DNA of 64,000 bases from Pempheris klunzingeri (lineage: Eukaryota > Chordata > Actinopteri > Acropomatiformes > Pempheridae). The position numbers and the translations under genes are program-made. Below, in pieces: positions 1 to 64,000 of this stretch. Within the stretch, counting starts at the first letter, position 1; each line of letters begins with the position of its first letter. Below the pieces are notes generated by a model that was given only the letters and a program-made list of their open reading frames with translations, did not search any database and had not been told where the DNA came from. The DNA lies in assembly GCF_042242105.1 (NCBI RefSeq), contig NC_092028.1, positions 8,541,338 through 8,605,337 of the forward strand, read 5' to 3'.

Positions 1-3031
<3,031 letters not shown>

Positions 3032-4860
3032 AGGAGCTTCCTTTCACACTCCAAACCCGAAACACACACATACACAGACAGATCCTCCTCCACACCCTGG
3101 CATGCTCAAAGACCCTGAGCCTAAACCCTCACACGCACACACACTCTTGTACAAAACGCTTTCAGCAGCTCCAGCACAGTCAGTCACTCACAGAGTTACT
3201 TTGGGTTCAGCAGTCACTGTCATGACGTGGGGAATTGACTTTAGTCCAACAACTTCAGCAATAGCTCACTGATATAATGCCTGCTGGTGAGTATATAACT
3301 TCAGTTAGAAGGAAATGAGGCGAACGTACATGAATTAGGGTCTAATTCAGGAGTAAATGATCAACCAGTGATCTATATAGTTTCTATTTTTGGTTTCAGC
3401 CTCAGTATGACTAAAATGCAACATAACAACAGCAGCCAGTGATATCAGTCTACGTAGGATCAATACTGCTATCTCCTCGACCTCATTTGTCATCTGAAAA
3501 GTGAAAGTAATTGTGCATCGTTCCCAGACACCTGATTAGTGCAGAGCACCAGGCACACCCACTAATCCAATCTGCGACAGCCGGTGTGCCGCTTTTCACT
3601 CTGTTGTCAAGACGGCCGACACAACGCAGGTCGGCAGCACGTTGACTCATGCAACGCATTTTAGGAGACACAGACCAGCCGGCTGTGATTAAACAGGACA
3701 AGGCCAGCGCTAGGGGTGGAGTCCTGTCTGCCATTCTCAAGTCACATACAGAGTTCCCACACTGACTGGAAAAGACTTCATGCAATTAATGAATTAATTT
3801 GATGCTGCCGTACATCACGCATCCCATCAACTCAACTTTTTCTAATTCTGTCTTGGAAAACGTGTAGATATCCGAAATGGTGTGAGGACGTGCGGTAAGA
3901 TGGTCTCAGGTCAGATCTTTGAGGTCTTCTACAGATCCTGTCACTGTGTTAGAAAGAGGTGTCGGAGACGGCAGACAGATCAGGGTGAAGACACTGACGG
4001 TGGCTGTTTGAACCCAGAGCAAATGAGCAACTCAGCTTCTCACTCACGCAACAAACACACACATTGTGTCCAGTGTTCAAACCCATCACACCAGTCAGGC
4101 ACTTCAGTCAGAAAGCTATAGCTGCCATTGGCCATGTTTGGGCCGTACCGTGTCACCAGGATGGGACCTACCTGGATGTGTTTTGTCACAACCCGTCTTC
4201 CCTTCTTGTTTTTTAACTGTTTGTCACACTGACGGCCGTGTTTGTTTTATGATGTCTGCACTTATATTGTGGACAGTATAGGTACATAGGGGAATCTCAG
4301 CTGTTAAGAGTTAACATGTTGCTGTTTTTTCTGTGTCATTTTTAGTGGTTTTGTTAAAGTTCTCAATGATATTTTATACTTTTTCTACCTCTAAGGTTTA
4401 CCACTGTATAAAAGCTAGAACAGCCCATTTTAAGCTTCTTTTATTTACCTTTTGTATTCTGTGTGATAACATGTGAAACTACGTTTTTTTTCGTTTTGTT
4501 TTTAACTAGATTTTTTTTTTGTGTCAAAATAGGCTATTTATATTCTTAAAAATATATGTTAACTGCGTAGAACGTAAAAAAAAAAAAAACAACAAAGTCT
4601 GGTAGAGGAATGTCTACTCAGTAGGACTGGCTTCCTTGTGAATATAAATATTTATCACAAAATTTTATGTGGATTTGAACGTGTCTAGAGAATCCAGGGT
4701 ATTGCCCCACCAACAAAGATAATGACAGAAGTCATTCACATTTCAGAGATCAAAAGTGACACCATTGAATCAAAGCATGTCACTTTTGCACATTGTCACT
4801 ACTTGTTACCACCATGATTGCTGCTGCAAGGAGCTGGGGAAAATAAAAGGCACAAGCTTT
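3032..4860 (+). other. kat7: Probable kat7 3' untranslated region
   Basis: No coding signal follows the kat7 stop. The stretch is A/T-rich in its second half and contains poly-T and poly-A runs near 4500-4590. An AATAAA hexamer at 4842-4847 is the first convincing polyadenylation signal. It would give a 3' UTR of about 1.8 kb. Another AATAAA near 5684 is an alternative end. The extent is inferred, not shown. Confidence 0.45.
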
Positions 4861-5020
4861 TTGTGTAACACCTGTAAGCATGGTTGGCGGCATTTCATAT
4901 TATTTGTTGTTTACAGCCCATTGTGTTTGATTTATTACTGATTTTATTTTATTGACAATCTTCATATTTATTGACTTGGATCAACATGCTAGGATTGTAA
5001 CCAGCTTTTAAGATTCGTCT

Positions 5021-5284
5021 GTAATAGTTCAGCATTTTGGGAAATCCTATATATTCGCCTGAAGATTTGATATCACCCTCGCAAAGAGAGGAAACAGGGA
5101 AGCTGCTTGCTTCGGCTCCAGCACATAACACACACACAGCACAAGTTGTTTGTGCACTCGCTTCAAGTCTTTATGCCAAGCTAAGCTACCTGGCTTTGAA
5201 TATGTCGGCCTTCTCATCTGACTCTCGGGAAGGAAGCAAGTTAAGTGTATTTCTCAAGAATGTCGAGCTATTCCTTAAAACGTT
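5021..5284 (+). mobile_element. Fold-back MITE, internally deleted copy
   Basis: The left end reads aatagttcagcattttggg and the right end reads the inverted form (aatgtcgagctattcctt). Between them is the family's typical segment gccaagctaagctacctgg... cttctcatctgactctcggg. This is a long-inverted-repeat, non-coding DNA element that is very common in percomorph genomes. Other copies in the window are at 19.6, 49.7 and 57.0 kb. Confidence 0.7.
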
Positions 5285-7600
5285 GTGAATAAGCTTAGAC
5301 AGCAGTTGGCTATGAAATTGGAGGTGTGTGGCCAACAGTGTCAGATTGAATCAACAATTTTTTTCAGCCTAGAGTTACATTTGCTTTCTTTCTTTCATAG
5401 TATGAGAAATGTTGCCTTTTCAGTTGCGTAAGTTTGAAGATGTTTTTCTTTCTGGCTTGTTTTTCTTGTTTTGTAAAGTGATGTCTTCTTTCTACCATCT
5501 GTGGATTTATTTATGTGTCTAACACGTTAGTATTCTCTCTAATCCCGGGGTTGCTTTCCTGACTCGATTTGGCCCTAACACGAGGCGGCTGGAGAGTAAC
5601 ATCTCTGACCGGCAGACTTAAGATCAATACAAACAGGCCATAGTTTTCAAAGGACTACATTCATCCTTTTAGCACTTGTTCTCAATAAACCTCCCTGAAA
5701 TGTGCCACTAGCCGAAACTACTCATGACTGTTGTGAGTGCAGACAGCGTGTTATTGTTGTTGGGTTTTTTTTGCCTATTCTTAAGTGCATTTACAGGAAA
5801 GTGCACTTATTTTTGAAGGACTTTCAAAGAAAAATTCCATCCTAAAACACAACTCTAGGTGATTATGTTCCATACGTGACTGGGCCAGTTGATAATGACT
5901 TCATAGGTATGATGGAGTGGAGACGGAGGTCTTGGTCCCTCAGAATGAAAGAAGGTGGGCGTCTTTTTAGGACTGCCATTTTGTACTGCTAATTAACATA
6001 TGATTGGGAAAAAAAGGATATTTTCTATTCTCACCGTTGCAGGAAAGGGACCTGAATGTAACCACAATTAACCCTTTTTCTAAAAAAAAAAAAAAAAAAA
6101 GACGCCTGGAATGTGTTTAACATCGCAAATCAATCATATTTAATCATGTTAGTGATCAAGTATCTGAAAGTGATTCGGAAAACCTGTTTGTCTTGATCCA
6201 TTTTTATTTCTCGTTGGTTCTCCATCCTGTTGTCTTTCAATTTTCCTCTTTGCCATTGGCAGCTATAGATGGGCAGCTTCAGAGCACCTTTACTGGTTAT
6301 TAATACACCTCAAGTGTCACAGTTACTTAGAGACACCAGAGGCATTTTATCACCTTCTGTAGGCCACCAGTGAGCTGTTGTAGTACTGCAGCACTTCAAC
6401 GCGCCCTGCTTCCCATCTACACTACGCACTCAAAGCAGAGACACACAAAAGTAGCGTGGCATCGATATGTAGCTCAGTTGTGCTTTTGTACTTGCTTCTC
6501 CCCTTTGCTTCCTCTTCAATAAATGCAAATGGTGAAACACATGGTGAGCGTTCTCTGATCCGCTGTTTGTGTGTCAGCCGTGTCCCCTGGTCGCTCAACG
6601 CAGCGAGGAGGGGAGTGTCATTCTTCATCTTGCATCCTCTCCCAGAGATCTGCTCGGCCCGACAAGCTTCCACTCGTGTCTCTATCAGTTTCAGTGGTGA
6701 GATATAACGGAATGTCATGATGTGCATCTACAGCAGAGGCGTTCATCAGCGGTCCCTAAAGTGGACTTAAATGTGGAAAGCAGGCCAAGTGTCAGCACGC
6801 ATAGAGTGCTTATTAGAGTTACCTCAAGAGGGATGTGTTGTCTTATTCTCAGGGTGGCACATTTCTAATTCTAAGTGATCTGATTTGGTCCCAAACAGGA
6901 GCTCCACAGGTCCCCTGAGTCATTTAGGAGTGAATTATGACATAAGCTAAACTGAAGAACACATTCATTTTGGTGAGTTCCGAGGACAACGGAGGACTGA
7001 ACACACAGAGGTAATAAATGAAAATGATTCTACAAACGGCCCCTGTGATCACCCCACCAAGTGTACAGGTCAGTTTACTCTTAATTGGTAATACTATTCA
7101 GCCTGCTAAAAACAGCTCTCCAATGTCTTCAGTGGCCCTGGAGGAGTTTTATTAAGGCTGACAACATAACCTTGATGATGTTATGGTGGCGTTCTGATAT
7201 CTCTGATGATGTCATGGTGACGCCATCAGAGTTGTCTCAGCATGTACCTGGAGATGTATCAAAAACAACAGACCTTGAGTCTGACGCGGGTGTTGCTGCA
7301 GGTGTTTATGAAGCATGAAGGCTTTGCTGTTGCATCATGGGGAATGTAGGAAATTGTCAGGATATCTTTGCCTCTGCTGCTTCAGTTGACTGTCTGCTGT
7401 TTGCTGTACTAAATCACTTTAAGGGACATGATGCAAGAAGTAGAAGTAAAGAGAAATATTTAATCACTCAGGTAAAAAGCATGTGCAGATAACTAGTAGT
7501 AAATACTATTCAGATTTACTCACGAACTTTTAACCAGTAACTAACCAGTTCAACAGCATCAGTCTTCACAGTGGGACCACGGAATAAACAGACACTTCAT
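5285..7600. other. Intergenic kat7-tac4, no gene seen
   Basis: I see no supported exon. The stretch has a poly-A run near 6083-6100 and ordinary A/T-rich sequence. kat7 (+) and tac4 (-) are convergent, so this region should hold the ends of both 3' UTRs. Confidence 0.5.
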
Positions 7601-7613
7601 TAATGTTATCAGC

Positions 7614-7619
7614 TTTAAT
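7614..7619 (-). terminator. tac4: Possible tac4 polyadenylation signal
   Basis: ATTAAA on the minus strand, about 250 nt past the tac4 stop. It is the nearest acceptable hexamer I found. Transcript data would be needed to fix the end. Confidence 0.35.
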
Positions 7620-7871
7620 GGATTTCACAGAAATAAAGAAACATGTACATAGCTTTAAATGTAACCATTCAAAAGTGATGGATAGGCAGTGATGTCAGTG
7701 ATATGCAGCAGCTTAAATCAATTTCAGTTAATTGCAAGAGGTGTGTAGAACATCCGTCCTGGTCAGATTGTGTGACTGTGTCCTGTTGATCAACAACATG
7801 GGACAGAATAAGACAAAGTCGACTCTGAGCTTTGATTATCGTTGTTAAGGTATTTTTTCTTTCATTCTTCT

Positions 7872-9643
7872 TTAGTAAGAGTGAGTTTTCCACTCCTCTT
7901 CCAAATCTGAAAAATGGAGAGAAGAATATTAGAGACAAACTACCTATTCTCAAGCAGGAAGACTAAAAAAGATGATGGCGTGAAAGACGCGGTTTTCAGG
8001 AGGTATTACCTTCACCTAAACTCCTTTTGCCCATGAGTCCGACAAACATCTCCCCTTTATTTCCTGATGGAGATACAGAAGGAGAGAAAAGGGGGAAAAA
8101 AAGATTTTAATGACAGACAAACCTAATGATCTTAAAACTGGAGGTAATCGAATGAGAGAGAACCAAGTAAGACACAACACGTGTTTTTCTTATGGTCTAA
8201 ATATACTTACTTTTCCTGCCCAATCTCACAGGCTGAGATGTACCTGAAATAAAGGAAGGATAAATATGTTAGTGATGGTAAAAGAAGTGCATTAGAGACA
8301 CCGCGAGTTCCAGTTGAGACATCATACAGATTTTTACTGAAGATGAAAACAATATGACAAAGTACAATACAGCTTATTGATTTGTTTATTTACCTGAGCT
8401 TCTTCCCATCAGGCCATGGAACTGCTGTGCTTTGGACCGCTTAATGAGGTCTGCCAGCCGGATGGATATTCCTTTCTCTAGCGGGTAGCCCTGCACACAC
8501 ACAACAAAAGGCGGTCGAGTCATCACAGCACGGGAATGTTTGAAGGTACTCCTGACTGTAAATCACCCAGAACCCTGCAGAGAGCTGGTGCTGACAAAAC
8601 TGAGCGGGAAGAAATTAATTCATTTAGATGTATTTAAACTAAAGGGAAAAGTAGAGTACTGCAGAGTGTACAAGGACACAATTTTCACTGGCAATGAGGA
8701 AGACATCTCTCTCCGTGTCACTTTGAAATCCTATTTCTTTTCCCCTTTACGCTTTCAGTTTAATTCATTCACTAAAATCCCTTTAAACTATTTCTTCAGC
8801 TGTCAAAGAGAGAAGAGAGGAGGTGATAAAAAATGGATCTTGTGCTAGAACTGAGCATCAATCAATTATCAGGAATTAGGCAGCATGAGGTCTAAAGCAA
8901 TGACTGTGTGTGTGTGTCTGCCCCACTACACCTTCACTGTATGCACTCTGAATGTAAGTGAGTGGATGCTTCCCACACACTCAAATAGTAATCAAATATT
9001 TTAAAAGGAAGTTTTCTCAGCGCTTCTTAAAAACATTTTTTATCTCCATTTTCTTCTTTGGGGGTTTTCCACATGTCAGCTCTGTGGCTCTCCCACTTCA
9101 CTCACTGCCTGTGTGTCTGACAGTGTCGCTCTCCGCGGTGCTGAAATGTGAGCGCGTCCAACAAACACAGATAAATAAAGTCAAGCAAAGAAAGGAGGTT
9201 CCTTTGTGTTTTTGTGGAGATTTCACCTAAATGTAGCATCCTTCTTGTGCATGTCTCTGGCTCCTTCTCAGAGTGCAGGGAGGAGGGAAGTCAGAGGGAA
9301 ATAGATGATCAGATTAAGCCCTAAATTGGTGCGACATGATAGTTGAATTGATTGATTGACAGTTAGAGTTAAATGAACTCACTATAAACCTCCACATTAG
9401 AGAGAACATGACGCATTCCATGTGTATTCTTTTCTCTTCTCCCAGGATCTCTTTCTTAAAACAGTGCATGCAAGTATGTTTTATAATATATATGTATAGT
9501 ATCATTTTTTTTCTTTTTACCTGCCAGTTATCCACCGTCCAGATCTCCCCGTCTTCGTTTTCGCTCAGGGGGGTTCCCAGCGCGCCGAAAACCTGCACGA
9601 ACACGACCACCAGCAGCACAGCTACAAACTTCAGAGCCTCCAT
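7872..9643 (-). CDS. tac4: Tachykinin-4 precursor (hemokinin/endokinin type)
   Basis: Preprohormone of 111 aa in five coding exons on the minus strand: 9521-9643, 8394-8490, 8211-8243, 8016-8063 and 7872-7906. The exon lengths sum to 336 nt. The start ATG (9643) opens a signal peptide MEALKFVAVLLVVVFVQVFG. Peptide 1 is released by KR before SKAQQFHGLM and is followed by GR. Peptide 2 lies between RKR and GKR as NKGEMFVGLM. Both end in the tachykinin core FxGLM with a glycine amide donor, so the products should be secreted, amidated agonists of neurokinin-type GPCRs. Peptide 1 has His at the variable core position. Two peptides plus the place beside kat7 favour tac4 over tac1 or tac3. Exons 3 and 4 (33 and 48 nt) are both phase 1-1, so each can be skipped in frame. 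Confidence 0.95.
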
Positions 9644-9795
9644 CGTCACCTAAGGGTGCCAAAATAAAAGTGGCCGCGGATGGTCAAGAAAAACGCCCCC
9701 GCTTTGGGATCATACAGCAGCCAAATAACTTCTAACTACCACAAATGTGCGCTTTGTCCTGCACTTTGTTGGTCCTGAGTGAAGGTCTCCGTTTG

Positions 9796-9806
9796 CTCTT
9801 ATAAAG
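9796..9806 (-). promoter_or_regulatory. tac4: tac4 TATA box
   Basis: On the minus strand the sequence reads GGCTTTATAAGAGC, about 155 nt upstream of the tac4 ATG, at the edge of a C-rich tract on the plus strand. A start site near 9770 would give a 5' UTR of about 125 nt. TATA promoters are usual for neuropeptide genes; the start site itself is inferred. Confidence 0.6.
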
Positions 9807-9809
9807 CCC

Positions 9810-11089
9810 CCCCATCACCCCCCCATGCTCGCTCCTCCCCGCTTCCTTCAACCTCATATTAAAGTGAGTTTATCCTGCAGGCCAGCTTTTTTTTCTCCCC
9901 CCTTTGTCTGAATCAGACGTGACGTGCGGATAAACTAAAGCCAACTGACCACTTCCCAAACTGTGAAGGATGGAAGTGTTGATTCGTTTGTTTCTCTTAC
10001 TCACCTGTGGTTTCTCCTCTGCCCAACATGATTGATTGACGAGCCAATTATTCAGCTGAATGGGGGATAATAAATGAACAGAGTGGGTCATGAAACCTGA
10101 TGTATGCCACCCCAGTGTGTGTTTGAGTTATCGGGGTAATGAACCACACACAAGGCAGAAAAAAAAAAAAAAGGCTAAAAACTGCAAGTTCAGGTGCATC
10201 TCAACCCAATCACCAAATTATACTGACACGGTTATATTTTCAATTTCAGGCCTGCCCTCCAAGCTGGACCACATCACGATTGTCTCATCTTTATGGCTCG
10301 TGTCACCTTCTCCAGGTGCAATTAGATTTTCAGCTGTGATGTATTCACGCTTTGCTTGTGCAACTCTGCAGGTGGGTGATAAATTTATACTTTGAATAAT
10401 CACTGCAGCTACAGCCTCTGACAAGAATTCATCTGCCCCTCCCCCCGTGACCACTTGGAAAATAACCACATTACATTTGGCCTTTTTTTTTTTTTCTTTT
10501 TTAGATTCTCCAGACAGTGTTTCTGGGTTGTCAACACTGTAAGCACTGTGACTTTCTTTTGTTTGTGCATTCTTGTGTCCTCCGTGACTCACTGGACACA
10601 GGCTAACCACACAGCCTCCCAGCCTGGGGGTCGGGACGCCCATCTGAGTTGCTGGGTGAATCTTCGGGGTCACAGGATGATATAAGTGGTAAGGGAAAAA
10701 AATCTGTTTTTTTCTGACATTTCTGTAATTTGGATTCTTTTTTTCTTTGCCATACTATTCAGGCCTCGGAAACACAAAAAACACTCTTTAGTTTAACTGC
10801 TGAAATGTCATGTTCACACTGGACATTGTAGGACATTGTAGACACTGCTTCGTCTTAAGGGGCACCAGACCACAAAACATTGGGAACTGCCGGTCTGACA
10901 AGCAGTCTAATCCCCAAACAGAACAACAGCATATCAGATGAAGGCTGCAAAAAGCTGCACTTGAATGGTGAATAGCTTTGGTGCAGAACATCCTGCTTTC
11001 AAAATGCAACAGTTTTAGCTGTGCTGGCAGCATATGGCTGTAGGGTCTTCTCATCTAGCGTCATCAACAGGTCAACATTTTAGTTTGTC
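9810..11089. other. Intergenic, no gene seen
   Basis: Upstream of tac4. It contains a C/T-rich stretch near 9840-9900, a poly-A run at 10161-10174 and a poly-T run at 10483-10502. Open frames here are short, lack splice context and resemble nothing I know. Confidence 0.5.
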
Positions 11090-11221
11090 CAACATGTGGG
11101 AATTCTTGAAACCTTAATTTTGAATTCCTGAATCGTTGGGTCTCTCTTAATTAAAGAGTTTGGTCTAGACCTGCTCTTTATGGACAGCGTCTTGAGATAA
11201 TGCTGTTATGAATTGGTGCTA

Positions 11222-11265
<44 letters not shown>

Positions 11266-11266
11266 C
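11090..11266 (+). repeat. Dispersed repeat tail ending in (GATT)n
   Basis: The segment gggtctctcttaattaaagagt... tggtgctatataaataaag followed by eight ATTGATT-type units has the same 3' end as the repeats inside both NLR genes (about 24.8-25.27 and 33.6-34.07 kb). A fixed tail followed by a short tandem repeat is typical of LINE/SINE 3' ends. I do not assign a family. Confidence 0.65.
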
Positions 11267-11393
11267 TTTGGTTTATGACCAAATACCTGCAAAACTAATA
11301 CCATCCCCATCAGCTCTAGAGTCCATGAAGCCTTGAGTTTAACATTTTCAAAATCGTCATCTATCTCAATTTTGATGCCAGAAGTGATGCATG

Positions 11394-12310
11394 CATAGAC
11401 TGTACAAAAGAAGTGGGCACCATGATGTCACCCACTGGTTTGTGGACTGTCGACTGAAGCCTCAAGTTTGGTATTTTGGGCATTACCATCTTGGTTTGAG
11501 AACCAGAAGTGATGTTCACTCCGTGAAGTCCTCCACTTTTGATTGGTTAGGGTTTGGCATTACATACCTCTGATTGGTTGGTCACAAAGTAGTCCCGCCC
11601 TCTAAAACATCCCCTGCTTCATTGTCTATTTTACTCTAAATGGGATCATAGTTTACAAAATCAACATTACATTGTGTTATAGAAGGCTTGAAACTAATGA
11701 ATGAGACCATAAATTCTTCAGGGAAATGTTTACTGTGGTAAGAAATCAAGTGAGAAATAGAGGTTATTTTCTTATAGACTTCCATTCCATTCTGGCTTCT
11801 TTTTTTAGTTGCCCGCTGCTGTCCATTAGAGAGAATACAAGTTTAAGGTGCTTCTGCAATGCTTAAGCTTTTCAGACTCAGAAGCTGTATTCACTTCTCT
11901 TATACAGCCTATGGACGCATGCCTCTGATTGGTTAGGTTTAGGCATGACCTGCCTCTGATTGGTTAGTCACAAGGTAGTCCCACCCTAAATAATGCCCTG
12001 CTTTATTGTCTAGTTTACTCTGAATGAAACCACAATTTACAAAATGAACATCATGCTGTACTGACCACTTCTTGAAACTCGCAATTGGGACCATAAACTC
12101 ATTAGGAACATGTTTGCTGAGGCAATAAATCAAGTGAAAAGTAGAGTCGTTTTGTCATAGACTTCCATGCAATTGGACTTCTTTTTGGAGCAGGTGGAGT
12201 TGTGTCCTGTTGGCTGTTAGAAAGAGTGCAGATTTACGGCACTTCCACATTGACTTTACTTGTCAGAGCTTCTCCACTTCTTCTTTTCTTTTTTCTTTTT
12301 ACAGTCTATG
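11394..12310 (+). mobile_element. MITE with CATAGACTGTA terminal inverted repeats
   Basis: The left end is CATAGACTGTACAAAAG and the right end CTTTTTACAGTCTATG, which are inverse complements apart from a small gap. The inside is non-coding and holds two related blocks about 385 bp apart, each starting ctctgattggtt(a/g)gtcacaa and continuing through aagtagtccc(g/a)ccct. This is therefore a non-autonomous DNA transposon with an internal duplication. Its left part (caccatgatgtcaccc... ccatcttggtt) recurs inverted upstream of each NLR gene. Confidence 0.75.
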
Positions 12311-12500
12311 GTTCAGTGCTATAATTAGCAAATGTTAGCGTGCTAACATGCTAGGTGAATATTACCCTCCAAGCACTAATATGTTAAAATTGTCATTTTG
12401 AGCACATTAGCATGTTGATGTTAGCATCTAGCTTAAATCACAGTGTGCCTAAGTACAGAATATGCCATATACAACGCAATGAGTGTTTAGTGTTTCAGTA
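12311..12500 (+). repeat. Dispersed repeat fragment (gttagcatgctaac type)
   Basis: The motif run aatgttagcgtgctaacatgct... agcatgttgatgttagcat, followed by aagtacag, is a common fish interspersed repeat. Other fragments are at about 985-1060 and 16.31-16.79 kb. The family is unclassified here. Confidence 0.5.
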
Positions 12501-15500
12501 GCGCCATCCCATTATGTCATTATCCCATGTGGGCTGGTGAATTACTTTTCTGCACTTTTTTGGCTTTGAAATATACGATGCAAAAGTACTGGTAGCATGG
12601 CCGTAGTCTTTTTAAACTGTTTTTACTTTTGCACTTACATCTTTCCAAGAATCAATCCATTTTGCTGGTACTACAAACACACTCCTTCCCTTCACGAGGG
12701 CTTATCTGTCTACATAAACAGCTCTCCAGTGATCAGCCACGCTATCCCTTAACCTTTACGGTCACATGGGAGTTTTCTGGACTTCTCCAAAAGACGTAAT
12801 TCCTCCTGGTGCAATATAGGAGTCAGGGCTGAAGAAGGATGGAGGAAATTAGACCTGGGCTCCATAGAGATCTATATACATACAGTAGAGTTAGAGTATA
12901 ATTCCCAGAAGTAGATCAAACACGCACACAAAAACGCACAAAGACATACACACACCACGTCTTTATTAACACCTCAGCACACAACCTCAAAAACATACAT
13001 ACACAAGTGTCCAATCCAATCAGAATTTCCCCCCAATCAACTGCTCCACTAGTGAATGGACGACCCACTGTTCGCCATTCATGTCATCAAACACCCTCTT
13101 ACTCATCTTATTTAAATCTTCTTTATGATATGTTGTTCGATGAAGGCAAGAAACTGGTAACCAAGGGTCTCACTGGGGGGAAGGAAATGTGTCACACTTC
13201 CATGTTATGAAAGCGATGTGATGTGTGTGCTTCAAGCATGCAGGTATGTTTGTCAAAGAACTTGTGAGATGTTCCTAAATGGCAAATACATTATCTCTAA
13301 ATATAGTTGATGCGAAATTACACTGTCTGTCAAATGAGAGATCTAGAGATTCATAAATATGTTTTAACTGTGGCGTCCCTTCCCAAATTATAGCTGACCA
13401 CTGATTAGTCTTTTACAATCCACGTCTTTAATCTAATGACAGTAGCTGGGGTTTCATTTTGACCGTAGCTCCTGTCAAATTACTAGCTGCAATCAGTCTC
13501 TTTTGACAATCAGGAACTATTGAGAATCAAAGAGGGAACATTATTCTGCAGTACTTCCATGCTGCCAGCGTAACAATTAATTATAAACATTAAGCATTTA
13601 TAGGTGCATTTTGTACATTGGAACGTTGTACACATCAGCTATTTTGCTGCTGCTTATTTTAGCAGGAAACATCCAGTTGTGATGTCAGATCCTAGTACCT
13701 GGTTTAATTGCCAACTTGTGAGAAAAATATTTGACCCTTGTTTGGCTCGCTAATTTTTCAACACTCCTCACCAGCCCCACATTTGCATCATCTTTCTGCC
13801 GCTTCATGCTGAGCGGGAGGTGTGCAGCCTCTGCGCTGGAAGCGGCTGCGCATGGTTTGACATGAGCCGGCATTGTCTTGGATTAATGAACAGGTGTCCT
13901 GACAAATAGAGCTACTGCTCACGGCAACATGATGCGTGCATGTGTGCACATGTGCCGCATGTTCTCGAGGGGGAAAAAAATATTTCAGATGAATGTTAAA
14001 CTGCCTGGGATTTTTCATGGTGGAGAGAGCAGTCTTCTATAGAAGCATTCAGTTATAATTAGATTGCAATGATTTCTCTCAAATTTGCAAGAAAGTTGAA
14101 TGTTTGCATGCATGAACGCAATATGTTTTTTGTGACCCTTTTGCAAGAGCTCTGACAAATGTATAGAGTAAGGTAGTACATTGACTGTTTCGCCACTGTT
14201 GGTCTTTCAGTGCTGTATATACAGGTGGATGGAATGCAGCAGCTTATCCAAACAGGGCGCCAACATACAGAGTTATCACAATGCTCCCCATCATGATGTC
14301 TCTCTGGGGCAGACAGAGAATCTCCTCTTGTGCTACTTTTGTCTTTGTAATAGCCATAAACAGATCAATGCATCCTCAGCATTAAGGAGCTGTAGGGCAG
14401 GGTGCACAGCCACGTTTAGTTTATGATGGTCTTCCTCTGGTGAGCACTGATTGACTTCCTACCTCACAGAATATTTTCTTTGTTTGCCCCCCCCCCTCCC
14501 CCCGGTGTTTTGGACAACACGGTGAGCAGAAACGCCACTGTGGGCGCTCGTAGCTTGTGTGCCATCTGTGGAGGGGACACAAGTATGTCTGCTTTTCATA
14601 CATGTCTGACTTGAGTAGCAAACTAAACAATATTTTTTGCAGGAGTCTGCCAGATGGAGGCTTAGTTCATCAGACCAGTCTGATAGGATGAGCTACTGTT
14701 GGGACATCTTGGGTGTGATTAACACTGAAATTATTCTAACTTACTTGTGTTACAGAGGTTTTATGAGGTAAGTGAGATACTGATGATCCTGATGTGGCAA
14801 CCTGATTAATGATCTTCTCATTAAATTATTGTGTATACCAACCCTGTCACCAGCCTTTGCAGCCAAACAAACCAACCTAACCCACCTGGGATGTGACAGT
14901 GTCTCCTGAATATAATGTAAGGCCTCCATCCCCACCCTTCACTGTCTGTCTGCTTTTGTGACAAATAGGTGGAAAGAGTACGCAAATTAAAAATCACAAT
15001 TACAAACAGCAGTGATGCTGTTTCCAACAAATACTGTGGATTTGTGGGTTTGTGAGCCAGCTGTGGAGCTCTGCACCGCCACGCCTGCTGTCTGAACAGC
15101 CCAACTGGTTAACATGGACACCGATAGGAAGCAGCGCTTAAAAGTGCTTCCATGTCCCCAGTGTAAAATGTCATCCCATTATCACTGTTGTAATAATGAA
15201 GGTTGAATGCTAAATTGGACTGGATCTGTGGATGGGAATGATTGATTTAAACTGGGATACAGTGAGTAAAACAAATGTGGGCCTGGGCTGTAAAGTGGGT
15301 GTTCTTATTTCCCACCTCCCTACATCTGGCTCTATAGCTCGAACCACACCTATTTTCTAACTAGGCCTTCTGACAGATGGTATCAATCTTTTTATCTAAC
15401 TTGCAACAAAAAAGAACTTAATTACATTTTCCAAAATTTTCTTTACCAGTTTTCATGCTTATAAATGCTGATATTCGTTAAGGCATGGTTTTCAAACGAT

Positions 15501-16309
15501 TAGCGTTGGGTATTATAACAGATACTGTCACATTTCAGCTTGAGTTGAACATGCACGCAATGAGAGAAATGTGAGGGCCGGCAGTATCTAATATCTGCAT
15601 TCCGACAATGCTTAAAGGTCATCTAATGTGCAGTGCTGGTCTATGCCCCCTGCCTTCAGCACTAAAAACCTAATTAAAAGTGTGTCCAACAGCCCCAATA
15701 AAGTGCATGTGACGTTTTTTTTGTCCTCTGTCCTCAGTACCGGCGACCACCCGCCTTGATGTGATGCTGTACTGCTGCATGGTTCACAGGACAAAATTAC
15801 CGAGTCATTACCTCGTTATGTTTAAGCATTCTACCATGATAACTAAGTGACTCACATAATTGTTGAAGTAAATGCTCATATTGAAAATGACCACAAAGAC
15901 TATAGAACATGGTTTGAGGATCTATGTTGGGCTTCGGTGATTCTAATAATAATATCTGTCTGTACAAGTATTACATAATGTTCCTCTGAATCGGGATATG
16001 TCCATCTGAAGTTACTGGAAGTCCATTAATAGCGTGAGGGAAATGCTCAGCGCTCCTGCCTCCTTCGCTGTGGTCAGTTTGTGAAAAGCAAGGCCCGATC
16101 ACACTTGAAATTCATTAAAGTGAGAGATACCAGAGCCAAAAACCTTATTCAAAATTATTATTACACTTGCAGGCAGCCACCAGCTGGAGGTGGCCACAAG
16201 CTCCTTTGAACAACGTTCTATGGAGGATTCTGCTGGTCAGAAAAAGATGCAGAGAGGTAAGATTGCACCACTTTTAACACATGCTACATGTCTACAGCTA
16301 CTCTAACGG
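12501..16309. other. Intergenic, no gene seen
   Basis: I find no exon with good splice sites or recognisable protein. It holds low-complexity C-rich sequence near 14488-14503 and ordinary unique-looking DNA. Small open frames are scattered on both strands with no shared theme. Confidence 0.5.
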
Positions 16310-16790
16310 CTCTTAGCTAAATGCTAATATTAACGTTTTGCAGGTATTTGGTCTTAAACTAAAACTAAAAACTATTAGACACATTTTGTCCAGATGATGG
16401 TACTAAATGAAAAGTTACCAGATCTCTGAGGTTACGATAGTTCATCCGATAGTTCATTGCATTCCATTCAATAGTTGTCACTCAAAAGCACAAATGTGAA
16501 CCTTTTGGTTTTGCTCGAGTAGACGTTTCAACCCCCTGGACCATGAATTTCTGTAAAAAAAAATAGTGTTGCCAATCCATGTAGTCGATTTTGAGATATT
16601 TCACTGGATTAAAAAAAAAAAAAGCTGCTTGTGGCGCCAAATGAAAAGTCATGCCATGACAACGTCACCCACGTCATGAGAATCCATCTTCTGGGGACAA
16701 TGAATGTCTGTGCAAAATTTCATAGCAATCCACACAACAGCTGTGAAGATCTTTCGGTCTGCACCAGTGACAGACAAAGCAATTCATTAA
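16310..16790 (+). repeat. Degraded dispersed repeat
   Basis: The segments ttgcaggtatttggtctta, gttcatccgatagttcattgc, gaccatgaatttctgta and caaaatttcatagcaatcc occur in the order expected for a widespread fish repeat whose first part (gttagcatgctaac) is seen elsewhere in the window. It is non-coding and eroded. Confidence 0.5.
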
Positions 16791-18166
16791 CATTTGCGTA
16801 GTCTATAAAGGAAGATTTATGATCACCGCCATCTGAGGTAGAGACACCACAGGTCTGAGTTTGGAGCTTTAGATTAGATCCACTTATCAATGGCAGGAGA
16901 CACGCAGATAAAAGGCCAGTTTCAGTCCTGTAAATCTCCATAAGCAGCTCCCTCAGCTGTCTCAGGCACCATATCAATGCCACCTGGTGGTCAATATCTA
17001 CTGTGGAGACTGTCTTCTACTATTTTCAACTCCAGTCTGTCTCAGCAGCTGGTTGCCAATAAAGGTCTCAGAGGAGAACTTTAAGAACAGATCAAGCCAC
17101 TAATGATAGCTGCATTCATTTGAGTTCTGCATCCACAGTCAGCTTAAACACAGCACACAGCAGTGAAGATTACATGGATATAAAAATTCAGCACCTCGTA
17201 ATCTCATAAACTCGACGTGTGCTGTTTCCTACAGTTTCCCTGAAAGCCCAAGTTGGAGTAGTTTGAGCTCTGGGAGAGATTTGATGATTTAATCTATGGG
17301 GGAATGACGATTGGTTTCTATATGACAAATAAATGGAAGAGTTTTCTACAATAAATAGGTATTGTTATTTTCACTTATTTGACTTTTAAGGATCCAACAG
17401 AGACTTTGAAGAAATTTGTCACAGAACACAAGGTGATTGGACTTTTACTTTCTCTTTTCTTAGCTCCCGGTCTTTCCTTTAGTTTCTTATTGCTTTTGCT
17501 TTTTACAGTGACTCTTGTGAGCAAAGCTGAAGCCAAGCTTAGATCCAGTTTACCACCAAGGGAGCAGTTTCTGCTAAACAAAATAGGACACATCACTCCG
17601 ATTGTCACCGCTTTCTCCAGGGATAAGCAAAGACAACACACCTGGTAGAAAGTTCAAACATAGATTTTTTTCGAATCCATTTAAAGCTAATTCCTTATTA
17701 CTTTTTCCACCCATGTCCTCACGACTCTGTTGCTTGAAAGGAGCAGAAGAGCCAGTAAGATCCACAATTTAAATCACCATGATAATGACAACAGTAAATC
17801 ACAATAATGATACCCGGCAGAAGAAGACGAAGAAGAAAAAGAGTGTAATCGTTGGACATTTAAATGAGCTGTGGCTGGTAAAAGTTGAAGTGAGCACCCA
17901 GGTCCAGAACTGGGGGAGGCAGGAGGCAGGTTCTTGTCATGTTGCCAAGCATTTTACTGCAAAGCCAATCAGCTTTTCTTTGTCTGATCAGACTCATCTC
18001 ACCTCTCCCTCCGTCTCATCTGACCTGATTCAGCGTTCTCTCCGGCTGTCAGTCTCCTTGTTTATTTGAACACCACATACAGCTGCTGCAAATCCAAATG
18101 AGCATTAATCATACGACTGGTGGTCTGCTGTGGAGAGGAGCTCAGACCTCCACACTGCCATTTATA
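16791..18166. other. Intergenic, no gene seen
   Basis: The longest open frame here (17379-17648, +) is leucine-rich but has no splice or family support. I therefore do not call it. No repeats were recognised. Confidence 0.45.
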
Positions 18167-18402
18167 CACTGTTGTCCATAAAGTTGGAATAAAATGTTTT
18201 TTACCTCTTCTCATGAAATGATTGTGACAATGTGATTTATTCTTGATAAATAAAGTGTATATCTTCTCAACTTTATTGATCAAACTCTTCCAAACATATC
18301 ACAGTGAAAGTTAAACCACAATGAACCTTTGCAAACTGTGTATTCAGGCTTTAACAAAATTGGGGGTATTGAACAATTATTCCAACTTTATGGGCAACAG
18401 TG
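18167..18402 (+). mobile_element. 236-bp MITE, TA target site (Tc1/mariner-like)
   Basis: The terminal inverted repeats are about 26 bp long: left CACTGTTGTCCATAAAG..., right the inverse of CACTGTTGCCCATAAAG..., with one mismatch. The dinucleotide TA flanks both ends (18165-18166 and 18403-18404), as expected for the Tc1/mariner superfamily. No coding sequence is inside. The intact ends suggest a fairly young insertion. Confidence 0.85.
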
Positions 18403-19580
18403 TATTTAGAATTGACTTCTTATTTGAACCCAAACAACGATCTTTTCCTAAACCTGACCAAACTGCAACTGAAAACTGTTAATAAGCTTAACTGTTAATA
18501 AGCTTAGTTAAGAAAGCTAAAATATATAAGTTAACTAATTTTATAAATTGCATTAGCAGTTGAAATAAGTAGAAGTAATTTGTTGATGATAATTTACTAT
18601 TATGAATCAGCCGTTGTGTAACCTTTCCTTACATCTTGATGCTGTTTTTTGTATTTAAGTATTTTATATATTCTTTCTAGTTCCCCTCTGGTGAGAAATG
18701 TATCCTTATAGTTAAAGATTCATTAAAAAGGTAAACTGCAAAACCACAGGAGGTGGCTCTCAGGCTATGAAACAGCAGCAAAAACAGCTTTTGCTATTGC
18801 TCCCTTAAGAGAGAATGCAACTGTATGTATGTTTGTGCATGTGTTTGATAATGCGTAAACATATCTTTCTCAAACTTGTCATCCTGTTTTTTTTTTGGTT
18901 TTTTTTTAGCCCAGAAGCCTTGAATCTATACTACATTAATTTGCTCCATATGTTACAGGTCTCTGCTGAAATCCCTCCTGCTGAGCAGCACCACTACAGG
19001 TAATGAATACTGGTAGTAAATACAACTGGATGCTTTCCCCCACTTCATAATTAGATCATTCAATCATTTGCTGCAGAAACCTTTGCCTTGCTTGAGGCTT
19101 GCAGAGAGAGAGAGAGAGACAGAGAGAGAGAGATGTATTTTAATGTCTGTTTGCACACATAAGGCTGCAACTAGTGACTGTGTGTGTGTTTAACATGCTT
19201 CTGTGAAAGTGTTTGGATGATTGCATGTGCAAGCTTGCACATCATTTATTAATGCCTGTGTATATATGATGGGAGTTTACGCCCATGTGTTACTGGACTG
19301 AAAACAGGAATTAATCCTATTTGGATACTGGATTGCTAAATGTAGCATAGGACCACTGAAATGTATCAAAATGTGTGTGTTGAGTTTGTATCCAATGGAG
19401 AGATACATCCTGCTAATTTCCCCAATGTATCATGGCTTGGGATCACTTCAGTGAAGCAAATGCTACTTTGTTTTCACTCAGAGGCTGAGAGTAAATGAAT
19501 GTGTAATTACATACATTATTCTCTTCACTTCTGTTGCACTTTGGATGATCTGCCCAATGATCAGCTTCACCAATGTTAAA
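18403..19580. other. Intergenic, no gene seen
   Basis: Ordinary A/T-rich DNA with a (GA)n tract at about 19100-19132. No exon is supported. Confidence 0.5.
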
Positions 19581-20060
19581 CATTAAAGACATAGTCGGAC
19601 ATTTTGGGAATACACTTTTGCTCTCTGGCGAAGCTTCGCTTAGCTTTGCCAAAAGTTATCAAAACCCACCTACCAGCTTACTAATTAGCATGCTATGTCT
19701 TGTTTACTTCCTTTGTACACAAACGGCTTGTAGGACTTATGGGGGACCCAGCAGAGACTATAGGAGGTTAGTGTTCCTGGCTAGGAACACTAACCTCAGT
19801 CTGTTGCCACATCAGTCTGTTGTTTTTACGCTTTAGTTTTTACACGGTTTAATATGGCAAAAAATAATCTGCTGGAATAAGTGAGGAGTTTGGAGGTGCC
19901 ACTGGGCAAATTTCGTCATCTTTGGACAGAGACAGTCTTTGTGCTAAGCTAACCTACCTGGCGATGGCTTCATATCAATGTACAAATTAGAGAGTGGAAT
20001 CAGTTAAGCAAATAAAAAGGACTATTTCAGGAATTCCTGAAATGTTGAACTATTCCTTTT
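19581..20060 (+). mobile_element. Fold-back MITE, near full length
   Basis: It begins ttaaagacatagtcggacatt and ends with the inverted form (gaaatgttgaactattcctt). The halves contain inverted segments such as ttatcaaaacccacctacc and gtgctaagctaacctacctgg. It is the same long-inverted-repeat family as the copies at 5.0, 49.7 and 57.0 kb and has no coding capacity. Confidence 0.7.
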
Positions 20061-21680
20061 TTTTCTTTTTCTAAGAAGTTTGAGCTGGACCTCCCTCAAC
20101 ACACTGTGAACACACACACATATACACACATCCCCGAGTTCATGCCCTGCAGAGTATCCCATTCAGCCTGTGCTAAATGATAGTCTTTGTATTAGCCTCA
20201 TGACTGTTTGGTGAGAGACTGCTGGTGAGCATCTGCTCTACATGTTGTCATTACAATTATTTCTAATGAATGAAAAAGTTCAGGCTGACATCATGTGATT
20301 GATTGTGTTTACTGGGTCACATTCACAAAAGGCTCTGGAGGGGGATGGAAGTGTTCTTTATTTGGGAATTATATGATGTGTGTTTTATGATGTCTTATAT
20401 ACACACATACACACACACACAACAGACTGGCTAATCATGTCACCAGACAACAAAATGAAATGTCTGGGAAATAATGCAGTGTTGTGAAGACAAGGACATT
20501 TTTTTGTCTCCATCTAAACAAAACTCTTGCCCTAATAGTAGCAGCAGCAGGGTTATTAGATGCACTGGAGATATCTAAAAAGAGTATTTGTAGTGAGAGC
20601 AGTACTTTTGGTCTACGTAACAGAAGCTTTAGTGGGCCTAGGTGCTTGCCAGTAGGCATGAAGAAAAACATTTCTTTTACAACAGCTGTATTTTGTCAAC
20701 TTTAACAGTGGACTAATTCAAGAAACTTCGTCCAACACTGAAAACGGCTAACTGCTTCACTGGTAAAGTTTTCCCTCCCATGGAGCATGCATGTTCCCAG
20801 ACAAAGCAAAACTAATTCTTTCTTTGTTAACATGACTGAGACTTGTTGATTTTACATCCCTCTAGATTACAAGAATCCTACAAGACTGACATATGTTTAG
20901 AAAAGGAACATAAATGAATTGTGACATATTTGTAAATTGAACATTCCCCTTTTCCCCTTTTTTCAGTGTGCTTAGTTCAGTTTTGACGTCTGAGCTGGAT
21001 GGTATCATGTTCTAATGTAGACACCAAATGTGACTGAAGTTGTTATTGTTGAAAGATCAAGACGTTGCTGTATGCTGTTGTTAAAACTGCCAGATGAGGC
21101 GCATGTTGTAAGAAAATAAGACAAATCTTTATTGCAAACATTAACTTTTCAACCAGAACCACAACTGGACTAGTTTAAAAACGCTAATGATCATCATGCA
21201 GTGAAATCAGCATGCTTGCTTCACCAGCCTCTACCTGTATAGGGTGAATGCACACTACAATGCAGTAGCAGACTGGAAGGTCATTAAATAGCTTCTCTTC
21301 CAAATTTTATTCATCTTTATTTAGTTTCACTCCACATATACTGGTCACTGACCCAGAAACCCAACGAGTCATGTCAAACTGATGAAATGCAGACATGGGA
21401 AGATGCTCTTAATGTATATATGATATAATATGATAATAATAATTGTTTTAATGACTTCATATTTATTCACAAATGCTTGTTTGACAAAGTTGCACCACTT
21501 AAAAACATCTCAACCTGAAAATTCACAAGTATATGAATAATTCATAAACTTTGTGCCCAGCTGACATCAACAACACCTTCCAGATCTTTGGACCACAGCG
21601 CCATCTGTTGATGGACAGCATCAATTACATCCTTAGAACCAGTCACATAAAGTTTTGCTGGTGTCCTTGTCACAACTGGT
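20061..21680. other. Intergenic, no gene seen
   Basis: No exon or clear repeat is recognised. There is a CA-rich patch near 20400-20420. This is unique-looking DNA left of the NLR duplication. Confidence 0.45.
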
Positions 21681-21689
21681 AGCATGAGG

Positions 21690-21840
21690 CGGTACCTGCA
21701 GCCCATTCAGAGGTGGTCCAGCTCCTCCAGGATGGCACATCCATACGTGCCGTCGCAAGAAGGTTTGCTGTGTCTCCCAGCACAGTATAAAGGAGATACC
21801 AGGATATGGGCTGTTACATGATGAGCAGGGCCAGAGCCGG
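21690..21840 (+). mobile_element. Tc1-like transposase fragment (N-terminal HTH)
   Basis: From 21713 the plus strand translates VVQLLQDGTSIRAVARRFAV and then SPSTV. This is the helix-turn-helix start of a Tc1-like transposase. Only this short N-terminal part remains, with no DDE catalytic region nearby. A related piece lies at 30.58 kb at the start of the second NLR unit. Confidence 0.75.
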
Positions 21841-22245
21841 CTCTAGCCATTTTGGTGCCCTAGGCGAAATTATGGGTTTGGCAACCCCCACCCCTCCACG
21901 CGCACACACCACCCCAGTGATTAATGGACAACAGCCATAGGACAGACCTTAAAGGTTTCATTGTTAATCAAACACACAAACAAAAACACACTAAAATAAC
22001 ATAAATAACAATGAAAAAAGAATTAAATGAAATAACATAAATAAGAGTTCCTGATCAGGTTTTGTGCGAATATTTAGAAAGTCCTGACAGCTCCCACAAT
22101 ATGAATAATAAAAAGGTGCTATGTTCCAACAATACAAAACAGTGCGATATAATATAAAAACAGAATACATGTTTTTTTCTGTATTTTATTCTGTACTTTT
22201 ATTTTCAAGATAGAGCACGAGGAAAGGGCGCCAGTCGGGGATGCA
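21841..22245 (+). mobile_element. Insertion specific to NLR unit 1 (unclassified)
   Basis: It starts near agccggctctagccatttt, with gtgccctaggcgaaatt, and ends near gggcgccagtcgggg. The second unit lacks this block: there the Tc1 fragment runs into the shared sequence after only about 80-130 bp. The gccctaggcgaa motif is common in fish transposon ends, possibly hAT. Family and exact borders are uncertain. Confidence 0.45.
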
Positions 22246-22848
22246 AATTATTACTATCATTTATTTTATTTTATTTATTGTTTTAATTGTTTTAAAACAT
22301 CAAAATGTATTTTAGAAAGACTGATAGAAGCTTTTTCTGTTCTAATGCCCCTATCAGCAGTATGACATCATCTGACTGTGGCCGCTATGGCTAAAGAATA
22401 AAGAAGAAGAGACACAGTCTTCACTTGGCAACAGTTGTTGTGCAATCGAACCTATACACAGAGACAGAGAGAAACGCAAGAATATGTTCCTGCATGGTAT
22501 CATTCATTACACGAGTATGTCTAGGTTATACTTCAGTATGTATATATTTCATTGTGATTTGACAGCTACAAGCAGCATTTTAACACAGCAATTTTCATAG
22601 TATAACACCTCTTTGAATATACATAATAAGGATGCTGATTTGTGGATCAAAGAGAAATTTACACTTATTCAAGTGCCATAGCTGAATCATCCATCAAAGC
22701 TCCAAGAACCGCTGGTTGTCACAGCTTCATGTTTACTGTGCAGGTTGAGAGTGATATTAAGGTTCTCAGCTAGTAAGGGGACAGGTGTATTTTCCAAAAT
22801 GTCAAATTATCCCCTTAAACAGCTGTCATTAGTCTGTTGTTGAATTCT

Positions 22849-25800
22849 TCAAAGAGGCGTCAGCTCTTCCTCCTCCATGTCACACAGGCTCGCTGAGCTG
22901 TATAAATCAATCCAGAACCCAGGGTAGAGGGGCTCGGTGAACCTGGAGTAAAAGGTGACGAGGCAAACTTTGGGGCACCAGACCTGACTGTAGAGACTGT
23001 AAAAGGACAGGGTGCCGGCAGCCCAGTCCAGGTACACTGCTATTCTGGTAGTGTTAAGATTGTGGTAATTTAGGCATCTTCCGGTCTTATTGTGTCGAGC
23101 ACCGTACCCATCACTACCACAATCCAGATACCAGGACTTTTCGTTCAACCCAAGACAGCAGTCATTAGCTTCTCCACTCCTACTGATTCCTTTGTAAGTC
23201 ACTGCAATCTGAACCTCTCCACCCCACTCCACCTCCCAGTAACAACGATCGCTCAGGCCCTCTCTGCACAGAATCTGAAACCAGCCGTCAAATCGCTCAG
23301 GGTGATCTGGGTATGGCTGCTCCTCAGGCTCCCGTCTCACTGTCCTGTTTTCATCAGACAGAACGAGGGCTTTGTGTGTCGTGTTTACGTCCAGTGTGAG
23401 CTCACAGGCATCTGATGGAAAGAACAAGTCAAACAGCAGTTTCAGACCTGTGGTGTTCTCTTTAATGACACATTTTCTTTTTACTGTTTTCACGTGACCC
23501 GAATAAACACATACATTCATGAACTTTCAGTTCAAATAGAAATCTGATCTTTGTAATGCGTATCCACTTACACTTCTTCAGACCAGATTTCAACCAGCGC
23601 ATTCCACCAGGGTCCATCCTGGAAAAAGAATTTGAGTTATCATTTATACTTTTTAAATAAAAAGCCTTAACGTGACACAATGGCAGTGTTTCTAATCTGT
23701 TAGCCATCTTCCAGCTGCTGGCTCCCCATACCTGAGAGTATCCAACCTCCACTTTGGCTCCTTCAGTCCAGCTGAGAGCAGCTTTACTCCTGAGTCTCCT
23801 GGATGATTGTAGCTCAGGTCCAGCTCTTTTAAATGGGAGGGGTTGGAGCTCAGAGCTGAGGCCAGAAAAGCACAGCCCTCCTCAGTGACCAGACAGCCCG
23901 ACAACCTACACACACAGTGTTGTGAATTTGTTTTTACTGATTTAAACCACAACCTTTCATCATTTATGAAATTAATTCAGTGGATGCAAAGGTGGCAGGG
24001 ATTGGGATCTGTGACCAGATGGAAGCAGTGTGAAGAAAGGGTTGTTGTGGCTACATCTAAGGGCTTTTCAGGTGAGGTCTTAGAGGTTAGAAGTGGGGAG
24101 TTTGTTCATGCTGGAGGCAGTTACCATGGTGAACAAACAGTAACCTTACCTGAGGGTTTCCAGTCTGCATTGTGGACTCTCCAGTCCAACTGAGAGGACC
24201 TTCACTCCTAAATCCTGCAGGTCGTTGTTACTCAGGTCCAGCTGTTTCAGACAAGATGACTGTGAGCTGAGAACTGATGCCAGTGCTTCACAGCTCATCC
24301 ATGACAGCTTGCACAAACTCAGCCTTAAAGAACATGAGAATAGATTGAGATGATTTCTTTTATCGACAACAGCATTCATTTGAACAAATTAGCCATCAAT
24401 TTCAATTTGTTTGAACTTTTGATATTTTCTTTTTGTAAAAGTGGCAGCCTATATTTGCGGTGTTTCAGCACTGAATTCTGACCTGAGAGATTCCAGTGTA
24501 CAGTGTATACTCCCAACTCCAGCAGAGAGCAGCTTCACTCCAGAGTCCTGCAGGTCATTGTTACTCAGGTCCAGCTCTCGCAGATTAGAGGTCTCACAGC
24601 TGAGAACTGAGGCCAGAGGTGCACAGCTCTGCTCTGACAGGTTACAGTCATTAAGCCTGAAGAAGGTGATGAAAACAAATGCCGGTTTTTAAAAGAGTTG
24701 CTTTGGCTTGCTTGGTTGGCTAATTCGAGTTTGGAAGTTGGAAGGATTTTAATGATCTCTCGCAAATTCACTACCATGCACTGGTACTGAATTTGCATAT
24801 CTGGTTCCTGTGGTTGCGTTTCTCCTTACTCTGGTTCTCTGACTTTCAGGAATGACTGCTGCAGATCGTCTGCTGCCTCCACTTTTTACAAATATTAGTT
24901 GTGTTATTATTATTCATATATTAACTATTGTCATGTTATTCACTGTTACCATATTTCTCATTATTAGTCATATTCATATTGCCAGTAATATAGTTGCTCT
25001 TATCATTATGGTTGTTGTTTGTTGTGCATATATCTACATCTATATCTACATAGACCCTGACAGAAAGCTGCCCACCTCTGAGCCTGGTTCTGTTTGAGGT
25101 TTCTTCCTGTTAAGGGGGAGTTTTTCCTTACCACTGAATTCTTAAATCGTTGGGTCTCTCTCTCAAATAAAGAGTTGGGTTTAAACTTGCTCTTTATGGA
25201 AAGCAGGCAAGAGATAACACTTGTTATCAGTTGGCGCTATATAGATAAAGATTTATTGATTGACTATAGAGTAAAGCACATTGTTGAATTTTGGTCTTTG
25301 GTCTTTTCATGTGATTTGTTGACAGCAATGCCAACTTTAATCTTTAAACCCAAAACAGACATGATAAAAAAAAAGTCATTAAGACAACTTTTTTAAAACA
25401 CAATAAAAAAAAAGTGTGCTGACTTGAGCGTTTCCAGTCTACAGTTGGGGCTCTGTAGTCCATCAGAGAGCACCGTCACTCCTCCATCATCAGGGTCGTT
25501 GCTACTCAGGTCCAGCTCTTTAAGATAAGATGGTTGGGAGCTGAGAGCTGAGGCCAGAGCTGAACTGCAGCACCCTGTCAAATCACAGCAACTCAACCTG
25601 GTGAGGATTAATATGGGGAAGTCAAGAATTTTGAAAACAATCCCATTCTTGCCCATAAAAAACAACACGTGATGTTATTATTGGAATACATCCACCTACA
25701 GATATGTACTGGAGGCTTGAAACGCTGGCAGCAGTCTCAGAAAGCCCTCCTCTGAGGCAGAGTATTTCTTTAAGTCAAACACGTCATGCTGTTTTTCTGA

Positions 25801-28423
25801 TGACTGTAAGATGAACACCAGAGCTGACCACTGCGCAGGAGAGAGATATCTTTTGGCAATGTTTCCTTCACTCAAGTACTGTTGGATCTCCTCCACAAGG
25901 GAACGATCATTTAACTCATGCAGACAGTGAAGCAAGTTGATGCTTCTCTCTGGAGACCTGATCCACCTGATCTTCTCCCGAATGTACTGGATTGTTTCCT
26001 GATTGCTATTCGAGCTGTTTTTTTTCTTTTTAAATAGTTGTGCCAGGAGATCTTGATTGGTCTGCGATGAAAGACCCAACAGGAAGCGGAGAAACAAGTC
26101 CAAGTGTCCATCTGGACTATCTAAGGCCTTGTCAATGGCAATCTTCTGGACCTCTGTTGCAGACGTTTTGCTGAAAAGCATCCCCAGATTTTTGAAAGCC
26201 GACTGGGATTCAGCCATCACATTCTTGTGGCTGTTAACGCGGGACAGCTCCACATAAAAAGCAGCCAGAAACTCCTGAATGCTCAGATGAATAAAACTGA
26301 ACATTCTGTCCTTTCCCTTGCCGTTCCTCCTCCAGCTCTCCTTTTTAAAGATCTGTGTAAACACTCCAGAGTACAAAGAGGCTTCATTGAGATAAATTCC
26401 ACTCTCTCGTAGGTCTTTCTCGTAGAAGATCAGGTTTCCTTTCTCGAGCTGGTAAAAAGCCAGTTTTGCAAGTGACTGAATATACTGAATGCTCTTTTTT
26501 GTGTCATACTTCTCTTTTGTCTGTCTGATTTGAAACATCAGGAATTCTGTGTACATCTCAGTCAGGGTTTTGGGCAACTGTACTGCAACACTGGTTTTCA
26601 ACACATCCTCTAGGACTGTTGCGGTGATCCAACAGAAGACTGGGATGTGGCACATAATGTGGAGGCATTGTGATGTCTTCATGTGGGAGATTATTTTGCC
26701 AGCATGCTCATCATGACTGAATCTCTTGGCGAAATACTCCTCTTTCTGTGGGTCACTGAACCCTCTCACTTCTGTTACAATGTCGACAAAGTCTCGAGAG
26801 AGTTGACTGGCTGCTGCAGGTCGTGCAGTTATCCAGAGACGAGCAGAGGGTAGCAGAGTCCCCTTAATGAGGTTCATCAGCAGTCTTTCTACCGCAACTG
26901 GTTTCGTCACATCAATATTGTCTTTCTCTTTGGCAGTAAAGTCCAGCCGAAGGCGGTTCTCATCTAGTCCATCTAACACAAACACAAGTTTAAATTTGCT
27001 TTTGTCATAGTTGGTGTTTCCTGACATCTGTAGTGCTGTGAAAATGTAATTAAGAGCCTCTTCTCTGATGTCTTTGGTTTCCTTGATACATTTGTGAATT
27101 AGTTTGGCAAGATGGAACTTTTTTCCCTTCAGTAAATTCAGCTGGCGGAAAGTGAAGGGGAATGTGAGGTGCACATCTTGATTGGCTCTTCCTTCAGCCC
27201 AGTTGAGGATGAACTTGTGCACAAGGAAGGTTTTCCCAATTCCTGCAATCCCATTGGTCAGCACGGTCCTTATGGGTCTGTATTTTCCAGAAGGGTGCTT
27301 GAAGATATCACAGAGTTTGATTGATTTCTCTGTTCTTACTGGCTTTCTTGCTGCCTTCTCAACCTGCCTGACCTCATGTTGCCTGTTAATTTGCATGTCA
27401 CTTCCGTCTGTGATATAGAGCTCTGTATAAATATCATTCAGGAGTTTTTTATCCTCCACATCTGACACATCTTCTTGCACACACATAAACCGGTTCTGAA
27501 GATTAGATTGGAGCACTTGCTGGTACGATGTAATTGGCTGCGGAGGCTTTGGTACTGGCACCATCACATCTGTGTGGAACAAAGTAGTACAAGAGGTAGG
27601 ACAGCCGGTGGATACTCTTGTTAAGATTCAGACAATTTCACAAATTACAAACTGTTTGATGCAAAATTAACCCTTAAAAGCGTTTGCGTTTCATTTGCTG
27701 AAAAAGGAAAAGCTATGACCAGAAAATAACACAGCAGACTAAAGGCAATAGTGAGTCCACCTGCTTCAAAAAAAGCCTTTGTTTTGAAGTACTTCACAAT
27801 TGTAAGTGAGTCAATTAAGATATGGGCAATCCATGCACTTTATCAAGGCAAAATAAAAAATAAACGATCGTAATTGTGACTAGAAGACAACCAACATCTT
27901 GTTCAAACAAAAGCTTTACCTTCACTCTGACTGTCTGTAGTGACGAGGTGAGGAGACATGGCCCGTGTATTAAATGAGGAAGCTCCCTTTTCTGGACTAG
28001 TGCCCACACCACTTACATCTACTGCAACAAAAAGAGAGAGTGACAGAAAGAGGAATGTTCAACACAAGTCAACCTGTCAACAACCATCACTTTTCCAATA
28101 ATTCTAACTTGCCATAACTTACCCTTTGGTGCTGGGGCGAGGCTCTGTAATCGCTGCACCAGATCATTTCTGTTGATCTTTGTTAAAAGCTTCCCGGTTA
28201 CCTCCAGAGCTCCATGGAGGCCAAAGGCCTGCACCATGTGAACAACGGTGTCCTGCCTGTCTGCCCCCTCCAGCCGGGACACAGGGATGGCTGGGTAGAC
28301 TTCCAGATGGGGCATGATTGTGTGCATGATGTCCGCCTGCTGGAGGAGCCATTTTAACTGCTTGAATTCCTCCTCCCTCAAATCCTCCAGAGTTATCCAG
28401 ACCTTCTCCTTCAGTGAGGCCAT
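22849..28423 (-). CDS. NLR receptor, copy 1: PYD-FISNA-NACHT-LRR-B30.2
   Basis: Cytosolic pattern-recognition NLR of the teleost-expanded NLRC3-like class. Nine minus-strand exons: 28123-28423, 27920-28021, 25700-27569, 25424-25597, 24483-24656, 24150-24323, 23732-23905, 23572-23618 and 22849-23411. They sum to 3579 nt (1192 aa) with every junction in phase. Exon 1 is a pyrin-like death-fold (MASLKEKVW... [14 protein letters not shown]). Exon 2 is a linker. Exon 3 holds FISNA ([18 protein letters not shown]) and NACHT, with Walker A GIAGIGKT and Walker [11 protein letters not shown]. Four LRR exons of exactly 174 nt follow ([17 protein letters not shown] type), then a 47-nt exon and a PRY-SPRY exon ([22 protein letters not shown]). 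The gene appears intact. It is one of two tandem copies; signalling role and ligand are inferred from the family. Confidence 0.94.
24810..25265 (+). repeat. Dispersed LINE/SINE-like repeat in NLR copy 1 intron
   Basis: Runs from about ggttcctgtggttgcg, through gacagaaagctgcccacc and gaggtttcttcctgtta, to the tail ggcgctatatagataaagat plus ttgattga. It lies between the first and second LRR exons, opposite to the gene. The same insertion is in copy 2, so it predates the duplication. It is the longer form of the tail at 11.1 kb. Confidence 0.65.
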
Positions 28424-28448
28424 TGTAACTGGTAAAAAAAAAAATCAT

Positions 28449-30376
28449 TTTTTAATCCAAAAGACAATTAGACAGCTTCCATTTTCAGGGTCCAAGACAA
28501 ATGATGAATCTCATCCCATCTCTTAAATGCAAGAGTTTTAGACATCTATGTATGAAGTTCTATCACAAGGTTAGGGAGCAAAGATCAAGCCTCAGAGACC
28601 TAAATATCTAAGCTCATCATATCAGTTTCTTTCCACTTTTATTCAGTTTTCACATGACTTGTGACAAACTTTGATGGCGAACACTCACTTCAGTGGTGGA
28701 GCAGGTGCACCTTCTCAACCCTTCAGACAGCGATCCCTTCAGGGATCAGTTAATCCCTGAGGTTTTGGAGTCTCCTCTATCTCCTAAAATTCACACTTTT
28801 CAGGAAACTCGGTTGCGCTCGGTTGGCCATATTCTACAGCGCATGCGACTGACGACGCCAACGTTGCCCAACCTTTACCTAGCAGCACCCTCACCTCCTC
28901 CAGCACACCTCGCCTCTGCCACCTTAACACACCAGCAGTCCCATCGACTCCAAGCATATCCCAGTGGACTGTCACTTGCCTGAAACAAGCGCTCTGTCAG
29001 ACAAACATTCCTTTCCACTGCACCGACAATGACACCAAACTCTCAGCAATAGAAAACACTCCCTCAGCTAGAGGGTAAGGTTAATTTGTAGTTCCAGTAT
29101 CATGTCTGCAGTAACTTTGAAGCTGTCAGCGTCCAAAGTCCATAAACTATTTATAAGAAGTGAACTTTGCTTCCAGGTGTGGAAAGTGAAGCCAAAGTGC
29201 CTTAAACCTCAATCCGTATAATAGCTAGGGAGGGCGGGTGATTCTCTTGGTAATCAATTGAATGGAAGTCTATGAGGATATTACCCTACTTTTCACTTGA
29301 TTTGATCTCAGTAAGCAATGAGTTTATGGTCACAGCTGCTAGTGTCACGTCTTCTTTAACACAGCATGATTCTCATTTAGTAAATTATGGTCCAATTTAG
29401 AGGATAATAGTTGATAAAGCAGGATACGCTTTAGGGTGGGACTAGACTGTTACTAACCAATCAGTGGTGGTCTTCATGCACAAAACGATGCTTCTGGTTC
29501 CAAAAAACTAAGATGGTGACGGCCATGAAACCAAGATGGCAACACCAGTAAAGCGAAACTTGAGGCTTCAAAACGGGTGACGTCACCATGGCTACGTCAA
29601 CTTCTTGTATGCAGTGTGCAGGCCAGGTCGTATAAAACCCTGCACAAGCTATCCCTGTTGCAGAGCTTCCTCATCCGAGTCCGAGGGGGCAAAACAGGAA
29701 GCTTGTCCTCACAGATGTTGAATCACTAAAGATGAGTGTTTAATGCCTAAAGTCACCAAAGCTAAAATCATCATACACTTATACACAATACTGTGGGGAG
29801 CCATAGCCGTAGCAGCTGGATTGTACATTCATGATACTTAATGTCATGTCAGACATTGACAGAGCAGCCTGTTTCCAAACAGATCGACAATTCCTGGAAC
29901 AAAGGGGCTTTAGATGGAGGGCTTACCTGGTGAAGTCGCATTAAGGAGTCAAAATTAGAGGCTGCTGTTCTCATAACTTCACTTTTAAAGTCAAAAACAC
30001 ACCTAGCAGTGACGGCACAAAGTGTTGACGATGGTGTGTTGGAGAATCAGTTTTACTTCCCAACGATAGAGCTCAGCCACAGACACAGGCAAAAACTAAA
30101 AGGGAAGCTGGCAATTGACATTTAAAGATTACCAAACAAGATAAAAAGATTACCAAACACAAGCTGAAGGAAACAGTTTGCTAAGTCCCACTCTCCATGC
30201 TTGCTATTGCTAGTCTGTCTCGCTTTCTGTTCTCTTGTAGGAAACACATGGGCGGTGATATCAGAAACAGATTTAACACTGGAAATGTTTTTAAGTTGTA
30301 AGTTGTTGTAAGTTTTGGATCCTTGATTCAGACGAAAGGTAAACTAAAGCAGGCTTGTCATTTCTAGCTGGTGAAT
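28449..30376. other. Upstream flank of NLR copy 1
   Basis: Shared with unit 2 (37317-39241). It should hold the NLR promoter, but no TATA or other core element stands out. An open frame at 28693-28983 (+) is preserved in both copies only because they are recent duplicates; it has no support as a gene. Confidence 0.5.
29222..29615 (-). mobile_element. MITE fragment (CATAGACTGTA family), unit 1
   Basis: Inverted relative of the element at 11394-12310. It includes gtgggactagactgttac, accaatcagtgg, aagatggtgacggcc and aaacgggtgacgtcacc. It lies about 0.8-1.2 kb upstream of NLR copy 1 and is part of the duplicated unit. The terminal repeat is not clearly preserved. Confidence 0.6.
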
Positions 30377-30577
30377 GTCGACTAATCTCATGAATTAGTT
30401 CTCTGACTGACTGTTTAACAACATTAGCTGGCACTTTTTAAAGTACTGTAAGAAAGGACTTAAATAGGTACTTGGCAGTGCTGCACACAAAACTAGCTCC
30501 CTCTGATGATATGTTGAAGACATTAAACCAACAAAACAATATTGGGTTTTTTTGTACATGGCCAGTTAGTCCTACAT

Positions 30578-30735
30578 CAGCATACATGCCGTCGCAAGAA
30601 GGTTTGCTGTGTTTCCCAGCACAGTGTCAAGAGTATAAAGGAGATACCAGGATATGGGCTGTTACATGATGAGAGCTGGGCAGGGCCGTAGAAGGGCATC
30701 AACCTAGCAACAGGACCAGTATCAGGATTGAAGAT
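30578..30735 (+). mobile_element. Tc1-like transposase fragment at start of unit 2
   Basis: The sequence gccgtcgcaagaaggtttgc... gataccaggatatgggctg, continuing agggcatcaacctagcaaca, corresponds to the helix-turn-helix and linker of the Tc1-like transposase (ARRFAV, RYQDMGCY, GRRRASTQQQDQYQ). It starts further into the element than the piece at 21.69 kb, so the duplication edge falls inside Tc1 sequence. Confidence 0.65.
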
Positions 30736-31597
30736 TTTGATCTTGAATATTTAGTTTTCTTTGAGACCTGATATGGGATTTAAGTGTTCCCTTCATTTTT
30801 GAGCACTGTATGTATCAAAATGTCTTTTAGAAAGACTGATAGAAGCTTTTTCTGTTCAAATGCCCCTATCAGCAGTATGACATTATCTGGCTGTGGCCGC
30901 TATGGTTAAAGAATAAAGAAGAAGAGACACAGTCTTCACTTAGCAACAGTTGTTGTGCAATCAAACCTATACACAGAGACAGAGAGAAATGCAAGAATAT
31001 ATTCCTGCATGGTATCATTCATTACACGAGTATGTCTAGGTTATACTTCAGTACATATATATTTCATTGTGATTTGACAGCTACAAGCAGCATTTTAGCA
31101 CAGCAATTTTCATAGTATAACACCTCTTTCAATATACATAATAAGGATGCTGACATATACCATGAGGCTGACATTTGTGGTTCAAAGAGAAATTGCCAGA
31201 GAAATGTACTTTACACTTATTCAAGTGCCATAGCGGATCAATTGGAATGCACAGTTGCTGGTAGTATTAGTTTTAGCCAGCCTGATGAGCCCTGGTGGAA
31301 AACCATGTTGTACATGTATGAGAGATTTAGTCCCCAGCAGTGATGGGCGCGCCGATAAGTTTTTGACAAGATATAAATTCCTTACAAGTGCAAACAGGTC
31401 ATGATTCCAAGGTAAAAACAGACCAGGGTCTGAATCATCCATCAAAGCTACCAAGAACCGCTGGTTGTCACAGCTTCATGTTTACTGTGCAGGTTGAGAG
31501 TGATATTAAGGTTCTCAGCTAGTAAGGGGACAGGTGTATTTTCCAAAATGTCAAATTATCCCCTTAAACAGCTGTCATTAGTCTGTTGTTGAATTCT

Positions 31598-34500
31598 TCA
31601 AACAGGCGACAGCTCTTCCTCCTCCATGTCACACAGGCTCGCTGAGCTGTATAAATCAATCCAGAACCCAGGGTAGAGGGGCTCGGTGAACCTGGAGTAA
31701 AAGGTGATGAGGCGAACATTGGGGCACCAGACCTGAGGGTGGAGCCTGTAAAAGGACAGGGTGCCGGCAGCCCAGTCCAGGTACACTGCTATTCTGGTAG
31801 TGTCAAGGGGGTGGTAATATGGGCATCTTCCGGTCTTATTGTGTTGAGCACCGTACCCATCACTACCACAATCCAGATACCAGGACTTTTCGTTCAACCC
31901 AAGACAGCAGTCGTTAGCTTCTCCACTCCTACTGATTCCTTTGTAAGTCACTGCAATCTTAACCTCTCCACCCCACTCCACCTCCCAGTAACAACGATCG
32001 CTCAGGCCCTCTCTGCACAGAATCTGAAACCAGCCGTCAAATCGCTCAGGGTGATCTGGGTATGGCTGCTCCTCAGGCTCCCGTCTCACTGTCCTGTTTT
32101 CAACAGACAGAACGAGGGCTTTGTGTGCCGTGTTTACGTCCAGTGTGAGCTCACAGGCATCTGATGGAAAGAACAAGTCAAGCAGCAGTTTCAGACCTGT
32201 GGTGTTCTCTTTAATGACACATTTTCTTTTTACTGTTTTCACGTGACCCGAATAAACACATACATTCATGAACTTTCAGTTCAAATAGAAATCTGATCTT
32301 TGTAATGCGTATCCACTTACACTTCTTCAGACCAGATTTCAACCAGCGCATTCCACCAGGGTCCATCCTGGAAAAAGAATTTGAGTTATCATTTATACTT
32401 TTTAAATAAAAAGCCTTAACGTGACACAATGGCAGTGTTTCTGATCTGTTAGCCATCTTCCAGCTGCTGGCTCCCCATACCTGAGAGTATCCAACCTCCA
32501 CTTTGGCTCCTTCAGTCCAGCTGAGAGCAGCTTTACTCCTGAGTCTCCTGGATGATTGTAGCTCAGGTCCAGCTCTTTTAAATGGGAGGGGTTGGAGCTC
32601 AGAGCTGAGGCCAGAAAAGCACAGCCCTCCTCAGTGACCAGACAGCCCGACAACCTACACACACAGTGTTGTGAATTTGTTTTTACTGATTTAAACCACA
32701 ACCTTTCATCATTTATGAAATTAATTCAGTAGATGCAAAGGTGGCTAAACTCCTGCCATAGCATGGCTGTTTGCAGGCCAGGGATCTGGATCTGTGACCA
32801 GATGGAAGCAGTGTGAAGAAAGGGTTGTTGTGGCTACATCTAAGGGCTTTTCAGGTGAGGTCTTAGAGGTTAGAAGTGGGGAGTTTGTTCATGCTGGAGG
32901 CAGTTACCATGGTAACAAACAGTAACCTTACCTGAGGGTTTCCAGTCTGCATTGTGGACTCTCCAGTCCAACTGAGAGGACCTTCACTCCTAAATCCTGC
33001 AGGTCGTTGTTACTCAGGTCCAGCTGTTTCAGACAAGATGACTGTGAGCTGAGAACTGATGCCAGTGCTTCACAGCTCATCCATGACAGCTTGCACAAAC
33101 TCAGCCTTAAAGAACATGAGAATAGATTGAGATGATTTCTTTTATCGACAACAGCATTCATTTGAACAAATTAGCCATCAATTTCAATTTGTTTGAACTT
33201 TTGATATTTTCTTTTTGTAAAAGTGGCAGCCTATGTTTGTGGTGTTTCAGCACTGAATTCTGACCTGAGAGATTCCAGTGTACAGTGTATACTCCCAACT
33301 CCAGCAGAGAGCAGCTTCACTCCAGAGTCCTGCAGGTCATTGTTACTCAGGTCCAGCTCTCGCAGATTAGAGGTCTCACAGCTGAGAACTGAGGCCAGAG
33401 GTGCACAGCTCTGCTCCGACAGGTTACAGTCATTAAGCCTGAAGAAGGTGATGAAAGCAAATGCCGGTTTTTAAAAGAGTTGCTTTGGCTTGCTTGGTTG
33501 GCTAATTCGAGTTTGGAAGTTGGAAGAATTTTAATGATCTCTTGCAAATTCACTACCATGCACTGGTACTGAATTTGCATATCTGGTTCCTGTGGTTGCG
33601 TTTCTCCTTACTCTGGTTCTCTGACTTTCAGGAATGACTGCTGCAGATCGTCTGCTGCCTCCACTTTTTACAAATATTAGTTGTGTTATTATTATTATTG
33701 TCATGTTATTCACTGTTACCATATTTCTCATTATTGCGTCATATTCATATTGTCAGTAATATAGTTGCTCTTATTATTAGGATTGTTGTTTGTTGTGCAT
33801 ATATCTACATCTATATCTACATAGACCCTGACAGAAAGCTGCCCACCTCTGAGCCTGGTTCTGTTTGAGGTTTCTTCCTGTTAAAGGGGAGTTTTTCCTT
33901 ACCACTGTTGCCTAATAAGTGATACTTGCTCATGTGGGGATTCTTGAATCATTGGGTCTCTCTCTCAAATAAAGAGTTGGGTTTAAACTTGCTCTTTATG
34001 GAAAGCAGGCTAGAGATAACACTTGTTATCAGTTGGCGCTATATAGATAAAGATTTATTGATTGACTATAGAATAAAGCACATTGTTGGTTTGGTCTTTT
34101 CATGGGATTTGTTGACAGCAATGCCAACTTTAATCTTTAAACCTAGAATGTTGACACATGCAGCTCTATCTAAAGCTTAAATATACAGAAGATTGCCACA
34201 AGACAAAGGCCCAAAACAGACATGATAAAAAAAGAAGTGAAAAGTCAGTAAGACAACTTTTTGAAAACACAATAAAAAAAAGTGTGCTGACTTGAGCAAT
34301 TCCAGTCTACAGTTGGGGTTCTGTAGTCCATCAGAGAGCACCGTCACTCCTCCATCATCAGGGTCGTTGCTACTCAGGTCCAGCTCTTTCAGATAAGATG
34401 GTTGGGAGCTGAGAGCTGAGGCCAGAGCTGAACTGCAGCACTCTTTCAAATCACAGCCACTCAACCTGGTGAGGATTAATATGGGGAAGTCAAGAATTTT

Positions 34501-37291
34501 GACAACAAGCTCATTCTTACCAATAAAAAACAACACGTGATGTTATTATTGGAATACATCCACCTACAGATATGTACTGGAGGCTTGAAACACTGGCAGC
34601 AGTCTCAGGAAGCCCTCCTCTGAGGCAGAGTATTTCTTTAAGTCAAACACATCATGCTGTTTTTCTGATGACTGTAAGATGAACACCAGAGCTGACCACT
34701 GCGCAGGAGAGAGATATCTTTCGGCAATGTTTCCTTCACTCAAGTACTGTTGGACCTCCTCCACAAGGGAACGATCATTTAACTCAAGCAGACAGTGAAG
34801 CAAGTTGATGCTTCTCTCTGGAGACCTGATCCACCTGATCTTCTCCCGAATGTACTGGATTGTTTCCTGATTGCTATTCGAGCTGTTTTTTTTCTTTTTA
34901 AATAGTTGTGCCAGGAGATCTTGATTGGTCTGCGATGAAAGACCCAACAGGAAGCGGAGAAACAAGTCCAAGTGCCCATCTGGACTATCTAAGGCCTTGT
35001 CAATGGCAATCTTCTGGACCTCTGTTGCAGACGTTTTGCTGAAAAGCATCCCCAGATTTTTGAAAGCCGACTGGGATTCAGCCATCACATTCTTGTGGCT
35101 GTTAACGCGGGACAGCTCCACATAAAAAGCAGCCAGAAACTCCTGAATGCTCAGATGAATAAAACTGAACATTCTGTCCTTTCCCTTGTCGTTCCTCCTC
35201 CAGCTCTCCTTTTTAAAGATCTGTGTAAACACTCCAGAGTACAAAGAGGCTTCATTGAGATAAATTCCACTCTCTCGTAGGTCTTTCTCGTAGAAGATCA
35301 GGTTTCCTTTCTCGAGCTGGTAAAAAGCCAGTTTTGCAAGTGACTGAATATACTGAATGCTCTTTTTTGTGTCATACTTCTCTTTTGTCTGTCTGATTTG
35401 AAACATCAGGAATTCTGTGTACATCTCAGTCAGGGTTTTGGGCAACTGTACTGCAACACTGGTTTTCAACACATCCTCTAGGACTGTTGCGGTGATCCAA
35501 CAGAAGACTGGGATGTGGCACATAATGTGGAGGCTTCGTGATGTCTTGATGTGGGAGATGATTTTGCCAGCATGCTCATCATGACTGACTCTCTTGGCGA
35601 AATACTCCTCTTTCTGTGGGTCGCTGAACCCTCTCACTTCTGTTACAATGTCGACAAAGTCTCGAGAGAGTTGACTGGCTGCTGCAGGTCGTGCAGTTAT
35701 CCAGAGACGAGCAGAGGGTAGCAGAGTCCCCTTAATGAGGTTCATCAGCAGTCTTTCTACCGCAACTGGTTTCGTCACATCAATAGTGTCTTTCTCTTTG
35801 GCAGTAAAGTCCAGCCGAAGGCGGTTCTCATCTAGTCCATCTAACACAAACACAAGTTTAAATTTGCTTTTGTCATAGTTGGTGTTTCCTGACATCTGTA
35901 GTGCTGTGAAAATGTAATTAAGAGCCTCTTCTCTGATGTCTTTGGTTTCCTTGATACATTTGTGAATTAGTTTGGCAAGATGGAACTTTTTTCCCTTCAG
36001 TAAATTCAGCTGGCGGAAAGTGAAGGGGAATGTGAGGTGCACATCTTGATTGGCTCTTCCTTCAGCCCAGTTGAGGATGAACTTGTGCACAAGGAAGGTT
36101 TTCCCAATTCCTGCAATCCCATTGGTCAGCACGGTCCTTATGGGTCTGTATTTTCCAGAAGGGTGCTTGAAGATATCACTGAGTTTGATTGATTTCTCTG
36201 TTCTTACTGGCTTTCTTGCTGCCTTCTCAACCTGCCTGACCTCATGTTGCCTGTTAATTTGCATGTCACTTCCGTCTGTGATATAGAGCTCTGTATAAAT
36301 ATCATTCAGGAGTTTTTTATCCTCCACATCTGACAGTCCTTCTTGCACACACATAAACCGGTTCTGAAGATTAGATTGGAGCACTTGCTGGTACGATGTA
36401 ATTGGCTGCGGAGGCTTTGGTACTGGCACCATCACATCTGTGTGGAACAAAGTAGTACAAGAGGTAGGACAGCCGGTGGATACTCTTGTTAAGATTCAGA
36501 CAATTTCACAAATTACAAACTGTTTGATGCAAAATTAACCCTTAAAAGCGTTTGCGTTTCATTTGCTGAAAAAGGAAAAGCTATGACCAGAAAATAACAC
36601 AGCAGACTAAAGGCAATAGTGAGTCCACCTGCTTCAAAAAAAGCCTTTGTTTTGAAGTACTTCACAATTGTAAGTGAGTCAATTAAGATATGGGCAATCC
36701 ATGCACTTTATCAAGGCAAAATAAAAAATAAACGATCGTAATTGTGACTAGAAGACAACCAACATCTTGTTCAAACAAAAGCTTTACCTTCACTCTGACT
36801 GTCTGTAGTGACGAGGTGAGGAGACATGGCCCGTGTATTAAATGAGGAAGCTCCCTTTTCTGGACTAGTGCCCACACCACTTACATCTACTGCAACAAAA
36901 AGAGAGAGTGACAGAAAGAGGAATGTTCAACACAAGTCAACCTGTCAACAACCATCACTTTTCTAATAATTCTAACTTGCCATAACTTACCCTTTGGTGC
37001 TGGGGCGAGGCTCTGTAATCGCTGCACCAGATCATTTCTGTTGATCTTTGTTAAAAGCTTCCCGGTTACCTCCAGAGCTCCATGGAGGCCAAAGGCCTGC
37101 ACCATGTGAACAACGGTGTCCTGCCTGTCTGCCCCCTCCAGCCGGGACACAGGGATGGCTGGGTAGACTTCCAGATGGGGCATGATTGTGTGCATGATGT
37201 CCGCCTGCTGGAGGAGCCATTTTAACTGCTTGAATTCCTCCTCCCTCAAATCCTCCAGAGTTATCCAGACCTTCTCCTTCAGTGAGGCCAT
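31598..37291 (-). CDS. NLR receptor, copy 2: PYD-FISNA-NACHT-LRR-B30.2
   Basis: Tandem paralogue of the NLR at 22849-28423 with the same nine exons: 36991-37291, 36788-36889, 34568-36437, 34292-34465, 33265-33438, 32932-33105, 32481-32654, 32321-32367 and 31598-32160. Length is again 3579 nt (1192 aa) and the frame is open throughout. The pyrin-like exon is identical in sequence to copy 1. The NACHT exon differs at about 13 residues (for example EDVSD to EGLSD, and ISHMKTSQC to ISHIKTSRS). Walker A GIAGIGKT and Walker B LDGLDE are kept. The B30.2 exon is the most changed: [17 protein letters not shown] became [17 protein letters not shown], and nearby loop residues also differ. Both copies look functional, so this is a recent expansion with possible specificity divergence. 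Confidence 0.94.
33610..34075 (+). repeat. Dispersed LINE/SINE-like repeat in NLR copy 2 intron
   Basis: Counterpart of the element at 24810-25265, at the same intron position. It retains a stretch missing from copy 1 (acctttgcc-like region around cactgttgcctaataagtg, about 33902-33935). Copy 1 thus lost a piece after duplication. Confidence 0.65.
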
Positions 37292-38089
37292 TGTAACTGG
37301 TAAAAAAAAAAATCATTTTTTAATCCAAAAGACAATTAGACAGCTTCCATTTTCAGGGTCCAAGACAAATGATGAATCTCATCCCATCTCTTAAATGCAA
37401 GAGTTTTAGACATCTATGTATGAAGTTCTATCACAAGGTTAGGGAGCAAAGATCAAGCCTCAGAGACCTAAATATCTAAGCTCATCATATCAGTTTCTTT
37501 CCACTTTTATTCAGTTTTCACATGACTTGTGACAAACTTTGATGGCGAACACTCACTTCAGTGGTGGAGCAGGTGCACCTTCTCAACCCTTCAGACAGCG
37601 ATCCCTTCAGGGATCAGTTAATCCCTGAGGTTTTGGAGTCTCCTCTATCTCCTAAAATTCACACTTTTCAGGAAACTCGGTTGCGCTCGGTTGGCCATAT
37701 TCTACAGCGCATGCGACTGACGACACCAACGTTGCCCAACCTTTACCTAGCAGCACCCTCACCTCCTCCAGCACACCTCGCCTCTGCCACCTTAACACAC
37801 CAGCAGTCCCATCGACTCCAAGCATATCCCAGTGGACTGTCACTTGCCTGAAACAAGCGCTCTGTCAGACAAACATTCCTTTCCACTGCACCGACAATGA
37901 CACCAAACTCTCAGCAATAGAAAACACTCCCTCAGCTAGAGGGTAAGGTTAATTTGTAGTTCCAGTATCATGTCTGCAGTAACTTTGAAGCTGTCAGCGT
38001 CCAAAGTCCATAAACTATTTATAAGAAGTGAACTTTGCTTCCAGGTGTGGAAAGTGAAGCCAAAGTGCCTTAAACCTCAATCCGTATAA

Positions 38090-38483
38090 TAGCTAGGGAG
38101 GGCGGGTGATTCTCTTGGTAATCAATTGAATGGAAGTCTATGAGGAAATTACCCTACTTTTCACTTGATTTGATCTCAGTAAGCAATGAGTTTATGGTCA
38201 CAGCTGCTAGTGTCACGTCTTCTTTAACACAGCATGATTCTCATTTAGTAAATTATGGTCCAATTTAGAGGATAATAGTTGATAAAGCAGGATACGCTTT
38301 AGGGTGGGACTAGACTGTTACTAACCAATCAGTGGTGGTCTTCATGGACAAAACGATGCTTCTGGTTCCAAAAAACTAAGATGGTGACGGCCATGAAACC
38401 AAGATGGCAACACCAGTAAAGCGAAACTTGAGGCTTCAAAACGGGTGACGTCACCATGGCTACGTCAACTTCTTGTATGCAGT
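38090..38483 (-). mobile_element. MITE fragment (CATAGACTGTA family), unit 2
   Basis: Counterpart of 29222-29615 upstream of NLR copy 2, nearly identical. It was carried along by the segmental duplication rather than inserted independently. Confidence 0.6.
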
Positions 38484-39509
38484 GTGCAGGCCAGGTCGTA
38501 TAAAACCCTGCACAAGCTATCCCTGTTGCAGAGCTTCCTCATCCGAGTCCGAGGGGGCAAAACAGGAAGCTTGTCCTCACAGGTGTTGAATCACTAAAGA
38601 TGAGTGTTTAATGCCTAAAGTCACCAAAGCTAAAATCATCATACACTTATATACAATACTGTGGGGAGCCATAGCCGTAGCAGCTGGATTGTACATTCAT
38701 GATACTTTATGTCATGTCAGACATTGACAGAGCAGCCTGTTTCCAAACAGATCGACAATTCCTGGAACAAAGGGGCTTTAGATGGAGGGCTTACCTGGTG
38801 AAGTCGCATTAAGGAGTCAAAATTAGAGGCTGCTGTTCTCATAACTTCACTTTTAAAGTCAAAAACACACCTAGCAGTGACGGCACAAAGTGTCGACGAT
38901 GGTGTGTTGGAGAATCAGTTTTACTTCCCAACGATAGAGCTCAGCCACAGACACAGGCAAAAACTAAAAGGGAAGCTGGCAATTGACATTTAAAGATTAC
39001 CAAACAGGATACAAAGATTACCTAACACAAGATGACGGGACAGTTTGCTAAGTCCCACTTCCCATGCTTGCTATTGCTAGTCTGTCTCGCTTTCTGTTCT
39101 CTTGTAGGAAACACATGGGCGGTGATATCAGTTACAGATTTAACACTGGAAATGTTTTTAAGTTGTAAGTTGTTGTAAGTTTTGGATCCTTGATTCAGAT
39201 GAAAGGTAAACTAGAGCAGGCTTGTCATTTCTAACTGGTGATATGACCATGGTGAAAGGACTTTTCGTTGGCCTTGGAAGTAGTGCCAGGTTTTTTGCAG
39301 CTTATTTATGAGCAGAAAAACACGCTTGTTAATCCACATCCTATACGTGTTTTCATGGTTCTGGATAAGGTAAAGAAATGAGCCACCATCCAAACTTTTT
39401 ACATGTAGAGTACCAACTTTATTACGGCCCCATGCACACTGCTTTGACATATAAAGAAATCTAAAGTATGACAGGCCTGCCATGCCTTGTTATGGTTAGC
39501 CGGTTATGA

Positions 39510-39515
39510 TTTATT
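39510..39515 (-). terminator. Polyadenylation signal of the unrecognised gene
   Basis: AATAAA on the minus strand, 53 nt after the TAA at 39568-39570. It is close and canonical and supports the 3' end of the model. Confidence 0.5.
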
Positions 39516-39567
39516 CTAAATATCTTTGGTCAAATCATCACCAGCAGCCAGTCCGTCTTAGCTGTTC

Positions 39568-42500
39568 TTAAACCACGCCCAGCTGAAAGTGTCCTAGCTG
39601 TGCTATCAGAGCATCATGATTCTTGTGGGAGCTCTGGAAGAACTCCTCTGCCCTCTGCAGGTGCTGGTCAGACAGGAAGCGCTCCACCAGAGTATGCTGG
39701 ATGGCCTTATGTTCGCAGGCTCTATATTGAACCCCGTGGCTCACGTTTCTCAGTGGCTCCACTACCAGTAATCCGCTGGTGCCGGGGCTCACGGCTGGAA
39801 ACACCTTTACCTGTTGGCAGAGGGAGGGATTATGGGCTGATGCTCACGCCATGTAAAGTCTGCAACTATCCAGTCATAATTGCCAAATATTCTTTAAAAA
39901 AAAAGGGTTTAAAAAAGGGTACTGATTCAGAAGTACGATCACTTTGGAGGATGTACTTTGTGGTGCTGTTAAACTGTATTGCGTTATACTGATCGGTGAT
40001 CCAAATCTTTTGTCCACCCCATTTATATCAATGCGTTTCATGATACCCTTGTTTACAGTATGAGTCAACATACGATGGACAATGGCAAAAAGTGTATCAG
40101 CTATATACATTGGAATGGCTTCCTCTGCTGCTGTTTCCCCATCTGAATAATGTTCATTTAAATTACTTGTAGCTGTATTTCCTCACTGCTCCGGTACACA
40201 GCAGCTTACTGACTTCTGATGGTCAATTTGAGGTATTTAGAAGAATAGAATAATAGTTGTCCCCTATCTGTAACAAACTGAACATGCCGTTATAAAAGGG
40301 GAGAGCAGTACCGTTTTGAGAAGATAACTTCTGTAGATCTTGAGCAGACGGTCAACACGATCCAGGTAGTCCTGACTTAACACGTCTCGATCTGATGGGT
40401 TGGTTAGACGCTTCCAGTGGAGAAAGGTGTGGATGTGGAGAGCAGCTCCATTCATCCATTGCTTCACCTGCACACGAAAGGTACAAGAATGTCGTTGCAA
40501 GCCCTCAATCTAACTGTCACACTGGGCTTATTTCATTTTGTATATTAGAGCCACCCATGTAGCAGACCAGGACCAGCAAACTCAGGGTTAAAACAAGTAT
40601 TATGACACTTCTTAACTCTAGATTAACTGATTAATTACCTCAAGGCCAAAAGAGCTACTTACGATTTATTGGAGGGTTATAGTGTAGCAAATGACATCCA
40701 GCCAAATACTGTTAGTAGCGACACCAATAATTCTAGCCGTTATAGTAGTTTAGAAAGAATCAGTAATAACAGATGTACAAGCACCATTGTTAATATTATT
40801 TGTGATTCTGCAGTTGCCTTGTATCAACGGCAAAGCCAACCCCGCCAGAGCTGACAGCGCTCTCCTCCATTAACACCATCCTCCTGTAGAAATCCAGCAG
40901 CTCGATTCTCAGCTTTCTCTCGTAGCTCTCCAGCAGTGCAGCCATCTTGTCCTGCTCATTGGCTGCACCAGGAATCTGCAGTGGAAGATGGTGTTTAGTT
41001 TGAATTATGGTGTCTACTTACTACAGACTGTGTTATTTTAAAGTATATTGTACTGTGTTACCTAAGGCTCTGTACAATACAAGATCAATACAACTTCATC
41101 CATCATTTCTGAATAGTTCTGCCCCTGCAGGTAGAACACTGCTGGATATTTTAAATGAAACAGAACAAAAAAAGAATTGGATTTGTACATACCATAATAA
41201 AAAAAAAACCTTTCTCAGTACAATGCGCTCATGGGTATCTTGTGACTAGAGGTGTAACAGTTCATGCGTTCATCCTGAACCGTTCGGTACAGGATGTTTG
41301 GTTTGGTACGACTTTCCTTCTGCATGCTAACGCTATGTGAGGCAATTACTGTCAAAATAGTTTAATAATGCAAATACTCCCACTTGTGGAACAATAATTC
41401 CAGAGCGCAAGTATGTCCAATATATTTTGGCAGCACACCATTCAGTTGCAGCATCCCCATGGATACACTAGCCATCAGATTAGCCTTGGTAGCTTGTTAC
41501 CTTGCTTGACCTGGTTACCCTTTGTTGCTGCTAAATGAATCACAAACAAGAGACCCATGGCACTGACTCAGTGAAACATTATTATCAAAATATGCGCCGT
41601 TATCTCAGTTGTTACATTTTATTGCCAGCGTAAAAATGTATGGTAGTTAAAAAGAAGAAGTAGTGGTTTGGTCCCTGTGATGGATATATTATGCCTAATA
41701 TACAATTTTTTATGACATTAGATTATTAACTGAAGCATCAGTCTTAATAATCTAACAGTTTAAAGACTAATGTTAGCAAACTTCATGTAGATGTTGGTGT
41801 GTTACTGACCCTACTGAGTCAGTTAACCAACTTTATGACTCTTTTAAAGTTGAGGCATGAATGGGCTTAATCCTTTATAACACAATTACTATGATTACCA
41901 CATAGAAATTCCAGCCACCTTTTTGAAAAACTCGCTGGCAATGTGGCTGATGTCCGACCCCGAGTCAGCCCCAAATATTCTGCGAATGGGATCAGGAGGC
42001 GGGGCAGGCGCCACAGGGCTCTTTGAGCCCGACCCAATGGACTGGTGATGGGCTAGCATCTCAAACAGGACTGAGAGTGCGAGTGCAACAACACCCACAC
42101 CCCCATAACTCACCTATAGATACACAAAAAATAATCAAAATCTTTAAGACAAAGTTTAAATATTTAAATGTAATGCATTTCAGACTGTAGGCCTGTTGAA
42201 TGTGGCAAATGTTAATCACTCCAAAACTCACGCCCATTGTCATAAATGTATTCATTACATTTCCTATTTTGGTGTTTCAGGAATGCTTTCTTTCTACATT
42301 CATTCTAAATTCCATGATATGTCCTGTATAACTCATGTTTCTGCCTACTAAGTGCATTTTCACAGTTATAGCAATAGGGATAGTGACACAAGATGGATGC
42401 AGACTAGACACCAGAATGATCTGACCGTGGTGTTTCCGCCAAACAGGGTGTGGAGGTCACGGTTGAAGGAAGTTCTCTGCTGCCGAGTCATGCCGCTCTG

Positions 42501-42898
42501 CAGGGTGGAGTACTGACGCTCCAAAGCCCAGGAGGAGTTCAGAGACAGCAGAGAGGCCAGTGAGGCATCTAGGGAGGCATCAGGAACCAGGCCTGCATGG
42601 CTGGAAAGTTATGGCATTCTGGGCATTCACTCAGCTGCTTCACAAACCTAGTCTTTTTATTTAACAGACAGCAATTTTAGCCCAAATTTTGGATCATCTT
42701 AGGCCCCATGGGGTTGCATCAGGGTTACATTTTCACTGCTACCTCTTTGCATACCTGGCGGTGTCGTACAGACAGTCTACGGTCTTTGGAGAGGCACTGC
42801 AGTTTACTCCCATCTCAGCGTCCAGAGTGACTGGAAATGGTTGCACACTAACTGGTGCAAAAAAGAAAAACCACAGCAGAGTTGCTGTCTCTGACCAT
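39568..42898 (-). CDS. Unrecognised glycoprotein, six exons
   Basis: I do not recognise this protein. Coding exons (minus): about 42755-42898 (leader), 42426-42600, 41919-42113, 40829-40975 (3' end uncertain), 40312-40467 and 39568-39810 (TAA at 39568). The phases join from the second exon on, giving roughly 350 aa. The leader has a hydrophobic stretch (AVVFLF). One extra T in a T6 run (42859-42864) puts MVRDSNSAVVFLF out of frame with APVSVQPFPVTLDAEMGVNC. The rest has a hydrophobic helix VGVVALALSVLFEMLA, a Pro-rich linker APAPPPDP, a charged helical part (KMAALLESYERKLRIELLDFY) and a C-terminal helical region (QHTLVERFLSDQHLQRAEEF). Sequons are NCS, NSS, NTT and NVS. It is probably secreted or membrane-anchored. 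The exon 4 donor is weak (GCC|gttgat), with a GC donor nearby. Confidence 0.68.
41247..41330 (+). mobile_element. hAT-like transposon end fragment
   Basis: The sequence ctagaggtgtaacagttcat... tgaaccgttcggtacaggat resembles the end of a hAT-family element common in fish (gaggtgtaac, ggttcggtac). It sits in an intron of the unrecognised gene. Only one end is recognised. Confidence 0.5.
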
Positions 42899-45800
42899 TC
42901 AGCAGGAAATCGTCAATGTGTGTTCAAGCTTCAGCCGCTGGGTGCAAAGTCTAGACCCATCCAGTGCGGATACACCCACGGCAAACAAACTGTTCAAATA
43001 CAGAGATACCCATACATGCAATGAATGGCACACTCCAGAGGATAGGAAATCTAATGTAATTCATCTGCTTTTTAAGTTTAGAAAGGTAAAGATTATATTT
43101 TGTTCATATGGTTTCTAGGTATGTTGCTGGGACACCAGCTTGCCACATTGTGGTTTTACAGGCAGTAATATGTCCGGCTATGTCTTGGCAGGTGGCATTT
43201 CTCAGTGCACAGCTCTCAGTAAAACAGTTGAGATAGCGGTTTCCTGCTGCTTCCAGTCTTTGCTAACTGGCTGCTGGTGGAGAGTGAGAGTGGCATTGAT
43301 CTTCTGACTTGGTTTTAAACCTCTGAAAAGTGAGTGTGCTCTCAACTACCATTATCCTTAACCTTTAACAAGGACTTAAACCCTCCCACCTCCTCCAGCA
43401 GAGCTGCTCAGAGCAAGATAATGGCTTTAGTTGGTAGCTCTCAGACTGTGAAGCAGTGAAAAGTGCTGAAGTTATTTTGAAATATTTGAAATATAGGGAT
43501 TGCTGTCAAAACATTATATCTAATATTTGTTTCATATGTTTAATAAACTGTCTCTTTTTATGTATTTTGGACACCTAGCATGCACACAAGGCTAGCATGT
43601 TCTAGGTTTTGTCAGGAGGAAGACAGGTAATGTCACAATCCATCACAAAAGTGCAACTTTTACCAGAAGACATGAGGCAATGACACAATTTGATACGTTG
43701 GGAAACATTTTACATAGCAACCAAAGCCTTCTGTATACATGTAATGAATAAAGATTCAAACCAAAAAATGAACAGAGAACAGTGAAGTAATAATTAACAC
43801 ATATTGATACTGATCCCTCATGTGTCAGATACAAGCATAACATGAAACAAATATGGCAGATCCTTGCATTTTTACAAAATATACAGTAACAACAATCATA
43901 CAGTAACCATAATATGAGTCATATTGTCAGCCAGCGAAGATGTGAAACACAAAATTACTAAAGCAAAAGGTCATATTTCATTAAAGGTATTATACAGTCT
44001 GAGTAAGCGAAATTCATTTCTGATTTGGAAGCAGGTGTTTTCATATTTCATACACACATAGTTTTCAAAAAAGACCTGTTCTCATGGCGGAAAGAGGCTG
44101 AGCCGATGCAATCGAATCAATTGTCCCTTAGCCTGAGGCCAATCTGTCCACCAGACTTCAGGAAATCTATTCTGTGTTTCCTGCTGACAGCGACAGGGAC
44201 TTATATAGGTGAAGACATAACCTCCTCCGCAGAGGTGATGAAACCTTAACTGTTCAAATAAAACAAAGGCATTCACATCAGTATCTGACACTTAAGGATG
44301 GGTAATGTAATATATATAACATCAGAACATATCCGCCTGTATGAAACTGAATGAATCAAATCATCATAGCCCTATTCCGTGTGTGAGTCTGCGTGTGTGT
44401 GTGTGTGTGTTGTGGATGTGAACTAGCAGGCCACAGTTACAGTAATTAAACTTGCATACACATAAAATGTCTTTGTATAAATACATATTAGGAAAGAATC
44501 TCATTTAAAATACACATGTCCTCAAAGTTAGTTAGCCCTACTGTCAAACATTAAGAAACAATATTCTCACTGAGCTAAAATACTGTAATACTGCATGTTT
44601 ATACAACCAGTGGTCATCTTTAGCTGACGTTTGGCTGGATTTCATATTGTTTTCTAATCCTAGTACAGCATTCACGTGTTAGATATACACTGAGAGAGTC
44701 ACTGATCGCTATAATCAGTGCTCAAACTTATTGATTTCATAAGCTGTTACCTTAATGTAGCTCATTGCTTAATATTTTGGGAGGATAATTAAAAATAATG
44801 CCATTAATCCACTCAGGACCTGCACATTATGTTAGAATGCACTCTTGTGGACTGAGAGGAGCACAACGTCCCAATATTTGAGAACTTTAATACTTGGCAT
44901 AACTTTTAAAGGTCTAGACCAAAACATATTGACGTCAGTTAGCCACATCAAGTGGGTTGATCCTGGGAGTAGCATAGTATTGGTTTATTGACAGGATGTA
45001 TCTCTCTATGTGTGGCTCAGCAAGGAAACACTGATCAGGGAAACACTAAGAGGGTATTTCACACTAAAAAGACCTTAACTTTGGAGGATACTCTGTTAAA
45101 TTGTTTATTTCAGACTGCTAAATATTCTCATATTAGCTAAATATATCATATTAGCCGTCATACTGTTTGAAAGGTTTGGAAGTATATACTGACCACCAAT
45201 AGCTAGCTCCAGGGGGTCCATACACATACACATGGTTCCTGAATGTAGGATGATGATTAGCAGGCCAGCTAGTTCTTTACCACACATGTCCAGACAGAGC
45301 CTGTGCCTGGCCAACACTGTGTCTACTGAACAGAGAGAGACTGAAGTGCTGCTGAAAGAAGTAATCACGTTACTTGCAATGCCATGTAATGCATGACTGC
45401 CCATCGCTGCCCAGTAAGCCATGACAGTGAGCCAGCACACACAACCTACCTGAAACAGAAGCAGCTAAATGGCATTCAGCCATCATTCACTGTGCCTATT
45501 GCTTCACAGCCAGAGCGACTTGATAAGGTGAATATATATAAATGTTCCATTTATTGGTGTCTGACGACTGCACAACATTGGGTACCTTAGCACTAAGACA
45601 AATTAATGGAATCCAGCCATTATTACTGATATTGGTTACACCTGTTTTTGACTGGTCAAAAAGGCTGATGTTCTACACATTCTATGAGCCCACATCACAA
45701 TCCAAAACCTGTTTCAAGTTCATTCACGGGTCTTGTAATAATTTGAGTAGCTGTAGTCAAAAGCTAATAGTTATTCATATTCTCTGGTACTTTTTAGATC

Positions 45801-46047
45801 AGTAATGCTGGTAAACACATCAGAAAAGCATCAGTTAATTGAGAAACATAAAAATGTCCTTTTTTTAATCTACATATCAAACTCTTACCATTCCTCTAAT
45901 GATAAGATGATTTTTTGTTCATATTATTTATATTTCTATATTATTAGTATTTATATGTTTTTAATTCCTTTTTTAATTGATTGTTTCCCTTTGTTGCATG
46001 CACTGTATGCAGTGTGCATCTCTTTCTGTATCGTGCAGTATGTGCCC
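42899..46047. other. Intergenic, no gene seen
   Basis: Between the unrecognised gene and the GPCR. It has a (TG)n tract at about 44393-44411. Open frames such as 45105-45440 (-) have no splice context or family resemblance. No exon is supported. Confidence 0.5.
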
Positions 46048-49000
46048 TCACAAAGTGGTCGTGGAGGGCCGTGCAGTGAGCGTGCGCAGGCGGTGAGACT
46101 GTGTGTGGGTGTGTGTGTGTATGAGGCTGTGTACAGCGTGTCTGTATCTGGCAGACATCAGATTGTACAGTAACGGGTTGATAGCAGCACTGAGGTAGAA
46201 GAGGACAGAGGACACCAGGTTGATATACTGAGAGAGATAGTATAAAAAAACCAAGTGTGGGTCAGGGTGTGTGTATGTATTGTTGAACGCTGTGCTGTTG
46301 TGTGTGTTATCAGTGTATAGGCTGGTGGGCGTCACAGCATGTGTTGTTTGTGTTTGTGTATGTTGTGTGTTTGTGAGTGTGGGGTGTGTGTTATTTTGTG
46401 AGTTGATAATGGGTGTCCTGCTTAGCATGCTAATGGCTGTGTGTGCATCTGTGTTGGTGCTTGTGTCAGTATGGAAACTGCTGTGCAAGTGTGATAGTTG
46501 TGTGAAAATACGTGTGGTTTTGTGCGTATCATTATATGTAGCGGTGTCTCTGTCTGTGTGTGTCATCTTTCCATTCCTAAAGGGTGTCTTGAAGTGCATG
46601 TCCCGGTCTGAGTCTGAGTAGCTGATGGGTTCACTAACGGCGTGTATGTTGCTATCTCTGCCTATGCCATCAGAGAGCGTGTTCATCTCTAAAGGTGCAT
46701 TCGTGTCAGTGTATGCTTCCTGTCCGTAAATACCGGTGTCCATGGAAAAGGAGAAAATAGTCCGACCCACATGGAACGGCAGCCAGCATAGAACAAACGC
46801 CAAGACAATCACTCCTGGAGGAGGGAAAGAGACAGAGGAGGAGCAGGGTGGAGAGAAAAACACAGGAGAAGGACAATAGAGTCATTAATATCTGAAGCAA
46901 AGATGGTGAAAGATGTCTCTTCCTCAAATAATGCTACCCTTGTAATTAAGTGGTCTCAAAATACTATTCTAGTTTGCTAGAAGTGTGTCAGCAGAAGCCC
47001 TCGAAGTTACTGTAAAAATAAAAATGTCTGAGGGTGTGTGGCGTTCTCACCCAGCATTTTGATAGTGTGCCGGTGACTCTGGTCCCTGCGGCTGCTTTGT
47101 GGGCGGAGCCACAGTGTCCGTCCAATAAGGCTGTAGACCAGTCCCAGGATGCAGAGGGGTACCAGGAAGTACAGGTTGGAGAGAATCATCATGGCCGCCA
47201 AGAGACCGGAGGAGATGGCGTAGTCGGTGCAGCGGCACTCTGTCTCGTCACTCTCTTCTGTGTGACCTCCTAAATCCTCCTCTTCCCATCCTCCTCCCTC
47301 ATCTTCCTTCATTTTGTTTTGCTGCTCTCTCTCGTCTTCCATCTTCCCCTCTTCTTGACCTCCTCCCTCATCTGCTTGTTTCCTCTCATCTCTTTCTCCT
47401 ACTCCTGGTTTTCTCTCTCCTTTCTCTCCCAGCCATTTGAACTCTCTCACTCTTTCACCCCATCCCATTTCTGCTTTCTCTCTCCACTTTATTCCCTCTA
47501 ATCCTTCATCCATCAAGGCCATGTGTCCACTTCCGTTTTCCCTTCCACCCGTCATAAATCCTCCCTGTTCTCCTTCCCTGCGTGTCCAACCTCCGTCCTC
47601 CCTCCATCCGCCAGTCCCTAACTCCTCTCTCCCAACTTCTTCCACTCCAACCATGACTAACACCGGTGCAGCGCTGACGACCGCAGCCAGCCAGAGGCAG
47701 CCAATGAGAGCCCTGGTTCTGCGCCGTGTCACCAGGGTCTTGGCTGTGATTGGCCAGCAGACCGCCAGGTATCGCTCCAGGGAGAGGAAGGTGATGTGGA
47801 GGATGGTGCAGAAGGTGCAGCACTCTGACAGGAACATTGTCACCTTACAGGCGAGGTCTCCTAAAGGCCAGGGTATGGGCCTCCAGAGCTGAGAGAGACA
47901 CAACAATTATTTAACCCTGACATTTCATTTAATGGCAACGCAGCAGATCTTGTTTAAGGAGCACATTTTCAAACCAAAAAAAAAAACACAAGAAAAGTGA
48001 AGTTTTACAACAAGACAAAATTTAGCTGGAAATCAACTGCAATTGTGTGTCAACCAAAGAGGCAGAATGACGACATCTTGACAACTGCCAATTGAAACTG
48101 AATGACAGTGAACTTGTATTAAGACCAGAACTGGATGGGCAAAACACACTTGAGCTTCAGCTATAATTGCAGTGTGGCTCAAGGGATACAGTATTAATCA
48201 TATTCAGTCTACCACTTTGTCCAAGAAATTAGCGACAGATATTCAGTGTCTTTGTAGGATAAACTCCAATGACACTGGCTATCCTGTGCACTTGTAATAT
48301 GGCACCAGTGTCACCACCGGGGTTGCAGCAGTATACCATTTTCATTGACGGTTATCATACCACATACGTTTGCTCATGTACAGTGTTGAATTAGAATCTC
48401 ACCTGTGCATGCATGATATTTATCCCCTTTTCTCCTCATCTCCTGGTCTAATTTCACCACACACATTCAGTGAGGAAATTGTCAAAGAGAAGAGAGACTG
48501 ACTGCAAAAACAGATGTTTGAGTTTATTTTCATTTTCCTATATTTTTATTTTGTGCACTCAAGGGAATATCAATCAAACCAGTGTTGCTTTATTCACTTT
48601 AACAATGCCATTTATCTTGCTTTGCAAGTGAACTGAAATTGTTAATAGTCATAGGATATTATTTGAAAAGCTCACAGCTGATGTTATTTTTCATTTTTTA
48701 GTTAATTCAACATGCTATGGTGCTATCGTAAACTACCATGCTTTACATAACATGTTACAGTTCCATGCTATTCCATGCTATTTTTCATCATGTTAATAAT
48801 TCAGTCTCTCTCTTCTTCAGGGTTAAGCTACCCCTGCAAAAACACTTCTTGATTCAGCTCAACCAGCTGTCACACTGTCATATTTTATGAGATCTTACCA
48901 TTAAAATCTCACATCGCTGCAACTCTAATCACCACTTGCCACTTACAGATTGCGGGGGCAGAATCTGGGGAGTAGCTTGGTTCTAAACCTCTTAAACGTC

Positions 49001-50826
49001 CCAGACGTCTTTGATGTTTTCAACAACCCAAAAAGGAACCAGGAAATATTACGTATTTACTGACACATGTCATTTGATTATCCATCGTGATTGCACAGAG
49101 GATATGTTAGAAGAATGATCTAAGGGCACTCTGGATATGACCTGTTATGAACCCTTAAACATAATAGAAGAAAACTTCATTTGGCAGCAGGGATTACCCC
49201 CAGGGGGGAAGTAACAGGGGCTTGTTTAAACCACTATTGGAACACAATTCTCAGAAAGGAGCAGATGCATCATGCCCTCTCCATCATTCATATCAGTGGT
49301 CTGCAGTTTTTCCTGTGACTGCACCTTGGTCAGCTCATTCTGCGTGTGTGTGAGTGTGTGTGTGTGTACCTTATACAGATCCAGAGGCAGCAGTAGGAGT
49401 ATCAACAGATCACTAACAGCCATGCTGCTCAGGTAGAGGTAGGTAGAGCTTCTCATGTGTGGCCGGAGCCAAACCACCAGAATTGTTAGAGTGTTTCCCA
49501 GAAGGCCGAAGAGCATCAGTGAAATGTAAATGACAGTCACACACACTAGAATATGAAATATTGATGTTTCATCAGCATCACTTTGCATTGTCTGAAGAAC
49601 TGTATAGATTGTCAGCCATAAATGAACAAATGTTACATTTTACTACACTATGCACTTGTTAGTTTGACATCTGTGGATGTAAGCTTATTAGCTTTCTTGC
49701 TGAGAGTTAGATGAGAAGATTGATACCACACTCATGTAGGTAAATGTGGAGGTACTGCCAGCAGCCGCTTAGCTTAGCTTAGCTTAGCACAAAGACTGGA
49801 AACATGTCAAAAGGTAGAAAATATGTTGTTTTACTCTGGATTTTGTGCAACATGCTTATTCATTTGTAACTCGAAAAATCAGGAAATCTGCTTCATCATG
49901 ACTGTAAGTGAGGTTGATAAGCGTTGATTGACAGTAGCCCGACAACATCTGTTGTCACATTTTGATTCAGATATTGTCATATCTGGGCGTCCCAGTAGCC
50001 TAAGAGTTAAGGCTCATTCCACACAATGCAATGTCCACACATTGGGGCGGCTGTGGCTCAGATGGTAGAGTGGGTCGTCCATCAATCGCTGGTTCGATCC
50101 CCGGCTGCTTTGAGTCAGCATGTCGAAGTGTCCTTGGGCAAGACACTGAACGCCAACTTGCTCCTGAAGCAGCTTCAGTGTGAGAATGTGTGTGAAAGAA
50201 TAGTTTCCTCCAACTTAGATTCCTCCTGAATGAATAATGTGTGAATGAGGATGTGATGTAAAAGTGCTTTGAGTAGTTGAAATGACTATAAGGGCGCTAC
50301 ACAAATACAGACCATTTACCATGTATTGCGCTCTCTCTCTCTCTCTCTCTCTCAAGGCCTTTAACACTAAGCTAAGCTGTCTGCTTTCTGTAGCTCACAC
50401 ATGCGGACATGAGTTGTATTGCTCTTCTCATCTAACTCTCAGCAAGAATGCAAATAAGGGTATTTCCCAAAATGTTTTAAGTATTCCTTTAAATCAAAAG
50501 AAAGAAGGAATTATCCAGACACCACAATTTCCTTCAGTCAAACAAGATTAAGGCCAAAGTTAAAGGGGAGGGGAAACTTTATCAGTTGTAACCCCCTTTG
50601 TGATTTTTTTTTTTGCTTGTTTTGTTGCTCCCTCAGATCTTGCCCGGTACAGCTTTTAACTTCTATTAACAAAATGTGCAATAATTGCTTTTTACCCACC
50701 TAACTCAATCAATCCAAACACAGGTTCCTTCCACTGGCACTCTTGGTTCGAGCAGTCCTCTGGGAAGCCCGATGCGAGGCCACAGTCTTCTTCTTCACAG
50801 CCACTGCCCAACTCCGTAAGATCCAT
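46048..50826 (-). CDS. Ghrelin/motilin receptor-family GPCR with giant loops
   Basis: Rhodopsin-class receptor of the GHSR/MLNR group, expected to bind a ghrelin- or motilin-like peptide at the plasma membrane. Four minus-strand exons: 50700-50826, 49370-49545, 47051-47888 and 46048-46814 (1908 nt, 635 aa, in phase). The N-terminus starts MDLTELGSGCEEEDCG. TM1-2 are in exon 2 (GNTLTILVVWLRP, SDLLILLLLPLDLYK). Exon 3 has LWRPIPWPLGDLACK, ERY at the end of TM3, and TM4-5 with SLIGRTLW. Exon 4 has VLCWLPFHVGR (TM6) and YLSAAINPLLYN (TM7). Family members are about 360-410 aa. The excess is an E/G/K-rich insert of about 135 aa in loop 2 and a T/N/H-rich insert of about 155 aa in loop 3. Loop 2 length and the TM7 approach (YYLSQYINLV) fit MLNR best, but a teleost GHSR-like paralogue is possible. 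A start at 50937 is an alternative. Confidence 0.87.
47265..47650 (+). repeat. Long polypyrimidine-rich tract encoding GPCR loop 2
   Basis: The plus strand is dominated by C and T (ctcctcttcccatcctcctc and similar) for almost 400 bp. The minus, coding strand is correspondingly purine-rich and yields Glu, Gly, Lys, Arg and Trp codons. It looks like an expanded, partly degenerated GGA/GAG simple repeat kept in frame. Confidence 0.7.
49985..50325 (+). mobile_element. tRNA-derived SINE(s) nested in the fold-back MITE
   Basis: From about 50043 the sequence has an A box (tggctcagatggtagagtgg) and a B box (ggttcgatccccgg). A body follows (catgtcgaagtgtccttggg) and a 3' end (gggcgctacacaaatacaga) before ccatttacca. 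In front is a piece of another tRNA-type head (gtcccagtagcctaagagtt, about 49989-50035). These are retroposed SINEs, not a functional tRNA gene. Confidence 0.75.
50329..50353 (+). repeat. (CT)n microsatellite
   Basis: About twelve CT units directly after the SINE 3' end. Confidence 0.85.
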
Positions 50827-52080
50827 GATGACGCAGGGTGGGGTCAAAGCAGAGAAAGTGGTGGGGGAGAGGTGTGTGTCCCCCTGGTTACAAGGCGGAG
50901 AGGTGACGCACACCGATGGATTTCCTATGACGCTCAATCATAGCTAACACTGAAGGGGATGATCAGGGTGGAAAAGTGTTGTGTAGTCAGAACATATGAG
51001 TACATTTAAAAGAAATCACACATAAAAATACATATACTGTATACTCTATGTATGTGAATAAACACAGCCCACATACAGTTACACATGCATAGGGGATGTG
51101 TACTTTAAGACAACCTTCAACACTGAGAAAACAGCTGTACGCACATGGGGGCACACATCTTCAATATCGCCACAGTTTAAGTCCATATGTTAATTTTTTT
51201 TTTTTCAATGAAACCATCAATGCCAATGAAAGTGAACCACTTAGAAAGTCAACTTGTGATTTTTGCATCCACACACAAACCTATCAGTACCTAAATGTGT
51301 AGATGAAAAAATTACACTCAGTCACACACAAAAAAACAAACATACAAAAAGAATATAATATACTCACTGATTCAGAGGAGCTTCAGGGTCCAATGTATGT
51401 GTCTGCTGCGATTACACACTTGAGTTTTGGCCACGACTCACACGATCTATCTCTCCCCTCACCCACTCTCCTCTCTTATCGCTCTCTCTCTCTCTCTTCA
51501 TCTCTGTCTCATCTTTTACTGCCTGCGCCTCCCTATACAAAATACACTTCCTCTTTATAGGAAAAGAGGATCTCCTCCAAGCCAATTTATTACTTATTAA
51601 TTTATTAAAGTGCCTTTAAAATGTCTTTTTATTGCTTTTTTGTCATACTAACTATTTTCCATATCATAAAATCTTGAATATTTTACCTTTTAGGTCCTTG
51701 TCCTTGATTCAAATGAAATCATCAACGTGTCTGTGGGGACACTGCTACCAGTTCTCAGGTGACTTGGTCACATGTACACTAGATTATTGCTAAGCATCCC
51801 ATGCATATTTGTTTTTGTTTTTATGTCCTGTTTGTCCTATTATTTCCGTGTCTATGGCACTTTTCATCTTTTCCGTCTACCTGTCTGTCTACTTTCCATC
51901 AATTAAAAAAAAGAATATATAAGCTAAAGTGAAGTTCACTAAGTGGCACATGCAGTAAAGTTTTCTTTAATTTCACAAAGATGTCTGGTTTGCACAAAGC
52001 ACTGCGTGGCGCTAGAGCTCTCAACACGCTGGCTGCCGTCTACTTTAGTGGATAAACGAAGAAGAAGAAGAAGAAGAAGC
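50827..52080. other. Head-to-head interval between GPCR gene and eci1
   Basis: Divergent upstream region of the receptor (-) and eci1 (+). It contains a (CT)n tract near 51482-51500 and a (GAA)n tract at 52060-52079. No other exon is supported. Receptor 5' UTR and promoter must lie here but show no clear core element. Confidence 0.5.
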
Positions 52081-52087
52081 TCAAGGT

Positions 52088-52176
52088 CCCGCCCGGGGAT
52101 TGGTCCAATCTTGGCATTACGGAAGTATCAGTTTGTGTTTTCCGTCCCCCCTCATCCATAGTCTGAGCAAGAAAAG
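52088..52176 (+). promoter_or_regulatory. eci1: eci1 proximal promoter: GC box and paired CCAAT
   Basis: The sequence gtcccgcccggggattggtccaatcttgg has a GC-box core (cccgccc). It also has two CCAAT motifs in opposite orientation, overlapping as the palindrome GATTGGTCCAATC (52098-52110). They end 66 nt before the eci1 ATG. There is no TATA box. This fits a housekeeping, NF-Y/Sp-type promoter; factor use is inferred. Confidence 0.55.
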
Positions 52177-52789
52177 ATGGCATTAAGAGCTGCATTGAGG
52201 AACAAGTGCGGCTTAATAGGTATGTCTGCGTGTGAACACACATTGTAGAGAGGCCATTTTTGATCGTTTTAATGGACATTTCAGTTGCCATCCCGGCTGT
52301 TAGCCGTGTTAGCTTTGTGTTAGCGCCACAGAAAGTGGAGCAAAGGTCGCAGGGCACTGCTGGGCTCCTAACTTTAGCTACCACTACTTCTACACAAACC
52401 TTCTAAGATTATGTCAGGAAAATAACCTGAAAAGCTTTAAATGACGTGTTCTGGACTTATTATTAATAATGTTAAATGAATATCTGAAGTTATACATAGC
52501 CTAAAGGTCACTCTAATTCTAAGAAGTTTAGCAAATATGTGCAGGGATAAGGCAACATTGAAGCCATCACCGAGCAACAGCATACTCTTGATCTATTAGA
52601 ATAATCTAAAGCATTAAAAACACATTCAGTATTGTAATAATGTGATTGCCATGTAGTGATAGAGCAGTTTTGACTTTCAGATTTGCAAGAAAATAACCTT
52701 TTGGCAGCAAGAATCACCTGCGTAGAGATGCTGAGTGATGGATTTTCAAAGTGTGTGTGACTTTTTGGACAGACTTCCTCACAATTACG

Positions 52790-52825
<36 letters not shown>

Positions 52826-55299
52826 GTCTTCTATCCCAGCAGTCTTCCTGCAGCAGTCATGGCAGAGTGTATGTGTCTCCAGTCCTCGTTGCCCAGCGGA
52901 GGAACAACTCCACCTCACCTAAGATCAAAGTGGACTATGACAAAGGCACAGGTAAAGAGTCTGAGCATCATCACCATCCCCTCTCTCTCTTCCTCTTTCT
53001 TTTAGCTCTCTGTCTCTCTCTTTTTCTGATTTTATTGTTAAAGACAATTTGAGTGGATTTCAAAGCTTCCACGTGGTGTGAGTATTTCAAAGAGTTAGGC
53101 AGTTGGAGAGTAGCGAGTTGTGCAAGTCAGACACAGCAAAGGAAGAATTGTTTTAAATTCTGGTTACCAGCATAAATATTGTCCTTGTTATTTCCTTTCA
53201 GGATAAATCTGTAGAACGTGCATGTCAAAGTATTCAATCAAAAGATGGGCGTCTCTGTCTCTATAGGAGTGGCAGTGATACACATGCAGAGTCCGCCGGT
53301 CAACAGCCTCAGTTTGGATTTCCTCACGGAGTTCTGCATCGGTGTGGAGAAGCTGGAGATGGATAAGAGCTGCCGAGGCGTCATCATCACATCGGTACAG
53401 TGTAACCTCATTGTGGCTAGCGTTTTCGCTGCTGGTGTGTGTGACAAATGGTAGTACAAATTAACTAGCGTTTATCCTGAGTGTGTGCGTTGCTTCGATC
53501 CAGAGCCAGCCCAAAGTGTTCTCGGCCGGCCTGGACATCATGGAGATGTACGGAAAGACTCCAGAGCGCTGCGGAGAGTTCTGGAAAGCCGTTCAGGAGA
53601 TGTGGCTGAAACTCTACAGCTCCAACATGGTCACTATAGCTGCAATCAACGTACGTATGAAATGCCTGCCCCAACATTCTGTCCCTGAAAAAAAGTCCTG
53701 TATCAATCAAGGAGTGAGGCTTTTTATATTAAGAGCTGCAGCAACAGTATTTTGATTCTAACAAAAAAAAAAAATTAACCCTTCGCTTACCTCATCACAC
53801 CATTCAGGGTTCCAGTCCTGCAGGTGGCTGTCTGATGTCTTTAGCATGTGACTACAGGATAATGGCAGACAACCCTCGTTACAGCATCGGCCTTAATGAG
53901 ACACAGCTCGGTATCGTAGCACCCTTTTGGTAAGGAATTGTTATTGTGACAACACCCATGACCGTTGTGGTAATATTCATATGGATGATATTTTATTTTA
54001 TTTAACCAGATAAAAACCCATTGAGATCAAGATCTCTTTCACATAGTGTTCATATGTACAATATATCCAACAAGTGATAAGTAATTGTTGACTATACAAC
54101 AATTACTGCTGTGGTCTGCAGGTTTAAGGACACCATGGCGAACACAGTGGGCCACCGAACCACAGAGCTGGCTCTGGAGCTGGGGCTGCTTTACAACCCT
54201 TCGGAGGCCCTGAAGATAGGACTTGTGGACCAGCTGGTACCTGAAGACCAGGTCCTCCCCACAGCTACACAGACCATGACCAAGTGGTTGGCTATTCCAG
54301 GTAGTTTACGCATTATATAGCAACTTAAAAACAGCATTTTATGTTGTAGCATATGATCACATTGATCACGATTGAATTTTAGTTCCAGTTTGAATTTAAA
54401 GGTGATACTTTAGTCGTTAATGCTGAACAAGTTTCCTGATGTTGGTTACATAGAGATGATAATGACTCTCCCAAAGCTATCTGCTGCATTCCTGAGGGTG
54501 CTTTTTTTTTTCTACTTTTAACAAAGAATAGCATAACATTTTGTTTCCTGCTTGTTCAGTATTTTAGCAGTACTCATACTGCAATGCTGAAATGTTGAAT
54601 GGATTGTCTTTTTGCACCCAAGTGGAAATGGCTGCTCATCGGCTATTTACACCTGGTCCAGTTATGCGGTATAAAGACTACCAATTTATGAGACTACCAA
54701 TAAATTCAATTATTTTACTTAAAATAAAATAGAAATATACAAATATACAAGGCAGTGTAAATTAAACACAAAATATCTTCTTTTCAACATACACCCAGGT
54801 GTAAATAGCCACACTGGCTGTTTCACCCGGGTGCAAATAGCATCTGCCCAATGTTAGATATACATTAGTGTGGTATTATTATGCACAACTATGTGTCTTT
54901 TAATTGAAGCATGAATTTTGTTTTTGCTGACCTCCAGTGATGGATGTTGTCACCTTGCTACGGTGATGTAGAAGTACACTCCAGAAACCGCTGACATACT
55001 TAATGAGTTCTGTCCCTGCTTGAAATGCAGGTGATAAAATAACAGCAAGTGTTTATTGATTTATTCAAGCCACTGTGAAACGGCTCCAGGTTTGGAATCT
55101 GCGAGCTCACTGTTCATCTGCTGTCTTCACAGACCATGCCAGACAGATCACCAAGTCCATGATGAGGAAGCCCACCATCGACAAGCTAACCTCCAACAGA
55201 GAGGCTGACATCCACAACTTTGTCAGTTTCATCACCAAAGACTCCATTCAGAAGTCGCTCCGCATGTACCTGGAGATGCTGAAAAAGAGAAAGAGCTAG
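52177..55299 (+). CDS. eci1: Enoyl-CoA delta isomerase 1, mitochondrial
   Basis: Isomerises 3-cis/3-trans-enoyl-CoA to 2-trans-enoyl-CoA in the mitochondrial matrix, so unsaturated fatty acids can enter beta-oxidation. Seven exons: 52177-52219, 52826-52951, 53267-53394, 53504-53650, 53808-53929, 54122-54300 and 55133-55299 (912 nt, 303 aa), all GT-AG and in phase. The N-terminus MALRAALRNKCGL through RRNNSTSPK is basic and Ser-rich, as a mitochondrial presequence should be. The crotonase fold shows oxyanion-hole segments VFSAGLDIMEMYG and SPAGGCLMSLACDYR. The segment SIGLNETQLGIVAPFW holds the family's catalytic Glu. The C-terminus NFVSFITKDSIQKSLRMYLEML matches vertebrate ECI1. A (TG)n run forms the 3' splice site of intron 1. 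It is convergent with dnase1. Confidence 0.98.
52788..52823 (+). repeat. eci1: (TG)n microsatellite at eci1 exon 2 acceptor
   Basis: About seventeen TG units run directly into the acceptor CAG at 52823-52825. The repeat therefore replaces the usual polypyrimidine tract. Confidence 0.9.
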
Positions 55300-56599
55300 A
55301 GGAAAGAGGGAAATGTGTAACATGGCACACGCGCAAATTAGAGGGACTTTGTACGATAGTTGAAAACACGCCTGCCTTCAGTGTCATGTGTTCGCTGGTC
55401 TGAGTTGGTGCTCCTCGAATGCAACTCTCTTCAGCTCATTTTCACGATTATATTCAACCAGCAAAAAAAACATGTGTGATCCTCTCTCCCCAGGCAGTGA
55501 CCAAGCTAGCTTTGGAGAGGTTTGATGCCAATGAGTCAGTGTCAAATAACATGTTTCTGGTATTTTAGTCGAAAAGTAACATAATTTGATTACAGTTTAG
55601 TTTCACACTGTGTTTGAGGAAAGAAAAAAATTATTTAAACTGGCCGTACACTAATCTCTGACCCCTGCTGTTGCAATGCTCTCTCTCTCAAACGTCCTTT
55701 CTGGCATTGCTCATTTGCAGTTCACTACAACAATGCCAGCTTTGCCATTCCAATTTAAATTTTTGGCCAAGGACGGTGGACTTAACTGGCAGACGTGGCA
55801 ACTGTAAACTAGCAGTGAAGTCCTGCAAACAACAGTGAACTAGCTAATACCAAATCTGTTAGTTGTGACCTTATCCTCTACCTCACATCTCACTGTTTCC
55901 ATCTGGCTCATTTTTTCAAATGAAAACCCCATAAGAGTATTAAAAATGCACATGATGTTCTCATACATGATATAATTCTAACAGACTGGAGCCCAAGCTG
56001 CAGTTCCAATGCAAAAAATCTGAATCTTTGCAAGAAGCATGCTTTGTACAGGTAATTTGCTCTTGTGTTTTAGTACATTATTTGAAATAAACATGTTATT
56101 AAAATGGTGTTTGCTCCAATATAACCCTTGGAGATTTGATCAGAAAAGCATACGTGGGTCAACAGAACAGTGGCTAAATTTATGCTTCAATATTTGTACA
56201 GCATGCTTCATTTTTACAATAGAAAGGGTTTTGCCCGTTTTTCCACGTGGAGAAGCCCAGAGCGTGGCAGACCTGCTGGGTCTAGTTTACAGTTGCTGAG
56301 CCGTGATTGGACAATTGCTGGTCTGGGGAAGGTTTTAGTGAACGGTTAGTTGTGTCACAGACAGGTCTTCACCATATAAAGTGCCTAGACTTACTGACTT
56401 ACTGTACATTCAAGAGCCATAACAAATAACCCACAGTGGGCAAAGCCTTTGTCATCTCTAACACACTTATTTCATTTTTCTAATTATTTTTAGCTGGACA
56501 TTTCTGAATAAATGAGTGTATTTATGTGATCATTAGATCGATTGGTGTGGTGAGTCATATTTTTCCACAGTCATTGTCACTTTCATATTTGACAGTACA
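55300..56599. other. Convergent interval eci1/dnase1
   Basis: Holds the eci1 3' UTR on the plus strand. No other exon or recognised repeat. Confidence 0.5.
56086..56091 (+). terminator. eci1: Possible eci1 polyadenylation signal
   Basis: AATAAA about 790 nt past the eci1 stop, the first canonical hexamer in that direction. Confidence 0.4.
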
Positions 56600-56605
56600 T
56601 TTATT
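56600..56605 (-). terminator. dnase1: dnase1 polyadenylation signal
   Basis: AATAAA on the minus strand, 160 nt past the dnase1 stop at 56765. Confidence 0.5.
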
Positions 56606-56764
56606 TAGCCTGTTCCAAGAGGCAAGTTTGCAATTAAATAATTGGACAGACTAGTTCACTTCAGCCTTGTAATTAATGTCCACATGGTTCGGGAGTGTTC
56701 TCCCACTGAGAGATCATAATTCAGATTCAGCCTGGAGGTCCAGATCGGTTGCCAGCGATGTGAT

Positions 56765-59700
56765 TCAGGCTGCAGGGCCCCTCAGCTTCACCTCCACGGG
56801 GAAATGGTCACTGACGGCCAAGGCCTGCGACAGGTAGAGAAAACAATGTGGAAAGTTTCCCTGTGGCAGTTTTTTGTTAGTTCAGCTTTGCATACAGATG
56901 ATTGCTTCAGTTGTACTGTAAAATGCTGGACATGGGCGCCTGAGATTGTTTTGTAAGAAAATGTAGATGCGTACAAAAAAGCTTTAGAGGTGCTGGTAGG
57001 CAGACTCAGCCTTCCTGTTTCCACCTTTTTCCAGTCTTTCTGCTACGCTAAGCTAACAGGCTGCCTGTGGTAGCTTCATATTGATTGTACAGACATGAGA
57101 ATGGCATCAGCCTTCTCATCTAAGTCTACCAGTAACCTGAGGCCTCCTTGTTCAGAGTCTGTTGTACCTGTAACCACACCCAGCAGTGATGTTACTGTAC
57201 ACTTCTATATCACTGCTGCAAGGTTGTATTATTGAGGAGAATTAAAGCTAAAGTTGCTTTTTTTACCAGACTGTGGCTGAGATTCAAGTCCACCATGTAG
57301 TTGTAGACCTCGGCACTGCCAGGCACCACTCCCCTCATCATGGCAGTAGTGACCACAATCCTGCAAATACAGGAAGAGGGATGAGATGGAGAGAGAGAGA
57401 GAGAGAGTGTGTGTGTGTGCTCATGCAGTTGTATGTGTGTGTCTGTGTCAACCTGTCGTAAGGGCAGTTTGTGTGCGACACTGTAGTGTCGGCCTCATTG
57501 GTGATCAGCCAGTGGAAAGTCTTGTCGGTGAAGAGGCGGATCTTCTGCCAGTCGGAGCCTGATACATAATTACAGCCTGTGTTGAAGTCGCCCAGCAGCA
57601 CGATGTCCTGCAGGGAGAACGGAACGGTTCTCAGCCCCATGTCATACAAATTAATTACCCTTTGCACTCCACCTTCTTATGTGCAGTTCCACTACATAAT
57701 TGACTGTGTGTGTGGGTGTGTTTGTTGAGTTGACGAGAGTATTCACGTTGGTTTTCCAGCGGGTGTCGACATCAGTCACCACATCATAGAGAGAATTCAC
57801 TTCCTGCACTGCGTAGTCTGGAGAGGTGTGCTGGGGGATCAGAACAAAGTTCTTTACAGCTAGAAAACAGGAGGGAGGGAGGAGAAGACACAAATGGAGA
57901 GTTCTTAATATGGTAGATGTAAATCATATTACAAATAGTTAGCCTACTGCCTTTTAAATTTGGCCGGACAGAGTTAACAATCATTTGGAGGACTTAAATC
58001 TTACATGGTAATAAGATTTTTAAACGTGCTATGGTTACCCAGCCTGGGAACCAGACAAGTTCACGAGTTATTAGCAGTGCCAGATGGGTTCCTATTCAGA
58101 TCTCCAGCTGACCTGGCCAAGATCACACTAATCATAGCAGTTTATCTAGAATGAGGTGGGTTTTACATGATGACTGACATGAGGAGTGCTGTTGAGGCGT
58201 CCCGTTGTGTCCGGAAGCATTTTGCTCTGTCGAAAACACCGTTTGGAGATCAAAAATGAACTGAGAGGTTCTGGACTAATCTGAATTTGCCAGATGTCAG
58301 GCTTATGGTGAACAACAGATCTAATTACCTCAGAATCTCTTCCTACACAAATCTTAGTCCTCAGTTGATCACCTAATGAATGAGAATATCTATAAATCTA
58401 TCACCCTTGGTGCTTGCCCGACTCTTCCAGGGCATACCGGTATATTTGGAGGAGAACATGACGACGAAGGGCTCTCTGTTGAAGGAGTCTGTCCCACAGG
58501 ACTCACAGCCGTCATCATAGGTGTAGTTTTTGACCACAGACACCGTCTGCTCCCTGGAGGGGAAAGATACTACTTCAGAACATGTGTTTTACTGTGGTAG
58601 AATGTGCTTTTTCACTTCTTCCCTGGTGGAGTTATTGCCTATAAAAGCTTACTTTTGAAGAAGTTTCCCAACAGCAGGTAAGGTCTATCATCTCTAGCTC
58701 AGTCAGCCATTCACACCACCACTGAAGCTTTTCCAAAAGTCGTAAGTACTGCATGCAACTTACTGAACTACATCAATGGACAATTTTGTGGTACTTGAAC
58801 TTTACATACATATTTCCATTATCCATTACTACTACTACCATTCTCTGCTACTATTTCAGAGGTAAACATGTTCAATAAATATGTACGTTATATGACAGCT
58901 ATAGTTACTGGTTATATAATAATATAATATAATAGTTATTATAATATGATCTGTCCCACTGTGTATCAGATTGTCCAGATTAGCTCCACCAAGACCGGCC
59001 ACAGCATTAAAATACCTCTTACATGTTTATGCATCAGGAGTAATAATCTAGTAATGTGTAATGTATAAGTATAGTACATGGTGCTGAGAATACTTTTGTT
59101 CCATTACTTAAGTCAAATGCAGGATTTCAACAATGTTGTATGGCTACTTTTACATAGATCTACATATACGATCCTTTAATTTCCTGGCATCCATTGCTCA
59201 CACTAAGGACAGAGACAAAGATATTGCAGAGTTGACATAAAGAAAGCTCAAACAATGCATATATATATATATTTCCATTGCTGTTCACTGATGTGGGGTC
59301 TCAGCAGAGCTTCTACACATAGTTTAACAGTCATGGCTTTGTTGTTTGCCTTTGTGTGTACCTGTAGAGGAAGAGGTATCTCTCCTTATAGGTGCTGCGA
59401 CCCAGTGGCTCACTGACGATGTGACTGTACCTGAACTCAGGAGCACCTCTGGGAAAACACACACACAGACAGATATAGATGAAGAGAATCATATTGTTTA
59501 TCATACACACTATAGCCTATGATGTGTGTTTAGCTGTCCAATGTGTGTAGTAATACTGTGACACATGCTCTCTGTATAAGGTGTGTGTGGTCAGTCTAAC
59601 TTGTTGACATGCTCCATGAGTTTTTTGGTCGCTGACAGATCGCTGTCTCTGACCTCCTGGATCAGAATGATGTCATAGCGGTGGACAATCTGAAAAAGAC

Positions 59701-60452
59701 AGCACATATCTGATTTCTTTTATGATGGTGGTATTAAAGAGCCACTATGAATATAATTCTCCTAAAACCAACAGGAGATGAATCGACAAAACTTCTGCTT
59801 TTCCTGTATAATTCCAAAATCTGGGTCCATTATTGTTGAGGAGGCAAAAAGCCCAAAGATGTCATAGTGATGTCAGCAGTATTATATAAGCTTGGCATTG
59901 GACTATACAAATCTATAAACTTGCTTTGCAAACTGGGAATGGAGAACATGAATGTCATTGACAGGTTTAGAGGCTTTAAAGAAATAATGAAACGCTAATG
60001 ATTGCATTATGGGAAATGTAGGAACCAGTGTGTGGAGTTTGCCCCATGCTAGAGGCTAAAATTCAATGTGTCTTAGCAGTGATTTTTATAATCTCTTGTG
60101 ACTCCCCCAACTTAATTTATTTTATTTATTTTTTAATTCTCCTATTTCTAATGTGCTACCAATTTATTACAATTGAAGGAAGGGCCAAATGTAGGCTGAA
60201 CTTTGTGCTGTTTTAGTTACTCGACACCCTTCAAAATATATTGTCCTTGTGTTTCAAATGCTGAAGAGATACCATTTAAGGAAAAAAGGAATAACACAGA
60301 ATTCCGTTTCAGACCGTGCTGATGATGTTCATCAGAGTCGTATTGGAGGCTTTCTTGTCCCCAAATGACTTGATGTTGAAGGCTCCCAGCAACAGAGAGG
60401 AGGACAGGTGCAGGAGGGCCAAAAAGAGACCCAAAGCACACACCAAACGCAT
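56765..60452 (-). CDS. dnase1: Deoxyribonuclease I family endonuclease, secreted
   Basis: Ca/Mg-dependent secreted endonuclease that digests extracellular double-stranded DNA. Eight minus-strand exons: 60315-60452, 59601-59689, 59362-59448, 58438-58553, 57747-57859, 57453-57607, 57267-57360 and 56765-56824 (852 nt, 283 aa), all in phase. A signal peptide ([20 protein letters not shown]) precedes [12 protein letters not shown]. Family active-site residues are present: Glu in LIQEVRDSD, His in IPQHTSPD, Asp/Asn in LLGDFNTGC, Asp in NCPYDR and His in VSDHFPVEV. The disulphide motif CESC and the second pair ([13 protein letters not shown]) are kept. The family is certain. The paralogue is less so: the eci1 neighbour recalls human DNASE1L2, and fish usually call this gene dnase1. 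The ATG follows an acceptor-like tgtag, so a 5' UTR exon is likely further upstream. Confidence 0.96.
56985..57135 (+). mobile_element. dnase1: Fold-back MITE, half copy in dnase1 intron
   Basis: Contains gaggtgctggtaggcagac, ccagtctttctgctacgc, taagctaacaggctgcc and catgagaatggcatcagcc in family order. It lies in the last intron of dnase1. Only the right half remains. Confidence 0.6.
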
Positions 60453-63400
60453 CCTACACCAAAAAGGTCAGATATTCAAAAAGTATAGCAATTTATATTC
60501 ATAATTCCAAATCTTGACTGTATAAGACACATATGGTTGGCATGTAATAGATTGCAGGGAATGCGTGCTGTTACACTGCATGTCACATGACCCTGAATGC
60601 CTCTTCTCCCTTAAGCCTAACTGTGGGAGAGAGAGACAGATGCAACACCTGCACCCCTGGACACATGACAACATGATCTCTATTCCTGGCAGCTTATCTT
60701 ACTGCTAGTCTCTAACTTAATGTTTGATGTGCTGCTTTCTGCAGAGGCATGATTCATGTTGGAATGCTGAGTAAAATATTAGTCCTGTTAACCTGGTTCC
60801 TGTGGAGGAGAATTCTGGGCAAAGGTTGTAAAATATGGACATTAGTCGCAGCGGCTCTAATGTGTTGACTGTTTGGTACACTTATCTTGCAAAAACTGTT
60901 TGAGTAAAACTGCATATTGTGTTATAGTAACATTAAGTGCCATATTTTCATTTTGGAATGAAAAATAAGGTCGACCCAGTCATACTAGATTACAGTTACT
61001 GCGTGTAATGTTACATAGCCTGCAAAAATTGTAACTCTAAACAACAGTCAGGTTTAAAGCATTGATGTGTGGCTTTAATGTTAAGTCTATACACTCACAG
61101 TGTAAGCCTCAGGTTGCATCTGCCGTTTTTGCTTTTAAAAAAAAGAAAAGAGTGAGAGGTGCATATCTACCTGTGTCTGTGAGTCTGTGGGGGAGGGAGG
61201 AGAAGGCCTGTTGTGAGCAGAGCACAGAGGCTTGCTTGTGTGAATCGCTGGACGCTCCGCTACAACTTCGGAACAGAACCACAGGTAGTGTCTCTTGTGA
61301 GGTTTTTATTTACCTGAAGTGCATGTAACTGGGTCAGGCTGGGGAGGGGTGAGGAGAGGAGGTGTGTGTTGTGGATGGGGTGTGTGATTTTCAGGTGATG
61401 TAACATGGCAGGTTGGTCAAATTTACTGTGAAGATAGTTTGATGTTGATGTGGAGGCTACACTGTGGCTGTCTAAATTCAGCTGGTGACATAATGTGCGA
61501 GTAGCATTTGATTTGCAACATTTGCACGGCCGTTGTCCTGCCAGAAATCCCCCCAAAAATAAGTGTACTTGTACTTATTATTTCCTGTAATATCACCAGA
61601 TCAAAAGCAATGAAGGAGCCAACTTTCCTTTCATTCACAAGCAAACTGTACTGAGGTTTATTGGACAACACACACAATAAAGCATGGTGAGATATTCTCA
61701 AATATACATATGGTAACAGTAATGCTGTGTTGTATTTAGTGTCTGCTGCTGTGATCTATTTGGAAGTGTAGTGTTTCAAGAGTAAGATGTGTCTTTTTTT
61801 GCGAAATATTATGAAACAAAAATGAAGCAATTCCCAATACAGCATGAAAATATCAGCAATATATTTTATGAATGGAATTTAAAAACAGACTTACCCCAAT
61901 ATATATATAGGTGCATTTAGAAAATGCATAAGATTTGCAATAATGATAATAATCATACTAACACACTTCATGGAACTTAGTTTGTGTAAAAATTAAATTG
62001 TGTAAAAATATTGTTTGCATATTTTGCCATATGCTTTCATGTAGAAATAGATACTGTATTACATACTGAACATAAGTTCTATCTTAAAATCTTGTTATTA
62101 TCATTATTAGAATTAGTATTAGTATTAGTTTTCAAAATTGTAGTAGTAGTATATTTATTGTTTCAACTGGTCAAAGCAAACTCAAGAGCGTGAAGAGCGT
62201 GCAGCTGATCAATAGATCAACAGATCAAATGCTTTTACCTGCAGTATTTGCAGTAGCAATGGGAAGGCAACAGATGGCTTGAATACATGATAAACAGAGT
62301 TGATTTGAGGTCATTTGTAATGGAAACTTTTGGCTGCATTAAGCCATGTTTTCCTGGTTTTTATGCCAAAATGTGATATCTCTCCAAAACAATATTTGCA
62401 GGTGAAGCCTGATAATAACATGCAATCATGCACTTGTATTTGTTTAGGGAGAGAAGTAGCTCTGGCCCCTAAATATTGTAGTGAGTAAGTAAAGGTTAGT
62501 GTTTTAATGGTCAGTCATTTGTCATGTATAACACATTTATTTTATAATATATAAAGGAATGTCCAAGCTGTTTTGGACAGAAGTAGTTGATGAGTGTACA
62601 ACCACATTGTTTCACATTTCAAAAAAATGTACATATGATATGTGCTATAAGGTACTACTGATTTTCATTATTTATATATTTTTGTCTCATTCATGTTTGT
62701 CTTTTGTATGCAAATGTAATTAATAACCTTTCTTCAAAACCCACAGCAGGTTTGTGCAGTTTGTGGTGCAGGGGAAACAGCAAACACTCTGCAGGGCATA
62801 TGGAGGTAAGTCAGGTGGAGTGTTCAGAATGTCCGAACTGTGTGATAAAACGTATTCCAGCGGTTCTTACTCTATGGGAGGTAGAGAATTTCAGAAAAAC
62901 AAGGGAACCAATGGTTACCATTGTTTTCCGCAAATTATTTATACATTATTTACAACTTACAAAATACAGAATCCTTTCCTGCCACAACCATCGCTGCATC
63001 GCACTCTTTTCTCCTGCCACATGTTTTCTGCAGTAACATCATTCTGTGATGTGCACAGTTTGTGTGGGAGCTCGGTGTCATTATCATCAGCTCCACCAAT
63101 AATGCAGATGAGAATCAAGTCAAATGCAAGTCTCAAAAATATAAAGATTTCTTCATGGAATGTCCTGATGACATTCTCACAAAATGAAATGAAATGAATG
63201 AATGAAATTCAGCATAGTCAGCTGTGTTTTGGGGTTTTCTGAAATGTTATTTTAAGTTCAGACAAAATTTAGGTCAAATACAGTCTAGTGCTTTATGTTA
63301 TTGGCAGCCTTTTTAGCTTGTGACCATATGAATAAAGCTTTGTCTACCGGTGCTCCATCATCACAGATATCTGTGTATGGTGGCCAGTTAAATCCAAGAA

Positions 63401-63745
63401 TGAAATTGCAGATTTGGACTTTGGCCTTTTAGACCTGAAAATATAAAATTAGCCTGTATAAAGTAAAAGTGAGGAAATAGCTTATAGAAATAAATAAATA
63501 CACACACACACACACAAGTCTGGGCCTACTGCTTTACTGTTAGTGTTTAGTGTAATTATTGCATATGAATTTTAAATCTTTTTAATGAGGCAGTTGCATT
63601 TTTTTGAAGAAAAGCTAAAATCAGAAACAAATTATCACTCAAAGGAGACTGTTGTGAGTACTGAGTATTATCAGTTACTGTCAAGTTTCCCAGTCCACAC
63701 TTCAGACCAGCAGGTGGCGATAAAGCACTGGCACATCTCATACCC
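60453..63745. other. Interval upstream of dnase1
   Basis: No full gene is seen. Two exon-like pieces are present (about 61200-61284 with a gtagtg donor, and 62748-62806 between cccacag and gtaagt) but have no family support. On the minus strand, cacag|gtagatatg near 61172 could be the donor of a dnase1 5' UTR exon. A/T-rich sequence fills 61.7-62.7 kb. Confidence 0.4.
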
Positions 63746-63790
63746 GCCGACCAATCAGAAGAAAACGCTTTAGAGTGACGTCATTCGTGT
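63746..63790 (+). promoter_or_regulatory. Promoter-like segment: CCAAT box and full CRE
   Basis: A CCAAT box (ccgaccaatcag, 63746-63757) is followed by a perfect cAMP-response element TGACGTCA at 63776-63783. A G/C-richer, CpG-containing stretch then runs to the window end (agcggcgagagctccgg). No TATA box. This looks like the start of a rightward gene, probably with a non-coding first exon; no long open frame begins before 64000. Confidence 0.5.
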
Positions 63791-64000
63791 AGCAGCCACA
63801 AACAGGAAGAAAACATCCAGCGGTTATTCAAGCGGCGAGAGCTCCGGCTAGCTTAGTAGCCTGTGTAGCATTGGCACAGTAATGAAACGGTCTTGAGAGT
63901 CGGGAATACAGTGGTGTTTTATCATGCTGTGTCCGGAGTAGGGACTATATCCATTGATACCCAAGGAATATAATTCCCTTCGACTTTCCTCCGGTCCGAG

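Follow-up and report, generated by a model that had tools for sequence, protein, structure and literature searches.

The receptor gene and its neighbours

The window (the whole stretch of Pempheris klunzingeri DNA analysed, 64 kb) contains a receptor gene on its minus strand, with three exons that join in phase into 607 codons and GT-AG junctions throughout (Table 1). No frame of the introns is free of stops (33/35/33 by frame in intron 1 and 4/5/3 in intron 2). Its matches place the product among class A receptors, nearest to GHSR. Exon 2 was matched by Pfam 7tm_1 at 4.7e-25 in a Pfam scan; exon 3 alone gave no Pfam match at 1e-3. Human GHSR was the best match in PDB (the exon 2 frame at 2.1e-39, the exon 3 frame at 7.4e-19), the motilin receptor coming next, and the ghrelin/motilin type proposed in the initial annotation was supported.

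An intron between TM5 and TM6 is a trait of the GHSR/MLNR family. It was found in the window receptor (intron 2) and, at a matching place, in the GHSR-type gene (on C13) and the MLNR gene (on C4) of the same genome, the splice sites of the two paralogues being approximate. An additional intron of the window receptor (47889-49369, minus strand) separates TM2 from TM3 (DLYK/LW); in both paralogues TM1 to TM5 form one open frame. When the alignments were read by eye, the six key residues given for GHSR in the available part of PMC4797157 (D99, C116, E124, M213, S217 and H280) were all found to be kept. The N-tail is of about 10 residues and carries no sequon. In the region around the ATG (49588-49640, minus strand), a site resembling an acceptor lies immediately ahead of it, at 49591, and a further exon upstream is possible.

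The receptor gene lies between pieces of ECI1 and tachykinin exons which, from their motifs, we take to be those of TAC4. One ECI1 piece matched PDB 1sg4 at 5.7e-20, and the signal-peptide open frame of the TAC4-like gene gave no Pfam match. Two NLR genes separate the TAC4-like gene from the receptor. They are near-identical and in tandem (22849-28444 and 31598-37312, minus strand; 8.7-8.9 kb apart), and pieces corresponding to PYRIN, FISNA-NACHT-HD2 and PRY-SPRY were detected with Pfam in the first copy. No Rfam family scored above its gathering threshold in the window.

According to the text of Tine and others (2016; PMC4797157), in its available part, ECI1 and TAC4 flank LR2a in teleosts, as they do the receptor here. 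The same flanks are given there for two LR2b entries (576-577 residues, from live-bearers). Of the 12 LR2a entries in the table, five are long, with 451-543 residues, and the other seven (zebrafish, gar and five further fish) have only 303-344. The window gene is like GHS-Ra-LR2a/LR2b, as described in that part of the article, in its ECI1/TAC4 flanks, in encoding a GHSR/MLNR-type receptor and in the length of the protein, shared with some members. One very long loop is described there as ICL3; the long loops of the window gene are ECL2 and ECL3. Because LR2a has short members and two LR2b entries have the same flanks, LR2a cannot be told apart cleanly by loop length or by flanks. The flanks point to the teleost GHS-Ra-LR2 clade, and to LR2a by the text of the article; assignment of the window receptor to LR2a rather than LR2b is not firm.

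Table 1. Positions of the features in the window
Feature	Position	Strand	Description
TAC4-like preprotachykinin exons	7999..9649	-	Two tachykinin motifs, QQFHGLMGR and MFVGLMGKR
Exon 3	46048..46814	-	TM6, ECL3 with insert, TM7, C-tail, stop codon
Candidate in-phase GT-AG intron, exitron-like	46228..46770	-	543 bases; donor CAT/GTGGGT in TM6, acceptor CTCTCTCAG/TAT
ECL3 insert	46243..46734	-	164 codons, receptor residues 380-543; rich in Thr, Ser, Asn, His and Asp; four sequons
Intron 2	46815..47050	-	236 bases; separates TM5 from TM6
Exon 2	47051..47888	-	TM3-TM5 and ECL2; acceptor TCTCTCTCAG/C, donor TGG/GTGAGA
ECL2 expansion	47241..47651	-	137 codons counted; rich in Glu and Gly; one sequon
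Exon 1	49370..49588	-	First in-frame ATG, N-tail, TM1-TM2; donor AAG/GTACAC
ECI1 pieces (mitochondrial enoyl-CoA delta isomerase)	53215..55296	+	ECH_1 above cut-off in 5 of 5 pieces scanned

Extent, composition and reading frame of the loop inserts

The open frame at 46881-46048 (minus strand) reads CWLPFHVGRTIFSFSMDTG, then a long insert, then YYLSQYINLVSSVLFYLSAAINPLLYN. The insert was counted from the G of MDTG in CWLPFHVGRTIFSFSMDTG up to YYLSQYINLVSS, which gives 164 codons. An in-frame expansion of ECL3 between TM6 and TM7 had been claimed initially and is indeed present; the span then given for it (46226..46790) also includes residues of TM6 and TM7. The first G of the insert aligns with the G of FEPG in human GHSR, that is, with the tip of ECL3, and the whole ECL3 comes to about 170 amino acids. 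In a phmmer search, each flank matched human GHSR on its own (query 23-50 and query 212-268, out of 277), and no match between them was present among the three alignments listed.

The ECL3 insert contains no Cys and no hydrophobic 19-residue window (highest value 0.07). The sequons NDT, NNT, NST and NNT, as annotated initially, were all found. Enrichment in sequons was rejected: four are present and 3.87 are expected from shuffled residues, so that the sequon count, being that expected from composition, gives no sign of glycan selection. Mucin-like (PTS) domains have >40% Ser+Thr and >5% Pro across about 100 residues, and this criterion was used here. Ser+Thr make up 29% of the insert overall. 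A mucin domain was rejected on its best 100-residue stretch (38% Ser+Thr, 4% Pro); the best 50-residue stretch reaches 42% Ser+Thr and 6% Pro, and the mucin-like character once attributed to the insert is at best borderline.

The proposed origin from a CA repeat agrees with the dinucleotide content but not with the length of the repeats. The share of CA+AC is 0.26 in the first 180 bases of the insert and 0.43 in the last 312, against 0.14 in the window, and the longest unbroken CA run is of 9 bases in either part. Besides the two low-complexity loop expansions, a CA run encodes HTHTHT in the C-tail (46090-46120, minus strand). A duplicate origin of the loops within the window was rejected, as blastn of both inserts against the 64 kb returned self matches only.

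ECL2 is also expanded, to a total of about 142 residues, and ICL3, as delimited by us, is of about 19 residues. The initial annotation was silent on the ECL2 expansion, on the synteny and on the published long loop of the clade. In all, five sequons are found in the two loops and none in the N-tail.

Stop triplets were counted in each frame of the inserts. The coding strand of the ECL3 insert, a site picked on account of its open frame, contains 20, distributed 0/6/14 by frame. Under random allotment of stops to frames, such an absence has a probability of (2/3)^20 = 3e-4. In 5000 dinucleotide shuffles, 5.96 coding-frame stops were expected and zero stops were obtained in 0.18%. A weaker test using base composition by codon position gave 3.9 expected stops and P = 0.019. 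For the ECL2 insert, the coding-strand stops are distributed 0/9/6 by frame, with probabilities of 0.2% by shuffles and 0.0019 by codon-position composition. When both inserts are pooled, none of the 35 coding-strand stop triplets falls in the coding frame, and each insert is stop-free solely in the coding frame of its own strand. On the opposite strand of the ECL3 insert, stops are distributed 9/2/11 by frame and a 126-codon open frame is present (46241-46621). Outside the gene, 67 of 7140 frames of 492 bases are open (about 1%; overlapping, on both strands and with coding exons such as those of the NLR genes included). The 0/6/14 distribution means that composition alone hardly explains the open frame. 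What carries weight is that TM6 fixes the frame that stays open and that TM7 is read in that frame again.

Loop lengths in paralogues and in known receptors

The 646-Mb genome was searched with the TM3-TM4 part, and 89 matches were obtained, self included. The best two non-self matches were the GHSR-type gene (55%) and the motilin receptor (48%). Over the core, the window receptor shares 53.7% identity with the former (307 aligned positions) and 48.4% with the latter. ECL3 of both paralogues is short and lies inside one open frame (RYLQFRSLDAPSPLLSVLSEY in the GHSR-type gene and RNLFAQVDDYETAMLSQN in MLNR), and for these two genes the statement made initially, that the loop is short in known family members, is supported. 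MLNR shares with the window receptor its family and the place of the TM5/TM6 intron, and differs from it in this genome by its short ECL3. The span that starts with the CWLP-type motif in TM6 and ends with the NP motif in TM7 is of 204 residues in the window receptor, against 45 and 42 in the two paralogues.

Twenty other class A regions were fetched, chosen by eye among the matches listed with long spans; two long matches with internal stops were omitted, and the sample under-represents multi-exon receptors. The CWLP-to-NP span is of 38-49 residues in 19 of these 20 regions, and the remaining one (L041) is unreadable. None of the 21 receptors used for comparison from this genome (the 19 readable regions and the two paralogues) has an ECL3 that approaches that of the window receptor in length. 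A short ECL3 is a usual, not strictly defining, trait of GHSR/MLNR receptors, and it is absent here. A search of the genome with the exon 3 protein gave eight matches: self and seven starting at query residue 189 at least, which cover TM7 and the tail only. No relatives of exon 3 or of the TM3-TM4 part were found in the prokaryote and viral contig collections.

Long loops have been described in other receptors. In percomorph fish, GHS-R1a-LR is a ghrelin-receptor paralogue with an ECL2 of 43 residues instead of 28, according to the available part of Kaiya and others (2013; PMC3713435); ECL2 of the window receptor is of about 142 residues, and it is the GHSR-type gene on C13, a separate gene with a short ECL3, that resembles GHS-R1a-LR. 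For LR2a, the part of PMC4797157 available reports a long loop, labelled ICL3, of 90-237 residues and of as many as 275, and an ordinary ECL2 in most species. In contrast, the window receptor is long in ECL2 and ECL3 and has the short ICL3 described above. Either the species differ, or the topology was misassigned when the loop was published as ICL3. A long loop in this clade is thus partly known already; its placement on the outside is new.

C3aR, as described in the available part of PMC10518620, is a class A receptor whose giant flexible ECL2 has about 172 residues and whose N-tail is shorter than that of C5aR1. Its long loop is ECL2 and has a reported role in binding; the loop in question in the window receptor is ECL3, as predicted from the sequence. 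The example of C3aR makes clear that very long outer loops can have a part in binding the ligand. For the human ghrelin receptor with antagonist bound, a figure legend of PMC12009760 gives part of the TM6-TM7 segment as disordered. No recognisable report of an expanded ECL3 in the GHSR/MLNR family was found in the open-licence literature, and in narrow searches of the same literature an ECL3 as long as this one did not turn up for any class A receptor.

Interpretation of the expanded loop

The reading that we favour, and hold to be probable, is that of a working-looking GHS-Ra-LR2 gene in which the tip of ECL3, as well as ECL2, has grown by in-frame low-complexity DNA and is tolerated as a polar tether. 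ECL3 and, separately, ECL2 would have grown by in-frame gain and drift of such DNA, with the receptor core unchanged. Since the tip of ECL3 is outside the ligand pocket, an insert beginning there would be tolerated and would form a long polar tether on the outer side, probably disordered, as its composition suggests, and partly N-glycosylated. The loop most likely neither folds nor binds the ligand itself. Selection would act only on the reading frame and polarity of the insert. Once translated, the loop would probably have a steric effect, a mild shielding of the entrance, and it may bear the glycans that are missing from the very short N-tail.

Removal of the loop, wholly or in part, as an intron or exitron, which would give a protein with a short ECL3, appears unlikely. 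Splice sites were scored with approximate matrices. Only one in-phase GT-AG pair has both sites near the scores of the real sites of the gene: the donor at 46770 scores 6.72 (real donors, 4.31 and 7.36) and the acceptor before 46227 scores 6.58 (real acceptors, 8.44 and 15.5). The DNA between them is a multiple of three in length, and the pair sums to 13.3. The next four in-phase pairs, which would remove 72-411 bases, sum to 8.6, 8.2, 8.1 and 6.9. Against such splicing, the donor lies within the conserved FHVGR codons, and YYLSQ, right before the acceptor, aligns with GHSR. Everything from VGR to LSQ would be lost. The last part of TM6 would go, together with residues ahead of TM7 for which GHSR has aligned counterparts, and a normal receptor is therefore hardly expected. 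That the insert is free of stops in the coding frame alone on its strand also speaks against removal. The view that no convincing in-phase intron removes the loop holds for introns that would spare the conserved helices; the argument made from the acceptor-like sequence is incomplete, as it leaves out this in-phase pair of sites.

It is considered quite unlikely that the gene copy is decaying or has lost its function, with CA-rich and GA-rich DNA gathering neutrally and staying open by chance. Low-complexity DNA in two loops and in the C-tail, the very short N-tail and the proportion of same-length frames open outside the gene (about 1%) are consistent with decay, but the exons and splice sites are intact, the six key residues are retained, neither insert is open in any frame of its strand but the coding one, and the 307 positions aligned with the GHSR paralogue are still 53.7% identical.

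Little credence is given to a wider proposal, that of a fish receptor group with giant ECL2 and ECL3, the latter wrongly described in print as intracellular, in which a glycan lid would replace the N-tail and change the entry of peptides, or in which a 543-base exitron would switch between lidded and lidless isoforms. It is highly improbable that the ECL3 loop is an adaptive glycan-bearing lid that alters the choice of ligand (ghrelin or a motilin-like peptide) and that selection keeps for this function: the open coding frame, the presence of sequons in the loops and not in the N-tail, the precedent of C3aR (a shorter N-tail and a 172-residue ECL2 taking part in binding; available part of PMC10518620) and the long loop reported in the clade are in its favour, but the sequon count is at the level of composition and the same clade has short members (available part of PMC4797157).

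The window receptor, with two predicted outer loops far longer than those of its close relatives, looks like a real oddity, although long loops are already on record for its family. If the loop is translated, the gene offers a natural experiment on the amount of sequence that the entrance of a peptide receptor tolerates, and it suggests that the 'large ICL3' published for the clade be re-examined as an outer loop.
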